NCBI RefSeq assembly: GCF_003003055.1
Contig: NZ_PVTV01000016.1
Location: forward strand, 62,001 to 126,000
Length of the DNA stretch: 64,000 nucleotides
DNA from: Jezberella montanilacus
Lineage (GTDB): Bacteria; Pseudomonadota; Gammaproteobacteria; Burkholderiales; Burkholderiaceae_B
Direction of reading: 5' to 3'
Shown: positions 1 to 64,000 of the stretch, piece after piece
How positions within the stretch are numbered: the first letter of the stretch is position 1
Layout of the letters: each line of letters opens with the position of its first letter
Notes under the pieces: model-generated
What the model was told of the DNA's origin: nothing
Seen by the model: only the letters and a program-made list of their open reading frames with translations
The model's database searches: none
Program-made: the position numbers and the translations under genes

Positions 1-1
1 T

Positions 2-2044
2 GTCACTTTCGTATTTTTGCGCACCATGACTGCCACCTTTATCCCGAGTGTGGTCGTGCCTCTGTCGCTGGTGGGGACGTTCGGCGTGATGTATCTCACT
101 GGATTTAGTATCAATAACCTGACTTTGATGGCCATGACGATCGCGACCGGTTTCGTGGTGGATGATGCCATCGTGATGATTGAAAACATTGCGCGGTATC
201 TTGAGGCGGGTGAGACTAAATTGCAGGCGGCCTTGAAAGGCGCCTCGCAGATTGGCTTCACACTGGTATCACTCACCGTGTCGCTGATTGCAGTGCTGAT
301 CCCGCTCTTGTTTATGTCTGAAGTGGTGGGTCGTTTGTTTCGCGAGTTTGCGGTGACCTTGGCAGTGGCTATCCTTTTGTCGTTGGTGATCTCGCTCACG
401 CTGACACCGATGCTATGCTCGCGCTTGCTGCGCGCTGGGCACGAGGAGAAGCATGGTTGGTTTGTAACGCAATGTGGTCTGTTCATTGATCGTCTGATTG
501 CTCTGTACGACTCAGCACTTCAGTTTGTGTTGAATCGGCAGAGACTGACGCTCATGGTGGCGCTTGCCACATTTGCCGTGACGTGGGGTCTGTATGTGTT
601 GGTGCCAAAAGGTTTTTTCCCGCAGCAGGATACCGGTCTGATTCAGGTCATTACGCAAGCACCTGCTAATGTGTCGTTTGCTGAGATGTCCAGAAGGCAG
701 CAGGATGCCGTCAAGTTGCTGCTACAGAATCCAGAGATCGAGACGATATCCTCTTTTATTGGGGTCGACACGAGCAACGCAACACTGAGCGCCGGGCGGA
801 TGCAGATCGCCTTAAAACCTCATGCGAAGCGATCGGATAGTGTGATGACCATTATCCGGCAGCTGCAGCAGACTGTTTCTGCAGTGGATGAGCTGAGATT
901 CTATTTTCAACCCATCCAAGATTTGACCATCGAAGATCGCGTCAGCCGAACGCAATATCAATTAACGCTCGAAAATCCTGACGCTGAAGTGCTCGCGCAG
1001 TGGGTTCCGATTTTGATCGACAAATTGCGTACGATTCCTCAGCTGGCAGACGTGGTGGACGACCTGCAAAATCAAGGCTTATCGACCTACGTCGAAATTG
1101 ATCGCGAAGCAGCAGCACGCCTTGGGGTAACCACACAACTGATTGATGACGCACTCAACGATGCTTTTTCGCAGCGCCAGGTGTCGACTGTCTTTACCCA
1201 GTCGAATCAGTATCGCGTTGTGGTTGAAGTTGCGCCCGAGTTCCGTCGCGATGCAGGCTCGTTGGATGCAATCTATGTTCAGACGTCTGCAGGCAATCCA
1301 GTGCCATTATCAAGTGTGGCAAAGATCTCGGAACGACGCAGCTTGCAAGTTATTAATCGAATCGGCCAGTTCCCCGCAGTGACGATTTCGTTCAATCTTG
1401 CTGCTGGTGCGTCGTTGTCTCATGCGGTAGCCCTTATCAATGCCGCTGAACGCGAACTTGAAATCCCGCTGGGTGTTCGTACCCGGTTTCAGGGCGCTGC
1501 GCAGGCCTTTGAATCCTCGCTATCCAGCACTTTGTTGCTGATCTTGGCTGCCATTGTCACGATGTATATTGTGCTGGGGATTCTGTATGAGAGTTTCATC
1601 CACCCCATCACGATTCTATCAACGCTACCGTCCGCAGCCATCGGCGCATTACTCGCGTTGCTCTTGACAGGTCGTGATCTCGACATGATCGGGATTATTG
1701 GCATCATTCTCTTGATTGGCATTGTTAAGAAAAACGCCATCATGATGATTGACTTTGCGCTTGATGCTGAGCGCAAGCAGGGACTATCGCCTCGCGAGGC
1801 CATTCATCAAGCAGCGTTGTTGCGTTTTCGACCGATATTGATGACTACCCTGGCCGCTCTCTTTGGTGCGGTTCCACTCATGCTGGCGACGGGCACTGGG
1901 GCCGAGTTGCGTCAACCACTCGGTCTGGTCATGGTTGGTGGTCTGATGGTGAGTCAAGTGCTGACCTTGTTTACAACGCCTGTTATTTATCTGTTTTTTG
2001 ATCGGCTGCGCACCGGCGCTGTCGCACGGCCGACTACAGGCTGA
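2..2044 (+). CDS. mdtB: RND efflux pump inner-membrane subunit, MdtB-like (5' end outside window)
   Basis: Proton-driven resistance-nodulation-division transporter of the inner membrane, expected to work as a heteromultimer with the MdtC-like pump that follows. The frame is open to the left edge, so the gene starts upstream; about 680 residues are visible of an expected ~1040. The fragment opens in the conserved TM3 region. The proton-relay Asp pair (VVDDAIV) is at fragment residues 54-55, and the TM10 motif [11 protein letters not shown] with its Lys is present near the C-terminus. The next gene starts 5 nt after the stop. The periplasmic adaptor (MdtA) is presumably further upstream. The RND family call is certain; the MdtB subtype is inferred from the tandem pump arrangement. 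Substrates cannot be read from sequence. Confidence 0.9.
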
Positions 2045-2049
2045 TCAAC

Positions 2050-5000
2050 ATGAATATTTCAGGGCCCTTCATTATGCGTCCAGTCGCGACGACACTTGTC
2101 TGGGTCGCTGTGGTGTTGGCCGGTATTCTGGCCTATTCATTTTTACCGATCGCACCGTTACCTCAAATTGAGTTTCCCGGTATTTCGGTGAGTGCAAACT
2201 TACCCGGGGCTAATCCGGAAGTCATGGCCGCGACCGTGGCGACGCCGTTGGAATCATCTCTCGGAACCATTGCTGGCTTGAATGAAATGACCTCAAGCAG
2301 CACGGTTGGGTCAACACGGATCACCTTGCAGTTTGAATTGGACCGTAGCGTTAACGATGCTGCCAAGGATGTCCAGGCGGCGATTAATGCGGCGAGGGCC
2401 CTGATGCCGAGCGGGTTGCGACAAAATCCCACCTATAAAAAAGTGAACCCGTCCTCAGCGCCAGTGATGATTTTGGCTTTGCGCTCAAACACTCTGGCCG
2501 TTGGACAAATTTATGATTTGGCGACCACGATTGTCATGCAAAAGCTTTCACAGATCTCTGGTGTGGGCGAGGTAGAGGTGGGCGGTAGCTCGAATCCAGC
2601 CGTGCGCATCAATCTCGATCCGGAGGCCTTGTCGCAATATGGCATTGCGCTGGATACTGTTCGCACAGCCATCTCAGGCTCAAACGTGTTAACACCAAAA
2701 GGTTTGCTGGAGAACGATAGCTATCGTTGGCAAGTTACTGCCAACGATCAGCTTGCTAATGCGGCTAAATATCGCCCTTTGATCGTTGCCTGGCGAAACG
2801 GTGCGCCCGTGCGATTATCAGACGTTGCGACAGTAGAGGATTCAGTTGAAGACATCCGTAACGTCGGATTTTTTAATGAAAACCCAGCAATTTTGGTCAT
2901 TGTTCGCGCACAAGCCAAAGCAAATATTATTAAAACAGTGGATGCGATTCGAGCAGAGTTACCTGCACTTAAAGCGATTTTGCCAGCTGACGTGACCGTC
3001 GATGTGGCGATGGACCGTAGCCCGACCATTCGGGTGTCAGTCTTCGAATCTGAAAAGACGCTCATCATCGCTATCGTGCTGGTGATGCTGGTGGTGCTCA
3101 TGTTTTTGGGTAACTGGCGTGCGGCCTTGATCCCGACGCTAGCTGTGCCAGTATCCCTTTTGGGTACGTTTGGTGCGATGTATTTATTGCACTTTTCTGT
3201 CAATTTGATGTCGTTGATGGGCCTGATTATTGCGACGGGTTTTGTCGTCGATGACGCCATTGTTGTGCTGGAGAACATCATCCGGCATATGGAGAAAGGT
3301 GAGAGACCACTGAGGGCCGCACTCAGGGGGACGAAAGAAGTTGGCTTTACAGTCGTCTCAATGAGTATTTCGCTGATCGCCGTTTTTATTCCGATTTTGC
3401 TTATGGGCGGTTTGCCCGGACGACTGTTTCGTGAATTTGCAGTGACCTTGTCGGTTGCGATTGTGATCTCGATGCTTGTATCGCTGACGTTGACACCCAT
3501 GATGGCAGCGGTGCTTCTCAAGCCAGTGGATAAAAGCGGAACTAAGAGAACGCATAACTGGTTGACTAACTGGAACAACTATTTTGAGCGTGTTCTGGCT
3601 GGAGTAATGTCGTTTTATGGTCGGTCATTAAACGTCGCGCTCCGACATAGCAGGATCACGATGTTGGTATTACTGGGTACGATCGTGTTGAATGTGTATC
3701 TGTACAAAGTCATCCCTAAAGGTTTATTTCCGCCTCAAGATACCGGTTTGGTCATTGGTTTCTTCGCGACTGATTCAGGCACATCGTTTCAGGCGATGAC
3801 GCCCAAGCTGGATAAGTTTCGCAAGACCGTGCTGGCGGATCCCGCCGTTGATTCTGTCACTGCCTTTGCAGGCGGCTCTGGTGGGGGAAACACGAGTTTC
3901 TTAGCCGTGCAATTAAAACCCTTTGCTGAACGGAAACTGGCGGCGCAGGACATCATCAATCGGTTACGGCCACAACTAGGCGGTACGCCTGGTGCACGGC
4001 TCTTTCTAATCGCTGCGCAAGATGTAAGGGCTGGTGGCAGAACGACTAGCTCGAGTTATCAATACACGCTGATGGCCTCTGAGCTGCAAGATTTGAAAGA
4101 GTGGATGCCCAAGGTTCAGCAGGCCATGGCTAAGTTACCCGAACTCGTGGACGTTGACACGGATGTCGAGGACAAAGGTCGGGAAATCGATCTGGTCGTC
4201 AACCGCGAGGCAGCCACGCGTTTAGGCGTCTCAATGGCGGCTATTACTGCGCAGCTTAATAATGCCTTCGCCCAGCGTCAGATATCCGTCATTTATCGAC
4301 CACTCAACCAGTATCGAGTTGTCTTGGGTGTGTCGCCCGATCACGCCATCGGCCCACAGTCCCTTGATGACGTGTACGTGATGAATAAGAGTGGCGAACG
4401 AGTACCGCTGAAGGCGTTTAGCAGCTTTGAAAACCGCAACGCGCCAATCTCGGTGAAGCATCAAGGTCTGTTTGCTGCTGACACAATCTCTTTTGATCTG
4501 GCTCCCAATGTGACGCTGGGGCAGGCAACCGACGCCATTGCTCGGGCGGTGGACGAGATTAACCTCCCGACAGACAAGATACAGGCGGGTTTTCAAGGGA
4601 CGGCGCAGCTTTTGCAAAAGTCTCTGTCTAGTCAGCCCTATTTGATTCTCGCCGCCATCATTACCATGTACATCGTACTGGGCATGCTCTACGAGAGCAC
4701 CATTCATCCCCTGACCATTTTGTCGACACTGCCATCGGCGGGAGTCGGTGCTTTATTGGCGCTCATTGTTTTAAAAACCGAGTTCAGTCTGATTGCTTTA
4801 ATTGGTGTCTTTTTATTGATCGGCATCGTCAAGAAAAATGCCATCATGATGGTGGATTTTGCGCTAGAGGCTCAGCGCAGTGATGGCCTTGCCCCGAAAG
4901 AGGCAATCCATCTTGCCTGTATGACTCGCTTACGCCCGATTTTGATGACCACCAGTGCGGCGATCTTTGGTGCCTTACCATTAGTGTTCGCAACCGGTGC

Positions 5001-5190
5001 AGGTGTCGAGATGCGTCAACCACTTGGAATAACTATTTTAGGTGGTCTCGTTTTGAGCCAGCTGTTGACACTCTACACGACCCCCGTGGTTTACCTCTAC
5101 CTTGACCGCTTCGCCACTTGGTTGAAATCCCGAAGACTGTTCAAGCGACTTGCATCTAATCCTCCGGTTCGTACCAAGCATTCAACATGA
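2050..5190 (+). CDS. mdtC: RND efflux pump inner-membrane subunit, MdtC-like
   Basis: Complete 1046-residue RND transporter. The N-terminus (MNISGPFIMRPVATTLVWVA) is the usual cytoplasmic stub plus TM1. The Asp pair in TM4 is D401/D402 (VVDDAIVVLENI), matching the proton-relay pair of AcrB, and K928 lies in the TM10 motif [11 protein letters not shown]. Two large periplasmic loops sit in the expected places. It is similar to the preceding pump along its length, as MdtB and MdtC are. Its last codon overlaps the start of the outer membrane factor gene (ATGA), so pump and channel are translationally coupled. Together these form a tripartite drug or toxic-compound exporter; the specific substrate is unknown. 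Confidence 0.93.
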   Translation: MNISGPFIMRPVATTLVWVAVVLAGILAYSFLPIAPLPQIEFPGISVSANLPGANPEVMAATVATPLESSLGTIAGLNEMTSSSTVGSTRITLQFELDRSVNDAAKDVQAAINAARALMPSGLRQNPTYKKVNPSSAPVMILALRSNTLAVGQIYDLATTIVMQKLSQISGVGEVEVGGSSNPAVRINLDPEALSQYGIALDTVRTAISGSNVLTPKGLLENDSYRWQVTANDQLANAAKYRPLIVAWRNGAPVRLSDVATVEDSVEDIRNVGFFNENPAILVIVRAQAKANIIKTVDAIRAELPALKAILPADVTVDVAMDRSPTIRVSVFESEKTLIIAIVLVMLVVLMFLGNWRAALIPTLAVPVSLLGTFGAMYLLHFSVNLMSLMGLIIATGFVVDDAIVVLENIIRHMEKGERPLRAALRGTKEVGFTVVSMSISLIAVFIPILLMGGLPGRLFREFAVTLSVAIVISMLVSLTLTPMMAAVLLKPVDKSGTKRTHNWLTNWNNYFERVLAGVMSFYGRSLNVALRHSRITMLVLLGTIVLNVYLYKVIPKGLFPPQDTGLVIGFFATDSGTSFQAMTPKLDKFRKTVLADPAVDSVTAFAGGSGGGNTSFLAVQLKPFAERKLAAQDIINRLRPQLGGTPGARLFLIAAQDVRAGGRTTSSSYQYTLMASELQDLKEWMPKVQQAMAKLPELVDVDTDVEDKGREIDLVVNREAATRLGVSMAAITAQLNNAFAQRQISVIYRPLNQYRVVLGVSPDHAIGPQSLDDVYVMNKSGERVPLKAFSSFENRNAPISVKHQGLFAADTISFDLAPNVTLGQATDAIARAVDEINLPTDKIQAGFQGTAQLLQKSLSSQPYLILAAIITMYIVLGMLYESTIHPLTILSTLPSAGVGALLALIVLKTEFSLIALIGVFLLIGIVKKNAIMMVDFALEAQRSDGLAPKEAIHLACMTRLRPILMTTSAAIFGALPLVFATGAGVEMRQPLGITILGGLVLSQLLTLYTTPVVYLYLDRFATWLKSRRLFKRLASNPPVRTKHST

Positions 5191-6758
5191 AGCATCCCCT
5201 AACAATGATCGACTCGCATTTGTCCCCCGTCAGGTTTTATCTTCGGCTATCGCGCCTAGGCGTGCTGAGTGTTTTGCTTGTGTCGCTGCTGGGCTGTATG
5301 GTCGGTCCGGATTACGTCCGCCCCCCGCTTGAGCTGGGCGCTCAGTTTCGGGAGGCGTCTGGGTGGCAACCCGTTGATCCGGCCATGGCTACCCGTTCTA
5401 AAGGGACTTGGTGGGAGATGTTTGGCGACGCCACCTTAAATGGGCTGATGCAGCAGCTTAATGAATCGAATTTGAGCGTGGCTCAGTCTGAGGCGCAGTA
5501 CCGGCAAGCTGTTGCAGTGCTTCGCAGTTCACAGGCAGCCTTGATGCCGACCTTGTCGGTCAATGGCGGCATGACGGGTATCGGTGGCACGGCGGTGAGT
5601 TCAACGGGTACCGCTGCGTCCAACGATTATGACGTTTATAAATTGTCGGCGACTGCGAGCTGGACCTTGGATATATGGGGTAGCGTGCGTCGTAATGTTG
5701 AGGGCCAGACGGCGAACAGAAAGCTGGCAGCAGCCAACTTGGCTGGTGCTCGGTTGACGGCACAAAGCACGCTAGCGCTGACCTATATGCAGTTACGGAC
5801 GCTCGATGAGACGGCGCGCGTCTTAAGCACGTCGGTTCAATCCTATGAACGCTCGTTGACCTTGACACAAAATAAATATAACGCCGGTGTCGCTAATCCA
5901 GGCGATGTGGCGACGGCAACGACCCAATTAGAAAGCACCCGTGCACAACTGATTGATACAGAACAACAACGCATGGTGTATCAAAATGCCATCGCGGTGC
6001 TGCTTGCTCGTCCACCTTCGTCTTTCAACATCGAGCCCGAAGCTTTTGCTATCAAGCCTCCGACCATTCCGGTGGGCTTGCCATCCACGTTGCTTGAACA
6101 GCGGCCAGATATCGCTGGGGCGACGATGCAAGTTGAAGCGGCGAATGCCCAAGTGGGCGTGGCAGTTGCTGCCTGGTTTCCAGCGTTGACACTCTCGGCG
6201 ACGGGCGGGTATCAAACAACCAATTTCCTTCAATGGATCACCGCCCCTGCGCAGTATTGGTCTTTAGGGCCGAGCATTGCTCAGGCGATTTTTGATGGTG
6301 GCACGCGTAACGCGCTCATCGATCAAAACCGGGCGATCTTTGATGCGCAAACCGCGGCTTATCGTTTAACGGTTTTGCAGGCGTTGCAGCAAGTTGATAA
6401 TGCGATGATTCAGTTGCGTGTGTATGACAGAGAGCTTCAATCCTCGCGCCGAGCGATGGAGTCTTCAAAAGAGGCTGTCCGTTTAGCCATGAATCAGTAC
6501 AACCAAGGTTTAGTTGATTATTTGAGCGTTGCTGTCCTGCAAACCAGCGCGCTTAACGCAGAAAGTAACTATATCGGCTTGCTCGGTAGTCGTCTGGCCG
6601 CTAGCGTTAATTTAGTTGTCGCACTCGGGGGCGGCTGGTCGATGGACAAGATTGAACAAATCGACAAGCAGGGCAAAGAAATTCGTCCAGACGATTTAGC
6701 GACTGAGCTATCCTCAGCGCAATCCGCCGCGGATAGCAGCAATGCCGTGGGCCCCTGA
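5187..6758 (+). CDS. Outer-membrane efflux lipoprotein, NodT/OprM family
   Basis: TolC-like channel subunit (523 aa) that completes the tripartite RND pump. The N-terminus carries a lipoprotein signal with lipobox LLGC near residue 37, followed by the family hallmark MVGPDYVRPP. Two outer membrane efflux protein repeats follow, with long amphipathic helices (for example around LTLTQNKYNAGVANPGDVA and the equivalent MNQYNQGLVDYLSV). The start overlaps the stop of the MdtC-like gene by 4 nt. The 3' end runs 45 nt into the convergent Nudix/TMP-synthase gene, so the two transcripts overlap tail to tail. The family call is secure; I give no symbol because several NodT-type paralogues are usual. 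Confidence 0.92.
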   Translation: MKHPLTMIDSHLSPVRFYLRLSRLGVLSVLLVSLLGCMVGPDYVRPPLELGAQFREASGWQPVDPAMATRSKGTWWEMFGDATLNGLMQQLNESNLSVAQSEAQYRQAVAVLRSSQAALMPTLSVNGGMTGIGGTAVSSTGTAASNDYDVYKLSATASWTLDIWGSVRRNVEGQTANRKLAAANLAGARLTAQSTLALTYMQLRTLDETARVLSTSVQSYERSLTLTQNKYNAGVANPGDVATATTQLESTRAQLIDTEQQRMVYQNAIAVLLARPPSSFNIEPEAFAIKPPTIPVGLPSTLLEQRPDIAGATMQVEAANAQVGVAVAAWFPALTLSATGGYQTTNFLQWITAPAQYWSLGPSIAQAIFDGGTRNALIDQNRAIFDAQTAAYRLTVLQALQQVDNAMIQLRVYDRELQSSRRAMESSKEAVRLAMNQYNQGLVDYLSVAVLQTSALNAESNYIGLLGSRLAASVNLVVALGGGWSMDKIEQIDKQGKEIRPDDLATELSSAQSAADSSNAVGP

Positions 6759-7682
6759 TTGTTTGGCTTGAACCAGCGTCTCAGCTGATTGTCCGCCCAA
6801 GGCGTAAACGGGCAACCCGGCTTGTTCGTTGAGGCAACTGAATTGCTCCCATCCCATGCCTGGGTGACCTGGATGAGAGGCTGTAGGCAGCACTGGCCCC
6901 AAGACTGCAAAATCCGCACCGAGCCGCCTTGCATGAGCCAATTCGGTCGCATCGTGGGTAGACACGGCGAGCAATTTATCGTTGGTTAAGGAGTGAGGGC
7001 GTTCGTTGATGAGCGCTGCCTCGGTTTGGCGCAGATGCACACCGTCGGCTTCCAGCCACCACGATTCTGGATGAACGCTATTAACTAGCACTTTAGCCCC
7101 GGTAGCATGGCATCGAGCAAGGACTTTGCGCAATAGATCATGCAGATCGGGCGAATCCGCCCCGGTTATCCAAGCTGGTTCGCGCCATTGCAGCAAGCGC
7201 AGACCATTTGTCAGTGCATGATCCAGGCGCGATAAAAAGGTGTCGACTCCCTCGGGCGAACCGACAGAAGAAATCGCATAGAAGTCTGGCAATAACAGCC
7301 AGCGAAGCGGTGGATAGGTTGCCGGCAGCAAGTGCGGTACTTCTTGAGCATGTTTGATGTCGACCCAGCGCAACTGCTGCCCCTCAAGTCCTTCGGGTTC
7401 TCCGTCCCACTGTGTCACTTGACAAAATGAGAGCCTAACCGTGGCAGTAGGGTAGACGTGGGTGTAGGTGACCCAGGGTGTGGCGCGTGTCACGGTGATG
7501 CCCAATTCTTCGTGCAGCTCGCGCGTAAGCGCCTGCATCACTGATTCGCCTGGCTCAATTTTGCCACCGGGAAGTTCCCACATCCCAGCCCATGGCTTGC
7601 CCGCAGGCCTGCTGCCCAGCAAAACGGTTCCGTCTGGTCTTAGCAAAACACCAACGGCAGCCTCAACAATTTTCTCAGGCAT
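6714..7682 (-). CDS. Nudix hydrolase (MutT-like) fused to a thiamine-phosphate-synthase-like domain
   Basis: Two-domain protein of 322 aa. Residues 1-130 are a MutT-type Nudix domain with a complete Nudix box at about residues 40-62 (GKIEPGE, then RELHEELGI). Residues ~145-322 are a TMP-synthase/TenI-like barrel with the motif VLGPVLPTASHPGHPG; a His stands where TMP synthases usually have a Lys. Known members of this fusion are annotated as 8-oxo-dGTP pyrophosphatases with an accessory domain of unclear role. I chose ATG 7682 because the Nudix fold begins there and the codon overlaps the stop of the DUF815 gene by 8 nt; the longer frame is a shadow of that gene. A stand-alone thiE lies 4 kb upstream in the same run, so this domain need not be the main TMP synthase. 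Confidence 0.88.
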   Translation of the reverse strand: MPEKIVEAAVGVLLRPDGTVLLGSRPAGKPWAGMWELPGGKIEPGESVMQALTRELHEELGITVTRATPWVTYTHVYPTATVRLSFCQVTQWDGEPEGLEGQQLRWVDIKHAQEVPHLLPATYPPLRWLLLPDFYAISSVGSPEGVDTFLSRLDHALTNGLRLLQWREPAWITGADSPDLHDLLRKVLARCHATGAKVLVNSVHPESWWLEADGVHLRQTEAALINERPHSLTNDKLLAVSTHDATELAHARRLGADFAVLGPVLPTASHPGHPGMGWEQFSCLNEQAGLPVYALGGQSAETLVQAKQSGAHGIAAIRGGLR

Positions 7683-8562
7683 GTCTTGCTGCCCAATCCC
7701 GCGCGAATTGCCAGGCCACTCGACCAGATCGTGAGCCGCGTTCGAGCGCCCACTGCAGGGCTTCTGTGCGCGAAGCTTGGACAACTGCGTCATCGCACCC
7801 CAATGTGCGCAGCCAATGTTGCACAATGTCGAGGTAGTCGTCCTGACGGAAGGGGTAGAAAGAAATCCAGAGACCAAAGCGCTCGGACAGCGAAATCTTT
7901 TCTTCCACCGTTTCGCCGGGATGAATTTCGCCGTCGCTCTGATGTTGATAAGACAGGTTTTCGCTCATGTATTCAGGCATCAGGTGGCGTCGATTAGACG
8001 TCGCATAAATCAACACGTTATTGCCCGTTGATGCGGCAGAGCCATCCAGTACAGATTTCAGGGCTTTGTAGCCGGCTTCACCTTCTTCAAACGATAAGTC
8101 GTCACAGAATACGATAAAGCGCTCGGGTCGATTACCTACCATCTCAACAATGTCGGGCAGGTCGGCCATATCAGCTTTGTCGACTTCGATCAGTCTCAAA
8201 CCTTGCTCACTATATTTAGCGAGCATGGCTTTGACTAAGGAGCTTTTGCCGGTGCCGCGAGCGCCTGTCATCAGGACATTGTTCGATGGCTTACCTTCGA
8301 TGAAGTGACGAGTGTTGCGGTCAATGATCTCTTTTTGACGATCAATATGTTGCAGATCAATCGTATTGATCAAACTCACATGGGCAATCGCGTCAAGCCA
8401 GCCATGTGAGGCCCCGCGTTTACGCCAGCGAAACGCAGGTGCATTCCAGTTGGTTGGTGGCGGGGCAGGAGGCAGATAGGCTTCAAGTTGACCGAGCACA
8501 CGATTCATGCGTGAAAGGAGTTCGGCTATTTCAGGGGTACTCACAAGATTTGAAGAGTTCAT
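7675..8562 (-). CDS. DUF815 family AAA-type ATPase
   Basis: P-loop ATPase of the DUF815 family (295 aa). Walker A is GARGTGKSS at residues 100-108. A Walker B-like stretch (RFIVFCDDLSFE) follows about 50 residues later, and a sensor-like ATSNRRHLMPE lies near residue 200. No signal peptide or membrane segment is seen, so it is cytosolic. The family has a AAA+-like fold, and its cellular role is not established to my knowledge. It sits between argJ (21 nt away) and the Nudix fusion (8-nt overlap), a linkage I recall as common in Burkholderiales. Confidence 0.9.
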   Translation of the reverse strand: MNSSNLVSTPEIAELLSRMNRVLGQLEAYLPPAPPPTNWNAPAFRWRKRGASHGWLDAIAHVSLINTIDLQHIDRQKEIIDRNTRHFIEGKPSNNVLMTGARGTGKSSLVKAMLAKYSEQGLRLIEVDKADMADLPDIVEMVGNRPERFIVFCDDLSFEEGEAGYKALKSVLDGSAASTGNNVLIYATSNRRHLMPEYMSENLSYQHQSDGEIHPGETVEEKISLSERFGLWISFYPFRQDDYLDIVQHWLRTLGCDDAVVQASRTEALQWALERGSRSGRVAWQFARDWAARHA

Positions 8563-8583
8563 TAGAGGTGTTCGAATTAAAAA

Positions 8584-9810
8584 TCAAGAACGGTAATCAG
8601 CATTGATGCTGACATACTCGTGTGAAAAGTCGCAGGTGTAGACGGTGTCGCTCGCTGTGCCTCGGCCCAGACCGATACGCATCACGATCTCGGCTTCTTT
8701 CATGATACGTTGCCCGTCTGCTTCTTGATAACTTGGGTTGCGACCGCCATCAAGCACGACGTGAACATCGCCTAGCCACAGATTGACATGAGAGACGTCG
8801 AGATCAGGAATCCCAGCGTAACCGACTGCGCAAACGATACGACCCAAGTTCGGATCCGAGGCAAAAAAGGCAGTCTTGACCAGGGGTGACTGTGCCACTG
8901 CGTAGGCTACTAGCAAAGCCTCGTCCACGTCTTTGGCTTGTTCAACCTGAACCGTCATGAATTTTGTTGCGCCTTCGGCGTCACGTACGATCTTTTGCGC
9001 CAGGTCGGCTGCCGCCTCGGCCAAAGCTGCTTTGAGGATTTGATAATTAGGATCGGTTGTATTGCTGATCGTCAGGCCGCTCTTGCCGGTTGCCATGATG
9101 ATGAACGAATCATTAGTCGAGGTATCGCCGTCAACCGTGATGCGATTGAACGACACATCAGCTACTTCTTTGGCCAGACTGGTAAGCAAACCTTGGTCGA
9201 TACCCGCGTCGGTGCCCAGAAAGCCCAACATGGTCGCCATGTTGGGGCGGATCATGCCAGCGCCTTTGCTGATGCCCGTCAAGGTGACAGTCTTGCCGCC
9301 GATTTCAACGCGTTGCGAATAAATTTTCGGTAGCGTATCGGTGGTCATGATGCCGTGCGCTGCACTAACCCAATTGGTTTCGGATAAGTTTGCAATAGCG
9401 CCAGGCAAGCCGGCAATCAGACGATCAACGGGCAGCTGCTCAAGAATGACGCCAGTAGAAAAAGGCATAATTTGATCGGCTTTCGTGCCGAGCAGTGCAC
9501 CGAGCGCGGCACAGGTTTGCTCTGCCGCCTGCAAGCCAGTCTCGCCTGTGCCTGCGTTGGCATTGCCGGTGTTGATCACCAAGGCTCGTATCCCCGTCGT
9601 TGAAGCCAGGTGGCGCTCACAAACGGTAACCGGTGCGGCGCGAAAACGATTGCGCGTAAAAACCCCGGCAACACTCGTCCCTTCGCTTAACCGAAACACG
9701 GTCAGATCACGACGATCAGCTTTACGGATACCAGCTTCTGTCACACCGATTTCAATGCCGGCAATCGGATAAATCTCGTGGTCTGCGGGAATGTGCAAGT
9801 TAACGGCCAT
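8584..9810 (-). CDS. argJ: Bifunctional glutamate N-acetyltransferase / N-acetylglutamate synthase
   Basis: Arginine biosynthesis enzyme (408 aa) that moves the acetyl group from N-acetylornithine to glutamate. The bifunctional form also makes N-acetylglutamate from acetyl-CoA. It is autoprocessed before a catalytic Thr, seen here as T193 in [10 protein letters not shown], preceded by KGAGMI. The oxyanion-hole type motif STGVI is also present. ATG 9810 ([10 protein letters not shown]) is preferred over the GTG three codons upstream because it matches the usual N-terminus. It lies in the minus-strand run between hemL and the DUF815 ATPase. The only other arginine gene in the window is argC at 61126. 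Confidence 0.95.
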
Positions 9811-9886
9811 GACTCTCACTCATTAGGTTATAGGGACGAAGCAGGTAATTATCGCTTTTTTGCGTGACGACTATTTTGCAATCTGT

Positions 9887-11167
9887 TCATTTTAGTTTTG
9901 CGAACACTCGCTCAGCCGCATCAATTGTTGCCTGAATAACACTATCGTCGTGAGTGGCGGACACAAAACCCGCCTCGTAGGCTGAAGGGGCGAAATAAAC
10001 ACCCTCATCCAACATGGCGTGGAAAAAGACCTTGAACCTCTCGATGTTGCTGGCTGCAACTTCAGCCAGGGTGGTGGGAACTTGGTCGGCGAAATACACG
10101 CCAAACATGCCACCCACGCTGTCGGCACTAAACGGGATGCTATTTGCTTTGGCGCTCTCCGACAATCCGTCTGTTAATTTTTTGGTTCGGCTTGCAAGAT
10201 CTTCGTAAAAGCCAGGAGCGGATAGGAGCTTAAGTGTCGTGATGCCTGCCGCAACGGCAACGGGATTGCCAGACAACGTACCGGCTTGATAAACGCCACC
10301 AAGCGGTGCGATGTGTTTCATGATGTCCGCACGACCACCGAAGGCACCGATAGGCATCCCTCCGCCGATGACTTTAGCTAAGGTAGTGAGGTCAGGCGTG
10401 ACACCAGATAAACCTTGTACGCCTTGTGCACCCACCCGAAAGCCTGTCATGACCTCATCAAAAATCAATACCGCAGCGTGATTCGTACATTCGCTGCGTA
10501 GAGTTTCTAGAAACCCAGCAATCGGTTTGATTAAGTTCATATTGCCGGCAATGGGTTCAACGATGACACAGGCGATGTCTTGTCCGTGCTGGGCAAAAGC
10601 TTGTTTGACGCCTTCGATATCGTTGTAGTCAAGCACAATGGTGTGTGCGACAAACTCAGGTGGGACACCAGCCGACGTTGGGTTGCCGAAGGTTAGTAAC
10701 CCGGATCCCGCTTTGACTAACAGGCTGTCGGCATGGCCGTGATAACAGCCCTCGAATTTGATGATTTTGTTGCGACCCGTTGCCCCGCGGGCGAGCCGAA
10801 TGGCAGTCATGGTCGCTTCGGTACCTGAACTGACCAAGCGCACCATTTCCATTGAAGGCAGTCGTTCAATCAGCATTTCAGCGATGATGATCTCAGCTTC
10901 TGTCGGCGCACCGTAAGACAGGCCATGCACCGCAGCTTCTTGCACGGCGCGCACCACTTCTGGGTGCGCATGGCCCAAAATAGCAGGACCCCAGGAACCG
11001 ATGTAATCGATATAGCGCTTGTCTTCCGCATCCCAGAAATAGGGGCCTTGGGCCCTGGCTACAAAGCGAGGTGTGCCACCGACCGAGCGAAAAGCGCGTA
11101 CTGGGGAGTTCACACCGCCTGGAATGCTGCGACTGGCGCGTTCAAAGAGTTCTGCATTGGTTGACAT
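9887..11167 (-). CDS. hemL: Glutamate-1-semialdehyde 2,1-aminomutase
   Basis: PLP-dependent class III aminotransferase fold enzyme (426 aa) that converts glutamate-1-semialdehyde to 5-aminolevulinate in the C5 route to haem. The N-terminus [13 protein letters not shown] is diagnostic. The PLP lysine is K265 in [18 protein letters not shown], and the cofactor-binding motif FDEVMTGFR is at ~237-245. Length is normal. It follows thiE by 24 nt in the same direction, so haem and thiamine genes appear to share a transcript. The cytosolic location is inferred from the lack of a signal sequence. Confidence 0.97.
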
Positions 11168-11191
11168 GGTTTTACCTGGATAAAAGATCGA

Positions 11192-11839
11192 TCAATTAAA
11201 AAGTTCAGAAAAAGCACGTGCTGTGCTGGTGATATCGGTTGCCTGAAACAGACCACCCACCACCGCGAGCGAGCTGGCCCCTGCGTCAATCACTGTGCCC
11301 GCATTGTTTAGGTTGATCCCGCCTATCGCGGCAACGCTTGGTCGAGGTTCGCTCATGCTTGTTGTCAGCCTCAGCGCTTCACCCAGAACAGTCAGCGGGG
11401 CGGGCGGCGCCAAGGGCTTCGTACCTGATGCAAACATGGCACCAAAAGCGATATAAACCGGTGCACACCGCAAAAGTGACTGAGCGCGTGGCAGGCTGGC
11501 ATAGCACGACACGCCAATCATCATCCCTGCACCCACGTTGGCCCGAACAATGTCCGGATCTTCATCGTGTTGCCCCAGATGAACACCGTCTGCTTTGATT
11601 TCTAGCGCCAGTCGCCAGTCATCGTTGATCAACAGCGGTACGCCTGCGTGGCGGCAGATCGGCAACAAGCGTAAAGCCAAGTCCCGACGAAACTCAGGTG
11701 TTGCTGTTTTGTGACGCAACTGTAAGGCAACCATACCGCCCGCGATGGCTTGTCGCACAGCGCTTTCGAGCTTGTCTGCGTCAGTCCAATCCGGGGTGAC
11801 CCCGTACAGACCTCGTGGAAATTTCAGTCGTCCGGTCAT
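11192..11839 (-). CDS. thiE: Thiamine-phosphate synthase
   Basis: TIM-barrel enzyme (215 aa) joining HMP-pyrophosphate and thiazole phosphate into thiamine monophosphate. Visible motifs are the pyrophosphate/metal-binding stretches LLINDDWRLALEIKADGVHLGQHD, GVSCY, and the C-terminal glycine loop AIGGINLNNAG. The usual GPIFxTxTK segment appears as IAFGAMFASGTKPLAP. It lies 5 nt after thiD. Together with thiD it supplies the last steps of thiamine assembly. A second TMP-synthase-like domain is fused to the Nudix protein at 6714-7682. Confidence 0.93.
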   Translation of the reverse strand: MTGRLKFPRGLYGVTPDWTDADKLESAVRQAIAGGMVALQLRHKTATPEFRRDLALRLLPICRHAGVPLLINDDWRLALEIKADGVHLGQHDEDPDIVRANVGAGMMIGVSCYASLPRAQSLLRCAPVYIAFGAMFASGTKPLAPPAPLTVLGEALRLTTSMSEPRPSVAAIGGINLNNAGTVIDAGASSLAVVGGLFQATDITSTARAFSELFN

Positions 11840-11844
11840 CTATT

Positions 11845-12690
11845 TCAGTTGATGATCGGGTTGCGGCAGGCAATCCTTTGCCCCATCCCGGGTTGAAAAG
11901 ATTGGTTGAGCGACGCCTCAGCATAAGCGCAAGCTTTTTTCGCAGCATCTTCAACCCCATGTCCAGTTGCCAGCAACGCAGCTAAGGCGGTGGCCACCAG
12001 ACCACCTGAATCCCTTATTCGTTCAGGCGGCGCAGTCCAGGGCCAACTAATTGTGAGATTGTCGGGACCCACGAGGATATTGACCAGATGACCAGGTCGC
12101 TGCTGGTTTCCGGTGACTAGCACCCAATCCGCGCCGATTGCTTGCAAAGCGGCAGGCGCTAACTCTTGCCCAGCCGCCTCTAAGACTTCTTCAGTGATCC
12201 ATTGATTGAGTCGACGGCCTTCAATCACCACGACATGTGCTTGCGGCACCAGCAATTCAAGGGTTGCACCCACGACGTCTTCGGTTTCGTCCTGATCTTC
12301 GACTTCTTCAGAGCTGATTTCTTGTGGACCTAAGTGTAAAACCAGGGGCACCTGACTGTAATCGGCAGCAATCTGGGCAACAGCACTGACTGCCTCGACT
12401 GAGGAGATTGCCCCGACTTTAATGGCTTGTACTGCCATATCCTCGAGAACACAGCGCGCTTGATCATCGATTTGATCAGGGGCGCAAGGCAAGACCGACT
12501 CACTTTCGGCTGTGTCTTGAATCGTGATGGCCGTCAGGGCGGACACAGCGTGACTACCAAGGATAGCGCAGGTAATTGCGTCCGCAGGGAGGCCGTCCGA
12601 GCCAGTGGGATCGAAAGGTCCGAAAACGAGAGTCAGGGGAAAAGAGGCAAGAGTCACGGTATAGTCTGAGTTATGTAAGATTGCTCTCAT
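11845..12690 (-). CDS. thiD: Hydroxymethylpyrimidine / phosphomethylpyrimidine kinase (ThiD-like)
   Basis: Ribokinase-fold kinase (281 aa) that phosphorylates the pyrimidine moiety of thiamine. The substrate loop reads FGPFDPTGSDGLPADA instead of the common AGSDPSGGAGIQAD; I recall this variant from Burkholderiales ThiD. The catalytic-end motif is degenerate (RIRDSGGLVATALAALLATG in place of DTxGTGD). ATG 12690 gives a 15-residue leader; GTG 12657 is an alternative start closer to the conserved fold. It is the first gene of a minus-strand run that continues through thiE and hemL. The gene at 12759 is transcribed divergently from a 68-nt gap. Confidence 0.85.
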   Translation of the reverse strand: MRAILHNSDYTVTLASFPLTLVFGPFDPTGSDGLPADAITCAILGSHAVSALTAITIQDTAESESVLPCAPDQIDDQARCVLEDMAVQAIKVGAISSVEAVSAVAQIAADYSQVPLVLHLGPQEISSEEVEDQDETEDVVGATLELLVPQAHVVVIEGRRLNQWITEEVLEAAGQELAPAALQAIGADWVLVTGNQQRPGHLVNILVGPDNLTISWPWTAPPERIRDSGGLVATALAALLATGHGVEDAAKKACAYAEASLNQSFQPGMGQRIACRNPIIN

Positions 12691-12758
12691 TGTATGAGAA
12701 CAGTCGTTTAAATACGGGCCATCTTAATTAATGGCTGGTAAATCAAAAAGAGAGAATT

Positions 12759-12923
12759 ATGCGAACCTGGATGTGTCTGATTTGTGGCTGGATTTATGAC
12801 GAAGAGGCGGGTTGTCCTGACGACGGCATTGCGCCCGGTACCAAATGGGAAGATGTTCCCCCGAATTGGGTCTGCCCAGAGTGCGGTGCCCGTAAAGAAG
12901 ACTTTGAATTGATGGAAATCTAA
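12759..12923 (+). CDS. Rubredoxin
   Basis: Small (54 aa) one-iron electron carrier. The FeCys4 site is complete: C6-x2-C9-G and C39-P-x-C42-G, with the conserved aromatic residues W11, Y13, W30 and W37. An extra Cys is at residue 19. The start ATG is preceded by AAAAAGAGAGAAT, a plausible ribosome site. It begins 68 nt from the divergent thiD and 11 nt before yqgE, a rubredoxin-yqgE linkage I recall as usual in Burkholderiales. Its redox partner cannot be told from this window. Confidence 0.96.
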   Translation: MRTWMCLICGWIYDEEAGCPDDGIAPGTKWEDVPPNWVCPECGARKEDFELMEI

Positions 12924-12934
12924 AGCAGGATTTG

Positions 12935-13525
12935 ATGTCGATGAGCGAACTAATTGCCGCTGAGGCGAGCATCTCGATTGATTTGTCCAACCAGTTTCTC
13001 ATGGCGATGCCAGGGGTTGTTGGCGGTGAACTGGCGGGTACGGTCATCTACATCTGCGAGCACTCAGAGAAAGGGGCACTGGGTTTAGTGATCAATCGGC
13101 CCACTGACCTGTCGCTGGCTGGCTTGTTAGAAAAAATCGATCTCGAGTTTGAAACCGCCCCCCAGGACGCCTCGCCCATATTTTTCGGTGGCCCGGTTCA
13201 CACGGATCGTGGCTTCGTCCTGCATTCTCCCCCGGGTGATTTCAGTTCAAGCATCAAGCTCGGTGATTTAGCACTGACCACTTCGCGCGATGTCTTACAA
13301 GCGGTGGCCGCTGGCACAGGCCCTGAAAAAATACTCATTACTCTGGGTTATGCGGGGTGGGGTGCCGGGCAATTAGAAAATGAAATTTCTCAGAATGCTT
13401 GGTTGACGGTTGCAGCAGACGTGGATGTTATTTTTGCCGTGGCACCAGAGGATCGGTACGCTGCAGCGATGAAGCTGCTGGGCATCGACCCTTCGATGCT
13501 GACAGGTGTCGCTGGGCATGCTTGA
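12935..13525 (+). CDS. yqgE: YqgE/AlgH family protein (DUF179)
   Basis: A 196-residue protein of the UPF0301/AlgH family. The hallmarks are FLMAMPGVVGG near the N-terminus, the IYICEHSEKGALGLVINRP stretch, the FFGGPVHTDRGFVLH segment, and LGYAGWGAGQLENEI near the C-terminus. The molecular function is not established; the family is often encoded next to ruvX, as here. ATG 12935 lies 4 nt after AAGCAGGA; ATG 12941 is an equally good alternative. The 3' end overlaps ruvX by 8 nt. Confidence 0.93.
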   Translation: MSMSELIAAEASISIDLSNQFLMAMPGVVGGELAGTVIYICEHSEKGALGLVINRPTDLSLAGLLEKIDLEFETAPQDASPIFFGGPVHTDRGFVLHSPPGDFSSSIKLGDLALTTSRDVLQAVAAGTGPEKILITLGYAGWGAGQLENEISQNAWLTVAADVDVIFAVAPEDRYAAAMKLLGIDPSMLTGVAGHA

Positions 13526-13919
13526 AGAAACGCTCTTGGCATTTGATTACGGCACAAAAAAACTAGGCGTTGCAATGGGCAATACCTTGCTGCGACAAGC
13601 TCGTCCACTTGAAATCATCACTGCCGCAACGCGCATCGGGCGGTTCGGCCGGATTGCTGAATTGCTCAAAGAATGGGAGCCCGATCGACTGGTCGTTGGT
13701 TTAGCGCTCAATACGGATGGTCAAGATCAATACGCGACCTTGAAATGCCGTCGTTTTGCCAATCAGTTGCATGGAAGATTTAACCTGCCTGTCGTACTAG
13801 TCGATGAACGAGGCAGCAGTATGCAGGCGCAACAAATTGTCGGCAATGCCCCCGATGACGCGATCGCTGCGACGATTATTTTGCAGCGCTATTTTGATGC
13901 TCAATCCTCAGCTCAATAG
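13518..13919 (+). CDS. ruvX: Holliday junction resolvase-like protein RuvX/YqgF
   Basis: RNase H-fold nuclease (133 aa) of the YqgF family, implicated in 16S rRNA 5' processing and originally proposed as a Holliday junction resolvase. The active-site motifs are FDYGTKKLGVA at the N-terminus, VVGLALNTDG in the centre, VDERGSSMQAQ, and the terminal DDAIAATIILQRYF with its Asp pair. I chose ATG 13518 over the in-frame GTG 13506 because it matches the usual N-terminus; it overlaps the yqgE stop. The 3' end overlaps the next gene by 23 nt, unusually tight. Confidence 0.94.
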   Translation: MLEETLLAFDYGTKKLGVAMGNTLLRQARPLEIITAATRIGRFGRIAELLKEWEPDRLVVGLALNTDGQDQYATLKCRRFANQLHGRFNLPVVLVDERGSSMQAQQIVGNAPDDAIAATIILQRYFDAQSSAQ

Positions 13920-14700
13920 ACACAAAGGTTTGACCCATTTACTTTGCACAGAGGGCTTGCCTAAAGCCTTGTTGCTGCAAATATTGGATCGTGCTCAGAC
14001 GTATCTCGATCGTTTGACGGCTGGCCTTGGTGGCACCGACCCCTATAGCGGGGCAAGCCTCTTGGCGGTTGGTATAGAAGGCGAGTCTGCCTTGCAACTC
14101 GCCCTGACAGAGGCGACGCATTTCTTGGGGATTGCCTGCGGGGCATTCCCCGGAAGCTTGCCCAGGGACGGCCAAGGATGGCAGCAGGCCCTGAACGAGC
14201 TGTCTGATATTGAATGCGACTTGTTGGTGGTGCAACATCCAGTCAGCGGAACACCCTATTTTTTAGCGCAACACCTGCCAGCGGAACGACATGTCATGAA
14301 TGCAGGCGATGGCTGTCACGCTAAACCGATTGAGGCATTAGTTGACTTGTTTCTCATTCGAGAGAGGCGGCCTGATTTAAACGCCTTGGTCGCTGTGTTC
14401 GACGGATCGCTTCAGGAGTCGGGGTTTGCCCGATCGTTGGTTCACGCAATGACGACGGTAGGTGTGCCTGAAGTCAGGGCGATTGTTCTTGCTGGCGAAG
14501 CGCCCGAGGGTATCGAGCGAATGGGCGTGTTGGTCTGTGAGGACGCACGGCGGGCGAAGGCTGATGCCGATCTGGTGATAGACCTTGAAAGGGATCAGAT
14601 CACGTGGCAGGCGGTCGCACAGACTGAGCCGTCTGATAAACATAAGGTCCGAGTCGCAGTCTGCGCAAGTATCTGCAGCTTGATACTGGAGGCCCGATGA
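13897..14700 (+). CDS. Catalytically degenerate aspartate carbamoyltransferase (PyrB)-like protein
   Basis: A 267-residue reading frame clearly derived from PyrB. The start MLNPQLNRHKGLTHLL and the segments HPVSGTPYFLAQHL, NAGDGCHAKPIEAL and TTVGVPEVRAI align with betaproteobacterial PyrB as I recall it. The catalytic residues are gone. The carbamoyl-phosphate motif STRTR is replaced by GESAL, the SxxSKGE loop by SLPRDGQG, and the HPTQ motif by KPIE. An Arg near the ARS motif is replaced by Gly, and the region with HPGPMNRG is missing (a normal PyrB is ~310-320 aa). The frame is intact and coupled to the next gene (ATGA). It may be an inert scaffold, a decaying gene, or repurposed. Normal ATCase activity is very unlikely. 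Confidence 0.8.
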   Translation: MLNPQLNRHKGLTHLLCTEGLPKALLLQILDRAQTYLDRLTAGLGGTDPYSGASLLAVGIEGESALQLALTEATHFLGIACGAFPGSLPRDGQGWQQALNELSDIECDLLVVQHPVSGTPYFLAQHLPAERHVMNAGDGCHAKPIEALVDLFLIRERRPDLNALVAVFDGSLQESGFARSLVHAMTTVGVPEVRAIVLAGEAPEGIERMGVLVCEDARRAKADADLVIDLERDQITWQAVAQTEPSDKHKVRVAVCASICSLILEAR

Positions 14701-15680
14701 GTCTGATTATTCGGCGGGGACGTGTCATCGATCCAGCGACGGGTCTGGATCGGGTAGCTGACCTTTACATCACCCGTGGCGAAATCGTGAGCACAGACTG
14801 GGCTCCTTCTGACTTTGTTGCGCAGCGCGTTATAGACGCCAGCGGCAAACTTGTACTGCCCGGTTTAGTAGACCTTGCGCCCGATTATTTTGAAGAACAG
14901 GCCGCCTGGGCTGGCGGCATTACGTGCACGACAACCCCGAATGGTTTTGTTGCTTCAACGGCCCAGGGGATGGCTGCAGCCAGCGGCGCTTACGCTTTTC
15001 GTCTTGGCCTGTCGGCTGCGCCCGTGCAAGTCGAGACCTCGCTTGTTGCTCGGGTGATCAGCGCCATACAGCAGACTGGAAAACCTGCTCATATCGGGCG
15101 CATATCCAGTGCAGCGAGCCTATCCCTGATCAGGTCAGCTAAACAAGCCGGCTTGCCTCTTACCTGTGATGTGAGCGTCAATCACCTTCATTTGACCGAT
15201 GTTGATATTGGTTACTACGACAGCCGCTTTAGACTTGATCCGCCCCTCAGGGGGCAGCGTGATCGAGACGCTATCAGGGCCGGCTTACGCGATGGCACAA
15301 TAGACGCGATTTGTTCAGCGCACACCATGGCGGATGCCGAGGGTAAAACCAAGCCGTTCGCTTTGGCTCAGCCAGGTGCGAGCGGGGTTGAGTTACTGCT
15401 TGCTCTGGTCTTGAAATGGGCCGACCAAGAGCGGATTGACTTGCGACAAGCCTTGTCTCGCATCACCGTCCGGCCGGCTGAGGTCGGTTTGGGCTATTCT
15501 GCTGGTTTAGCCATCGGAGTAACAGCAGACCTGTGCGTGGTGGATCCCGACATGATGTGGACTGTGAACGAGAACAATTTAAACAGTATGAGTTGCTACA
15601 CCCCCTTTGAAGGAATGGGTATGCTCGGCTTGGTGACGATGACCGTTAAGACTGGTCAAATCGTTTGGGAGCGCACATGA
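14697..15680 (+). CDS. Dihydroorotase-like protein (PyrC/PyrX type) with large internal deletion
   Basis: An amidohydrolase-family frame of 327 aa resembling the PyrX-type, already non-catalytic, dihydroorotase that pairs with PyrB in many proteobacteria. The N-terminal beta part (RGRVIDPATGLDR, VLPGLVDLAP) and the C-terminal part (HLTDVDIGYYDSRFRLDPP, RDAIRAGLRDGTIDAICSAHT, PFALAQPGASGVELLL) are recognisable. About 85-100 residues after AGGITC are missing relative to the ~425-residue norm, rejoining at AAASGAYAFRLGLS. The metal-binding HxH is absent, and the SDHT aspartate is Ala (SAHT). The start overlaps the PyrB-like stop and the stop overlaps plsC, so the operon order is preserved. A structural or vestigial role is inferred. 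Confidence 0.8.
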   Translation: MSLIIRRGRVIDPATGLDRVADLYITRGEIVSTDWAPSDFVAQRVIDASGKLVLPGLVDLAPDYFEEQAAWAGGITCTTTPNGFVASTAQGMAAASGAYAFRLGLSAAPVQVETSLVARVISAIQQTGKPAHIGRISSAASLSLIRSAKQAGLPLTCDVSVNHLHLTDVDIGYYDSRFRLDPPLRGQRDRDAIRAGLRDGTIDAICSAHTMADAEGKTKPFALAQPGASGVELLLALVLKWADQERIDLRQALSRITVRPAEVGLGYSAGLAIGVTADLCVVDPDMMWTVNENNLNSMSCYTPFEGMGMLGLVTMTVKTGQIVWERT

Positions 15681-16450
15681 TTCATACACTTCGTTTCGCC
15701 CTTCGAGCCGTGGCGTGCTTCGTCTGGGTTGCCTTGGGGCTTTTGACGATCGCCTTGGTCTATTGGATCTTGGGTTTGCAGTTTCGGCTCTGGTCTAAAA
15801 AATACTGGTCAAGGGTTTTGTTGTGGATCTGCGGCATCAAGGTGGTCATCGCTGGCGAGCCCGTTTCTAAGGGGCCTTTACTCATTGTCCCCAACCACGT
15901 CTCTTGGCTCGACATCTTTGTGTTGAATTACGTTCGCGCCACTGCATTTATCGCCAAGAGTGAAATTCGCAGTTGGGCCATCGTCGGCTGGCTTGCCGCC
16001 GGAGCAGATACGATCTTTATCGAGCGTGGATCGCGACATGCTCTGAGCGCGGTGGCTAAATCCATGGCAGAGCATTTGCAGAGAGACCAAGCGGTGGGTT
16101 TGTTTCCCGAGGGCACAACATCTGAAGGTTTCGATGTGTTGCCGTTTTATGCAAACCTGTTTGAGCCTGCCCGCAAAGCGAAGGTTCTGGTTCAACCTGT
16201 GGCTGTGAAATACTTCCATCAGGGACAGCGCAGTGCTTATCCTGCCTACGTGGGCGACGAAAGTCTTGTGATGAACATGTGGCGCGTGTTCGGTACAACC
16301 GGGATCCGCGTCGAAATGGTCTTCTTGCCAGCCATTTCCACCGATCAAGAGAAGCCCCTATCGAGGGCCGATCTTTCAAAGTGTGCTCGTGAAGCGATTA
16401 GATCAGCCTTGGGTGTAGCCGATCACGAGGCCGATTTGAATCGGTTGTGA
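15677..16450 (+). CDS. plsC: 1-acyl-sn-glycerol-3-phosphate acyltransferase
   Basis: Membrane-bound PlsC-family acyltransferase (257 aa) making phosphatidic acid from lysophosphatidic acid. An N-terminal hydrophobic segment (residues ~8-35) anchors it. The acyltransferase motifs are NHVSWLD (HX4D) and FPEGTTS, with the substrate motif IERGS between them. ATG 15677 overlaps the stop of the upstream gene (ATGA); the longer frame from TTG 15665 is unlikely. It is the last gene of the plus-strand run and converges on apaH with a 16-nt gap. Confidence 0.93.
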   Translation: MIHTLRFALRAVACFVWVALGLLTIALVYWILGLQFRLWSKKYWSRVLLWICGIKVVIAGEPVSKGPLLIVPNHVSWLDIFVLNYVRATAFIAKSEIRSWAIVGWLAAGADTIFIERGSRHALSAVAKSMAEHLQRDQAVGLFPEGTTSEGFDVLPFYANLFEPARKAKVLVQPVAVKYFHQGQRSAYPAYVGDESLVMNMWRVFGTTGIRVEMVFLPAISTDQEKPLSRADLSKCAREAIRSALGVADHEADLNRL

Positions 16451-16466
16451 ACGCCAGAGCGGCAGT

Positions 16467-17306
16467 TTAATTGCCGGTGACAACTATGCTGTTTTTGCCT
16501 TTTATTTGTATGAGCTTACGGTCTTGTAAGCGAACCGCACTCAGCTCACCCCCCCAGATACAGCCGCTATCGAGACAAATTGCGTCTGATCGCAACATCA
16601 GCCCAAGCGTTGACCAATGACCAAATACGACCGTCACATCGCGCGTGGCGCGGTCAGGTACGTCGAACCACGGTAGCAAACCTGCATTACGTGGATGCTG
16701 AGGTGCAGATTTGATGGGTAACATCATCTGACCCTTAGGGGTGCACATACGCATGCGAGTCAAGGCATTGACAATCACTCTGAATCGTTTGCCGCCACTG
16801 TGGGCGTCGTTCCATTGAGTCGGCTCATCACCATACATTTTTTCGAGCATTTTCTGCCAGTTGCTTCCGCGCAGGGCAAGTTGAACTTCGTTGGCGAGGG
16901 ACAGCGTTTTACTCACGTCCCATTTAGCAAGAACGCCAGCATGCACCATCAGGTGGCCAACCGCGTAATGGGCGAGCGGCCGCCATCTAAGCCAGTCGAT
17001 GATTTCTTTTGCATCGGGCGCATCCAATATTTCTTGCAACGTATCGTTCTTACCTGGGCGTCGAACACCTGCCGCAAGGGATAACAAGTGCAGATCATGA
17101 TTGCCAAGAATCGCCACGCTACGGTCTTCGAGCGCTATGATGCGTCGCAGCGTTGCCAGCGATTGCGGACCACGGTTGACTAAATCACCGGCAAACCAGA
17201 ATTCAGCATCCTCGTCTTCCGCGATTTCAGGGTGGCTTAGCAACTCATCTAACTCTAAGCTGCATCCCTGAACATCCCCTATCATCCAAATACTTGGCAC
17301 GGTCAT
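16467..17306 (-). CDS. apaH: Symmetrical bis(5'-nucleosyl)-tetraphosphatase
   Basis: Calcineurin-fold phosphoesterase (279 aa) hydrolysing Ap4A to ADP, and able to decap Np4-capped RNA in relatives. Metal-site motifs are present: IGDVQGC near the start, where Gln takes the place of the usual His (a variant I recall from Burkholderiales ApaH), then [21 protein letters not shown] and VHAG. The FGHWSTLGL segment carries the last His. The start overlaps the lptG stop by 4 nt, so the two are translationally coupled. Confidence 0.94.
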
Positions 17307-18481
17307 ATCGCGGATTTTTTCCAGAACATATAGGGGACTTTCATGGCCGCTAAGCTTTGACGATGTTCAATCGAGAGCATCGTGGCGAGCGCTAGCACCA
17401 TCGCAGCCGTGTTCGGCAACAGGGCGGTCACGACTGGAGGCCACTTATAGAGTAGGCCTACGTTTAGGGCGAGCTGGTTGATCATGAAAAAACCAGTGCC
17501 ACAGAGAATGCCAATAAACACTTTTGCGCCAATCCCGCCTCGACGAGTTTGCATGAAGCTTATCGGTGCCGCAATCGTCATCATGACAAGCAAAGTAAAG
17601 GGATAGGACAGTTTTCGCCAGATAGCCACAATCTGCCTATCCGCCTGGAGTTGATTTTTATTCAGATAGGCAATGTAGTCGCTCAGCGCAGTCACTGACA
17701 TCCTTTCGGGCGTTAAGATCCGCGCAACCAGACGCTCAGCGGTCAGACTGGTATCGATGCTGCGGGTTGGGCTTTGTTCAAGCGTCATCAGTGGGTCTTT
17801 ACGAACAATTGCGTCCGACAGAAAATCACGCGAATTTTGTGCGACTTTGTGCTGAGTGACTTCGCTCATTGTCAGTTGGCCGTTGTCGAAGTGTCCAGTC
17901 TTGGCTTGAGACATGACGGTGAGCTTTTGATTGCGATCAAACTCATACATTTTTAAATCGGCGACGTTACCAGACGCAAGCATCCTGCCTACATTGATGA
18001 CACGAGTGCCACCGTCTTTTGCAGGTTCTCTAAACCAATAACCACTATTGAGCATACCGCCCTCAACCCGTCCCCGCAAGAGCATATTCGCTTCACTGCT
18101 TTTAATTTCGGCCGCTGGCGTAATGAACTCAGAAAGAATGAGCGCGCCTGCCATAATGGGGACTGATATCAGCCAGAGCATGCCGACGAAGGCATTAGCG
18201 CTGATGCCTGATACGCGCAAAATAACGAGCTCGTTGCGTTGCGCCAAACCTGCGAGTGCGAGAATAGTGCCGATCAACAGGCCAATAGGAAGAAGATCAT
18301 ACAAGCGCGTCGGCATCGCCAGCGCTTGTAAGTAAAACAGGGACGTGACTGGTAAGTTGACGCCTACGGTATCGAGCTCATCGACCAGTGTAAAAAAAGT
18401 AAACAAACCCAATAGCGCCAGCACAACCACAAAGGTTGAGCGATAAATTTCGCGAGCGAGATATCTACGAACGGTGCGCAT
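17303..18481 (-). CDS. lptG: LPS export ABC transporter permease LptG
   Basis: Inner-membrane permease of the LptB2FG complex (392 aa), which extracts lipopolysaccharide from the inner membrane. It shows the YjgP/YjgQ layout: N-terminal helices ([18 protein letters not shown]), the coupling motif [13 protein letters not shown], a large periplasmic beta-jellyroll (~residues 120-280), and three C-terminal helices starting at the [13 protein letters not shown] segment. The usual neighbour lptF is not adjacent; aroE lies upstream instead. I call LptG rather than LptF from overall similarity, which is the less certain part of the assignment. Confidence 0.85.
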
Positions 18482-18498
18482 GGTTTAAATGATATGGA

Positions 18499-19341
18499 TC
18501 AAGCGGTGAGCTCTGCCCGGACCTTGTTAATAACGGATGACACGTCGGGTTTAACGCCGTGCCAGATGTAGAAACTCTCAGCGGCTTGCCCAACTAACAT
18601 ACCAAGGCCGTCCGATCTGAGCTGTGCGCCATCAGAAGCGGCCTGATCCATAAAGGGGGTTGCCTTGCAATCATACATCATGTCATATGCGCAACTATCT
18701 GACGCATAGAGCCCTCGCGGTAGATCAGGAACCTGATCACTCAAGCTACTTGCACTGGCATTGATCACGATGTTCCAGCCACCTGGTGTGGAGGCGTCAG
18801 CGAGGCCGCCTGCCGACAGTGTTTTTGAGTGGTTCGGCCAGGCCTTGATCAGTTCGTGGGCTCGTGAAGCTGTCCGATTGACAACGCGAAGTTCAGAGCA
18901 GCCCGCTTCAAGCAATGGCCCGATTACTCCCCTTGCGGCCCCGCCAGCTCCAACAAGCAGTACTTTGGCGCCGAGAACCACGACCGACTGTCTGAGCAAA
19001 TCTCCCAGCAAACCCACACCATCCGTATTGCAGCCATGCAGCTCATTTTTTTGCATCCACAGCGTGTTGACCGCCATGGCTTGCTGAGCGCGTGCGCTAA
19101 GGTGAGCGCAAGCGAGCTCTTTGGCTTCTAGCTTGAAGGGAACCGTTATGTTTAATCCGCGTCCGCCGTGGTTAAAAAAATGTTGGACCGTCGTCGCAAA
19201 TTGATTAAGGGGTGCTTCAATCCGGTCGTATTGCAGCTCAATGCCGAGTTGCTCGCCGAACAGCAGATGAATGCGCGGTGAACGACTATGCTTGATGGGA
19301 TTGCCGACTACGCCAAAGGAAGGAATTGTTTTTAGTTGCAT
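18499..19341 (-). CDS. aroE: Shikimate dehydrogenase (NADP+)
   Basis: Fourth step of the shikimate pathway, reducing 3-dehydroshikimate (280 aa). Substrate-binding motif FGVVGNPIKHSRSP and catalytic K70 in NITVPFK are at the N-terminus. The NADP Rossmann motif VLLVGAGGAARG and the following VVNRT (basic, NADP-type) are near residues 125-155. The C-terminal DMMYDCKATPFM segment is also typical. It follows the TonB-like gene by 4 nt. The third-step enzyme aroQ is encoded at 24201 on the other strand. Confidence 0.96.
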   Translation of the reverse strand: MQLKTIPSFGVVGNPIKHSRSPRIHLLFGEQLGIELQYDRIEAPLNQFATTVQHFFNHGGRGLNITVPFKLEAKELACAHLSARAQQAMAVNTLWMQKNELHGCNTDGVGLLGDLLRQSVVVLGAKVLLVGAGGAARGVIGPLLEAGCSELRVVNRTASRAHELIKAWPNHSKTLSAGGLADASTPGGWNIVINASASSLSDQVPDLPRGLYASDSCAYDMMYDCKATPFMDQAASDGAQLRSDGLGMLVGQAAESFYIWHGVKPDVSSVINKVRAELTA

Positions 19342-19345
19342 CGAA

Positions 19346-20242
19346 TTACTGCTCGGTCTTTAGGGTGCCAGTGTTTAAAAAATGCCAGGTTCGTGTGATG
19401 ACAATTTGATCAATTTGTTTACGCATTTCAGGGGTGAATGGCGCGAATGGGCCAGCTAAAGAGACGATTCTTTTGACTGATTGATTGAGAACCGCCTGGT
19501 TCGATGGCTTGTCGATTGTGATATCGATGACTTGACCGTTGGCGTTAATCGTAATGCTCGCTTGAAGTGAGCCGTATACGCGTTGGTTTGAATTGCCCGG
19601 ATAGAATTGAGTGCCTGTTTTTTCTATCCCGCTTCGCCATTGATCCACGTAGCTGGCGAATTGGTGAGCCTTGGTCGAAGGTGCGTCAAAATGCTTGCGT
19701 GGCCGCGCATTGTATTCGCGCACCTGCTCTGACAGGACAGCCAGCTTAGCGTTGAGAAGCAGTTCAGCTTGATCCGTTTGGTCGTTGCCTGACGTGTTGT
19801 TGTTTTTGACAAAGCTCTCGGCTGATTTTGATTGTGAGACTCGTGCGGTGGATTCGAGCAGGGTTAACAACTCTGTCTGCTGTGCTTCAAGTTGAAGGCG
19901 TCGCTTGGTCATCGCGTCGATCACGATATTCTGCGCTTCCGTCCCGAGCTTAGCCTGGGTGCTTGAGGCGAATCCACCTGAGCCCTCCCCACCACCGTCT
20001 AAATTGACTTGAGCGAAAGCGGTTGGCGCCACGGGACTGCTCTCGGTCGATGCATTAACAAGCACCATCTCGAGTAACGGAGGGCTGGGGTCAGGCCTTT
20101 TGACAGAGTCCCGTTGCCAGGCCAGTACGGCGACATGCAATGCAATCGAGAACAGCAGCCCCCAGCGCATGAAGCGCTGTTGCGGCCGACCCAGCCACAG
20201 ATGCTTAGGACTGAGCTGGAGTTTCGCTAACATGGCTGACAT
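19346..20242 (-). CDS. TonB-like energy transducer family protein
   Basis: A 298-residue protein with one N-terminal membrane segment (about residues 27-42, LLFSIALHVAVLAW), a low-complexity periplasmic stretch, and a C-terminal TonB-like domain. In that domain, QRVYGSLQASITINANGQVIDITIDKPS matches the beta-strand core. TonB couples the proton-motive force to outer-membrane receptors through ExbB/ExbD, but no exbBD or receptor gene is visible here, and the proline-rich spacer is short. ATG 20242 overlaps the RNB gene by 38 nt; ATG 20233 is an alternative. It could instead be a TonB-domain protein for envelope assembly. Confidence 0.75.
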   Translation of the reverse strand: MSAMLAKLQLSPKHLWLGRPQQRFMRWGLLFSIALHVAVLAWQRDSVKRPDPSPPLLEMVLVNASTESSPVAPTAFAQVNLDGGGEGSGGFASSTQAKLGTEAQNIVIDAMTKRRLQLEAQQTELLTLLESTARVSQSKSAESFVKNNNTSGNDQTDQAELLLNAKLAVLSEQVREYNARPRKHFDAPSTKAHQFASYVDQWRSGIEKTGTQFYPGNSNQRVYGSLQASITINANGQVIDITIDKPSNQAVLNQSVKRIVSLAGPFAPFTPEMRKQIDQIVITRTWHFLNTGTLKTEQ

Positions 20243-22106
20243 ATCTGCAATCTAGTTCAAGACTTAACTCGTCTGCACCCAAAATATCAATCTGGACTGG
20301 CGTGCCACGCTCAAGTGTCGGCATACCTGAAAGACGAGTGACGAGCGGTGTTGCCGCTATCCTGATCAAATCGTCTTTCAGTACCGTCGCCTCGCTGCGT
20401 TCGATTCGCTGCTGTTTGAGCCATCTCAAACACCAGTAACGCTCCATGTTAGATTGGTGTTCGTTCCAGATGGCGTATTGCGCATCGAATGCGCCAATGA
20501 TGGCAAACAAATCGGCATCGCGTGGTTTAAACGGGGCAACCAGGGGCGCCGATATGCCGTGTTCAATCGCACAGATGAGTTGCCATTGATTAACTAGGTC
20601 AACGTAACGACGCAAGGGCGAGGTGCACCAGGCGTATTGCGCAACCCCGATGGCTTCATGAGGCAAGGCTTGTGTGCTCATCCTGACTCGGCCGGTTTGC
20701 TGTGAGCGATAGATGCCTGGCACCCCGCAAGCGTCAAGCAATCCGCCCCAGGTGCTGTTGGCCAAAATCATATATTCAGCCACGAGACGATCAAGGGGCG
20801 CATTGCGTGCACGTGGCTCGAGTCTCACAGGTGTGTCGGGGTTGTCGGCAGCGCCGTCGAGATAAAAGCTGTATTCGATTCGATTATTGTTTTCTGGTTT
20901 TCCCCGAACTTGCTCGCGTTTCGCTGCAAGGGCAAGGGCGACCGTCCAGAGCGGTCTGAGCCAATCGTTATAGGGCAGGTCAATATTCGGATCAGCGAGT
21001 GCGGCTTCGGTGATGGCAGAATCAAGTTCGTTATGGCGGAGGTTTTTTCTGACAATGACTTGCTCCACCTTGCTCTCGTGCTCAATCACGTCGCCAGATT
21101 GCGGGTCAATGGTGACATACAACGACAGCGCTGGGACGGCGGTCCCTTCATTTAATGAAAAAGCCTCAATAACTGGGTCGGGTTGCATGGGGATTTTGGC
21201 CCCGGGCATATACACAGTGGACATGCGCTGCCGCGCTAACTGATCCAGTTTGCTTCCCTTGGCAACGGCTAAGCCAGGCGCTGCAATATGAATCCCGACG
21301 CAAACGTGTCCATTAGCAAGTGTCGTGACTGATAGCGCGTCATCGATCTCGGTAGTCGTGATGTCATCCACTGAATAGGCGACCGCAGCCGAGACGGGTA
21401 GATTGTGTTCAATCCGGGGCAGTTCCACTGCCGGAAAGCCCACGCCTTGTGCAAAATTCATCGCTTCGAATTTGGCTTGATGCAGCGCGAGCGCGTGAGG
21501 CCAGGCGCCGAGCGTCAGGAGCAGCCGGTCAGGCGTTTGCTGTAGCTGTTTACAAGCGGCGTCGAAAGCCTTCCAGGTGAGCGAGTTCTTATCTGGTTTG
21601 GTGAGCAGAGTCAGTGCGGTCAAAGCAATTGGCTCAGGCAATTCGCCTGCAACCATTTGATCGACCCACTCTTGCAACTGATCCGCTTGTCGTTGTTTTT
21701 TTTCTTGCGCAGCAAGCGCGGCGGTCAGTATGTCGGGTGGGGCCGGGCGATAGCGGCCTTTGCCTTTGCGATGAAAATAAATCGGCGCTTCATGCAGCCT
21801 CAGGAGCAACCCAGTTTTTTCGACCGTGCTTGGGATATGCCCAAAATAATCCGCACCCAGGGTTTCAACGTCAAACTCTTCTTGCGGTGCGCATTCCCAG
21901 AGAAATTGGACATCGATGTCCTGCGCAAGCTGGTTGGCTAGCGGCATCAAGGAGTCAGGCGATGGGGCAGTAAAGTTAAAAATACAGTTATTGCGTTTGA
22001 TCTTGCTACGCTTGCCGCTGCTCGATTCAACTTGCAGTGTCGCGTCTGATTCGGACATGATGTGCCCGGTTTTGAACGCGCCGTCTTCTTCAAATAATAC
22101 GTACAT
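20205..22106 (-). CDS. RNB-domain exoribonuclease (RNase II/R family)
   Basis: A 633-residue hydrolytic 3'-5' exoribonuclease. The RNB catalytic signature is YSVDDITTTEIDDALSV (about residues 245-261), with its metal-binding Asp residues. It continues with GIHIAAPG and the later YMILANSTWG, plus ARNAPLDRLVAEYM and AQYAWCTSPLRRYVDLVNQ. The N-terminal cold-shock domains of RNase R are not evident, so this is a shorter RNase II-like form. It is encoded 13 nt after mpl in the same direction. Confidence 0.9.
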   Translation of the reverse strand: MYVLFEEDGAFKTGHIMSESDATLQVESSSGKRSKIKRNNCIFNFTAPSPDSLMPLANQLAQDIDVQFLWECAPQEEFDVETLGADYFGHIPSTVEKTGLLLRLHEAPIYFHRKGKGRYRPAPPDILTAALAAQEKKQRQADQLQEWVDQMVAGELPEPIALTALTLLTKPDKNSLTWKAFDAACKQLQQTPDRLLLTLGAWPHALALHQAKFEAMNFAQGVGFPAVELPRIEHNLPVSAAVAYSVDDITTTEIDDALSVTTLANGHVCVGIHIAAPGLAVAKGSKLDQLARQRMSTVYMPGAKIPMQPDPVIEAFSLNEGTAVPALSLYVTIDPQSGDVIEHESKVEQVIVRKNLRHNELDSAITEAALADPNIDLPYNDWLRPLWTVALALAAKREQVRGKPENNNRIEYSFYLDGAADNPDTPVRLEPRARNAPLDRLVAEYMILANSTWGGLLDACGVPGIYRSQQTGRVRMSTQALPHEAIGVAQYAWCTSPLRRYVDLVNQWQLICAIEHGISAPLVAPFKPRDADLFAIIGAFDAQYAIWNEHQSNMERYWCLRWLKQQRIERSEATVLKDDLIRIAATPLVTRLSGMPTLERGTPVQIDILGADELSLELDCRYVSHVSETPAQS

Positions 22107-22119
22107 TCAGATATCCGTC

Positions 22120-23490
22120 TTAGCCGTGCTTGGTGGCTAGTGTGTCAAGCAACCGGCGGTGTATGTCGGCGAAACCGCCATTGCTCATGATTAATATGTG
22201 GTCCCCAGGACGCGCTGAGTCTGTGATCGCGTGAATCAGCTCATCAATGTCGCCGTGGGCACTGGCTCGGTCACCAAGCGGGGCAAGGACTGCTCGTGGA
22301 TCCCATCCCAAGGAATGCTTGCCGCTCTTTTGACCAAAACAGAAAACCTTGTCGGCTTGTTGAAGGGCGTCAGGCAGGCGCGCCGCCATGGTCCCGAGTT
22401 TCATTGTGTTGGATCTCGGCTCGAGTACTGCCAAGATGCGGGCTGAACCGACTTGTCGGCGCAAGCCTTCGACTGTGGTTTGTATGGCAGTTGGATGGTG
22501 GGCAAAGTCGTCATAAACGGTGATTTCGTCAACGCATCCGCGCACTTCCATGCGTCTTTTTACACCGCCAAAGTTGCACAGTGCTGCGATGCCGGTTTCC
22601 AGGTCTATGCCAATATGGCGAGCAGCGGCGAGGGCGACCACGGCGTTAGATCGGTTGTGATCACCGGTCAGGTCCCATTTGATGGTGCCAACTGACGTCT
22701 CACCAAACTTGACCGTGAACGCTGTGGCGCTGATGGCTTCGCTGTGCAACGCGTCTGACAAGCCAACGCGAACCACCTTTGACCAACAACCGCGGGATAA
22801 GACGCGCTCTAGCGCCTGGTCGCCATCAGGGAGCACTATCCTGCCTTGCTCTGGAATGATGCGGACCAGATGGTGAAACTGAGTCTCAATCGCTGCGAGG
22901 TCGGAAAAAATGTCCGCATGATCGAATTCAAGGTTGTTCAAGATCGCTGTGCGAGGCCGATAGTGCACAAATTTCGATCGTTTATCGAAAAAGGCGGTGT
23001 CGTATTCGTCCGCCTCAATGACAAAATAAGGGGAGGCTGGGTCGTACAGAGCGGAAACCCCCAGATCGTTGGCCACGCCGCCGATCAGAAAATTCGGCGC
23101 TTTGCCGGCGTACCGCAAAATCCAGGTGAGCATGGCGCTCGTAGTGGTTTTGCCGTGGGTGCCCGCCACAGCAAGCACATGTTGCGTACTCAGGATGTTT
23201 TCGCCCAGCCATTGCGGGCCTGACGTATAAGGTAATCCTGCGTTTAAGATGGCTTCCATGAGGGGATTGCCACGGGTTACTACATTACCAATGACGAAAA
23301 GATCCGGCTTTAGGTCGAGTTGATCGGCCGCGAAGCCCTCGATCAACGCTATCCCTTGCTCTGATAGTTGTGTGCTCATGGGCGGGTAGACGCCAGCGTC
23401 GCAACCCGTTACGCGATGACCAGCGGCGCGTGCAATCAGGGCTAATCCGCCCATGAATGTGCCGCAAATTCCCAAAATGTGCAGATGCAT
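22120..23490 (-). CDS. mpl: UDP-N-acetylmuramate:L-alanyl-gamma-D-glutamyl-meso-diaminopimelate ligase
   Basis: Peptidoglycan recycling ligase (456 aa) that attaches recovered tripeptide to UDP-MurNAc. Mur-ligase motifs are present: the N-terminal loop HILGICGTFMGGLALIA, P-loop GTHGKTTT at residues ~110-117, NLEFDHADIF, and DDFAHHPTAI in the C-terminal domain. ATG 23490 is preceded at good spacing by AGGAGAG, which decides against the upstream GTG. It heads the minus-strand run mpl, RNB, TonB-like, aroE, lptG, apaH, and is divergent from the TlpA-like gene. Recycling is echoed by anmK at 62683. Confidence 0.95.
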   Translation of the reverse strand: MHLHILGICGTFMGGLALIARAAGHRVTGCDAGVYPPMSTQLSEQGIALIEGFAADQLDLKPDLFVIGNVVTRGNPLMEAILNAGLPYTSGPQWLGENILSTQHVLAVAGTHGKTTTSAMLTWILRYAGKAPNFLIGGVANDLGVSALYDPASPYFVIEADEYDTAFFDKRSKFVHYRPRTAILNNLEFDHADIFSDLAAIETQFHHLVRIIPEQGRIVLPDGDQALERVLSRGCWSKVVRVGLSDALHSEAISATAFTVKFGETSVGTIKWDLTGDHNRSNAVVALAAARHIGIDLETGIAALCNFGGVKRRMEVRGCVDEITVYDDFAHHPTAIQTTVEGLRRQVGSARILAVLEPRSNTMKLGTMAARLPDALQQADKVFCFGQKSGKHSLGWDPRAVLAPLGDRASAHGDIDELIHAITDSARPGDHILIMSNGGFADIHRRLLDTLATKHG

Positions 23491-23555
23491 AACCACTCTC
23501 CTGCTCGCATTGTAGAGTGAGTTCCTGTCACGAACATCCTAGTATGATCTGTCAG

Positions 23556-24125
23556 ATGAAGAAGCGGACAATCATTTTGGCGGTCACGGGGCTTGCAGTT
23601 GCTTTTGCCGCTGGCGGGTTTGCTTGGCGCGAGTCCTCGCGTGCGGCACCTCGGGCAAATCAAACGCTGAATAAGCCAGCAACGTCAGTAGCCAGCAAGA
23701 CTGAGGCCGCCCGAACGCTGTTTGCGAGCGCCTGGCCAGATGTGCAAGGACGCAGCGTCGCGATGCAAAGCTATTCGGGCAAGCCGTTGGTGGTGAACTT
23801 CTGGGCGACGTGGTGTGCGCCTTGTGTTGAAGAGATGCCAGCACTCGATACCATGGCCAAAGCGATGCCAGACGCCCAATTTGTCGGGATAGGGGTGGAT
23901 ACTAATAAAAACATAGTGGATTTTTTGGCTAAAATACCCGTCAGTTATCCGCTTTTAGTTGCAGGACACTCTGCCATCTCACTGGTGCAGCAGCTGGGAA
24001 ATCCTGCTGGTGGTCTGCCTTTTACCGTACTGGTTGACGCAAAAGGCAATGTAGTCGAGACTATATTGGGTCAAGTCAAGCTTGATGACCTCAGTCATAA
24101 AATCCAAGAATTGACCAGAAATTAA
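23556..24125 (+). CDS. TlpA/ResA-like thioredoxin family protein
   Basis: Envelope-anchored thiol-disulphide protein (189 aa). Residues 4-22 form a signal anchor (RTIILAVTGLAVAFAAGG). The thioredoxin fold follows, with active site WCAPC at C87/C90 in FWATWCAPCVEEMPALD. The cis-Pro segment is GGLPFTVLVDAKG. TlpA/ResA relatives reduce disulphides in the periplasm, for example during cytochrome c maturation; no cytochrome genes are nearby, so the partner is unknown. ATG 23556 (MKKRT) gives a standard signal and is preferred over the upstream starts. Confidence 0.9.
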   Translation: MKKRTIILAVTGLAVAFAAGGFAWRESSRAAPRANQTLNKPATSVASKTEAARTLFASAWPDVQGRSVAMQSYSGKPLVVNFWATWCAPCVEEMPALDTMAKAMPDAQFVGIGVDTNKNIVDFLAKIPVSYPLLVAGHSAISLVQQLGNPAGGLPFTVLVDAKGNVVETILGQVKLDDLSHKIQELTRN

Positions 24126-24200
24126 GAGACGTAATTAGACAAATCGACGGATTTAGCGTAAAAAGACGGCTGTTTTGTTAAATTGGCAGGGGTTGATGCA

Positions 24201-24635
24201 ATGGCTAAACAGATTCTTGTTGTGCACGGTCCAAATTTGAATCTACTTGGTACGCGCGAACCTGAAATTTATGGGCGGCTGACCCTCTCGGCGTTGAACG
24301 ACAGGCTGGTTGACTTGGCAACAGAGTCGGGTTGTACGCTGAATGCCTTTCAAAGTAATCACGAGGGTGCAATCGTGGATTGCATTCAAGGCGCGCGGCT
24401 TGATGGTACGAATTTTATTGTTATCAATGCAGGTGCTTATACCCACACCAGTGTAGCCATAAGAGATGCCCTGGCCGGTGTGGCGATACCCTTTGTCGAA
24501 GTGCATTTATCTAACGTGTACAAGCGTGAAGCATTTCGCCACCACTCTTATTTATCCGAACTGGCCATTGGTGTTGTGGCAGGTCTCGGTGCCGATGGTT
24601 ATGAGGCGGCGGTCAAAGTTGCTATTCGTCACTAG
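24201..24635 (+). CDS. aroQ: 3-dehydroquinate dehydratase, type II
   Basis: Type II dehydroquinase (144 aa), third step of the shikimate pathway. The N-terminal [18 protein letters not shown] includes the active-site Tyr. [27 protein letters not shown] and [19 protein letters not shown] carry the remaining catalytic and binding residues. ATG 24201 is preceded by CAGGGGT at a good distance. It lies directly before accB-accC, the aroQ-accB-accC order widely seen in proteobacteria. Confidence 0.97.
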
Positions 24636-24677
24636 TTCTCTCAATTTTGTTTCTCACAAATAGATACGGAATCAATT

Positions 24678-25124
24678 ATGGATCTTAGAAAATTAAAAAC
24701 CCTTATCGACCTGGTCGCTGAATCGGGCATTGCCGAGCTAGAGATTACCGAGGGTGAAGGTAAAGTCCGAATTGTTAAGTTTTCGCAAGCGAATCAGCCC
24801 GTTGCATATCAACCGGTGCCGATGGCAGCCGCACCGATGGCTGCGGCGCCTGCCGCTTCGCCCGCCAGTGTCGAGGTGCCAGTAGAAGCCGGCCATCATG
24901 TCAAAGCCCCCATGGTCGGTACCTTCTACCGAGCGTCTGGCCCTTCGGCCGCGCCATTTGTCGAGGTGGGTCAAGCGGTAAAAGAGGGTGATCCGCTTTG
25001 TATTATCGAAGCCATGAAATTGCTCAATGAGATCGAGGCCGACAAATCGGGTGTCATTAAAGAAATTCTGGTTCAAAACGGTGAGCCGGTTGAATATGGC
25101 CAGCCTTTGTTTGTGATTGCCTGA
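24678..25124 (+). CDS. accB: Acetyl-CoA carboxylase biotin carboxyl carrier protein
   Basis: BCCP subunit (148 aa) of acetyl-CoA carboxylase, the committing step of fatty acid synthesis. Residues 1-36 are the N-terminal subunit-binding part ([16 protein letters not shown]). An Ala/Pro-rich linker covers ~45-68, and a biotinyl domain carries the biotin site EAMKLLNE at K114. Only 1 nt separates its stop from the accC start, so the two are expected to be co-translated. Confidence 0.97.
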
Positions 25125-25125
25125 T

Positions 25126-26472
25126 ATGTTTGAAAAGATTCTGATCGCCAACCGAGGCGAAATTGCATTGCGGATTCAGCGCGCTTGCCGTGAGATGGGC
25201 ATTAAAACGGTGGTTGTGCACTCTGAAGCCGATCGCGATGCCAAATATGTCCGACTGGCAGACGAGTCTGTTTGTATTGGCCCGGCGGCATCAAAAGACA
25301 GCTATCTCAGCATGCCAGCCATTATTGCTGCGGCTGAAGTAACCGATTCTCAAGCCATCCACCCCGGCTATGGTTTCTTGTCAGAAAATGCTGATTTTGC
25401 CGAGCGGGTCGAGAAAAGTGGCTTCGTTTTTATTGGTCCACGGTCTGAGTCGATTCGTTTGATGGGCGATAAAGTCAGCGCCAAGCAGGCCATGATTGAG
25501 TCTGGCGTGCCGGTGGTGCCCGGTTCTCCCGGCGCCTTGCCCGACGATCCACAAGAGATTCTGCGCTTGGCTAACGCGGTTGGCTATCCGGTTATCGTCA
25601 AAGCAGCAGGCGGTGGTGGTGGGCGCGGCATGCGAGTGGTTCACACCGAGGCGGCTATGCTTACGGCAGTGACAACCACCAAGGCCGAGGCGGCGGCAGC
25701 GTTTAATAACCCTGAGGTTTATCTAGAGAAGTTTCTCGAAAATCCGAGACACATCGAAATTCAAGTATTAGCTGATGGCGAGAAGGCGGCGGTTTGGTTG
25801 GGCGAGCGTGACTGCTCAATGCAAAGGCGTCACCAGAAAGTCATTGAAGAAGCCCCAGCGCCCGGTATTGATAGAAAATTGATCGAAAAAATCGGTGAAC
25901 GTTGCGCTGAGGCTTGTCGTAAGATTCGATATCGTGGCGCGGGCACGTTTGAGTTTCTCTATGAAAACGGTGAGTTTTATTTCATTGAGATGAATACTCG
26001 GATTCAGGTCGAGCATCCCGTGACTGAATTAATCACCGGGATTGACTTGGTTCAGCAACAAATACTAATTGCTGCGGGTGAAAAATTCACCTTGCGCCAA
26101 AAAGATATTGGCTTCAAAGGTCACGCGGTCGAGTGTCGGATTAATGCTGAAGATCCTTTTACTTTTGTGCCGAGTCCTGGTCGTATTACCAACTGGCACA
26201 CGCCTGGCGGCCCAGGGGTGAGAATAGATTCGCATGCATTTAACGGGTATTTCGTGCCGCCCTACTATGACTCGATGATCGCCAAAGTGATTACTTACGG
26301 TGCGACACGTGAGCAGGCCATTGCACGCATGAACATTGCATTGTCTGAAATGGTTGTCGAGGGCATCAAGACCAATATCCCCTTGCATCGCGAACTCATG
26401 GTAGACGGCAAGTTTATTGCGGGTGGCACGAGCATTCATTATCTTGAACATAAGCTGGCAGAGCGTCCGTAA
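25126..26472 (+). CDS. accC: Acetyl-CoA carboxylase biotin carboxylase subunit
   Basis: ATP-grasp enzyme (448 aa) that carboxylates biotin on BCCP using bicarbonate. The sequence runs through the N-terminal domain ([17 protein letters not shown]), the glycine-rich ATP loop [11 protein letters not shown] (~159-169), [12 protein letters not shown], and [14 protein letters not shown] with the catalytic Glu and Arg. The C-terminal domain ends as usual. The start ATG 25126 follows the accB stop immediately. Confidence 0.98.
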
Positions 26473-26480
26473 AGGGTTAT

Positions 26481-27386
26481 ATGCGTGAGTTGGTTTTTAG
26501 TTGCGCGGGCAGTGATGCAGACGTTCTGTCGGATGCCTTGCTTGAAGCGGGTGCGTTATCGATTAGCGTTGAAGATGCGGATCTCAATACCGAAATCGAA
26601 AAACCGATGTTTGGTGAGCCCGGTAGCGAACCTAATCTTGACGGCTGGGATCGCATTCAGTTAATCGTGCTGCTTGCTGATGGCGTTGATCCCCAACAAT
26701 TGCTTGAACAAGTGCAGGCGGAGACCGATTACTCTTTTGCGCAAACCGTGACATCACTCAGAGAGGTGCCAGACGCTGACTGGGTTAGATTGACTCAATC
26801 ACAGTTCGGTCCGATCACGGTTGGTGAGAAGGTGCTGATCGTGCCGAGCTGGCATGCGGACCAGATGCCGACAACGCCTGTCGCAGGCCAGATAGCGATA
26901 CAGCTAGATCCCGGTTTGGCATTTGGGACTGGTAGTCATCCCACTACGCATTTGTGTCTTGAGTGGCTCGCAAGCGAGCTGTCGGCCGACGCAACAGTAC
27001 TCGATTACGGTTGCGGCTCTGGGATTCTCGCGATTGCTGCTCGCTTGCTGGGCGCGGGTGCGACGATTGGTGTCGATATTGATGAGCAAGCCGTCGAAGC
27101 AACCAGAGATAATGCGCTGGTCAACCGTGTTACCGTCAACGCCATGTTGCCAGACGCGCTTTTAGATGGGACATTTGACGTAGTGGTTGCAAATATTTTG
27201 TCTAATCCACTAAAAGTATTAGCGCCGATGTTGGCGGGTCGAGTGCGCTCAGGCGGGCATTTGATTTTGTCTGGCGTGCTCGAAAGACAGACAGAGGAAG
27301 TGAGCCAAGCTTACGCGCCCTGGCTCGAGCTGCATATTTGGCAGGCCCGCGATGGCTGGGTTTGTTTAACAGGCGTTAAACCTTAA
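26481..27386 (+). CDS. prmA: Ribosomal protein L11 methyltransferase
   Basis: SAM-dependent enzyme (301 aa) trimethylating ribosomal protein L11. The N-terminal substrate-recognition domain (residues 1-~60) precedes the methyltransferase core. There, LDPGLAFGTGSHPTT and the SAM motif VLDYGCGSGILAIAA are followed by the acidic ribose contact VDIDEQAVEAT and the catalytic-loop VVANILSNPL. It is 8 nt after accC, a common order. Confidence 0.97.
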   Translation: MRELVFSCAGSDADVLSDALLEAGALSISVEDADLNTEIEKPMFGEPGSEPNLDGWDRIQLIVLLADGVDPQQLLEQVQAETDYSFAQTVTSLREVPDADWVRLTQSQFGPITVGEKVLIVPSWHADQMPTTPVAGQIAIQLDPGLAFGTGSHPTTHLCLEWLASELSADATVLDYGCGSGILAIAARLLGAGATIGVDIDEQAVEATRDNALVNRVTVNAMLPDALLDGTFDVVVANILSNPLKVLAPMLAGRVRSGGHLILSGVLERQTEEVSQAYAPWLELHIWQARDGWVCLTGVKP

Positions 27387-27398
27387 AAGGGCGTAGCA

Positions 27399-28385
27399 AT
27401 GAGTCTCGTCACGCGCTGCCCAAAGTGTCAAAGTGCTTTTTTAGTTGTCCTTGATCAATTGCGTTTGCACGAAGGCTTGGTGCGCTGTGGTAACTGCGCG
27501 TACGTCTTTGACGGCTTCGCCACACTTGAGACGGATTTGCCTACCCTGACCAGGCCTGCTCCGCTGGATGAACCCCTGCAGCCTGTGACGATGGCGTCGA
27601 CTCAGCCAGAGAGCAACGCGCCTAATGTCATTCGGTATCGGCCAGAGCCTGAACCTGAAAACGAAGTTGAGCCTGACTGGACGCACCAAACCACACAATT
27701 TGGTGAGCCGATTTTGAGGGCGGATCCGACGAGCGAGGATTTAATCCGTGCCGGTCGTGCCAGTGAACATCACACCAATGAAGATCCAGTTCTCAGGGCC
27801 ATTGAGAATGATGGAAGATTTGGTCAAGCTCCTGCTCTGAAAAAGCGCCAGAAAACTGAGTTCGCTTTCGATGATGAAAATAGTCCGCCAGCTGTTGTTG
27901 CGCGTATTTTGTGGGCTCTCGGTATTTTTGCGGCGACAGTTCTTTTATTAGGACAGCTGGTCTTTGTTTTTCGCAACGATATTGCTCAAGCGGTGCCGCA
28001 GCTACGCCCAGCTTTGACTGAGCTGTGTAGCAAGCTCAAGTGCGAGGTCGGCTACAGCCAACGGATTGAGAGAATTACCATTGACTCGACCTCCTTGCAG
28101 CTGGCAAACGGCTCAGCCGCGGATGGTCAAACCAGTTCGTTCAATTTTTTATTTACCATGCGCAACCGCTATGATCAGAAGCAGCCGTGGCCTAATCTGG
28201 TTCTGTCGTTAAAAGATGCGTCCGGCACGGTAGTGGTGCGCAAGGTTGTCGCTCACTATCAATATCTTCCCCCGAGTTTGCTCGACCAACCGTTTGATAA
28301 GGGCCAAGAGGTTAACTTGACCTTGCCTTTGACTGTAAATGGTTTGCAAATAAGCGGCTTCCTACTTGATAAGTATTTTCCTTGA
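27399..28385 (+). CDS. Zinc-ribbon (MJ0042-type) DUF3426 membrane protein
   Basis: A 328-residue protein with an N-terminal zinc ribbon (C7-x2-C10 and C30-x2-C33, in TRCPKCQSAF and LVRCGNCAYVF). A long charged linker follows, then one membrane helix near residues 168-190 (ILWALGIFAATVLLLGQLVF), and a C-terminal DUF3426 domain of about 130 residues. The function of the family is unknown. Neighbours prmA (12 nt) and the PfkB kinase (7 nt) match Burkholderiales synteny as I recall it. The C-terminal domain is predicted to be periplasmic from the single helix. Confidence 0.88.
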   Translation: MSLVTRCPKCQSAFLVVLDQLRLHEGLVRCGNCAYVFDGFATLETDLPTLTRPAPLDEPLQPVTMASTQPESNAPNVIRYRPEPEPENEVEPDWTHQTTQFGEPILRADPTSEDLIRAGRASEHHTNEDPVLRAIENDGRFGQAPALKKRQKTEFAFDDENSPPAVVARILWALGIFAATVLLLGQLVFVFRNDIAQAVPQLRPALTELCSKLKCEVGYSQRIERITIDSTSLQLANGSAADGQTSSFNFLFTMRNRYDQKQPWPNLVLSLKDASGTVVVRKVVAHYQYLPPSLLDQPFDKGQEVNLTLPLTVNGLQISGFLLDKYFP

Positions 28386-28392
28386 GGCAAAG

Positions 28393-29331
28393 ATGGCAAC
28401 ACCCGTTTTGATTTGTGGCTCGATTGCGTACGACACGATTGCTGTTTTTGAAGGCCGGTTCAAAGATCATATCCTTGCTGATCGGATTCATGCGCTGAAT
28501 GTCTCTTTCTTTGTACCGACCATGCGGCGTGATTTTGGTGGTTGCGCAGGCAACATTGCCTACAACCTCAAATTGCTTGGCGGAAACCCCATCCCAGTCG
28601 GTACCGTGGGTGACGATGCGATCGATTATTTGAAACGCTTCGAAAGTCTGGGAATCGATATTAGTCTGATTCAAAAACTACCTGATACCTTCACCGCACA
28701 ATGTTTCATCACCACAGATCAGGATGATAATCAGATTTCTTCTTTTCATCCTGGCGCAATGGGACGCTCAGCTGAGAACGATTTGTCTGGCCATCAAGCA
28801 CCTTGGGCGATTGTCGCACCTGACTCAAAAGACGGCATGATTGCCCACGCCAAGCGGCTTCATGCACAAGGCACGCCATTTATTTTTGATCTCGGGCAGG
28901 CTATGCCTTTGTTTGACGGAGCAGAAATTTCTGCAATGCTGGAACTTGCGTCGGCCATGACGGTCAATGACTATGAGGCGAGTGTTGTTGAGCAGCGTAC
29001 CGGCAAGTCGATGGAGGAACTGGCTCAAGGACTGGTTGCGATCGTGGTGACACGTGGTGCCGAGGGCGCTACCCTCTACACCAACGGGCAACAAGAGCAT
29101 ATCGCGGCTGTCAAGCCAACTGCGATCAGTGATCCAACCGGTTGTGGTGATGCCCATCGCGCTGGTTTGCTTTACGGATTGACGACCGGTTGGTCTTGGT
29201 CAGACGCCTGTAAGTTGGCAAGTCTGATGGGTTCGATCAAAATCGCCTCTCGCGGCCCCCAAAATCATGCACCGACGCGCGATGAAATTAGTAAACAACT
29301 GAAACATGAATTCGGATTGAGTTTAAATTAA
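28393..29331 (+). CDS. PfkB-family carbohydrate/nucleoside kinase
   Basis: Ribokinase-fold kinase (312 aa). The N-terminal motif LICGSIAYDTI and the glycine pair in GGCAGNIAYNLKLLGG bind the substrate. The C-terminal signature is DPTGCGDAHRAGLLYG, with GCGD in place of GAGD; the Asp is the catalytic base. This variant resembles adenosine-kinase-like members, but the substrate cannot be set from sequence. ATG 28393 is preceded by GAGGCAAAG. Its stop overlaps a spurious longer start of the next gene. Confidence 0.88.
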   Translation: MATPVLICGSIAYDTIAVFEGRFKDHILADRIHALNVSFFVPTMRRDFGGCAGNIAYNLKLLGGNPIPVGTVGDDAIDYLKRFESLGIDISLIQKLPDTFTAQCFITTDQDDNQISSFHPGAMGRSAENDLSGHQAPWAIVAPDSKDGMIAHAKRLHAQGTPFIFDLGQAMPLFDGAEISAMLELASAMTVNDYEASVVEQRTGKSMEELAQGLVAIVVTRGAEGATLYTNGQQEHIAAVKPTAISDPTGCGDAHRAGLLYGLTTGWSWSDACKLASLMGSIKIASRGPQNHAPTRDEISKQLKHEFGLSLN

Positions 29332-29387
29332 TGGATCACGATATCGCATATGATCGTGATCAAACCAGAGTAGGAGGTACCCGTTTT

Positions 29388-29882
29388 ATGTCCAATCAAC
29401 ATTCTTTAATAGCCAACTGCGTTAAGGCAAGTGCTGTTGCATTGTGCGTCGTCGCTGTTGGATCTTTATCAGGTTGCGCTAAACCCAGCGCGTCAGCTAA
29501 CGTGTACACCTATGGTCAGGCTCAGCGAGAGCAAATCGTCCGGTTGGGTACGGTGACGGCGGTTCGTTCAATCGTGATCCAACAAGAGCGTACCAGTGGT
29601 GCTGGACTGGTCGGTGGCGCTGCAGTGGGTGGGATTGCCGGCAATTCAGTTGGTGGCGGTAACGGTAATGCGCTTGCGACTGTGGGCGGTGCGATTCTGG
29701 GTGCCTTGGCGGGCAATGCAATTGAAGAACGCGTCGGCAAACAAGATGGTTTAGAAATTACTGTGCGTCTCGATAATGGTGAGCTTCGTGTGATCGCTCA
29801 AGAAGCCGACGTGCCGCTGGCGGTTAATCAACGCGTACAAGTGATCAGTGGTGCCGGCCCGACGCGGGTCACGCCCATCTAA
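29388..29882 (+). CDS. SlyB/PcpY-like outer-membrane lipoprotein with glycine zipper
   Basis: Lipoprotein of 164 aa. Its signal peptide ends at lipobox LSGC (SVALCVV-type hydrophobic core, then GSLSGCAKP). The next part resembles SlyB (VYTYGQAQREQIVRLGTV). A glycine-zipper membrane segment (about residues 85-120) is rich in G-x3-G spacing, and a C-terminal beta domain follows. SlyB relatives stabilise the outer membrane; the role here is inferred. The start at ATG 29388 is decided by a near-perfect Shine-Dalgarno, TAGGAGGT at 29371-29378. It abuts the convergent MscK-like gene with no gap. Confidence 0.88.
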   Translation: MSNQHSLIANCVKASAVALCVVAVGSLSGCAKPSASANVYTYGQAQREQIVRLGTVTAVRSIVIQQERTSGAGLVGGAAVGGIAGNSVGGGNGNALATVGGAILGALAGNAIEERVGKQDGLEITVRLDNGELRVIAQEADVPLAVNQRVQVISGAGPTRVTPI

Positions 29883-32243
29883 CTAATTATCCGGCTGCAA
29901 CTGCACAACGTACTGAGGGAAAGGCAGTTCGATTCCCTCTTTATTGAACGCGTCCAGAATGGCCAGTCTGACTGTGCCCAAGGTGGCGATGACGCTCGTG
30001 GTGGGATTGATTCTGATCCACAACTGAACGATAAAAATTAATCCTCTATCGCCAAATTCGTGCAAGGTTGCCATGGGCGATGGCTCAGACAAGACCCCCT
30101 CTTGCTCGACACACGCTTGAACAAGCAAATCGATCACTCGCTTGACGTCCGAACCGTACGCGACAGTGACTTGAATTTCTCGTCTGACGTCAGGGGTTGA
30201 ATAGGTCCAGTTGATTAGTTTTTGTTCAACTAAAACGCTGTTCGGTATTAAATTGTCAGTACCGTGCGCGCTCTGTATGGTTGAAAACCTAATGCCAATT
30301 GACGTGACCGTACCGGTGATGTTGTCGACTTCAACCACGTCACCGATACGAATCGACTTCTCAATCAGCAGCATCACGCCGCTAAAGAGATTTTTGAGCA
30401 GATTTTGAGTTCCAAAACCAACGCCAATTGCTAAGGCACCGCCGAAAAATGCAAACGCACTGAGTGGAATCTCGACCAGATTAAACGCACAGATGACCAG
30501 GGTGATCCCACCACCTAATGTCAGCCATCGGCCGACCACAACTGAGCGGCTTAAGGTCAACCCGGCTTTACTGACCGCAAGGGCAAGGCTTCGTTTGATG
30601 ATCGTAGAAATCAGTGAGAACCCGATAAACAAAATCGCCAACGCACCGATACTTTTTCCTATGGTCACACTGCGCTTGGTCTTGATTTCGCGGCCATCGA
30701 CAATGGCTGTATCGTCAACCGCAATCAACTCGTAGCGCCAGATGGTTTGAAATGCTTCACGGCTTGCTGCGGCAAAATTCTTGACGTTTTCCCACAGGTT
30801 AAGGTTTGTAGCAGCGTTTTCGATTTCTATCGCAGAGATTGCCAGCAGCTGTTTAACACGATCAGTCTGCGTATCGACTGATCGCAAATCTTCTAGCCTG
30901 GCGCTGTTTTGCTGAACCAAGCCATCATAAAAACTTTTCTCGCTTGGGCTATTTGCGTTGTTGCGTTGCTCTCTCAAGGCGATGAGCGATTGACTGTTTT
31001 CGTCAATCACCTCTTTCAGATACTGTATCCCTTGATCCAGCTTTCGACTATCTTCGCTCTGGCGAAGCTGTATGTTTTTTAGATCACTAGAAAGATTGTC
31101 TTCGTCATGAAGTTGACGCCGCATTGACCAAATATCTTTAGTCAGTAATTCCAGTTCAATGAGCGCGCGGTATTTTGCTCGGGCTGTCCGGACGCCAGCG
31201 ACCGCAGCGTCCAGCGTTAGCCAAGTCCGCTTAGCTTGCGCAATTTCATTTGACGAGGCGTTTTGCCTGCTCTGTAACGTCTCGAAGAGGGCACTAGCGG
31301 CCTTAGCTTTAGCAACGGATTGCGTGAGCCGAGAACTTTCTTCTAACTCTTTCGCACGTAAACCCGCTATTTTTTTATCAATTTCCGCTAAGCGGTTATC
31401 TAAATCTTGCTGGGTGAAGGAAAACCGATTCTGATAGAAATCCCACGTTTTTTGTGTTGTAGACAATTGCACGTACAACAAGCGACGCAGCTGAAGAATA
31501 ATTCGCCTTTCAATATCTGTGCGAATCAGGTCCAAATCGTACAGATCCAGTTTTGTTCTGGTTCTATCAATATCAAGGCGCAACACAGCCTCAGCTTCGG
31601 GATTCGCCCGACTGCTTGAGCTTGTCCCCAGCGACTGACGCAAATCGATTTCTGCTTGTGACCGAAGTTTCTTTTGAGCCACGATTTCTTGATCAAGAAT
31701 ATCGATTTTTCGATCTTGCTTATTGATTTGCGCTTTGAATTGCTGGAGAGCGACAAGGGTGTCATCCCCAACACTCAAAGGCCAGGGTGGCGTCCCAGGG
31801 GGGGGATTCCAGCTTTCTCGCTCGGCATCTGCTGCGATCGTGTTTCTGATTTGCCGGTCGAGCTCTTTGAGCAAATCGTTGATCTGAGATAAGTAGTCGA
31901 TACGAGTTTGTAGCGAAGCGTCAAGCTGCATGGCGAGCAGCCGCTGTGCATCGGAGGCCTCTGCAGGCAACGCCGCCAGTGTGATTTTCGCTTTGTTGCT
32001 GTCTGCAATGGCTTGGTCGAGCTGTTTTTGCGTCTCTGTTTGTTGGGCAGTAACGGACGCGAGTTGCTCTTTACTGCCTAAGTTGTCTGCGCCAGTGACG
32101 TCTGTGCCTTTCGCACTTGGCGTTGCTGTCTTGAGCAACAGTGAGGTCATGCTTGGTGATTGCGCAAGCGACTGCCCTGTCGTAAAGAATAAAAATGAAG
32201 TGAAAACGATAGCGAAGTGCCTTAGCGCGGAGGATCTCAACAT
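29883..32243 (-). CDS. Mechanosensitive ion channel, MscS superfamily (MscK/KefA-like)
   Basis: A 786-residue large MscS-type channel. A signal peptide (residues ~1-27, cleaved after SLAQ) is followed by about 450 residues of helical, Gln/Lys-rich, probably coiled-coil periplasmic domain. Several transmembrane helices start near residue 525 (SIGALAILFIGFSLISTII). The MscS pore and beta domain contain FGGALAIGVGFGTQNLLKNL and IRIGDVVEVDNITGTV. It should open under hypo-osmotic stress. It is shorter than E. coli MscK (1120 aa) because the periplasmic region is reduced. YggT lies 12 nt upstream on the same strand. Confidence 0.92.
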   Translation of the reverse strand: MLRSSALRHFAIVFTSFLFFTTGQSLAQSPSMTSLLLKTATPSAKGTDVTGADNLGSKEQLASVTAQQTETQKQLDQAIADSNKAKITLAALPAEASDAQRLLAMQLDASLQTRIDYLSQINDLLKELDRQIRNTIAADAERESWNPPPGTPPWPLSVGDDTLVALQQFKAQINKQDRKIDILDQEIVAQKKLRSQAEIDLRQSLGTSSSSRANPEAEAVLRLDIDRTRTKLDLYDLDLIRTDIERRIILQLRRLLYVQLSTTQKTWDFYQNRFSFTQQDLDNRLAEIDKKIAGLRAKELEESSRLTQSVAKAKAASALFETLQSRQNASSNEIAQAKRTWLTLDAAVAGVRTARAKYRALIELELLTKDIWSMRRQLHDEDNLSSDLKNIQLRQSEDSRKLDQGIQYLKEVIDENSQSLIALREQRNNANSPSEKSFYDGLVQQNSARLEDLRSVDTQTDRVKQLLAISAIEIENAATNLNLWENVKNFAAASREAFQTIWRYELIAVDDTAIVDGREIKTKRSVTIGKSIGALAILFIGFSLISTIIKRSLALAVSKAGLTLSRSVVVGRWLTLGGGITLVICAFNLVEIPLSAFAFFGGALAIGVGFGTQNLLKNLFSGVMLLIEKSIRIGDVVEVDNITGTVTSIGIRFSTIQSAHGTDNLIPNSVLVEQKLINWTYSTPDVRREIQVTVAYGSDVKRVIDLLVQACVEQEGVLSEPSPMATLHEFGDRGLIFIVQLWIRINPTTSVIATLGTVRLAILDAFNKEGIELPFPQYVVQLQPDN

Positions 32244-32255
32244 ACGTTGTTTTAT

Positions 32256-32828
32256 TTAAATGAGTAAGAGCGCAAAACTAATTTGATCGAGCACGATCAG
32301 TGCGATTTGTGCCAGGACGAACAGAATGAGGGTGGACAGGTCGATCCCGTTTAAGTTCGGCGTAATTCTGCGGATCGGAGCCAATAAGGGATCACTCAGT
32401 GTTCGTAGCACGGGCATGATGGGGGCGAGCGGGTTAATCCACGATAAAACAGTCTGTATCAGTGTTAACCAGATAATCAAATTTAATGACCAGGTCGCCA
32501 CCTTGACCAGCGCAGTGACAAATAGACGAACCAGTAAGTAAGGTGGAACCAAGGATCCGGTACTGAGCATCGATATCAAAACAAGATAAGCGACGGCGAT
32601 CAGATAGGCCGCGAAGAGGGAGCTCCAGTCGATATGTTTTGCTTGCGGCATCACGCGTCGTATCGGCAGGACGAGCCAGTCGGTGACTTGAGCGATCGTT
32701 TTAGCGGCTGGATTGAAGGGATGTAGGCGGACCGTGTACATCCAAGCGCGACCCAAAAGTGCTACCCCCAGCGCTGTTGAGGCAGTTTGCAAAAGAAATC
32801 TGAGGATTTCTGCAATCGTTGAAGTCAT
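32256..32828 (-). CDS. YggT family integral membrane protein
   Basis: A 190-residue membrane protein with two YggT repeats, each a pair of hydrophobic helices around a conserved segment (HPFNPAAKTI with VLPIRRVMP, then WINPLAPIMPVLRTLSDPLLAPIRRITP). The molecular role is poorly defined; relatives have been tied to osmotic tolerance and to cell envelope or division processes. It lies 12 nt before the MscK-like channel, so a shared osmotic-response unit is a reasonable inference. Confidence 0.9.
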   Translation of the reverse strand: MTSTIAEILRFLLQTASTALGVALLGRAWMYTVRLHPFNPAAKTIAQVTDWLVLPIRRVMPQAKHIDWSSLFAAYLIAVAYLVLISMLSTGSLVPPYLLVRLFVTALVKVATWSLNLIIWLTLIQTVLSWINPLAPIMPVLRTLSDPLLAPIRRITPNLNGIDLSTLILFVLAQIALIVLDQISFALLLI

Positions 32829-32898
32829 ATCTCACCACTTGGACAAAGTTAGACCTTATTGTCGCATGCGAGGATCATATTCATCAGCAACTGAAATG

Positions 32899-32930
32899 TA
32901 AAAAACCGCCTGACAAAGCCAGGCGGTTCA
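32899..32930 (-). terminator. Rho-independent terminator of the H1-like gene
   Basis: A perfect 9-bp inverted repeat (arms 32904-32912 and 32920-32928, loop of 7) is followed on the minus strand by a T-run at 32899-32905. It lies 23 nt beyond the TAA that ends the -1 frame extension of the H1-like gene and about 155 nt beyond the zero-frame stop. Confidence 0.85.
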
Positions 32931-32952
32931 TCCCTACATCCATAACAAGAAC

Positions 32953-33087
32953 TTATGGACGACCACCCGTGGGGAAAGGCCAAGATGCTGCAGGGTTCAG
33001 AGCGGTCTTCGCGCCTGGCGCTGCGGCTGTCGAGGGGGTTGCAGCTGGGGTAACAGCAGGCTTGCCTGCTGTTACCTTTTTAACTAC
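32953..33087 (-). other. Frame -1 coding extension of the H1-like gene (44 codons plus TAA)
   Basis: Starting from G 33087 in the -1 frame, codons run without a stop for 44 residues to TAA at 32953-32955. The product begins VVKKVTAGKPAVTPAATP and ends ALNPAAS then WPFPTGGRP. It keeps the Lys/Ala/Pro composition of the upstream protein, and the closing tryptophan-containing tail matches, as I remember them, the ends of intact Burkholderiales H1-like proteins. It could be reached by -1 ribosomal slippage on A AAA AAG (33093-33087) or by transcriptional slippage on the A9 run. Otherwise it is the lost tail of a gene with a 1-nt deletion or a homopolymer sequencing error. A fused product would be 157 aa. 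Confidence 0.75.
33049..33076 (-). other. Perfect 13-bp inverted repeat 3' of the slippery run
   Basis: Arms 33064-33076 and 33049-33061 are exactly complementary (GGTAACAGCAGGC pairs with its complement) around a 2-nt centre. A stable hairpin with 12 paired bases and a 4-nt loop would form in the mRNA, beginning 10 nt after the A AAA AAG heptamer. On the minus strand it has no following U-run, so it is not a terminator for the H1-like gene. On the plus strand it is followed by T5 and then T9, and could terminate antisense transcription. Confidence 0.7.
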
Positions 33088-33425
33088 TTTTTTTTTACAG
33101 GTGCTGCTGGTTTTGGAGCTGGAGCTTTTTTAGCTACAACTTTCTTGGCTGCTGCTTTTTTAGCAGGAGCTTTTTTTGCTGCAACTTTCTTGACTGCTGC
33201 TGTTTTAGCAGGAGCTTTTTTTGCTGCAACTTTCTTGACTGCTGCTTTTTTAGCAGGAGCTTTTTTTGCAGCGACTTTCTTAACTGCTACTTTCTTAACT
33301 GCTGCTTTTTTAGCAGGAGCTTTTTTTGCAGCGACTTTCTTAACTGCTGCAACTTTCTTTACTACTGCCTTGACTGCTGCTTTCTTGGCAGGGGCTTTCT
33401 TTGCTGCTTTTTTGGCTGTTGCCAT
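33084..33425 (-). CDS. Histone H1-like Lys/Ala-rich DNA-binding protein (zero-frame part)
   Basis: A very basic 113-residue protein made almost only of Lys, Ala, Val and Pro in a repeated KKVAAKKAPAKKAAV-type unit. It resembles the bacterial H1-like proteins (BpH1 of Bordetella, the HctB/AlgP type) that bind DNA and compact the nucleoid. The start ATG is preceded by AAGGAGT, a strong ribosome site. The zero frame ends in GTA AAA AAA AAG TAG at 33098-33084, right on an A9 run. The sensible C-terminal tail lies in the -1 frame to 32953, so the full product is probably 157 aa. The gene has its own terminator at 32899-32930. Expression of one or two forms is inferred. Confidence 0.85.
   Translation of the reverse strand: MATAKKAAKKAPAKKAAVKAVVKKVAAVKKVAAKKAPAKKAAVKKVAVKKVAAKKAPAKKAAVKKVAAKKAPAKTAAVKKVAAKKAPAKKAAAKKVVAKKAPAPKPAAPVKKK
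33131..33390 (-). repeat. 45-bp tandem repeats coding for the H1-like Lys/Ala units
   Basis: The plus-strand word AGCAGGAGCTTTTTTT recurs at about 33162, 33207, 33252 and 33312, spacings of 45, 45 and 60 nt. Each unit encodes 15 or 20 residues of the KKVAAKKAPAKKAAV type. Such arrays expand and contract by slipped-strand replication, and size variation is known for Bordetella H1. Confidence 0.8.
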
Positions 33426-33574
33426 GGTAATACTCCTTGAGTTCAGGGTCCCAAACTAAAACCCGTGCTTGACTACGTCCCACCATGGGATTTCGTGTCG
33501 CTCGAGTTATTCATCGGCACAAACTACTGCTATCTTGCATCAGTAAAAACGTTTGCACTAATGAATACGGCACA

Positions 33575-33622
33575 GCCATTTGAACTGAATCCCGCAACTT
33601 AGCGAGAATCAATTCAAATGGC
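33575..33622. other. Imperfect long inverted repeat between nrdB and the H1-like gene
   Basis: Arms 33575-33590 and 33607-33622 match in 14 of 16 positions (GCCATTTGAA is perfect) around a 16-nt loop, in the 259-nt gap between nrdB and the H1-like gene. There is no T-run, so it is not a classic terminator. It could protect the nrdB mRNA 3' end, regulate H1 expression or form part of a small RNA. The role is unknown. Confidence 0.45.
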
Positions 33623-33684
33623 ACCGAGGCTAACTACAGCCTTCGGCATGTAATAAGCGTGAGCAAGTGTAAACCGGCGAGGGC

Positions 33685-34887
33685 CTATTCCCAATTCAGG
33701 GCACCTCCGGTTTGATACTCAATCACGCGAGTTTCAAAAAAGTTACGTTCTTTTTTCAGATCGATCATTTCTGCCATCCAGGGGAATGGATTTTCTTCCT
33801 GGGCGAACAGCGGCTCGATACCGATTTGCTGGCAGCGACGGTTTGCAATGAAACGCAGATAAGATTTGAACATTGGGGCATTCAAACCCAGCACGCCACG
33901 CGGCATCGTGTCTTCAGCGTAGGCATATTCAAGTTCGACGGCTTTGCTAAATAGCGCCCGAATCTCTTCACGGAAAGCGGGTGTCCACAGATGAGGATTT
34001 TCGAGCTTGATGCTGTTGATCAGGTCAATCCCAAAATTGCAGTGCATGGACTCATCACGCAGAATGTACATGTATTGTTCTGCAGCACCCGTCATCTTGT
34101 TCTGACGGCCGAGAGCAAGAATTTGTGTAAAGCCTACATAAAAGAAGAGGCCTTCCATCAGGCATGCAAAAACGATCAAGGATTTGAGCAGAGTCTGATC
34201 GTTCTCGGGCGTGCCTGTCTTGAAGTGAGGGTCTGCGATTGCATCAATGAACGGAATAAGGAACTCATCCTTGGCGCGAATGGACGGTACTTCGTTATAG
34301 GCATTGAAAATTTCTGACTCATCCAAATCCAAGCTTTCAACAATATATTGATAGGCGTGGGTATGGATTGCCTCTTCAAAGGCTTGCCGTAGTAAAAACT
34401 GACGGCATTCAGGCGCCGTGATGTGGCGATAAGTGCCCAGGACAATATTGTTAGCAGCCAGAGAATCAGCGGTGACAAAAAAGCCAAGATTGCGTTTGAT
34501 GATGCGACGCTCGTCGTCGCTTAAGCCAGTTGGGTTTTTCCAGAGTGCAATGTCGCGAGACATGTTGATCTCTTGAGGCATCCAGTGGTTGGCACAAGTT
34601 GCGATGTATTTTTCCCAGGCCCATTTGTACTTAAAAGGAACTAGCTGATTGACATCGGTTTGACCGTTGATGATTCGCTTATCAGCAACATTAACGCGTC
34701 GTTGCGCTGTAGCTTCGGTAGCGATTGGTGCTTCAGGTGCAATGGCAGGAGGCAAGGCTGTATCGCCAAATACGCCCGTTGCTTGACGCAAGGCGGCAGC
34801 TGCGGCACTGGCCAAACCTAAGCCACCAACTGCCACCGATGGTGGGGTTGGCGTGGTTGCGATTACTTCGTCGTTCCAGGTAAGCAT
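33685..34887 (-). CDS. nrdB: Ribonucleoside-diphosphate reductase beta subunit (class Ia type)
   Basis: Radical-generating R2 subunit (400 aa). Diiron ligands are seen as D141 (TADSLAANN), E172 and H175, a Glu in [10 protein letters not shown], and the ESMH motif ([10 protein letters not shown]). The radical Tyr is Y179, in the E-A-I-H-T-H-A-Y pattern that matches E115-H118-Y122 of E. coli. This supports a tyrosyl-radical enzyme. An Ala/Pro-rich extension of about 65 residues precedes the core. ATG 34887 lies 19 nt after the nrdA stop; longer frames would overlap nrdA. It is co-transcribed with nrdA. Confidence 0.96.
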
Positions 34888-34906
34888 ATTTCTAATCCAG
34901 TCTCGG

Positions 34907-37828
34907 TTATTGGCAGGCTTCGCACTCTTCGAACCCTGGGTCACCAGGTCGCATCGTGCAGGCTGCACCGAGTAATTCAGGCTCGGGCAAATTAGGTGCC
35001 ATGGGGGCACTCGCAAAGGTACCGGATGTCGATCCAGCGCCCGAGGAATTTACTGCGTTCAATTCGCCACCGCGACCGGTTGATTTTTCTGCGCTGGTTG
35101 CGCCTAAAGTGCGCAGATAGTAGGTTGTTTTCAACCCTCTTAGCCAGGCAAGCTTGTACGTCTCGTCAAGTTTTTTCCCGGACGCGCCAGCCATGTAGAT
35201 GTTTAGTGACTGAGCCTGATCGATCCATTTTTGCCGACGTGAAGCACACTCGACTAACCAGGAGGGCTCGATTTCGAACGCGGTCGCATAAAGGGCACGC
35301 AGTTCAGCTGGAACGCGATCGATGCGGGAAAGACTACCATCGAAGTACTTAAGGTCTGCGACCATGACTTCGTCCCATAGGCCTAGTTTCTTGAGGTCAC
35401 GAACAAGGTGTTCGTTAACAACAGTGAACTCGCCGGAGAGGTTAGATTTAACGTACAAGTTTTGATAAGTTGGTTCAATGCACGCGGACACGCCAATGAT
35501 ATTCGATATTGTTGCAGTAGGTGCAATTGCTACACAATTTGAGTTGCGCATCCCTTGCTTTTTGATGCGTGCGCGCAACGCATCCCAATCCATCGTGCTT
35601 GATTCGTCAACTTCAACATAGCCACCGCGTTGCTCACGCAACAATGCCAGTGAGTCCTTTGGCAAGATACCTTGCGACCAAAGCGAACCATCGTAACTGG
35701 CGTAGCGACCACGTTCTGCTGCGAGATCGCTTGAGGCACTGTAAGCGTAATAGCAAACAGCTTCCATCGATTGGTCAGCAAATTCGATTGCTTGTTGCGA
35801 TGCGTAAGGTGTGCGCATGATATGCAGGCAATCCTGGAAGCCCATGATGCCCATGCCCACGGGGCGGTGACGCACGTTTGAGTTGCGAGCTTTGGCTACG
35901 GCGTAGTAATTAATGTCAATGACGTTATCCAACATACGCATTGCAACGTTGATGGTGCTTTGCAATTTCGCGTGGTCAAGCGACTGCGAACCATCTGGGT
36001 TGGTCTTCAGATGACGCACAAGATTGACAGAACCCAGATTGCAAACCGCGATTTCTGAATCGTTGGTGTTCAAGGTGATTTCTGTACACAGATTTGAGCT
36101 GTGAACGACACCCACGTGTTGTTGTGGTGAGCGGATATTGCATGGGTCTTTGAACGTGATCCATGGATGACCGGTTTCAAACAACATCGATAACATTTTG
36201 CGCCACAAATCGAGCGCTGGCATTTTCTTGAACAGCGTTAGTTCACCGCGCGCGGCCTTATCTTCGTAGCCTGTGTATGCTTTCTCAAAAGCCACACCAA
36301 CTTTATCGTGCAGGTCTGGACAATCCGAAGGCGAGAACAGAGTCCAGTGACCGCCTTCGAGGACTCGCTTCATGAACAGGTCTGGAATCCAGTTGGCCGT
36401 GTTCATATCGTGGGTGCGACGACGTTCGTCACCGGTGTTTTTGCGCAGATCCAGGAACTCTTCGATATCCAGGTGCCAGCTCTCGAGGTAGCAGCAAACC
36501 GCACCTTTGCGCTTGCCACCTTGGTTGACCGCGACAGCCGTATCATTGACAACTTTCAAAAAAGGCACAACGCCCTGGCTTTCACCATTGGTGCCCTTGA
36601 TGTGGCTGCGCATTGCACGCACTGGTGTCCAGTCGTTGCCCAGACCGCCTGCGTATTTGGCGAGCAAGGCGTTTTCTTTAATGGCTTCGTAAATGCCGTC
36701 GAGATTATCTGAAACGGTGCTCAAGTAGCAGGACGACAGCTGTGAATGCAGCGTACCTGCATTGAACAGTGTTGGGGTCGAACTCATGAAGTCAAACGAA
36801 GACAGGATGTGATAGAACTCAATCGCACGGGTTTCACGGTCAATTTCACCAATGGATAAACCCATTGCGACCCGCATGAAAAATACTTGAGGTAATTCGA
36901 TCCGTTGACCACGAATGTGCAGAAAGTAACGGTCGTAAAGGGTCTGCAAGCCAAGGTAATCAAATTGCAAGTCGCGGCTTGAATCCAGCGCGGCTGCCAA
37001 ACGTGGCAAATCAAACCGCGAAAGCTCTGAATTGAGCAAACCGGCTTCGATGCCCTTTTTGATGAATTTTGGGAAATAGGCAGCGTACTCGGTTGCCATG
37101 TCTTCTTGTGACACTTCGGCCTGCAAGACTTCTTTGCGAATCGTATGCAGCAAAAGGCGAGCCGTTACCTGACTGTAAGCCGGGTCGTTTTCGACGGAAG
37201 CACGGGCTGCCAAAATCGCCGATTTGTAGACTTCTTCGACGGGCACGCCGTCATATAGATTTTTCAGCGTCTCACGCAACAGCGCTTCGGCGTCAACGAA
37301 GTCACCTAAACCGAAGCCTGCGGATTCGATTGTGGCCTTTAATTTAGCCATGTCGAGTGGCTTGGTGACGCCGTTGTCGGTCACATTGAAGGAGGTGGTC
37401 TGAGCGGGCGCCTGATCGGTTTGTGTCCGAGCCCGTTCTTGTGAGCGACGTTCACGATAAAGCACGTAGGCGCGAGCAACATCGTGTTCGCCGGAGCGCA
37501 TCAGAGCCAGTTCGACGGCATCTTGTATATCTTCGATATGAAACGTGCCACCATTTGGCCGGCCACGCATCAGGACAGACACAACTTGGCGAGTCAAATT
37601 GTCGACCAGCTCGCGCACGCGGGCAGAAGCTGCGCCTTGGCCCCCATTGACGGCGAGAAAAGCCTTAGTCAAGGCGATCCCGATCTTGCTGGGTTCAAAA
37701 TTGACGACTGCGCCGTTGCGACGAATGATGTGGTACTGCGAATAGGCAATTTCAGTTGGAATAGGGGCTTGACCTGCGAATGTTGGGGGCGCTTCTGAGC
37801 GAGCTAAAGGGCTGGTGGAAGTCTGCAT
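34907..37828 (-). CDS. nrdA: Ribonucleoside-diphosphate reductase alpha subunit
   Basis: Catalytic R1 subunit (973 aa). There appear to be two N-terminal ATP-cone domains (around residues 33-130, [18 protein letters not shown], and ~147-235, [21 protein letters not shown]). The catalytic barrel follows: [17 protein letters not shown], the active-site Cys region [11 protein letters not shown] with [10 protein letters not shown], and the radical-transfer Tyr region near [12 protein letters not shown]. The C-terminal redox tail is ECEACQ. Two ATP cones suggest allosteric control by ATP/dATP. Two NrdR-like boxes lie just upstream. Confidence 0.96.
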
Positions 37829-37857
37829 AAGGGCTCCTGCGGCTAGCGTGACTGTTG

Positions 37858-37873
37858 CTACTAGATGTTGTGT
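37858..37873 (-). promoter_or_regulatory. NrdR-like box 1 upstream of nrdA
   Basis: Read on the minus strand, ACACAACATCTAGTAG matches 12 of 16 positions of the NrdR-box consensus acaCwAtATaTwGtgt as I recall it. It ends 30 nt before the nrdA start. NrdR is the ATP-cone repressor of ribonucleotide reductase genes. The pairing with box 2 at the expected spacing is the stronger argument. Confidence 0.6.
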
Positions 37874-37888
37874 TTTTTTACTTGAGTG

Positions 37889-37904
37889 TTACTAATTCTA
37901 GTAG
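37889..37904 (-). promoter_or_regulatory. NrdR-like box 2 upstream of nrdA
   Basis: CTACTAGAATTAGTAA on the minus strand keeps the CTA...TAG core but only about 9 of 16 consensus positions. Its centre is 31 bp from that of box 1, the three-turn spacing typical of paired NrdR boxes. The site is palindromic (TACTA-GAAT-TAGTA), as expected for a dimeric repressor. Confidence 0.5.
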
Positions 37905-38138
37905 TTCAGTGCCGACGAATCAACAAAAAATTTTCTTGTAAATTGCTTAATTTCAAGTCGACTGACGAATTTATCCATTAAATTAGGGGTGAGACGCATT
38001 TTTTGTTGAAACTGTGCGGGTTTTAAGCGAGAAAACCTCGCTAAGTGCTTGTTTTGTTGATTTTTATTGCGTCTAATATTAATCATTAATTGAAATAGTT
38101 GTAGTAAAAATGCACTGCTGATGAGGTTTACAGACAGA

Positions 38139-38630
38139 ATGAAGCGTTTCAGAGCCTTAACTTTAGTGATGATGCTTTCTCTGGCGGGCTGTGCGACTGA
38201 AGAGGTGGGTCCACCGAAGCCTGAATTGCCCAAGGCGCCCGCTGAGCCGGTATGTCAGCCGACCACGGCAGGCACTCAATTGACCGGACAATGGTATTTC
38301 GTGCGTCAGCAGAAAGGTGTCGCCGGTGAGGTTCAAACCTTGATGACACTGGGCGCTGACGGCAAACTGAAGCAGCAAACACGGGTCAAACAGGGGCGCA
38401 ATATTCGATCAGAGTTGCGCGAAACGGGTTGTTGGACGTTCGACGCTTCATCGCTTAAGACCCAAGTCGTCAGGTCTAACGGTGAGCTGGTGGATTTTGA
38501 TGATCCCATCTACACCGTCCATTATCAGGTTGATCGTGTCACAGGCGACCGGCTAACGTTTCGCGAGTCTCGCGCGGGAAGCAAGCCCATGACAGCAAAA
38601 AAAATGCCGCCCGGTTTTCTACTCAATTAG
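38139..38630 (+). CDS. Lipoprotein of unknown function with possible AprI/Inh-like domain
   Basis: A 163-residue predicted lipoprotein: signal MKRFRALTLVMMLSLAGC with lipobox LAGC, then a Pro-rich linker, then a ~120-residue beta-rich domain (TGQWYFVRQQKG, LMTLGADGKLKQQTRV, GCWTFDASSLKTQVVRSNG). The G-x-W and GCW pattern is loosely like protease-inhibitor (AprI/Inh) or lipocalin-like barrels, but I do not recognise the family. Two Cys in the mature domain could form a disulphide. The 3' end overlaps the convergent ggt gene by 12 nt. Confidence 0.7.
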   Translation: MKRFRALTLVMMLSLAGCATEEVGPPKPELPKAPAEPVCQPTTAGTQLTGQWYFVRQQKGVAGEVQTLMTLGADGKLKQQTRVKQGRNIRSELRETGCWTFDASSLKTQVVRSNGELVDFDDPIYTVHYQVDRVTGDRLTFRESRAGSKPMTAKKMPPGFLLN

Positions 38631-40307
38631 CGCGACCGCCGTACCATCGCGACGAATGTCGGCACCCGCGTTCCAGCTATTGCCCTGTTTGAGGGCAACT
38701 TGGGTGCCTCCGTCCATTCGCCTTGCCATGAGATAGTGGCCACGCTGCGTCAAGGCCTGACTGAGTTTGCCCAGACCTGGCTCTATATTAGACAAGGCTG
38801 TCCAACTCAATGCCTGCGGGGCGGAGATGATCTGCTGAGCATCTTGGTATCCGGCAGCAATGCGCAATAGGGCATTGGCAACAAAACCCACTATGCGGTT
38901 GCCACCCCCAGCGCCGAGCGCAGCACGAACCGAACCACCTGGATTCAACATGATGCTTGGTGCAAACGACGTCATGGGACGTTTCCTGGCGGCCATTGCG
39001 TTGTACGCGCGCGTACCGGTCTCACTGCCGGATTTAGCAGCGAAATTGGTTTGAACATTATTCAGATAAAAACCACCGACTGATAGTCTTGACCCAAAGT
39101 TCTGGTTAATAGTAGTTGTCATGGATATGGTTAGCCCGTCGCCATCACAAATAACCAGGTGCGAGGTCATTGCGCTTGTCAGGCCCGTTCCATCAGGCCC
39201 GGCTGGCATATCCGCACCCAGCTGGCCATGCTTGACCGAACCCATGACTTGCCGCAGATCAATCAATTTTGCACGCTCAGCAAGATAGGCGGGATCGAGT
39301 AAGGCCGCTTGTACCGACGTGGGCGTTTGCTCGCCGATATAAGCGCCTCGGTCCGAGAATGCCAAGCGACCTGCTTGCATGACTGCATGGGTGAGATCGG
39401 CGCTATCGCCCAGATCCTGGCCAGCGAAACCGAGTGACTCCATCATTTGCACGATCTGCCCGACTGCGATTCCACCGAATACTGGTGCGGGTGCTGTCAA
39501 AATCTTTGATCCATTGAAGTCATAGGTCGCGGGAGCTTTATCTAGCGCCGTGTAGTCTGCCAGATCCTGCCGTGTCATACGACCGGGAAACAAATCGCCG
39601 TTGACGACCGCGATGAGCTCTTCAGCTATGTCGCCCTCATAGAAAGCGCTCGCCCCTTGTTCGGCAACGATCGAGAGTGTTTTCGCATAAGCGGCATTGC
39701 GAATGATTGAGCCCTCGGGCATGACCCGGCGTTTACCCCCACAATAGATTTCATGGGCGAGGCGTTCGTCTTGTATGGATCCTATTTCTGTGATCGTTTT
39801 GATCAGATAGGGCGGGATACTAAAACCCTCAGTGGCGTGCTGCCTCGCTGGGTCGAAAGCCTTCGCCCAAGGTTGTTTGCCGAATCTCTTGTGCAGGTTT
39901 TCTAGTGCCCTGAGCGTACCAGGCACCCCCACTGTCCGGCCACCAGACATGGCTCTCTCGCGAGGGATAGCACGACCATCAAAGTCGCGTTCAAGGCTGT
40001 CCGTTACGCTTGCGGGCGATGCGGCTAAGCCATCGATTACACCCGAGGCACCCGTTCTTTCATCGTGCCAGACAATAACTGTGCCGCCACCAAAACCTGA
40101 CGCATGAGGCTCAACCAGTCCAAGTACAGCTTGTGCAGCAACAACCGCATCGGCGGCTGAACCGCCGTTTTTGATCGCGGTGATCGCAGCGAGTGATGCA
40201 AGTGGCGACGCCGTGGCTGCGACTGCTTGCCCGGTAGCGCCTCTCTGGCGGCTTTGGTCGTGATCAAGGTCCTTGCTTTTTGGTAGCGTGTAATAGAGCG
40301 TGTGCAT
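38619..40307 (-). CDS. Gamma-glutamyltransferase family Ntn hydrolase
   Basis: A 562-residue GGT-family autoprocessing enzyme that cleaves gamma-glutamyl bonds. The large-subunit hallmark is EPHASGFGGGTVIVWHDE. The predicted nucleophile is T381 (SAMTSHLVICDGDG), exposed by autocleavage, and the downstream TTTINQNFGSRL is typical. The small-subunit GGG motif (LGAGGGNRIVGF) replaces the usual SSMSP/GGSGG combination only partly. No signal peptide is seen (the N-terminus is MHTLYYTLPKSKDLDHD), so it is probably cytosolic, unlike periplasmic GGT. It is divergent from the penicillin-acylase gene, with peptide transport genes beyond. The substrate is unknown; related hydrolases cut acyl or cephalosporin amides. 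Confidence 0.88.
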   Translation of the reverse strand: MHTLYYTLPKSKDLDHDQSRQRGATGQAVAATASPLASLAAITAIKNGGSAADAVVAAQAVLGLVEPHASGFGGGTVIVWHDERTGASGVIDGLAASPASVTDSLERDFDGRAIPRERAMSGGRTVGVPGTLRALENLHKRFGKQPWAKAFDPARQHATEGFSIPPYLIKTITEIGSIQDERLAHEIYCGGKRRVMPEGSIIRNAAYAKTLSIVAEQGASAFYEGDIAEELIAVVNGDLFPGRMTRQDLADYTALDKAPATYDFNGSKILTAPAPVFGGIAVGQIVQMMESLGFAGQDLGDSADLTHAVMQAGRLAFSDRGAYIGEQTPTSVQAALLDPAYLAERAKLIDLRQVMGSVKHGQLGADMPAGPDGTGLTSAMTSHLVICDGDGLTISMTTTINQNFGSRLSVGGFYLNNVQTNFAAKSGSETGTRAYNAMAARKRPMTSFAPSIMLNPGGSVRAALGAGGGNRIVGFVANALLRIAAGYQDAQQIISAPQALSWTALSNIEPGLGKLSQALTQRGHYLMARRMDGGTQVALKQGNSWNAGADIRRDGTAVALIE

Positions 40308-40413
40308 AGCTGTCTTTAGAAAATCATTGTTCTTGTTGAAAAAATGCTGTCAAAACGAGCGGTGAAACGTAGAATACCTTGCAACGTATCTAAAACAAAC
40401 CTATTCAACACCC

Positions 40414-42762
40414 ATGGTCGATTCGCGACAGTCTCAAAAAAACTACCAAGTAAAAGGGTTAATGGGCCCTGTCACCATTCAGATCGATTGCTGGGGCGTG
40501 CCACACATAGAAGCTCAAAACATAGCCGATGCTTTTTTTGGTCAAGGTTATGCAGCTGCCCTGATGCGGCTGTGGCAGCTCGATCTCAATCATCGCAGGC
40601 AAGTGGGTAAGCTCGCTGAGGTCTTCGGTGCTGCCTTCGTTCCGTTTGATCACGTGGCGAGGCTGCTGATGTTTCGGGGCCCGATCGAGTCAGAGTGGGC
40701 GAAGCTCGATAGCAAGGTTGAAGGGATAGCAAGTGCCTTCGTTGCGGGCATTAACGCGCGCATTGACCAAATCCAGGCGGATCCGGCTTTGTTGCCACCG
40801 GAGTTCGTTGCGCTCAAGATGACGCCTGATCGCTGGATAAAAGATGACCTGTTGCGTTGCCGAGTCTCGGCCTCTCCTAATATCCAGGGCGAAATCCGTC
40901 GAGTGATGCTGGCGCAACGCAATGCGCTTGCTCTTGACACACTTGCCCACCCACTCGAGCCAGAGTGGCCGCTCACGGTACCCGCCGGCCTGGATGTTTT
41001 TAAAATAAGTAGCGATGACTTGAAACTGCTGAACTATCGCGTCGCACCCTTGCCGTTTGACAAGATCGTGCAGGTCGCTGGCGCTGATCAGGCAACCGTT
41101 GCCGAGTTGTTTCAACCAGATATCGACTCTCGAAACGGCAGCAACGCTTGGGTCATTGGTCCTAAACATACACATACAGGCCGCGCGATTCTGGCAAATG
41201 ACCCCCATTTACCGTATAGCGTTCCTAGCCCGAGAATGGTCTGCCATCTCAAGGCACCTGGTCTGAACTTGATCGGTGCTGGCCCAGTGTGGCGCCCTGG
41301 CGTACAGTTCGGCCATAACGAGTACATCGCTTTCGGCCGCACTGACTTTCAAATCGATCAAGAAGATTTGTATGTGCTTGAAGTCAACGCAGCCGGTACG
41401 CAATACCAAGGTTTCAAGGCAACAGAATCGATCGCCCGAATCTCTGAAGAAATTCTGGTTCGTGGCCAACTGCCTGTCAAAGTCGATCTCGCTTTCACGC
41501 CACTTGGTCCCATCATTGCAGAAGATAGGCAAGTGGGGCGGGCCGTCGTGCTGCGCGCTGCCTGGCTCGAGCCAGGTGCAGCAACCAATTTAGAATATGT
41601 ACCCAAAGTGTTTGCGACCAATTGGGATGAGTTTCGAGCTGCGATTCGGCATGCGGTGTGGGGTACAAACTACATGTTTGCTGATACTCACGGCAACATT
41701 GGGTGGCAGTCGGCTGGTCGGGTGCCAGTACGGCCCAATCATGACGGCTTGATGCCTGTGCCCGCCGCTGGCGATTATCCCTGGTCGGGGATTTTGCCCA
41801 TTGAGAGCATGCCTGGTGAGTTCAATCCACCACGAGGCTGGATAGCCAGTGCCAATCAGATGCCATTCCCCGCTGACTGGCCTGTAGCTGAGCGTCGAAT
41901 CAGTTTTGAGTGGACCGCAAACGACAGGCATCGCCGGTTGGTGTCCATTTTTTCAGACATGAAACCGAATCACTCTATTACTGATAGTTGGTGTGTGCAG
42001 CAGGATATTTATTCAGGTCGCGCTAAAGTCCTGGTAGACCTGTTGCGTCAAACACAAGGCGGTGACACAACGGCGCGTGCCTTACTCGAGCGTTGGGAGC
42101 ACGACATCGCAGCAGACAGTCCGGCTGCAGGTCTGTATGAATACTGGTGGGCGTATCTACAGCGAGAAGTGCGTAGCCTTGTCGTCCCCGCACATATCAA
42201 CGATCTAATCACCCTGGTTCATCCGCATGTTGCCTTGGCTGCGTTAACCAATCCGGATAGCCGGTTCGGCGCGCAGCCCGAAATCAAACGAAATGCGTTG
42301 TTAGTGCTCTGTCTTGATCGCGCCTACGCGCATCTTAAGACGCTTGCTCAGACGCTCGGTACCCAGTCAGATCAAGTGATCCCGAACTGGGGACGGCTGC
42401 ACGAGATGCATCTGAAGCATCCGCTTAAGTCGAAATTGCCAGGCGCTCTGGCCGAGCTTGCAGATGTGAAAGGCCGTGGTTCATCTGGCGATGGATCGAC
42501 GGTTTATGCCCGCTGGTGGCCAGGTATTGATCATCACACCGTGACGGGCGGGTCTAGTTTTCGTGCGGTGATTGATGTGGGCAATTGGTGGGTCTCGATG
42601 GCGTCGATGGGCCCTGGTCAGGCTGGTTCGCCCGGCGATCAACATTATAGCGATTTGTACCAACCCTGGATGGATAACGTGCCCGTCCCGCTTGCCTTTC
42701 ATCAAGAACAGGTTAACGAGTTAACCCGCTCGGTCATTAATTTGGCTGCGTCCTCTGATTAG
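40414..42762 (+). CDS. Penicillin acylase family amidohydrolase (Ntn hydrolase)
   Basis: A 782-residue S45-family precursor. The N-terminus GPVTIQIDCWGVPHIEAQN and DAFFGQGYAAALMRLWQLDL belong to the alpha subunit. The nucleophile Ser is S243 in RNGSNAWVIGP, the expected autocleavage site, followed by the beta subunit with NDPHLPYSVPS. Family members hydrolyse amides such as penicillins and N-acyl homoserine lactones. There is no signal peptide, so it may act in the cytosol, unlike most known members. ATG 40414 keeps the conserved N-terminus; ATG 40462 has a better ribosome site (AAAGGG) but trims it. An ABC binding protein gene follows. Confidence 0.88.
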   Translation: MVDSRQSQKNYQVKGLMGPVTIQIDCWGVPHIEAQNIADAFFGQGYAAALMRLWQLDLNHRRQVGKLAEVFGAAFVPFDHVARLLMFRGPIESEWAKLDSKVEGIASAFVAGINARIDQIQADPALLPPEFVALKMTPDRWIKDDLLRCRVSASPNIQGEIRRVMLAQRNALALDTLAHPLEPEWPLTVPAGLDVFKISSDDLKLLNYRVAPLPFDKIVQVAGADQATVAELFQPDIDSRNGSNAWVIGPKHTHTGRAILANDPHLPYSVPSPRMVCHLKAPGLNLIGAGPVWRPGVQFGHNEYIAFGRTDFQIDQEDLYVLEVNAAGTQYQGFKATESIARISEEILVRGQLPVKVDLAFTPLGPIIAEDRQVGRAVVLRAAWLEPGAATNLEYVPKVFATNWDEFRAAIRHAVWGTNYMFADTHGNIGWQSAGRVPVRPNHDGLMPVPAAGDYPWSGILPIESMPGEFNPPRGWIASANQMPFPADWPVAERRISFEWTANDRHRRLVSIFSDMKPNHSITDSWCVQQDIYSGRAKVLVDLLRQTQGGDTTARALLERWEHDIAADSPAAGLYEYWWAYLQREVRSLVVPAHINDLITLVHPHVALAALTNPDSRFGAQPEIKRNALLVLCLDRAYAHLKTLAQTLGTQSDQVIPNWGRLHEMHLKHPLKSKLPGALAELADVKGRGSSGDGSTVYARWWPGIDHHTVTGGSSFRAVIDVGNWWVSMASMGPGQAGSPGDQHYSDLYQPWMDNVPVPLAFHQEQVNELTRSVINLAASSD

Positions 42763-42791
42763 CCAAACATTTTTTGTACATGGATAGGTCA

Positions 42792-44435
42792 ATGAAGCTT
42801 AAACATTTTCTGCTCGCGGTACTGGTTTCTTTCAGCAATCTCTCGCTCGGCCAACAACGCGACACCCTGAGTATTGGCATGGTGCAGTTTCCACCTGACT
42901 TGCATCCAAACATCACGGTGACCAGCGTAAAAGATACGATTCTTGCGGCGGCACGCAGGACGATGACTGGGTATACGGCTAAGGGAGAGGTGATCTGCTT
43001 GTTGTGCACGGAATTACCAAGTATTGCTAACGGTCGTGCCAAGGTTACCAAGCGTAGCGATGGCAGCGATGGGATGGAAGTCGTCTTTACGCTTAAGGAC
43101 AATCTGTTCTGGGGTGATGGTCAACCAGTCACGGCCAAAGATGTCGCCTTCGGGTTTGAAGTCGAGCGCGCCTTTTCTGTACCGCCCACTGTCGAGCAAG
43201 TCGAAGCCCTTGATGCTCGCAATGTGAAAGTTACCTTGCGGGTGGTTCGTTATGATTTTGATCGGTCCGCACCAACCCCTATCCCAGAACACATCGAAGG
43301 ATCAATTTTCAGGGCTGCGGCGAACCCTCTCGATTATGGTCAGAAATCGCTGTTTAACCGTAAACCAGAAGAACCGGGCTTATGGATGGGGCCTTATCGA
43401 ATCAGCGAATTCAGGCCGAATGAATCGGTCGCACTCGTCCCCAATACTTATTGGAAAGGGCAGGCGCCCTGGTTTAAGCGGATCACTTTCCGACTGGTTG
43501 AAAATACGGCTGCTTTGCAAGCCAATTTGCTGTCAGGCGCAGTTGATATGGTCGCGACAGGCAATATCGGCCTGACACTCGATCAGCATCTCGCGATGAT
43601 GAAAACCGACGCAGATAAATTTGATTGGACGTTTGTGCCGTCGGTTGCAAGCTATGAACATCTGAGTGTGCAATTCGATAATGCTTTTCTGGCTGACAAG
43701 CGCGTGCGACAAGCGATTCAAATGGGGATCGACCGCAAGACGATCGTTGAAAAAGTGTTTGGGAATCGCTTCGAAATATCGCACTCGTTTAAACACCCCA
43801 CTCAATTCGGGTGGGATGACGGGGTCAAGAAATATGCCTACGATCCCAAGGCCGCACGTGCATTGCTTGAGCAGGCTGGATATAAGCCCGGCGCTGACAA
43901 AATTCTGGTCAATGCCAACGGTGAGAAGCTGTCCCTTGATCTGGTTTCAACGTCGGGCAACCGCACTCGAGAGTTGATTGAGCAAGTCATCCAGACGCAA
44001 TTGAAAGCAATCGGCATCGAGATTGTGATAAAAAACGAGCCAGCCAGAGTGATGTTTGGCGAAACGCTGCGCAAACGTAACTTCAAAGGATTAGTCGAGT
44101 TTCAAACTGACGCGGCACTCGATATGGTGCCTCACACTTATTTTCATTCGAGCCAAATCCCCACAGAACAAAATAATTGGACTGGCTTGAACTACATGGG
44201 CTACAACAACCCGGCCATGGATGCTGCTTTGGTCGAGGCTTGGGGTGCCTTGGATCCCGTTGTGAGAAAAGCTGCCTGGAAAAAAATTCTCGATATCATT
44301 GCCGACGATTTGCCTGAAATCTATCTTTATTTTCCGACCAGCGCTTTGCTTGCCCCGAAATGGATGACAGGCGTGGCAAACGATACGCGCTGGGGGCTTA
44401 TCACTGCCTGGGTTGAAGAATGGCGGCCTAAATAA
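42792..44435 (+). CDS. ABC transporter substrate-binding protein, oligopeptide (SBP_bac_5) family
   Basis: Periplasmic peptide-type binding protein (547 aa) with a signal peptide (MKLKHFLLAVLVSFSNLSLG). The mature part has the family 5 layout: VTAKDVAFGFE, then LWMGPYRISEFRPNESVALVPN, and LVENTAALQANLLSGAVDMVA. The C-terminal lobe ends with LLAPKWMTGVANDTRWG. It is co-directional with two permeases; no ATPase follows. Its ligand is inferred to be a peptide or an amide from the neighbouring hydrolases. ATG 42792 gives the clean signal peptide. Confidence 0.9.
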   Translation: MKLKHFLLAVLVSFSNLSLGQQRDTLSIGMVQFPPDLHPNITVTSVKDTILAAARRTMTGYTAKGEVICLLCTELPSIANGRAKVTKRSDGSDGMEVVFTLKDNLFWGDGQPVTAKDVAFGFEVERAFSVPPTVEQVEALDARNVKVTLRVVRYDFDRSAPTPIPEHIEGSIFRAAANPLDYGQKSLFNRKPEEPGLWMGPYRISEFRPNESVALVPNTYWKGQAPWFKRITFRLVENTAALQANLLSGAVDMVATGNIGLTLDQHLAMMKTDADKFDWTFVPSVASYEHLSVQFDNAFLADKRVRQAIQMGIDRKTIVEKVFGNRFEISHSFKHPTQFGWDDGVKKYAYDPKAARALLEQAGYKPGADKILVNANGEKLSLDLVSTSGNRTRELIEQVIQTQLKAIGIEIVIKNEPARVMFGETLRKRNFKGLVEFQTDAALDMVPHTYFHSSQIPTEQNNWTGLNYMGYNNPAMDAALVEAWGALDPVVRKAAWKKILDIIADDLPEIYLYFPTSALLAPKWMTGVANDTRWGLITAWVEEWRPK

Positions 44436-44473
44436 ATGAATAGCTTGCCGTTGCGGGCTGTCGAGGTCATGCC

Positions 44474-45433
44474 ATGATTGATTTTGCACTCAAGCGAATC
44501 GGTGGACTGGTTTTTGTTTTGTTGCTCACTTCATTTGTGATCTTCGCGCTGATCGGGTTGATGCCAGGTGATCCAATCGACTTGTTGATGTCCGCTAATC
44601 CGAACATGATGCCCGAAGACGTGACCAAGCTGCGAGCAATCTATGGCGTTGATCAACCGATTTGGTCGCGTTACAGCAGCTGGTTGCAAGCGGCGTTGTC
44701 TGGCGACTTCGGGTTCTCGCGTATGCAGCACCGGCCTGTAATGGAAATCCTGATACCAGCGCTTGGCAATACCATCATTTTGACTGCAACAGCCTTTGTG
44801 ATTAGCGTCAGCCTGGCCATGATTCTGGGTACGCTTGCGGCCGTTAATCAAGGTAGAAAAATTGATCGGCTCATTAGTTTGTTTGCGTTTCTGGTGATTT
44901 CTGTCCCGGGTTTCTGGCTGGGCTTGATGTTTATCTATTTATTCGCAGTGAAGTTTGGTGTTTTGCCCGCGGGGGGTATGCCCCGAACCGATCAACAATA
45001 CCAGCCGATCGCTTACTTGATCCTTCCTTGCCTGACCCTGGTCTTAATTGAAATTGGTGGCCTGACACGCTATGTCAGATCCGCCATGATCGAGGCCTTG
45101 GGGCAGGACTACATCAGAACGGCTCGTGCCAAAGGGCAAACTCAGTTCGCAATTGTTTGTCGGCATGCATTGCGTAACGCAATGATTCCCATCATGACCA
45201 TTATCGCGCTTGGCTTTGGCCATTTACTGTCTGGTGCGACGCTCATCGAGACGATGTTTGGCTGGCGCGGGATGGGACGGTTGATTTACGAATCCATCAT
45301 GGGTAACGACTACAACCTGGCACTCGTGTGCCTGCTCGTCACTACCTTGATGGTGCTCCTTGGGAGCATCATTGCAGATATTTCGTACTCAATCCTTGAT
45401 CCAAGAATTGGCTTATCAGGGCGGCGCAAATGA
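44474..45433 (+). CDS. ABC transporter permease, DppB/OppB type
   Basis: Inner-membrane permease of a peptide-type importer (319 aa). It has the N-terminal RIGGLVFVLLLTSFVIFALI helix, DppB-type loop LMPGDPIDLLM, and the EAA-loop region IEALGQDYIRTARAKGQTQFAIVCRHALRNA, which would contact the ATPase. About six helices are predicted. The stop overlaps the next permease gene by 4 nt. The binding protein is 38 nt upstream. Confidence 0.93.
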   Translation: MIDFALKRIGGLVFVLLLTSFVIFALIGLMPGDPIDLLMSANPNMMPEDVTKLRAIYGVDQPIWSRYSSWLQAALSGDFGFSRMQHRPVMEILIPALGNTIILTATAFVISVSLAMILGTLAAVNQGRKIDRLISLFAFLVISVPGFWLGLMFIYLFAVKFGVLPAGGMPRTDQQYQPIAYLILPCLTLVLIEIGGLTRYVRSAMIEALGQDYIRTARAKGQTQFAIVCRHALRNAMIPIMTIIALGFGHLLSGATLIETMFGWRGMGRLIYESIMGNDYNLALVCLLVTTLMVLLGSIIADISYSILDPRIGLSGRRK

Positions 45434-46371
45434 CGGCCTCGGATGCATCGCTGCAAAAAGACACGAGTCAGTCGCAGGGAATCTGGGCTGTCAGGTTTCG
45501 AGTCTTTGCCTCGGATTACGCCGCCGTCGCAGGCACGCTCGTTTTATTGTGTGCGGCGCTGCTGTGTGGTGCGGTTGAGTGGTTCGAGAGCTTGCTTGAC
45601 GTCAGTGGTGTTGAAACCGACCTGCTGGGCAGGTTTGAACCGCCGTCTGCTCAGCACTGGTTGGGCACTGATGATGCTGGTCGTGACGAGCTCATGCGAC
45701 TGTTGCGAGGTGGAGGCGTTTCGCTCTCGATTGCTGTCATCGCAGGGATAGGGGCCTCTTTAATTGGCATCCTTATCGGTGTTTGTGCTGGTTACTTTCG
45801 TGGCAAAGTCGACGCGTTGTTGATGCGTTTCGCAGATTTCATCATGTCACTACCCAGCCTGCCTTTGCTGATTATTCTGGCAGCGCTGGATCTGACCAAA
45901 CTTGGTTTTTCGGCTGAATTTGTGCGCTCTGGCTCGGCAGGTTATTGGCGCATTATCGTGATTTTTATACTCCTGGGCTGGACAGGTGTCGCGCGTTTAA
46001 TGCGTGCTTCCACTCTCGCACTAAACGACACCGAGTTTGTTCTTGCAGCCCGAGCGCAGGGGGCTTCTCATCTGCGGATGATGCTGGTGCATATAATCCC
46101 AAATGCGATTTCGCCCGTCATCGTGGCCACCACACTGGCGATGGGACGAATTATCCTTGCTGAATCAGCGCTAAGCTTCCTAGGGGTTGGCATTCAACCT
46201 CCGTCGACCAGTTGGGGCAGCATGCTCAATAATGCGCAAGAGTTGCTCGTCGTCTCACCCCCTCTGGCGCTTTATCCGGGGCTTGCGATTTTGCTTGCAG
46301 TGGTTTCCATTAACTTTATGGGTGATGGATTCCATAAAGCGTTTAATCCAAAGAGTATTGAGGGCAGGTAA
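45430..46371 (+). CDS. ABC transporter permease, DppC/OppC type
   Basis: Second permease of the same importer (313 aa), with the OppC N-terminal extension (residues ~1-30) and the core HWLGTDDAGRDELMRLLRGGG. The EAA loop is NDTEFVLAARAQGASHLRMMLVHIIPNA, and the GVGIQPPSTSWGSMLNNA motif follows. Translation is coupled to the upstream permease. The ATPases are not adjacent; the next gene, 5 nt later, is a gamma-glutamyl hydrolase. Confidence 0.93.
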   Translation: MTASDASLQKDTSQSQGIWAVRFRVFASDYAAVAGTLVLLCAALLCGAVEWFESLLDVSGVETDLLGRFEPPSAQHWLGTDDAGRDELMRLLRGGGVSLSIAVIAGIGASLIGILIGVCAGYFRGKVDALLMRFADFIMSLPSLPLLIILAALDLTKLGFSAEFVRSGSAGYWRIIVIFILLGWTGVARLMRASTLALNDTEFVLAARAQGASHLRMMLVHIIPNAISPVIVATTLAMGRIILAESALSFLGVGIQPPSTSWGSMLNNAQELLVVSPPLALYPGLAILLAVVSINFMGDGFHKAFNPKSIEGR

Positions 46372-46376
46372 TCTTT

Positions 46377-47180
46377 ATGTCAAAACGTTTAATGATCGGT
46401 GTCAGTGTTTGTCTTATGCATCCTGATCCTGCACGCAAAGTCGTACCGCGTAAGACTTTGCAGTTTATTGAACAATCAACTGCGCATTGGGTCGCGGCAG
46501 GCGAGGCATTGCCGGTTTTGATCCCTTCGCCTTATGGCAGTGCTGCTACGAGCCTGATTTCGTGTGCGGATTACGCAGACCAGCTAGATGGTCTGGTGCT
46601 TCACGGGGGTGCTGATATTTGGCCTGGTCACTATGGCGAAGAGCCGCTTAAGCCAGAATGGTCGGGTGATGCGGCCCGTGATGTCTATGAACTCGCGTTA
46701 ACCAAAGCCTTCGTGGCGGCTGGCAAACCCGTGTTTGGCCTTTGCAGAGGGCTGCAACTGATCAATGTTGCGTTTGGTGGGACACTTTACCAAGATGTGA
46801 TCACTCAAACCCAGACACCGGTCGCACATCGCAACAGCGCGCTCTATGAAAATAATTTGCATGGCCTCGTGGTTGATCCCGCAAGCCGTCTTGCTCAGCT
46901 TCTGCCCGCCTCAGAGCCGCTAGCGGTTAACAGTATTCATCATCAAGCGATCAAAGATCTTGCACCAGGCTTTGACATCGAGGCAAGATCAGCTGATGAC
47001 GGTTTGATCGAAGCGATTCGTGGCTCAGGTGATAGTTATATCGCGGCCGTGCAATGGCATCCAGAAATGTATGAGTCGACTAACGGGATGACTGACTGCT
47101 TACCCTTATTGCGAGATTTTCTGGACGCGGCGCTGCAACGACGAGACCAGGCGGCACGACCTTTAAGCCGCGCGGCCTGA
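46377..47180 (+). CDS. Peptidase C26 gamma-glutamyl hydrolase (PuuD-like class I amidotransferase)
   Basis: A 267-residue class-I glutamine-amidotransferase-like hydrolase. The nucleophile elbow is FGLCRGLQLINVAFGG with C123. The His/Glu pair is in VQWHPEMYES, and LVLHGGADIWPGHYGEE is typical of the PuuD family. PuuD itself cleaves gamma-glutamyl-GABA; the substrate here is unknown. It is encoded 5 nt after the second permease, which argues that the importer brings in gamma-glutamyl compounds. It is convergent with the second binding-protein gene, 8 nt away. Confidence 0.9.
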   Translation: MSKRLMIGVSVCLMHPDPARKVVPRKTLQFIEQSTAHWVAAGEALPVLIPSPYGSAATSLISCADYADQLDGLVLHGGADIWPGHYGEEPLKPEWSGDAARDVYELALTKAFVAAGKPVFGLCRGLQLINVAFGGTLYQDVITQTQTPVAHRNSALYENNLHGLVVDPASRLAQLLPASEPLAVNSIHHQAIKDLAPGFDIEARSADDGLIEAIRGSGDSYIAAVQWHPEMYESTNGMTDCLPLLRDFLDAALQRRDQAARPLSRAA

Positions 47181-47188
47181 TGGGCTGA

Positions 47189-48769
47189 TTAGGCTTTGTG
47201 TGTCGTGTAGAACACTGGACCTTCAGGCTGAAAATCAAGCCACTCTTTTCGAACTGCCATCAGGTTGTAGATAGCACCCAGCGGTATGTAGGGGACTTCC
47301 TCGAACACTTGCAATTGAATCTGTCGGCACAATTCTTGCCGTTCGGCCAGGTCTTTGGCATAAAACCACTGAGTTCTCAGGTCTTCAATCTTCTGATTGG
47401 TCGGCCAGCCAAACCAGGCTTGTTTGCCAGTGCCGCGGATACCCAGATTACTGGCTGGATCGAGATTGCTGGTCCCGACCATTGCGGTGAAAGCGACGTT
47501 CCAGCCACCCGCCTCAGGCGCATCTTGATTATTGCGCTTTTGTAGGTAGCTTCCCCAGTCCATCGAGCGCACGTCGATTTTAAGACCGAGTTTCTTAAAA
47601 AGATCAGCGGTGATCAAAGCAGAGGCGTGATGCGTGGGTGAGTCAACCGGGTCAAGCAGCACAATGGCCTGACCGTTATGCCCAGATTCTTTGATCAGTT
47701 TCCTGGCAAGATCAAAATCACGTTTACCTGTCAGCTTTTCAAGACCCGCATCGTTTGCCATGGGTGTGCCTGGGGCAAAAACACCCACTTTATCGCTCCA
47801 GTATTCGGGGAAGTCAGCCCCGTTGGCAGCTGTCATGTAGTCATTTTGCCTGACCACAGCCAGGATGGCGCGACGCATGAGCACGTTATTGAAAGGCGCT
47901 TGCAAGTGATTAAAACGCATCAGCGGGATGGACGGCACGCTGCCTTTGATTAAGCGGATCGAAGGATCTTTACTGAGTACAGGGATGAAATCGTTGTCAA
48001 CGGTTTCAATACCGTCTACCTCGTTGTTTTGAAGCGCAGCTACCGCCGTGGCGCGATCATTGATGATTTGCCACTTCAGATCCTGGATGTGTGCAACCTT
48101 AGGGCCGGCGGTATTCGAGCTCTGACCGTCTGCACGGGGCACATAAGCCTCGAATTTCTCGTATACAACCTGAGATCCCGACACCCATTTAGACGCAATA
48201 AACTTGAAGGGATCGCTGCCGACTATTTCTTTGATCGCCACCCCGTCGCTTGCGCTGATAATGCGCTCGGGCATGATTGAAGACGCCGGGCCGGAGAGGG
48301 CGTAGGCGACTAAGGGAAAGGGTTTGGACAAAGTAATGCGGACGGTTTGCGGATCAGGTGCACTGAGTTCGGTAACCAGACCCATGAAGGTTTGTCCGAG
48401 TGGATTACTCTTGCCATACCGTTTGATGCTCGCGATCACGTCTTGTGTGCGAACCGGGCTGTCATCGTGAAACTTAAGTCCTGGTCGTAGATGCAAATCC
48501 CAGACTAGGCCCGCTGGATCAATCGAATATTCGCTCACCATTTGAGGTTTGGTTGTATAGCTTGAATCCGATCCGAACAAGTTGTCGAACACTTGCATCG
48601 CATGACAGGCGGTAATCGTCGCTGTCGTAAATGTTGGGTCGAGCAAGGTCAAATCGTTAGCTGGTACCCACCTGAAAAGCGTGCGCTTTGCTTGGGCGCA
48701 AGCGGCAAAAGGTATTAAGTCGAGCCCGGCTAAGGCGCCAGCGCTTGCAATAAATGTTCTGCGTTGCAT
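47189..48769 (-). CDS. ABC transporter substrate-binding protein, oligopeptide family (second importer)
   Basis: A 526-residue SBP_bac_5 protein. The N-terminus MQRRTFIASAGALAGLDLIP has a twin-arginine-like motif and a signal sequence. The body shows LRPGLKFHDDSPVRTQDVIASIKRY and NNEVDGIETVDNDFIP, both typical of peptide-binding proteins. ATG 48769 is preceded by AAGAGAAG and starts the Tat-like signal. It is the last gene of the minus-strand run M81 peptidase, permease, permease, binding protein. The two importers converge at 47180/47189. Confidence 0.9.
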   Translation of the reverse strand: MQRRTFIASAGALAGLDLIPFAACAQAKRTLFRWVPANDLTLLDPTFTTATITACHAMQVFDNLFGSDSSYTTKPQMVSEYSIDPAGLVWDLHLRPGLKFHDDSPVRTQDVIASIKRYGKSNPLGQTFMGLVTELSAPDPQTVRITLSKPFPLVAYALSGPASSIMPERIISASDGVAIKEIVGSDPFKFIASKWVSGSQVVYEKFEAYVPRADGQSSNTAGPKVAHIQDLKWQIINDRATAVAALQNNEVDGIETVDNDFIPVLSKDPSIRLIKGSVPSIPLMRFNHLQAPFNNVLMRRAILAVVRQNDYMTAANGADFPEYWSDKVGVFAPGTPMANDAGLEKLTGKRDFDLARKLIKESGHNGQAIVLLDPVDSPTHHASALITADLFKKLGLKIDVRSMDWGSYLQKRNNQDAPEAGGWNVAFTAMVGTSNLDPASNLGIRGTGKQAWFGWPTNQKIEDLRTQWFYAKDLAERQELCRQIQLQVFEEVPYIPLGAIYNLMAVRKEWLDFQPEGPVFYTTHKA

Positions 48770-48804
48770 CGTCTTCTCTTTTAATGAGGTGTGTTGCACA
48801 TCGC

Positions 48805-49638
48805 TTAGATTCTCTTGGCGAGCCGCGGGTCAATGGCATCACGCAAACCATCGCCCAGCATATTTAAGGACAATATCGTAAAAGACAAAAATAGTGCTGG
48901 AAAAGCAATCAAATAGGGTTTGATCTGCCACAGCGTGCGCCCCTCGGCCATGATATTGCCCCAGGAGGGGGTTGAGGGGGGAACCCCGGCACCGATGAAA
49001 GACAGGCTCGCTTCAATCAGGATTGCCAAGCCACAAATATAGGTAATCTGAACCGTCAGCGCCGCGATGGTGTTGGGGAAAATGTGCGTGACGATGATGC
49101 GCAAAGGCCCAGCACCAGCAGCCACCGCCGACTCGACGTAAGGCAGCTCGCGTAAGGTCAGTGATAGGCCGCGTATCAAGCGGACCACACGGGGGATTTC
49201 AGCAATGGTGATCACCATGATCACGTTTTGTATTGACGGTTTAGTGAGGGCGATCAAGGCTATCGCGATCAAGATGGTGGGGATGGCCATCATGCCGTCA
49301 ATAATTCTCATGGCGATGGCGTCGATGATGCGGTTAAAACCCGCTGCCAGACCGATCACTGTGCCGATCACTGCCGATAAGAGGGCAACGGTAAATCCAA
49401 CGATAAGCGATACCCGGGCCCCATATAAAACGCGCGAATAGACATCTCGCCCCAACAGGTCGGTGCCAAACCAGAACTGGGCATTGGGTGGCCGCGCCCG
49501 TAGTGCGGGAGATATCGCTGTTGGGTCGATGGTACCGAGCCACGGTGCAAGCAGAGCAATGATGCACAGAAGCGTCAGCGTCGCGGTACCGATCGCAATT
49601 GAAGGATGATATTTGATGAGCTTAAGCAGGTAGCGCAT
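48805..49638 (-). CDS. ABC transporter permease, DppC type (second importer)
   Basis: A 277-residue permease with the FGTDLLGRDVYSRVLYGAR motif, the ELPYVESAVAAGAGPLRIIVTHIFPNT EAA loop, and GAGVPPSTPSWGNIMAEGR. Its start overlaps the stop of the DppB-type permease gene at 49638 by one nucleotide, indicating coupling. It lacks the long OppC N-terminal extension seen in the first importer. Confidence 0.93.
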   Translation of the reverse strand: MRYLLKLIKYHPSIAIGTATLTLLCIIALLAPWLGTIDPTAISPALRARPPNAQFWFGTDLLGRDVYSRVLYGARVSLIVGFTVALLSAVIGTVIGLAAGFNRIIDAIAMRIIDGMMAIPTILIAIALIALTKPSIQNVIMVITIAEIPRVVRLIRGLSLTLRELPYVESAVAAGAGPLRIIVTHIFPNTIAALTVQITYICGLAILIEASLSFIGAGVPPSTPSWGNIMAEGRTLWQIKPYLIAFPALFLSFTILSLNMLGDGLRDAIDPRLAKRI

Positions 49639-50579
49639 CAGTATTTAATCCTGGGGTCAAATATGCGGTACAGCAAATCGACCCCTAAATTGACTAACAC
49701 GTACATGAAACTAAACATCAAGATCACACCCTGAATAATCGGATAGTCTCTTCTCAAAATGGCATCAACCGTCAGGCGTCCGATGCCTGGTATAGAAAAA
49801 ACCGTTTCGGTAATGACTGCCCCACCAATCAACAGGGCCACCCCGCTACCAATCACAGTAATGACGGGCACTGCCACGTTTTTTAAGGCATGACGAAACA
49901 GCACGGTCTCATCACTGACGCCCTTAGCTCTCGCCGTACGGATGTAGTCCTGAGTCAGCGTTTCTAATAATGTGGCTCGTGTAATCCTTGTGATTAGCGC
50001 GACATAGGCGCTGCATAGAGCAACAGTCGGCAGGATAAGCGTGCGGAGAGATGCCCAAAAGCCTTCAGAGAAAGGGATGTAGCCTTGAACGGGAAGCAAA
50101 CCGAATTTGATGCCAACGATCCAGGCGATCAAGTAGCCAATGACAAAAGACGGGATTGAGAAACTCACGACGGTCAGCATGACCACCAGTCGGTCAAAGG
50201 CACCGTTACGAAACCAGGCGGCGAGTGCGCCAAGCGGGATTGCGATGAGCATCGACGACACCAAGGTCATGAGCATCAGGGTAATGGTGGGTGTTAAATG
50301 TTGCCCAATCATATGGGACACCGACAAGCCGGTGAAGATTGACTCACCTAAGTCCCCTTGCACCACTCGCCAGAGCCACTGCGCAAAGCGAAAGAAAAAC
50401 GGTTGATCCAGGCTCAGGCTTGCTCTGATCCGGGCAATGTCTTGTGCAGTGGCGTCCTCACCCGCCAACAGAATGACGGGATCGCCGGGCGTTAAATTGA
50501 GCAATGAAAAAACAAAAAAGGCGACGACCAGCATGACCGGTAGTGTCAGCAGTAACCGTCTTGCTGTGTAAGCCAACAT
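49638..50579 (-). CDS. ABC transporter permease, DppB type (second importer)
   Basis: A 313-residue inner-membrane permease with the TPGDPVILLAGEDATAQDI loop, the TQDYIRTARAKGVSDETVLFRHALKN EAA region and the usual C-terminal IFDPRIKY ending. It is 7 nt after the M81 peptidase gene in the same run. No ATPase genes are seen in either importer cluster, so both presumably use ATPases encoded elsewhere. Confidence 0.93.
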   Translation of the reverse strand: MLAYTARRLLLTLPVMLVVAFFVFSLLNLTPGDPVILLAGEDATAQDIARIRASLSLDQPFFFRFAQWLWRVVQGDLGESIFTGLSVSHMIGQHLTPTITLMLMTLVSSMLIAIPLGALAAWFRNGAFDRLVVMLTVVSFSIPSFVIGYLIAWIVGIKFGLLPVQGYIPFSEGFWASLRTLILPTVALCSAYVALITRITRATLLETLTQDYIRTARAKGVSDETVLFRHALKNVAVPVITVIGSGVALLIGGAVITETVFSIPGIGRLTVDAILRRDYPIIQGVILMFSFMYVLVNLGVDLLYRIFDPRIKY

Positions 50580-50586
50580 CGTCGTA

Positions 50587-52062
50587 TCAGGCTGAGGCTT
50601 TCAGTGGCCAACGCGGCAGCTGAACTTTTTTGTAGGTGAAAGTATCCCAGTCGGGCGTGGCCGCACCTTGGCCGCCGACGTAAATGACTGCTTTAGCAAT
50701 CGTAGAAAACGAAGCGTAAAAATGCTGCGCGGACTTCACCACGATGATTTTTTTCTCGTCAAGTGCACAGCCCAGTTGCGTGAACAGGTCAATATTCATC
50801 GCCTGATTGCGGTTTGAACTCAGAACAATGTCGATGCCTTCGGCGCGAACCAGAGCGCAATTGCCAAGCGAGGTCTTGCCGCCTGAGAGACCCGTCATGG
50901 TCATGTTTTCTTTGAGGGCCAGCACCTGACACAGGACATCAACGGGATCACCTGACAGAATGCTCGTTTTGCCGCCGAGGCGCATCATCAGACTTGCACC
51001 AGTGCCTGCGTCGAAGGCGATTTTGACTGCCATGGGATCCCACAGCGGACCCAAGGCCGCGTCAACGATCTTGCGATCCAGCATGCGACGTAACATAAAA
51101 GTCGAATCGCCCGCTGCGCCGCTGCCCGGATTATCTGGTCTGTCGGCAAGCACGATGGGCCCCGCTGGCATGGCAAGCGCTTCGTCCAGAGCTTGATCAA
51201 TCGACCGAAAGGGAATTTTCAGTTGCTCGCGCATGGCGATCAGCTCGTCAGCCAATAAGCGCGAAAGCGCCTGAGCCTTGGCTGCGTCACCATCACTATA
51301 GACCAGCACCTTGGTGCCCATGTCTGGCACATCACCCGTGGCAAAACCGTGAGCGATCGAGACTGACAATATGCCATCCTTGCCTTCGAGTGCTTGAAGG
51401 CGTTGGACGATGCTCTTACCAGGTTCGCGAGTGGTATGAATCGGCACGATCATTTGACAATCAACCAAGGCAGCGACCGGTTGAATCTTGCCCGCCTGCA
51501 TGTCAAGACACAGATCGACCAGTTCGTGCGCGCGTGCTAGCGTGTCGGTATGGGGGTATTCTTTGTAGAGCACCAAGAGGTTCGCCTTGTGGACCATGGT
51601 GGGGCTTAGATGGGCGTGCAAATCAAGTTCGGCGCCCACGATCACGTCAGGGCCGACGATTTCGCGTACACGAGTCAGGATATCGCCTTCGCAATCGTCA
51701 TAACCATCTGCCACCATGGCGCCATGCATGCCCAATACCACCATGCTGACCGGCATCGCTGAGCGCAGCCCGTCTAGTAGTTCGTCTCTCAAGGTCTCGT
51801 AAGCGACCCGCGTGGTTGTACCGCTGGGTTGCGCTGAGGCGATCAAGCCTTCGATCAACTCGAATCCCTGCCCAGCCTGGCGCTCGCGCAGCACATGCAG
51901 TGGAGCGCTTAGAAAACTTGGTTTAGCCGGATGCGAACCTGCGCGGTAATAGTCCCGTTCGAGAAAGGAGTTCAAGCCCGTTGGCAGCGGCGCGAAGGTG
52001 TTGGTTTCAGTACCCAGCGCAGCAAAAAAAATGCGCGCAGCTTTCGTGTCGGACGGCTTAAT
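50587..52062 (-). CDS. M81 family metallopeptidase (MlrC-like), with non-ATG start
   Basis: A metallopeptidase of the MlrC/M81 family (491 aa with the start proposed here). The N-terminal signature ARIFFAALGTETNTFAPLP lies upstream of the first ATG/GTG/TTG start (TTG 51975), so the true N-terminus is further 5'. The frame stays open to CAC 52079. The best candidate start is ATT 52062, 6 nt after AAAGGA. Later motifs are MVVLGMHGAMVADGYDDCEG, AELDLHAHLSP and LADRPDNPGSGAAGD. MlrC degrades linearised microcystin, but most relatives have unknown peptide or amide substrates. It is the first gene of the second importer run. Confidence 0.82.
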   Translation of the reverse strand: MKPSDTKAARIFFAALGTETNTFAPLPTGLNSFLERDYYRAGSHPAKPSFLSAPLHVLRERQAGQGFELIEGLIASAQPSGTTTRVAYETLRDELLDGLRSAMPVSMVVLGMHGAMVADGYDDCEGDILTRVREIVGPDVIVGAELDLHAHLSPTMVHKANLLVLYKEYPHTDTLARAHELVDLCLDMQAGKIQPVAALVDCQMIVPIHTTREPGKSIVQRLQALEGKDGILSVSIAHGFATGDVPDMGTKVLVYSDGDAAKAQALSRLLADELIAMREQLKIPFRSIDQALDEALAMPAGPIVLADRPDNPGSGAAGDSTFMLRRMLDRKIVDAALGPLWDPMAVKIAFDAGTGASLMMRLGGKTSILSGDPVDVLCQVLALKENMTMTGLSGGKTSLGNCALVRAEGIDIVLSSNRNQAMNIDLFTQLGCALDEKKIIVVKSAQHFYASFSTIAKAVIYVGGQGAATPDWDTFTYKKVQLPRWPLKASA

Positions 52063-52130
52063 GATGGATCCTTTGTGTTAACCAAGGCGTACCACTGACT
52101 GTAATTTAAAAGCCCCGGAATAACAACTGA

Positions 52131-53531
52131 TTAAGATCCATTCAATCTGCTGAGGACCACCTCGCGGCCTAACAGCGTCAGGACTGCATCAATCGCTGGT
52201 GTCTGAGTCGTGCCCGCCACGGCGACGCGCAAGGGGATGGCGAGCTGAGGCATCTTGAGTTCGTGAGTGGCAAGCACGGTTTTGATCAGAGCAGCAATTG
52301 CGTCTTTAGTCCAATCTATCTTCGCCGCTTGTTGCGCGAAATCTTTTAGTGCTGCTCGCGCCGAAGCGGTCAAATGTTGCGCGATCAGGTCTGGCTCAGC
52401 AGACTTGAATGGCCCGCAGAAGAGCATGGCCGCGTCGGCGAGTTGTTCAAGCGTCTCGGCGCGGTCTTTCAGCAGCTGCACGACTTCAACGAGGTTGATG
52501 GCTTCGGGATCGCCTCCTCGGGCTTTGATTCTCTCACTTATGCTGTGAGCCAATGATTCGTTGTCGCTTTGCTTGATGTAGTGTGCGTTAACCCAATTTA
52601 GTTTCTTGGGATCCCACTGCGCGGCCGACTTGGATAAATGCTGGGGATCAAACCACTCAACAAGTTGCTCGCGAGAGAAAATTTCGTCGTTGCCGTGGCT
52701 CCAGCCGAGTCGCGCCAGATAATTGATCATGCCCTCGGGCAGATAACCCTCACGATGGTAGTCCATGACACTGACCGCACCATGGCGCTTGGAAAGTTTT
52801 TCACCATCAGGGCCAAGAATCATTGGCACGTGACCATATTGAGGCACGGGTGCGCCCAGCGCCCGCAGAATATTGATCTGGCGGGGCGTGTTGTTGACGT
52901 GGTCGTCACCGCGCAAAACATGCGAGATGCGCATGTCCCAATCATCAACCACCACGCAAAAATTGTAAGTGGGGGTGCCATCTGGTCTGGCAATAATCAA
53001 ATCGTCCAGCTCGCCATTGTCAATGCTGATCGGCCCTTTGACGAGATCAAGCCAGGCGGTCGCGCCTTCTTGCGGATTTTTAAAGCGAATGACTGGTTTT
53101 CGATCGGCTGGGATAGCCGGCAGCGTTTTGCCGATTTCTGGGCGCCAAGTGCCATCATAACGAGGCTTTGCGCCACGGGCTTTCGCAGCCTCGCGCATGG
53201 ACTCAACCTCTTCGGGGGAACTGTAGCAAGGGTAAGCCGTCCCAGCGGCCAACATGCTGCCCAGGACTGCGCGATAGCGATCCATGTGTTGCATTTGGTA
53301 AAAAGGGCCTTCGTCCGGCGTTAGTCCCAGCCATGCCATACCATCGAGAATGGCCTGTACTGCCTCTGGCGTAGAGCGCTCAAGGTCGGTGTCTTCGATT
53401 CGCAGGATAAAAGTGCCGCCATAGTGCCGAGCGAAAGCCCAGGAAAACAGTGCAGTGCGTGCACCACCAAGATGTAAAAAACCAGTTGGTGAAGGGGCAA
53501 AACGAGTGCGAACGTGCGAGAAATCGGTCAT
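52131..53531 (-). CDS. gltX: Glutamate--tRNA ligase
   Basis: Class I aminoacyl-tRNA synthetase (466 aa). HIGH-type motif is [19 protein letters not shown] near residue 10, and the KMSKS-type motif is [23 protein letters not shown] is also diagnostic. The zinc-binding region of larger GluRS is not obvious. ATG 53531 ([10 protein letters not shown]) is preferred over the upstream in-frame starts that lengthen it by 21 residues. It is divergent from the Pat-like gene. Confidence 0.97.
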
Positions 53532-53623
53532 GGGCCTTAAATCCGTTGTTTCATGACTCACCAGTGAGCCAAGAAACGTGTATGGTGAAAACATCGGTAT
53601 TTTAGTTTAGAGAGCTCAGTTGC

Positions 53624-56089
53624 ATGCAGCGTCACATCTTCGGCCCCTTATTTGAACCTCGGAGCATTCTGGTCATCACTGACCAGCAACTGCCGCTTGC
53701 CCAGAGTTTGCCCGCGGCCGAGCATCCCAAATTAACGAAGGTTCAAGTACAAAAGGGTCGCCCAATTGAAATCCCCAGCGAGCTAGCTGGCGCCACGGCA
53801 GAGCAGCGCTTGGACCTAGCGGTTTTGTGTGTCGACCCTGCGCGGCTCGCCGAGACGCTTGATCAGTTAGCGAGATATCGGCCACGAGCGGCTATTTTGC
53901 TGCAAAGTGAGTGGGTCGATAGCCGACCTGAGCAAACCATTACCCTTTGTCGACGGTGGGCAACACTGCATGGTTGCCTAATGATAGGGCCACAGTCTTT
54001 TGGTATTTTGCGCCCTCATCTTGGTCTGAATTTAAGTCTGAATCCGACCCTGGCCCGAGAGGGGCGTGTTGCCTTCGTAGCCCAGTCTAGCGCCATCGTA
54101 TCCAGCGTGCTGGATTGGGCAGACGAAACCCATATCGGGTTTTCCTCGGTCGTTGCGTTGGGCGACGAGACGGTCGCGAGGCTGGCGGGGATTCTGGAGT
54201 ACCTGGCGACCGACTCGCGCACGGACAGTATTGCTCTCTATGTTGAAGAAATCGGTTTTGGTCGCGAGTTCATGAGTGCCTTGAGGGCGGCTGCGAGTGT
54301 AAAACCTGTGGTCGTCTTAAAAGCGGGAAGAGCGTTTGGCTCGCCGCAAGAGGATGCTGCGTTTGATGCAGCCTTGCGTCGGGCTGGTGCTGTGCGCGTT
54401 CGATATTTTGTGAATTTATTCTCAGCCTTGAAGGTTCTGGTGCACTTGCGCCGACCGACCGGTCGTCGCCTGGCAGTCATGGCTAACGGAGACGGCCCAT
54501 CGCAACTGGCGATGGATTTGGCGATCGATGGCGTGCCTTTCGCCAGTGCCGATTTTGCAGTGCAGACACGCATGGCGTTGTCGCAATTGCTTGAGCCGGG
54601 CAAATCAGTCTTTAATCCTGTCATCACCAATCAGCCGCTCACGCGGCACCTGACCCGAGATTTATTGCATGCCGTTTTGAACGACACAGGTGTCGACGGT
54701 GTGCTGGTACTGTTAAGCCCAGATTCGAGAGCTGATCTGAGCGCTGTGGTCGACGAATTGGCTCTGATTGCACCGGGTGTGCATAAGCCAATCATCACGT
54801 GTCTGATGGGTGATGCGCACATGCGCCCACTGAGACGGTTGCTCGATGATGCCGGTACACCCGCGTTTCGCACCCCTGAGTCTGCTGCCGATGCTTTCGG
54901 TGTTTTGGCAACCTATCATTACAACCAGCAGCTGTTGCTGCAGTTGCAGTCGCCCCATCCGGATGGCCGCGCACCTGATTTGCATTTGGCTCGAAACATC
55001 TTGGTGAAGGTCAGAGAGCAAGGGCGAACCCGATTGGCTGCCCCAGAAATGCTGAGCCTCATTGAAGCATTCAATGTGCCGCTTGCGCTTCGTTCGACGG
55101 TCAACGATATTGTTCTGAGACAACAGATACCGTTACGGGTAGAAGTGCATCTGGACTTACATTTCGGCCCGATCGTAAGCGTTGGTGTGGGTGGGGCGAT
55201 TGCTCGAATTATTGGCCCCGACGCGGGCACCGATCTTGCCCCCCTGAATCCTTACCTTGCCCGGCTGCTGCTTGATCGCAGTCGAGTGTGGCGCCATTCG
55301 CTGGCCGGCCACGTCTCTCAAATCGCCCACGAGGCATTGTTGACTGTGCTCGAGCAAGTATCCATCATGGTCGCAGAGCTCCCTGATATTGAACGAATTG
55401 TGTTCGATCCCATCTATTTCGACGATCTGGCACCTTTCGCACTTGACGCAAGCATTGCCTTGAGAGCGTTGCCCCAGCGATCTGATCCGCAGATGCAGGG
55501 CTATCCGCATATGGCGATTCATCCTTACCCTTATCGCTGGGTAGAATCGCTTGAGTTTGGAAATGAGCGCGAGGGGACGTTACGCCCCATTCGCCCAGAA
55601 GATGCCCAAGCTTTGCAGAATTTCATTCGAGGACTGTCTGACAGATCCCGCTATATGCGGTTCGTCTCAATGATGCGAGAACTCACGCCTCGCATGATTG
55701 CTCGTTATACCCAGATCGACTATCACCGTGAGTTAGCACTCGTCGTGACAACAAGTGAGCCTGATCCAGCTGATCGGGGGCGTAAAAAAGATGTGGTGAT
55801 TGGTCTGGCTCATTATTTGCGAAATCCGGACGGACGCGGCGCCGAGTACGCCCTGGTCGTGGGAGATGATTGGCAAAGACTGGGTTTGGGTGGTCGCCTG
55901 ATGCGAAAGCTAATCTTGGCAGCGCAAGAACAGGGGCTCGATTACATCGAGGGTATGGTCTTGTCGGATAACCGGCCAATGATCAGTTTGATGACCAAGC
56001 TTGGCTTCACCGTCGATCATGAGCCCGATGACCCCGGAACACGCCGAATCTGGCTAAACCTGGTCAATCGAACCAAGGACTCGAGCTGA
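53624..56089 (+). CDS. Acyl-CoA synthetase (NDP-forming)-like / GNAT acetyltransferase, Pat-like
   Basis: An 821-residue Pat/PatZ-like protein. The N-terminal CoA-binding and succinyl-CoA-ligase-like domains (FEPRSILVI, IGPQSFGILRPHLGLNL, AFVAQSSAIVSSVLDWA, MANGDGPSQLAMDLA) are followed by an ATP-grasp-like part. That part keeps HFGPIVSVGVGGAIARI but lacks the preceding Lys-containing segment, so ATP-grasp chemistry is doubtful. The C-terminal GNAT domain (~640-821) has the acetyl-CoA motif DDWQRLGLGGRLMRKL. PatZ acetylates lysine of metabolic enzymes such as acetyl-CoA synthetase; that role is inferred here. Confidence 0.85.
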   Translation: MQRHIFGPLFEPRSILVITDQQLPLAQSLPAAEHPKLTKVQVQKGRPIEIPSELAGATAEQRLDLAVLCVDPARLAETLDQLARYRPRAAILLQSEWVDSRPEQTITLCRRWATLHGCLMIGPQSFGILRPHLGLNLSLNPTLAREGRVAFVAQSSAIVSSVLDWADETHIGFSSVVALGDETVARLAGILEYLATDSRTDSIALYVEEIGFGREFMSALRAAASVKPVVVLKAGRAFGSPQEDAAFDAALRRAGAVRVRYFVNLFSALKVLVHLRRPTGRRLAVMANGDGPSQLAMDLAIDGVPFASADFAVQTRMALSQLLEPGKSVFNPVITNQPLTRHLTRDLLHAVLNDTGVDGVLVLLSPDSRADLSAVVDELALIAPGVHKPIITCLMGDAHMRPLRRLLDDAGTPAFRTPESAADAFGVLATYHYNQQLLLQLQSPHPDGRAPDLHLARNILVKVREQGRTRLAAPEMLSLIEAFNVPLALRSTVNDIVLRQQIPLRVEVHLDLHFGPIVSVGVGGAIARIIGPDAGTDLAPLNPYLARLLLDRSRVWRHSLAGHVSQIAHEALLTVLEQVSIMVAELPDIERIVFDPIYFDDLAPFALDASIALRALPQRSDPQMQGYPHMAIHPYPYRWVESLEFGNEREGTLRPIRPEDAQALQNFIRGLSDRSRYMRFVSMMRELTPRMIARYTQIDYHRELALVVTTSEPDPADRGRKKDVVIGLAHYLRNPDGRGAEYALVVGDDWQRLGLGGRLMRKLILAAQEQGLDYIEGMVLSDNRPMISLMTKLGFTVDHEPDDPGTRRIWLNLVNRTKDSS

Positions 56090-56104
56090 ATACGACCAAC
56101 TTTT

Positions 56105-56779
56105 TTAGGCCAGCACTTTTTGCAAAAACACTGAGATGTCGTGAATCTCTTGAGGGCAGACCGAGTGCGGCATGGGATAGGTTTGCCATTGCACCTGATA
56201 ACCCAACTGAGTGAGCTTTTGTTGAGCAGCTTGAGCGCGGTCAATGGTGACCACTGGATCAAATAAACCGTGCGCCAGGAAAATGGGCGTTTGTTCATTT
56301 ACGTCGTTATGCTCTCGGTCAGCTGCGGCCAGGATAGGCAAATAACCGGATAGCCCCATGAAGCCAGCCAGTTTGTGCTTGGTTCTTATCCCCGTGTGCA
56401 GGGTGATCGCACACCCTTGCGAAAATCCAGCCAGTACAATTTTGGAAGACGGGATGCCTCTGGCAATTTCTCGTTCGATCAGACGATTGACGGCGGCCTC
56501 TGAACGCCTGATCCCCGCGTCATCTTCGCGAGGAACGATATTAGGCACGAAAATGTCATACCAGGCACGCATGTGCATCCCACCATTAATGGTGACGGGT
56601 TGCACCATAGCATTGGGAAACACAAACCGCGTCGGCATTGACGCGGGCAGCCTGAGCTCAGGGACGATGGGGTAAAAGTCACCACCGTCAGCGCCCAGAC
56701 CATGCAGCCAGATTACGCAGGCTGTTGGGTTGGGCTCGGTTTCAGTCTCAAGGCACTCAAGCAGATCGTCTTGGCTCAT
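56105..56779 (-). CDS. Alpha/beta hydrolase, carboxylesterase/phospholipase family
   Basis: A 224-residue serine esterase of the YpfH/EstB type. The oxyanion region is [12 protein letters not shown], the nucleophile is S120 in AGFSQGCAI, the acid is the Asp in LFDPVVT, and the His is in [12 protein letters not shown]. The family cleaves short-chain esters or lysophospholipids; the substrate is not known. Its start overlaps the darP stop by 4 nt. Confidence 0.92.
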
Positions 56780-57336
56780 GTGGTTGTCTCGGTGTCATGG
56801 AGTGTTTTCAGGGCTTGAAAGAGCGCGCGATAGTGTTTGCGCAGTGGATCCTGGCCCGGGCGTAGCTGCGTATTGGCGACCTGTTCTTTACGGCCTTCGC
56901 GGATCAGGGTGCGCAAATGCTGTACGTCAGCACCTGGAAATTTCGTCAATAAATCAGTGAGTGCCTGATCATCTTTGAGCAAGCGATCGCGCAAGGACTC
57001 GAGCCGGTGCATGGCTTGAGTCTGCTCTTTAGAACCGTTTTTCCAGGTCTCGAGCTGTGTTTGAATGAGCGCTGCATCAGCGTCGCGCATCAGCTTGCCG
57101 ACGAAATGCACCTGCCGGCGCAAACCCTCGCGACTGGTGGTGCGCTGGGCGAGCCGGATGGCGTCGTACAAACGTTCGGACAGCGGCAACTGTTTTAAGC
57201 GCTCGGGTGATAGGTCGACCAGCTCTTTACCCAAATCGACTAAAGCGAGCATTTCGCGTTTGACTTGGGATTTGCTGGGGCCGTCGTACTGGTCGTCGCC
57301 AGTATCGTCTTCTGAATGAGGTATGTCGTTTTGCAT
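56776..57336 (-). CDS. darP: Ribosome-associated protein DarP (YjgA, DUF615)
   Basis: A 186-residue DUF615 protein. The motif [19 protein letters not shown] and the [18 protein letters not shown] stretch are diagnostic, and the C-terminal RQHLR-type region appears as [12 protein letters not shown]. coli DarP/YjgA is reported to act in late 50S ribosome assembly. It is divergent from pmbA across 36 nt, a conserved pairing. Confidence 0.94.
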
Positions 57337-57372
57337 AGTTGCTATGATAAGGCCTCATTTGAATGGATCGCC

Positions 57373-58740
57373 ATGGCTAACAAGATTTCTGCACTCCCGA
57401 TTACTGAAAATCGCCCAATTTTTGAGGATTTAGTCACTCAAGCGTTGAAACATGCCAAATCTCTGGGGGCATCAGATGCCGCAGCTGAGGTGTCAGAAGC
57501 CCAGGGTTTAGCGATTACTGTTCGCAAAGGCGATGTCGAAACGGTGGAGCAGACGCGTGATCGGTCGATGGACATCACGGTGTTTGCAGGCCAACGCCGC
57601 GGGTCGGCATCCACTTCGGATTTTTCAACACAGGCACTCAGGGACACGGTTGAGGCAGCGTGGCATATCGCGCGCTATACGGCAGAAGATCCCGCCGCCG
57701 GTCTGCCCGATGAAGCGCTGCTCGCCAAGAAGGCTAAACATAATCTGTCACTGCATCATCGCTGGAAAATCAGCGTGAGCGAGGCCACTGAGTTGGCCAT
57801 CGCAGCTGAGCATGCTGCCCTGCAATGCGATAAGCGGATCAGCAATACCGAAGGTGCAAGTGTCGATACGCATGAGGGACATTTTGTACTGGGCAATACG
57901 CGCGGCTTTCTGGATGGCTACGCCTACTCCCGTCATGGTTTGTCCGTGTCGCCCATTGCTGGCCGTGGTCAGCGGATGCAACGCGACTATTGGTACACCA
58001 GTGACCGTAATCCCAAAAACTTGGCTGACCCTGCCGCTGTCGGGCGTTATGCCGCTGAGCGTGCCTTATCGCGGTTGTCGGCGCGCCGAATCAAGACTGG
58101 GCATTTTCCGGTGTTGTTTGAGGCGCCACTGGCCTTAGGCTTGATTGGTGCACTGACTCAGGCGACTAACGGCGGTGCGCTCTATCGGCAGTCGAGTTTT
58201 CTGATTGATGCGTTGGGGAAGCAATTATTTCCCAGTCACATCAATATTGACGAGAATCCTCACATTAAGGGCGCGATGGGCAGCTCGCCGTTTGACGAGG
58301 AAGGGGTCCGCACCCAGGCTCGCGACATCATCAAAGATGGTGTTCTAAAGGGGTATTTTCTGTCCTCATACACTGCGCGCAAGCTGGGCATGGTCTCGAC
58401 GGGTAACGCTGGCGGCTCGCACAATCTTGTCTTATCTTCGACAAAAACCAAGAAAAAAGACAACCTCGACGCGATGTTGCGCAAAATGGATACTGGTTTT
58501 CTGGTGACAGAGTTAATCGGCCAAGGCGTGAATTACGTGACGGGCGATTACTCTCGCGGTGCCTTTGGCTATTGGGTTGAGGGAGGGCTTATTCGCCATG
58601 CAGTCGAAGAAGTGACAATCGCTGGCAATCTTAAGGACATGTTTTCGCAAATCGTGGCGGTCGGTGCTGACACGATTAATCGTGGCAGCAAAACGACTGG
58701 CTCTATCTTGATCGAGAAAATGGCGATAGCCGGGATTTAG
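57373..58740 (+). CDS. pmbA: Metalloprotease PmbA/TldE
   Basis: A 455-residue TldE-type subunit. With TldD (not in the window) it forms a protease that matures peptide antibiotics and degrades the CcdA antitoxin in E. coli. TldE supplies the partner fold but not the zinc site. The segments RKGDVETVEQTRDRSMDITVF, NTRGFLDGYAYSRHGLSVS, SFLIDALGKQLFPSHI and LIGQGVNYVTGDYSRGAFGY are typical. ATG 57373 (MANKIS) is the likely start. Confidence 0.95.
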   Translation: MANKISALPITENRPIFEDLVTQALKHAKSLGASDAAAEVSEAQGLAITVRKGDVETVEQTRDRSMDITVFAGQRRGSASTSDFSTQALRDTVEAAWHIARYTAEDPAAGLPDEALLAKKAKHNLSLHHRWKISVSEATELAIAAEHAALQCDKRISNTEGASVDTHEGHFVLGNTRGFLDGYAYSRHGLSVSPIAGRGQRMQRDYWYTSDRNPKNLADPAAVGRYAAERALSRLSARRIKTGHFPVLFEAPLALGLIGALTQATNGGALYRQSSFLIDALGKQLFPSHINIDENPHIKGAMGSSPFDEEGVRTQARDIIKDGVLKGYFLSSYTARKLGMVSTGNAGGSHNLVLSSTKTKKKDNLDAMLRKMDTGFLVTELIGQGVNYVTGDYSRGAFGYWVEGGLIRHAVEEVTIAGNLKDMFSQIVAVGADTINRGSKTTGSILIEKMAIAGI

Positions 58741-58829
58741 CTTAGGGGTGTATTTGTTTATTGCTCAGGTGTAATATTCGCCCGACAGGGGCGGCACGGC
58801 CCTTCTAAATAAATTTACGGAGATACAGG

Positions 58830-59927
58830 ATGCAACGTCGTTCGTTTCTGAAAAAAGCTAGTTTAGGTGCGGTTGCTGGTACTGCCACGGTTGCAGCGCC
58901 AGTTTTTGCCCAAGATGCCCCCACGCTCAATTGGCGCCTGGCGTCGAGTTTCCCTAAGGTACTTGACACCCTGTTCGGTGCCTCTGAGCAATTTGCCAAG
59001 CAAATCAGTGACATGAGCGGTGGCAAGTTCAACATCAGAACCTTTCCCGCTGGTGAGATCGTTCCCCCGCTAGCCGTTCTGGATGCGGTTCAGAAGAACA
59101 CCATCGAGATGGGTCATAGCCCGGCTTATTATTACTTCGGTAAAGACCCGATCTTGTGTTTTGATACCGCCGTGCCATTCGGTTTGAATGCGCGCCAGAT
59201 GAACGGCTGGATGTATGACGGTGACGGCATGAAGCTGATGCGCGATGTCTTCAAAGCATATGACGTCGTCAACTTTCCGATGGGTAACACAGGCTGCCAG
59301 ATGGGTGGTTGGTTTCGCAACGAAATTAAAACTGTTGCCGATCTGAAGGGCTTGAAGTTCCGTACGGCTGGATTTGCTGGCGAAGTGTTATCGCGCTTGG
59401 GCGTCGTGCCACAACAGCTGGCTGCTGGGGATATTTACCCCGCCCTCGAAAAAGGCACGCTCGATGCGGTTGAGTTCGTGGGGCCGTATGACGATCAAAA
59501 GTTTGGCTTCGCCAAGGTAGCTAAACACTACTACTACCCGGGTTGGTGGGAGGGCGGCGCCCAAGTCTCGCTGTACGTCAATGCGGGCGAATACCAGAAG
59601 CTGCCAGAAAGCTACAAGGCGATGATCGATGTGGCGTCGCGCTCAACTAACGTGACCCTGCTTGCTCGTTACGATAATCGTAACGCGGCAGCCTTGAAAA
59701 ATCTGATTGGTCAAGGCGCAGTGTTGCATCAGTTTCCTCGCCCAGTGCTTGAAGCGTCGTGGGATGCGGCCACGCTGGTCTATGCAGAGATGTCTGCGAA
59801 AGATCCAAAGTTCAAGGCCGTGCACGACAACTACATGGGCTATCGGGATGCACAGGTGCCATGGTTCCGCGTCGCGGAAGGTTCTTACGACGGCTTCGTC
59901 AGTTCAATGCTGCAGAAGAAGAAATAA
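58830..59927 (+). CDS. TRAP transporter substrate-binding protein, DctP family
   Basis: A 365-residue periplasmic binding protein of the TRAP (DctP/TakP) type. The signal MQRRSFLKKASLGAVAG has a twin-arginine motif. The mature protein starts near QDAPTLNWRLASSFPK. GLKFRTAGFAGEVLSRLGVVPQQL and GTLDAVEFVGPYDD contain the conserved Arg and the carboxylate-binding region. No DctQ or DctM membrane genes flank it, so it is an orphan here. The ligand is inferred to be an organic acid. Confidence 0.93.
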   Translation: MQRRSFLKKASLGAVAGTATVAAPVFAQDAPTLNWRLASSFPKVLDTLFGASEQFAKQISDMSGGKFNIRTFPAGEIVPPLAVLDAVQKNTIEMGHSPAYYYFGKDPILCFDTAVPFGLNARQMNGWMYDGDGMKLMRDVFKAYDVVNFPMGNTGCQMGGWFRNEIKTVADLKGLKFRTAGFAGEVLSRLGVVPQQLAAGDIYPALEKGTLDAVEFVGPYDDQKFGFAKVAKHYYYPGWWEGGAQVSLYVNAGEYQKLPESYKAMIDVASRSTNVTLLARYDNRNAAALKNLIGQGAVLHQFPRPVLEASWDAATLVYAEMSAKDPKFKAVHDNYMGYRDAQVPWFRVAEGSYDGFVSSMLQKKK

Positions 59928-60005
59928 ACGAATCTGTGCGTTTTATTTAGTAAAAAGGGAATCAAAACGTTTTTTTGATGGGTTTTAGTGACTTTTTTAC
60001 TCAAG

Positions 60006-60040
60006 ATGGGCTTTTGGATTTCACAAAAGCCCATTTTTTA
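60006..60040 (+). terminator. Rho-independent terminator after the TRAP binding protein gene
   Basis: A perfect 11-bp inverted repeat (arms 60006-60016 and 60024-60034) with a 7-nt loop, followed by a T-run at 60034-60039. It lies about 80 nt after the stop of the binding protein gene. Confidence 0.9.
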
Positions 60041-60208
60041 TTGTAGAATCAAAGGCTTTCCTCAATTCGTATTCATCATGTCTTGAGTAAGGGTGTAACC
60101 ATTCCTGCACGGGCGGCTCATAACGCTTTGGCACGGTTTCACTAAATGACATGTTCGATTGAGGGCTTGCCGGGATGGTCCCGTCAGGTTTTTACTTAGG
60201 ATCCAATC
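60041..60208 (+). other. rplM-rpsI 5' leader and promoter region
   Basis: 168 nt between the terminator and the rplM start. TAGAAT at 60045-60050 resembles a -10 element, but no convincing -35 is visible. A short perfect hairpin (CGGGA, loop TGG, TCCCG) lies at 60171-60183, about 25 nt before the start codon, and might be part of a ribosomal protein leader. I do not recognise a described leader family. Confidence 0.35.
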
Positions 60209-60637
60209 ATGAAGACATTTGTGGCAAAGCCGCATGAAGTCACGCGTGACTGGTATGTGATCGACGCCAAGGGCAAAGTCCTAGGTCGTGTGGCCAGCGA
60301 AGTCGCACGCCGTTTGCGCGGTAAACACAAACCAGAATTCACACCTCACGTTGATACTGGCGATTACATCGTCATTATCAACGCGGCAGACATTGTTGTC
60401 ACCGGTAACAAGACGACGGATAAAAAGTACTACCGTCATACGACTTACCCAGGTGGTATTCGCGAAACCAATTTCGCCAAGCTGCAAGAGCGTTTTCCAG
60501 GCCGCGCAATCCAGAAAGCCGTTAAAGGCATGTTGCCTAAAGGCCCTCTGGGTTACGCGATGATCAAAAAGCTGAAGGTCTATGCGGGTGCTGAGCATCC
60601 TCATTCTGCCCAACAGCCACAGAACCTAGAATTTTAA
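60209..60637 (+). CDS. rplM: 50S ribosomal protein L13
   Basis: L13 (142 aa), one of the first proteins to join the 50S subunit. [38 protein letters not shown] and [13 protein letters not shown] are characteristic. It is in the usual rplM-rpsI pair, with rpsI 9 nt later. Confidence 0.98.
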
Positions 60638-60646
60638 GGACAGGCC

Positions 60647-61039
60647 ATGATCGGTAATTGGAATTACGGAACAGGCCGCCGCAAAACTTCGGTGGCTCGT
60701 GTGTTCATGAAAAAAGGCGAAGGCAAGATCGTCGTTAACGGTAAAGTCGTTGACGAATACTTTGCTCGCGAAACGGGGCGTATGGTCGTCCGTCAGCCAC
60801 TTGAGCTGACAGGCCATCTGGCTTCATTTGATTTCCATATCAATGTGCATGGCGGCGGCGAAAGCGGTCAAGCCGGTGCTGTGCGTCACGGTATTACCCG
60901 CGCACTCATTGATTACGATGCAACATTAAAGCCAGCTCTGTCTAAAGCAGGTTTGGTGACGCGTGATGCTCGTGAAGTCGAACGTAAAAAAGTCGGTTTC
61001 CGCAAGGCGCGTCGTCGCAAACAGTTCAGCAAGCGTTAA
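60647..61039 (+). CDS. rpsI: 30S ribosomal protein S9
   Basis: S9 (130 aa), with the hallmark [13 protein letters not shown] near the start and the basic C-terminal tail [16 protein letters not shown] that reaches the P site. It is co-transcribed with rplM and followed by a terminator at 61084-61109. Confidence 0.98.
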
Positions 61040-61083
61040 ACTATTGGTGGCAATTAAGACCACTGGTTTTTCTCAGTTGTACG

Positions 61084-61109
61084 AAAAAGCCGCGCAAGCG
61101 GCTTTTTTT
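61084..61109 (+). terminator. Rho-independent terminator after rpsI
   Basis: Stem AAAAAGCCGC (61084-61093), 4-nt loop GCAA, and GCGGCTTTTT (61098-61107), with T-run to 61109. It lies 45 nt after rpsI and 17 nt before argC. Confidence 0.92.
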
Positions 61110-61125
61110 ATCAGGAGCCCGAACG

Positions 61126-62187
61126 ATGTCGCAATCCCCAGCTAGTCCGATCAAAGTCGGTATTGTGGGTGGTACCGGTTACACCGGTGTCGAACTACTT
61201 CGCATGCTATGCCAGCATCCGCACGTCAAGCTCACGTCCATCACGTCGCGGACAGAAGACGGCATGCGCGTGGCAGAGATGTTTCCCAGCTTGCGTGGCC
61301 GCGTTGATCTGGCCTTTTCATCGCCTGAAAAGGCTGAGCTGACCAGTTGCGATGTGGTTTTCTTTGCGACACCACATGGCGTTGCGATGGCTCAGGCTAA
61401 AACCTTATTGGCCGCAGGTGTCAAAGTCATTGATTTGGCTGCTGACTTCCGTTTGCAGGACACCAAGGTATTCGAGCAGTGGTACAAAATCCCTCACGCC
61501 TGTCCTGACGTGCTGGCTGAATCGGTTTACGGGGTCGTTGAGCTTAATCGTGCGTCGATCGCCAAAGCGCGCGTTGTTGGTAATCCGGGTTGCTATCCGA
61601 CTACTGTCTTGCTGGGTTTGTCACCGTTGTTTGGTGGCGCACCCCTGATTGATCTCCACGATATCGTTGTGGATGCGAAGTCTGGCATTAGCGGCGCAGG
61701 GCGCAAGGCTGAGGTCAGTCATTTATTGGCAGAAGCAGCTGATAACTTCAAGGCTTATGGCGTTGCCGGTCATCGCCACAAACCCGAAATCCAAGAACAG
61801 TTGGATCGCATGGCGGGTGCGCCCGTCGGGTTGACCTTTATCCCGCACCTGTTGCCCATGATTCGCGGCATGTTCAGCACGATTTACGCAAATATTTTGC
61901 CTGAAGCACTGGGTGTGGATTATCAGAAATTATTCGAAGATCACTATCGCGGCGAGGCGTTTGTCGATGTCATGCCCGCTGGCAGCATGCCCGAGACGCG
62001 CTCGGTACGGGCGTCTAACACCCTGAGGATTGCTATTCACCGCCCTGGCAACGGTCGCAAGCTGATTATTCTGGTTGTGCAAGATAATCTGGTGAAAGGT
62101 GCGGCGGGTCAGGCTATTCAGAATATGAATTTAATGTTCGGTTTTCCTGAGACAGCCGGCTTGAGCCACGTGGCGATTTCGCCGTAA
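61126..62187 (+). CDS. argC: N-acetyl-gamma-glutamyl-phosphate reductase
   Basis: Third step of arginine biosynthesis (353 aa). The NADP motif [18 protein letters not shown] is at the N-terminus, and the nucleophile is C156 in [28 protein letters not shown] and [12 protein letters not shown] follow. It is close behind the rpsI terminator, so it probably has its own promoter. argJ (8584-9810) is in a separate run. Confidence 0.96.
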
Positions 62188-62313
62188 ATCCTTAATTTGC
62201 TGTATAGTTGAGCATAATAGTCGGATATAACCCCTTGGGTTATCCCTGACTTAAAGTGTAGTCTTTGTTATTCCGTCGTATCGCAAGTCGCCTCAAAGAG
62301 GCTGGAGTCCACC

Positions 62314-62682
62314 ATGAACACCATCACTGAAACCGTTAATCTGCAAACCCCGCCGCCAGCAATCATCTTTACTGATTCTGCTGCCGAGAAGGTGAAAGAC
62401 CTGTTGATTGAAGAAGGCAACAATAACTTGAAGCTTCGAGTTTTCGTACAAGGTGGTGGTTGCTCAGGTTTTCAGTATGGTTTCACTTTTGACGAAGACG
62501 TAGCTGATGACGACACCACGCTTGAGAAAAACGGTGTTGCTCTTCTGGTTGATCCAATGAGCTTTCAGTATCTGGTCGGCGCTGAGATTGATTACAAAGA
62601 AGATATCGAAGGCGCTCAGTTCGTCATTCGTAATCCGAATGCCACAACGACTTGTGGTTGCGGTTCGTCTTTCTCTGTCTAA
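62314..62682 (+). CDS. erpA: Iron-sulfur cluster insertion protein ErpA
   Basis: A-type Fe-S carrier (122 aa) that delivers clusters to apoproteins such as those of isoprenoid synthesis. The three cluster ligands are conserved: C50 ([11 protein letters not shown]), and C114 and C116 in [10 protein letters not shown] short hairpin (ATAACCC, loop CTT, GGGTTAT) at 62227-62243 lies 70 nt upstream. The gene abuts the convergent anmK gene. Confidence 0.96.
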
Positions 62683-63783
62683 TTAGCCAGCTTTCCAGGT
62701 AGCGCCTAAGAGGCGCGCGCCTTGTGCACCGGTAACCGCAGGGTTGCTGGCTTTAACGTCGTTTTGATTGGCCCAAGCCAACCAGGCAAACGCAAGCGCT
62801 TCAACATCTTGGGATGAGATCCCGTGATAATCCGTTGCGGTGACTGGGCGCTTTAGCAGGTTGCCGAGGTCTCGCATGAGCAAGGCGTTCTTGGCGCCAC
62901 CACCACACACGAGTACATCTTTGGCCTGAGTGGCGTAGCGCTCGATGGCTTGTGAAATGGTCTGTGCGGTCAGTGCGCGTAATGTTGCTTGAACGTTTTG
63001 AGGCGTTTCAACAAAAGCGCTTAGTCGTTCATTCAACCAATCGGCATGAAACAGATCGCGTCCGGTCGATTTTGGGGCGGGTAGGTCAAACCACGGCTCT
63101 GAACTGATAAGGTGTTCAAGCAAAGCCTTGTTGACGAGGCCACTGCCGCCCCACTGGCCTGAATGGTCATAAGCTTGGCCTGTATGACGTTCGCACCACA
63201 GGTCCATTAAGACGTTTGCGGGACCAGTATCAAAGCCAAGCAAAGGCTTGTCAGGGTCGAGCACCGTGATATTTGCAATACCTCCGAGGTTGAGCACAAC
63301 GCGAGGCTCGTTACCCATAAAGACGTATTGATGAAACATGGGTACTAGTGGCGCGCCTTGTCCGCCTGCCGCCACATCACGGCTTCTAAAGTCAGCCACC
63401 ACATCAATCTGAGTTAATTCGGCCAGCAAAGCGGGTGAATTTAATTGAATGGTGTAGCCAGCCTGGGGCTGATGCCTGACCGTTTGCCCGTGTGCGCCAA
63501 TTGCGCTGATATCTTGTGACGTCAGGCCAGCCGCAAAGATTGCCTGCTTGGTGACTGTTGCATAAAGGCGAGCCAGCGCTTGACTGACGATTGCGGCGCG
63601 TGCCAGTTCGTCTGCACCGCTGCTATTGAGCGAGAGAAGCTCGTGACGCAAGCCGGGTGAGAAATGCTCAGACGCGCGAGCAAGCAATTTAGGTGTGCCC
63701 TGTTGATCGAATTCAGCGACCACTGCATCAACGCCGTCAAGACTGGTACCAGACATGAGGCCGACGTATATTTGGCCAGTCAT
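62683..63783 (-). CDS. anmK: Anhydro-N-acetylmuramic acid kinase
   Basis: Sugar kinase (366 aa) that converts 1,6-anhydroMurNAc to MurNAc-6-phosphate in cell-wall recycling. The phosphate-binding motif VGLMSGTSLDGVDAV is at the start. GAHGQTVRH, NLGGIANIT and GFDTGPANVLMD are also typical, and VCGGGAKNALLM ends the core. It starts 2 nt after the stop of the M23 peptidase gene, so the two are co-transcribed; mpl at 22120 belongs to the same recycling route. Confidence 0.96.
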   Translation of the reverse strand: MTGQIYVGLMSGTSLDGVDAVVAEFDQQGTPKLLARASEHFSPGLRHELLSLNSSGADELARAAIVSQALARLYATVTKQAIFAAGLTSQDISAIGAHGQTVRHQPQAGYTIQLNSPALLAELTQIDVVADFRSRDVAAGGQGAPLVPMFHQYVFMGNEPRVVLNLGGIANITVLDPDKPLLGFDTGPANVLMDLWCERHTGQAYDHSGQWGGSGLVNKALLEHLISSEPWFDLPAPKSTGRDLFHADWLNERLSAFVETPQNVQATLRALTAQTISQAIERYATQAKDVLVCGGGAKNALLMRDLGNLLKRPVTATDYHGISSQDVEALAFAWLAWANQNDVKASNPAVTGAQGARLLGATWKAG

Positions 63784-63785
63784 GC

Positions 63786-64000
63786 CTATTGCTGAGCGAT
63801 GCTCGCAGATTCTTCAGCCGCAGCTGGTTGAAACTTTGCCAGTACTTCAAGCTGTTGCTTTAACGGCGCGACAGCTTTAACAAAGGTTGGCAAGTGCTCT
63901 GCTTCGATCGGCGGCGATTCTGGAAGCGCCACCGTGAGTGGATCAACGGGCTTATCGTTAATGCGGAATTCATAGTGCAGATGCGCCCCGGTTGACCAGC
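63786..64000 (-). CDS. M23 family peptidoglycan metallopeptidase (5' end outside window)
   Basis: The visible 70 codons are the C-terminal end. They start in the zinc-site motif STGAHLHYEFR (HxH of the LytM/M23 fold), followed by INDKPVDPLTV and an Ala/Glu-rich tail ending ESASIAQQ. The gene continues to the right edge. M23 enzymes cut peptide cross-links or activate amidases. The location next to anmK fits a cell-wall turnover unit. Confidence 0.88.
   Translation of the reverse strand, partial: WSTGAHLHYEFRINDKPVDPLTVALPESPPIEAEHLPTFVKAVAPLKQQLEVLAKFQPAAAEESASIAQQ

Follow-up and report, generated by a model that had tools for sequence, protein, structure and literature searches.

The window, the whole stretch of 64,000 nucleotides of Jezberella montanilacus DNA that was analysed, carries on its minus strand a histone H1-like gene flanked by nrdB and a yggT-like gene. 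The gene starts with ATG at 33425 and its body ends as GTA AAA AAA AAG TAG at 33098-33084. A -1 reading at this point gives GTA GTT AAA AAG and continues, for 44 codons in all, to TAA at 32953, for a total of 157 aa. An earlier note on this DNA had placed the zero-frame end, a heptamer at 33093-33087 and the -1 tail at these positions, all of which held on re-reading, and the reading frames behind the two forms that it predicted, of 113 and 157 aa, were confirmed. The features of the locus are as follows.

33087..33425, minus strand: body of the H1-like (HC2/BpH1-like) gene, with Lys/Ala repeats, zero frame, 113 codons (direct reading and profile matches)
33088..33096, minus strand: A9 run, the proposed slippage site (sequence; run preservation in relatives)
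33087..33093, minus strand: in-frame A AAA AAG heptamer, a possible ribosomal -1 slip site (sequence directly)
33084..33086, minus strand: zero-frame stop TAG right after the run, closing the short form (sequence)
32953..33087, minus strand: -1-frame tail, 44 codons GTA GTT ... CCA plus stop TAA, ending WPFPTGGRP (translation; this frame is under purifying selection in relatives)
33049..33076, minus strand: stem-loop 10 nt 3' of the heptamer, a possible auxiliary stimulator (folding, z -4.29)
32903..32929, minus strand: terminator-like hairpin with a T-run, downstream of the tail stop (terminator scan against shuffles)

The body scored 40.6 bits against the Pfam HC2 profile (PF07382), over the cut-off of 40, and on this match it is an HC2/BpH1-like histone H1-like protein. 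The hairpin that had been described as a perfect 13-bp repeat 10 nt downstream kept its position (33076-33049), but folding gave a 12-bp stem with a 4-nt loop; the 65-nt stretch that contains it had a minimum free energy of -27.2 and a z of -4.29 against 200 dinucleotide shuffles. Seven terminator-like sites were found in the region where shuffles led us to expect 1.8, the one at 32903-32929 being the only one on the strand of the gene, and an Rfam scan of 31500-34500 at gathering scores gave no match.

The window's genus is the freshwater GKS98 group, with Zwartia and Sheuella; GKS98 is described as a freshwater cluster of the Alcaligenaceae (PMC10535154). Searching 32 genomes of this genus, the window's own (G000) included, we found the tail in 29 and not in G006, G020 and G023. 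Body and tail were both readable in 23 genomes, with 20 of the 23 shifted, 18 as GC-A10-TAG and two (the window and G021) as A9-G-TAG, and three in frame, namely G001 (GC-A10-GTAGCT), G011 (GC-A10-GTAACG) and G018 (GCT-A9-GTAGCT); these genome counts are inflated by shared ancestry. A10-TAG is also seen in G012 and G019, where the body or its end is incomplete, the body of G026 ends in A10-T at a contig edge, and G022, G024 and G025 are cut within the tail. Exact A10 runs number 61 across the 32 genomes, and 23 of them are this join (G026 included), which in eight genomes is the sole exact A10 run; exact A9 runs in the window's genome number 25 per 3.16 Mb. Other exact A10 runs with similar flanks, possibly conserved, lie in two sister genomes (G002:C1:384785 and G005:C7:134617; G002:C22:808868 and G005:C12:53867). 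Four genomes of the sister genus (L113, L117, L118 and L123) have an A8 run near the same place, all in frame. The names of the MAG records titled Bordetella parapertussis and Lautropia mirabilis look mistaken, their contigs belonging to the window's genus (L048, L052) and the sister genus (L028).

Tail matches extended to 177 of 268 genomes of the window's family and to 52 of 399 at the level of the order, and the end of the tail is kept across the family, Achromobacter and Bordetella records included. Among the matches listed in the family, those from genera other than the window's are found in long open frames, the exceptions being G105 and some near contig ends. The tail of G105 (L130; same family, other genus) sits in a separate frame; we judged this case unrelated, the gene having two frame breaks elsewhere at shorter A runs. 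Elsewhere in the order, in other families or genera, all 15 loci examined (L173-L187) are in frame, and L185-L187, from another family, have A8 or A9 runs in H1-like bodies with the frame intact and no such join.

Short tail frames recurred in a second genus (g73), which is very probably Polynucleobacter, belongs to another family of the same order and has a tail match in 144 of 186 genomes; 111 of the 144 were inspected. The earlier note had proposed an alignment of relatives as a check, and a frame-disrupting run followed by a conserved -1 tail was found in 20 of 23 genomes in the window's genus and in 88 of 111 in the second, where it takes the form A9-G-TAA (the body is whole in 86 and partial in G811 and G829). 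Two other genomes are shifted, G740 (A8-G-TAA) and G708 (an A10 variant). The A8 runs of G671 (L189) and G702 (L235) leave the tail in the third register; each stands beside an A9 relative on the tree, and the two variants may be recent indels or errors. Twelve of the 111 are in frame with the run, 11 as A10-G-TAG and G781 as A11-TAG, ten of them complete and two (G792 and G828) cut. Five more are in frame and have no A run of at least 8, namely G768 (L165) and G776, G777, G654 and G775 (L258-L261). The body of G705 is broken next to an A10-G-TAG join, and for G685 the reading covers the tail frame, which is closed.

Substitution rates indicate that the -1 tail is under purifying selection in both genera. 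For the window's genus, the comparison took in 19 shifted genomes whose tails are equally long, leaving out the longer tail of the window; mean dN was 0.034 and mean dS 0.568 (NG86; dN/dS 0.06), and dN was below dS in 170 of 170 usable pairs out of 171, these pairs not being independent. The aligned tails of 86 shifted genomes of the second genus gave a mean dN of 0.102 and a mean dS of 0.531 (dN/dS 0.19), with dN below dS in 3511 of 3541 usable pairs out of 3598, again not independent. Furthermore, 22 of the 29 degenerate tail codons that are invariant in amino acid among the 18 A10 genomes vary synonymously, and all 18 begin the tail with ATA, although this codon makes up 57 of the 1423 Ile codons found in neighbouring genes.

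For a -1 slip on the heptamer, the base that precedes the three Lys codons is dispensable. All 106 shifted sequences share the same first two Lys codons in the run, and the codon before it has the same third base throughout (106 of 106). The tree, which holds 104 of the 106, places no third-position change at those three codons; the last Lys, AAG or AAA, has two. For comparison, twelve C-terminal tail codons have 5 to 21 third-position changes (the Trp codon 1), about one of them per tail column being due to a single sequence with an additional last codon, and four upstream codons have 11 to 25. Of the 106 sequences, 91 have GCA ahead of the run and 15 have GTA, with four changes between the two codons, so that this codon ends in A in 86 of 86 sequences of the second genus and 20 of 20 of the window's genus, whereas other Ala or Val codons that precede AAA Lys pairs in the same bodies do so in 31 of 644 and 49 of 192 cases, respectively. 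None of the Lys triplets elsewhere in these bodies uses AAA-AAA-AAx (0 of 270 and 0 of 6), and the longest other A run upstream of the join has no more than 7. These codon comparisons indicate that more of the run is preserved than the A-AAA-AAG heptamer requires. The run is also kept, as A9 to A11, in 15 in-frame genomes of the two genera. In 13 of the 13 in-frame genomes tested, the register with one A fewer meets a stop after 0-1 codons and that with one A more after 2-7, a pattern that we weighed modestly, as these stops are partly inherited and partly derive from the common GCT-AAA pair, which reads TAA in that frame.

Taken together, the data suggest a conserved dual-product site in the gene of an H1-like nucleoid protein, and one that probably works by slippage of RNA polymerase. 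On this proposal, the polymerase would realign on the run, which is A9 here and A10 in most relatives, and yield a mixture of mRNAs; faithful copies would stop at the TAG after the run and give the short, Lys/Ala-rich form of 113 aa, and copies with one extra A would join the body to the WPFPTGGRP tail and give the form of 157 aa. In some related species the DNA has one more A, and there the faithful copy would encode the long form and copies with one A more or one fewer the short form. It is very probable, judging from the genome comparisons, that these bacteria make both forms by slipping on the run, and we infer that the RNA, not the ribosome, is the source of the change, and that the two forms both accumulate, in a ratio that is of consequence. 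Two marks of a slippage gene were found at the locus, an A9 or A10 run at the frame transition in all 20 shifted genomes of the window's genus and purifying selection on the out-of-frame coding sequence downstream. RNA-polymerase slippage is reported to depend on run length (PMC1088944, PMC5574713) and to be efficient in vivo on runs of 9 A (PMC5009743), and in the A/T runs of bacterial transcripts single-base insertions are reported to predominate (PMC5574713).

The ribosome offers another route to the same two products. Ribosomal -1 frameshifting in E. coli dnaX takes place at an A AAA AAG heptamer aided by stimulators, and the present locus shares with it the heptamer, a nearby stop and, in the window, a downstream stem; it differs in that the shifted product of E. 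coli is short, that no Shine-Dalgarno-like motif is present here and that the stem is not common to the window's genus. The earlier note had favoured a dnaX-like event of this kind. In such an event, slippage of tRNA-Lys on A AAA AAG (or A AAA AAA) would be promoted by the downstream stem. A conserved recoding join with its heptamer was borne out, but the mechanism proved less well supported, and we regard it as an unlikely explanation of the site. It accounts well for the in-frame heptamer before the stop, present in the window and in 86 of 86 A9 genomes of the second genus, and for the strong stem of the window. Also consistent with it, a 7-bp stem 7 nt after the heptamer is kept in 55 of 86 genomes of the second genus (at fixed positions, 8 break one pair and 23 two or more), where the mean structure z is -1.43 in 90 shifted genomes and -0.41 in 10 in-frame ones. 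However, the mean downstream z of the 20 shifted genomes of the window's genus is only -0.31 even with the window's -4.29 included, the next lowest value being -1.74 (G029), and the in-frame G001 reaches -2.17. We considered the stem as a stimulator common to the window's genus and rejected it, the window's z having no equal among the other 19 shifted genomes. Consistent with what the earlier note had seen in the window, no Shine-Dalgarno-like motif (AGGA, GGAG, GAGG, AGGT or GGGG, 6-23 nt upstream) occurs in any of the 106 shifted sequences, 0 of 20 in the window's genus and 0 of 86 in the second. The third register of G671 and G702, if not due to recent indels or errors, would need the opposite shift, and ribosomal frameshifting gives no reason for keeping the run in in-frame species. 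Since the run is preserved beyond the heptamer, no Shine-Dalgarno-like motif is seen and the window's hairpin is unequalled in its genus, transcriptional slippage, which the earlier note had listed as an alternative, is favoured. Both processes may nonetheless act, given the heptamer, the hairpin of the window and the stem kept in 55 of 86 genomes of the second genus.

Other explanations fare worse. A homopolymer error or a private 1-nt deletion in the window, as the earlier note had allowed, is excluded by the relatives that share the join. On a broader scale, homopolymers are error-prone and several MAG contigs break near the join; even so, the same join occurs in many separately assembled genomes, isolates among them, the tail is under purifying selection and the run and stop are conserved, making it highly improbable that the pattern reflects mistakes in sequencing or assembly, or a dead gene whose tail is decaying. 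Phase variation, in which mutation of the run length in the DNA would switch cells between short-only and long-only states, is in keeping with the mutability of poly-A runs, with the seven register differences found by parsimony and with the two tip-level A8 variants, but we hold it to be very unlikely in view of the uniform run length: all 18 of the A10-TAG genomes have A10 and none the in-frame A11, and A9 is found in 88 of 111 genomes of the second genus. Lastly, the tail could be a separate peptide made by re-initiation at the stop, where ATA overlaps TAG in the 18 A10 genomes (AUA and UAG in the transcript). This we find hardly credible, as the first tail codon of the window, of G021 and of the 86 A9 tails of the second genus is GTA, no known start, and other genera have body and tail joined in one frame.

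The distribution of the registers was examined on two trees, one of nrdA-nrdB-yggT with 31 tips and one of nrdB-yggT with 141 of 148 loci, and in-frame and shifted genomes interleave on both. The in-frame G011 and the shifted G021 are sisters with a support of 100 in both trees, and the in-frame G001 is sister to the shifted G016 and G029 with supports of 99 and 100. Parsimony gave seven register changes, four in the second genus and three in the window's genus, with G705 left out of the counts, G685 labelled as shifted by hand, deeper branches within the window's genus moderately supported and G000 placed differently by the two trees. We tentatively suggest that selection may keep the two-isoform mixture and not the frame, with flips between short-default and long-default states as in paramyxovirus P/V editing, the run and its adjoining stops persisting in two freshwater betaproteobacterial families. 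The five in-frame genomes of the second genus without a run of at least 8 imply that dual products are dispensable there; they would serve as natural controls expected to make the long form alone.

Mechanisms of this kind are already known, and transcriptional slippage here would have several parallels. The tssM1 gene of Citrobacter rodentium and tssM3 of Yersinia pseudotuberculosis are described as carrying a poly-A run on which transcriptional slippage gives rise to both a short and a full-length product, the default form being short in Citrobacter and full-length, at a higher level, in Yersinia (PMC4256274). Those are secretion-system genes with tested products and a ratio shown to matter, whereas the present case concerns a nucleoid protein known from sequence, in two genera and with several register changes. 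In Thermus thermophilus dnaX, slippage on A9 likewise yields two lengths of one cellular protein, reportedly about half and half, but there the faithful copy encodes the long form and the gene that of a polymerase subunit (PMC1088944, PMC5009743). Paramyxovirus P/V editing resembles the present case in polymerase slippage, alternative forms and a default form that is reported to have switched four times; as it involves a viral polymerase, G insertions and different proteins, it serves as an analogy only (PMC8204654). The BpH1/HC2 proteins themselves (NF038053, PF07382) are described as DNA-binding proteins of Lys/Ala pentamer repeats, like the one here, whose length varies with repeat number; size variants there come from that number, and the term frameshift is absent from the main text of the source (PMC2848022). 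For an H1-like gene, Polynucleobacter included (by title), our literature search, which covered papers without their supplements, found no report of frameshifting or slippage; the word histone is absent from the main text of PMC3711429 and PMC1088944 and has one unrelated occurrence in the part of PMC5009743 that was covered.

If the proposal is correct, two forms of a chromatin protein are a regular product of widespread freshwater bacteria, made through a transcriptional mechanism that is known for a few bacterial genes and some viruses. The shifted, in-frame and run-less relatives would then offer a natural setting in which to compare whether slippage is selected because it yields dual products or is simply tolerated. 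As to the function of the tail, our guess is that it could make contact with a partner or with itself and so tune DNA compaction. On the same proposal, annotation of the gene in the zero frame loses this conserved tail; the zero-frame product falls under an NCBIfam cut-off that in-frame relatives pass: the body of the window gene scored 46.6 bits against NF038053, below the cut-off of 80, and the in-frame G001 and G011 scored 100.8 and 104.2 bits, with HC2 scores of 74.3 and 59.5 bits.
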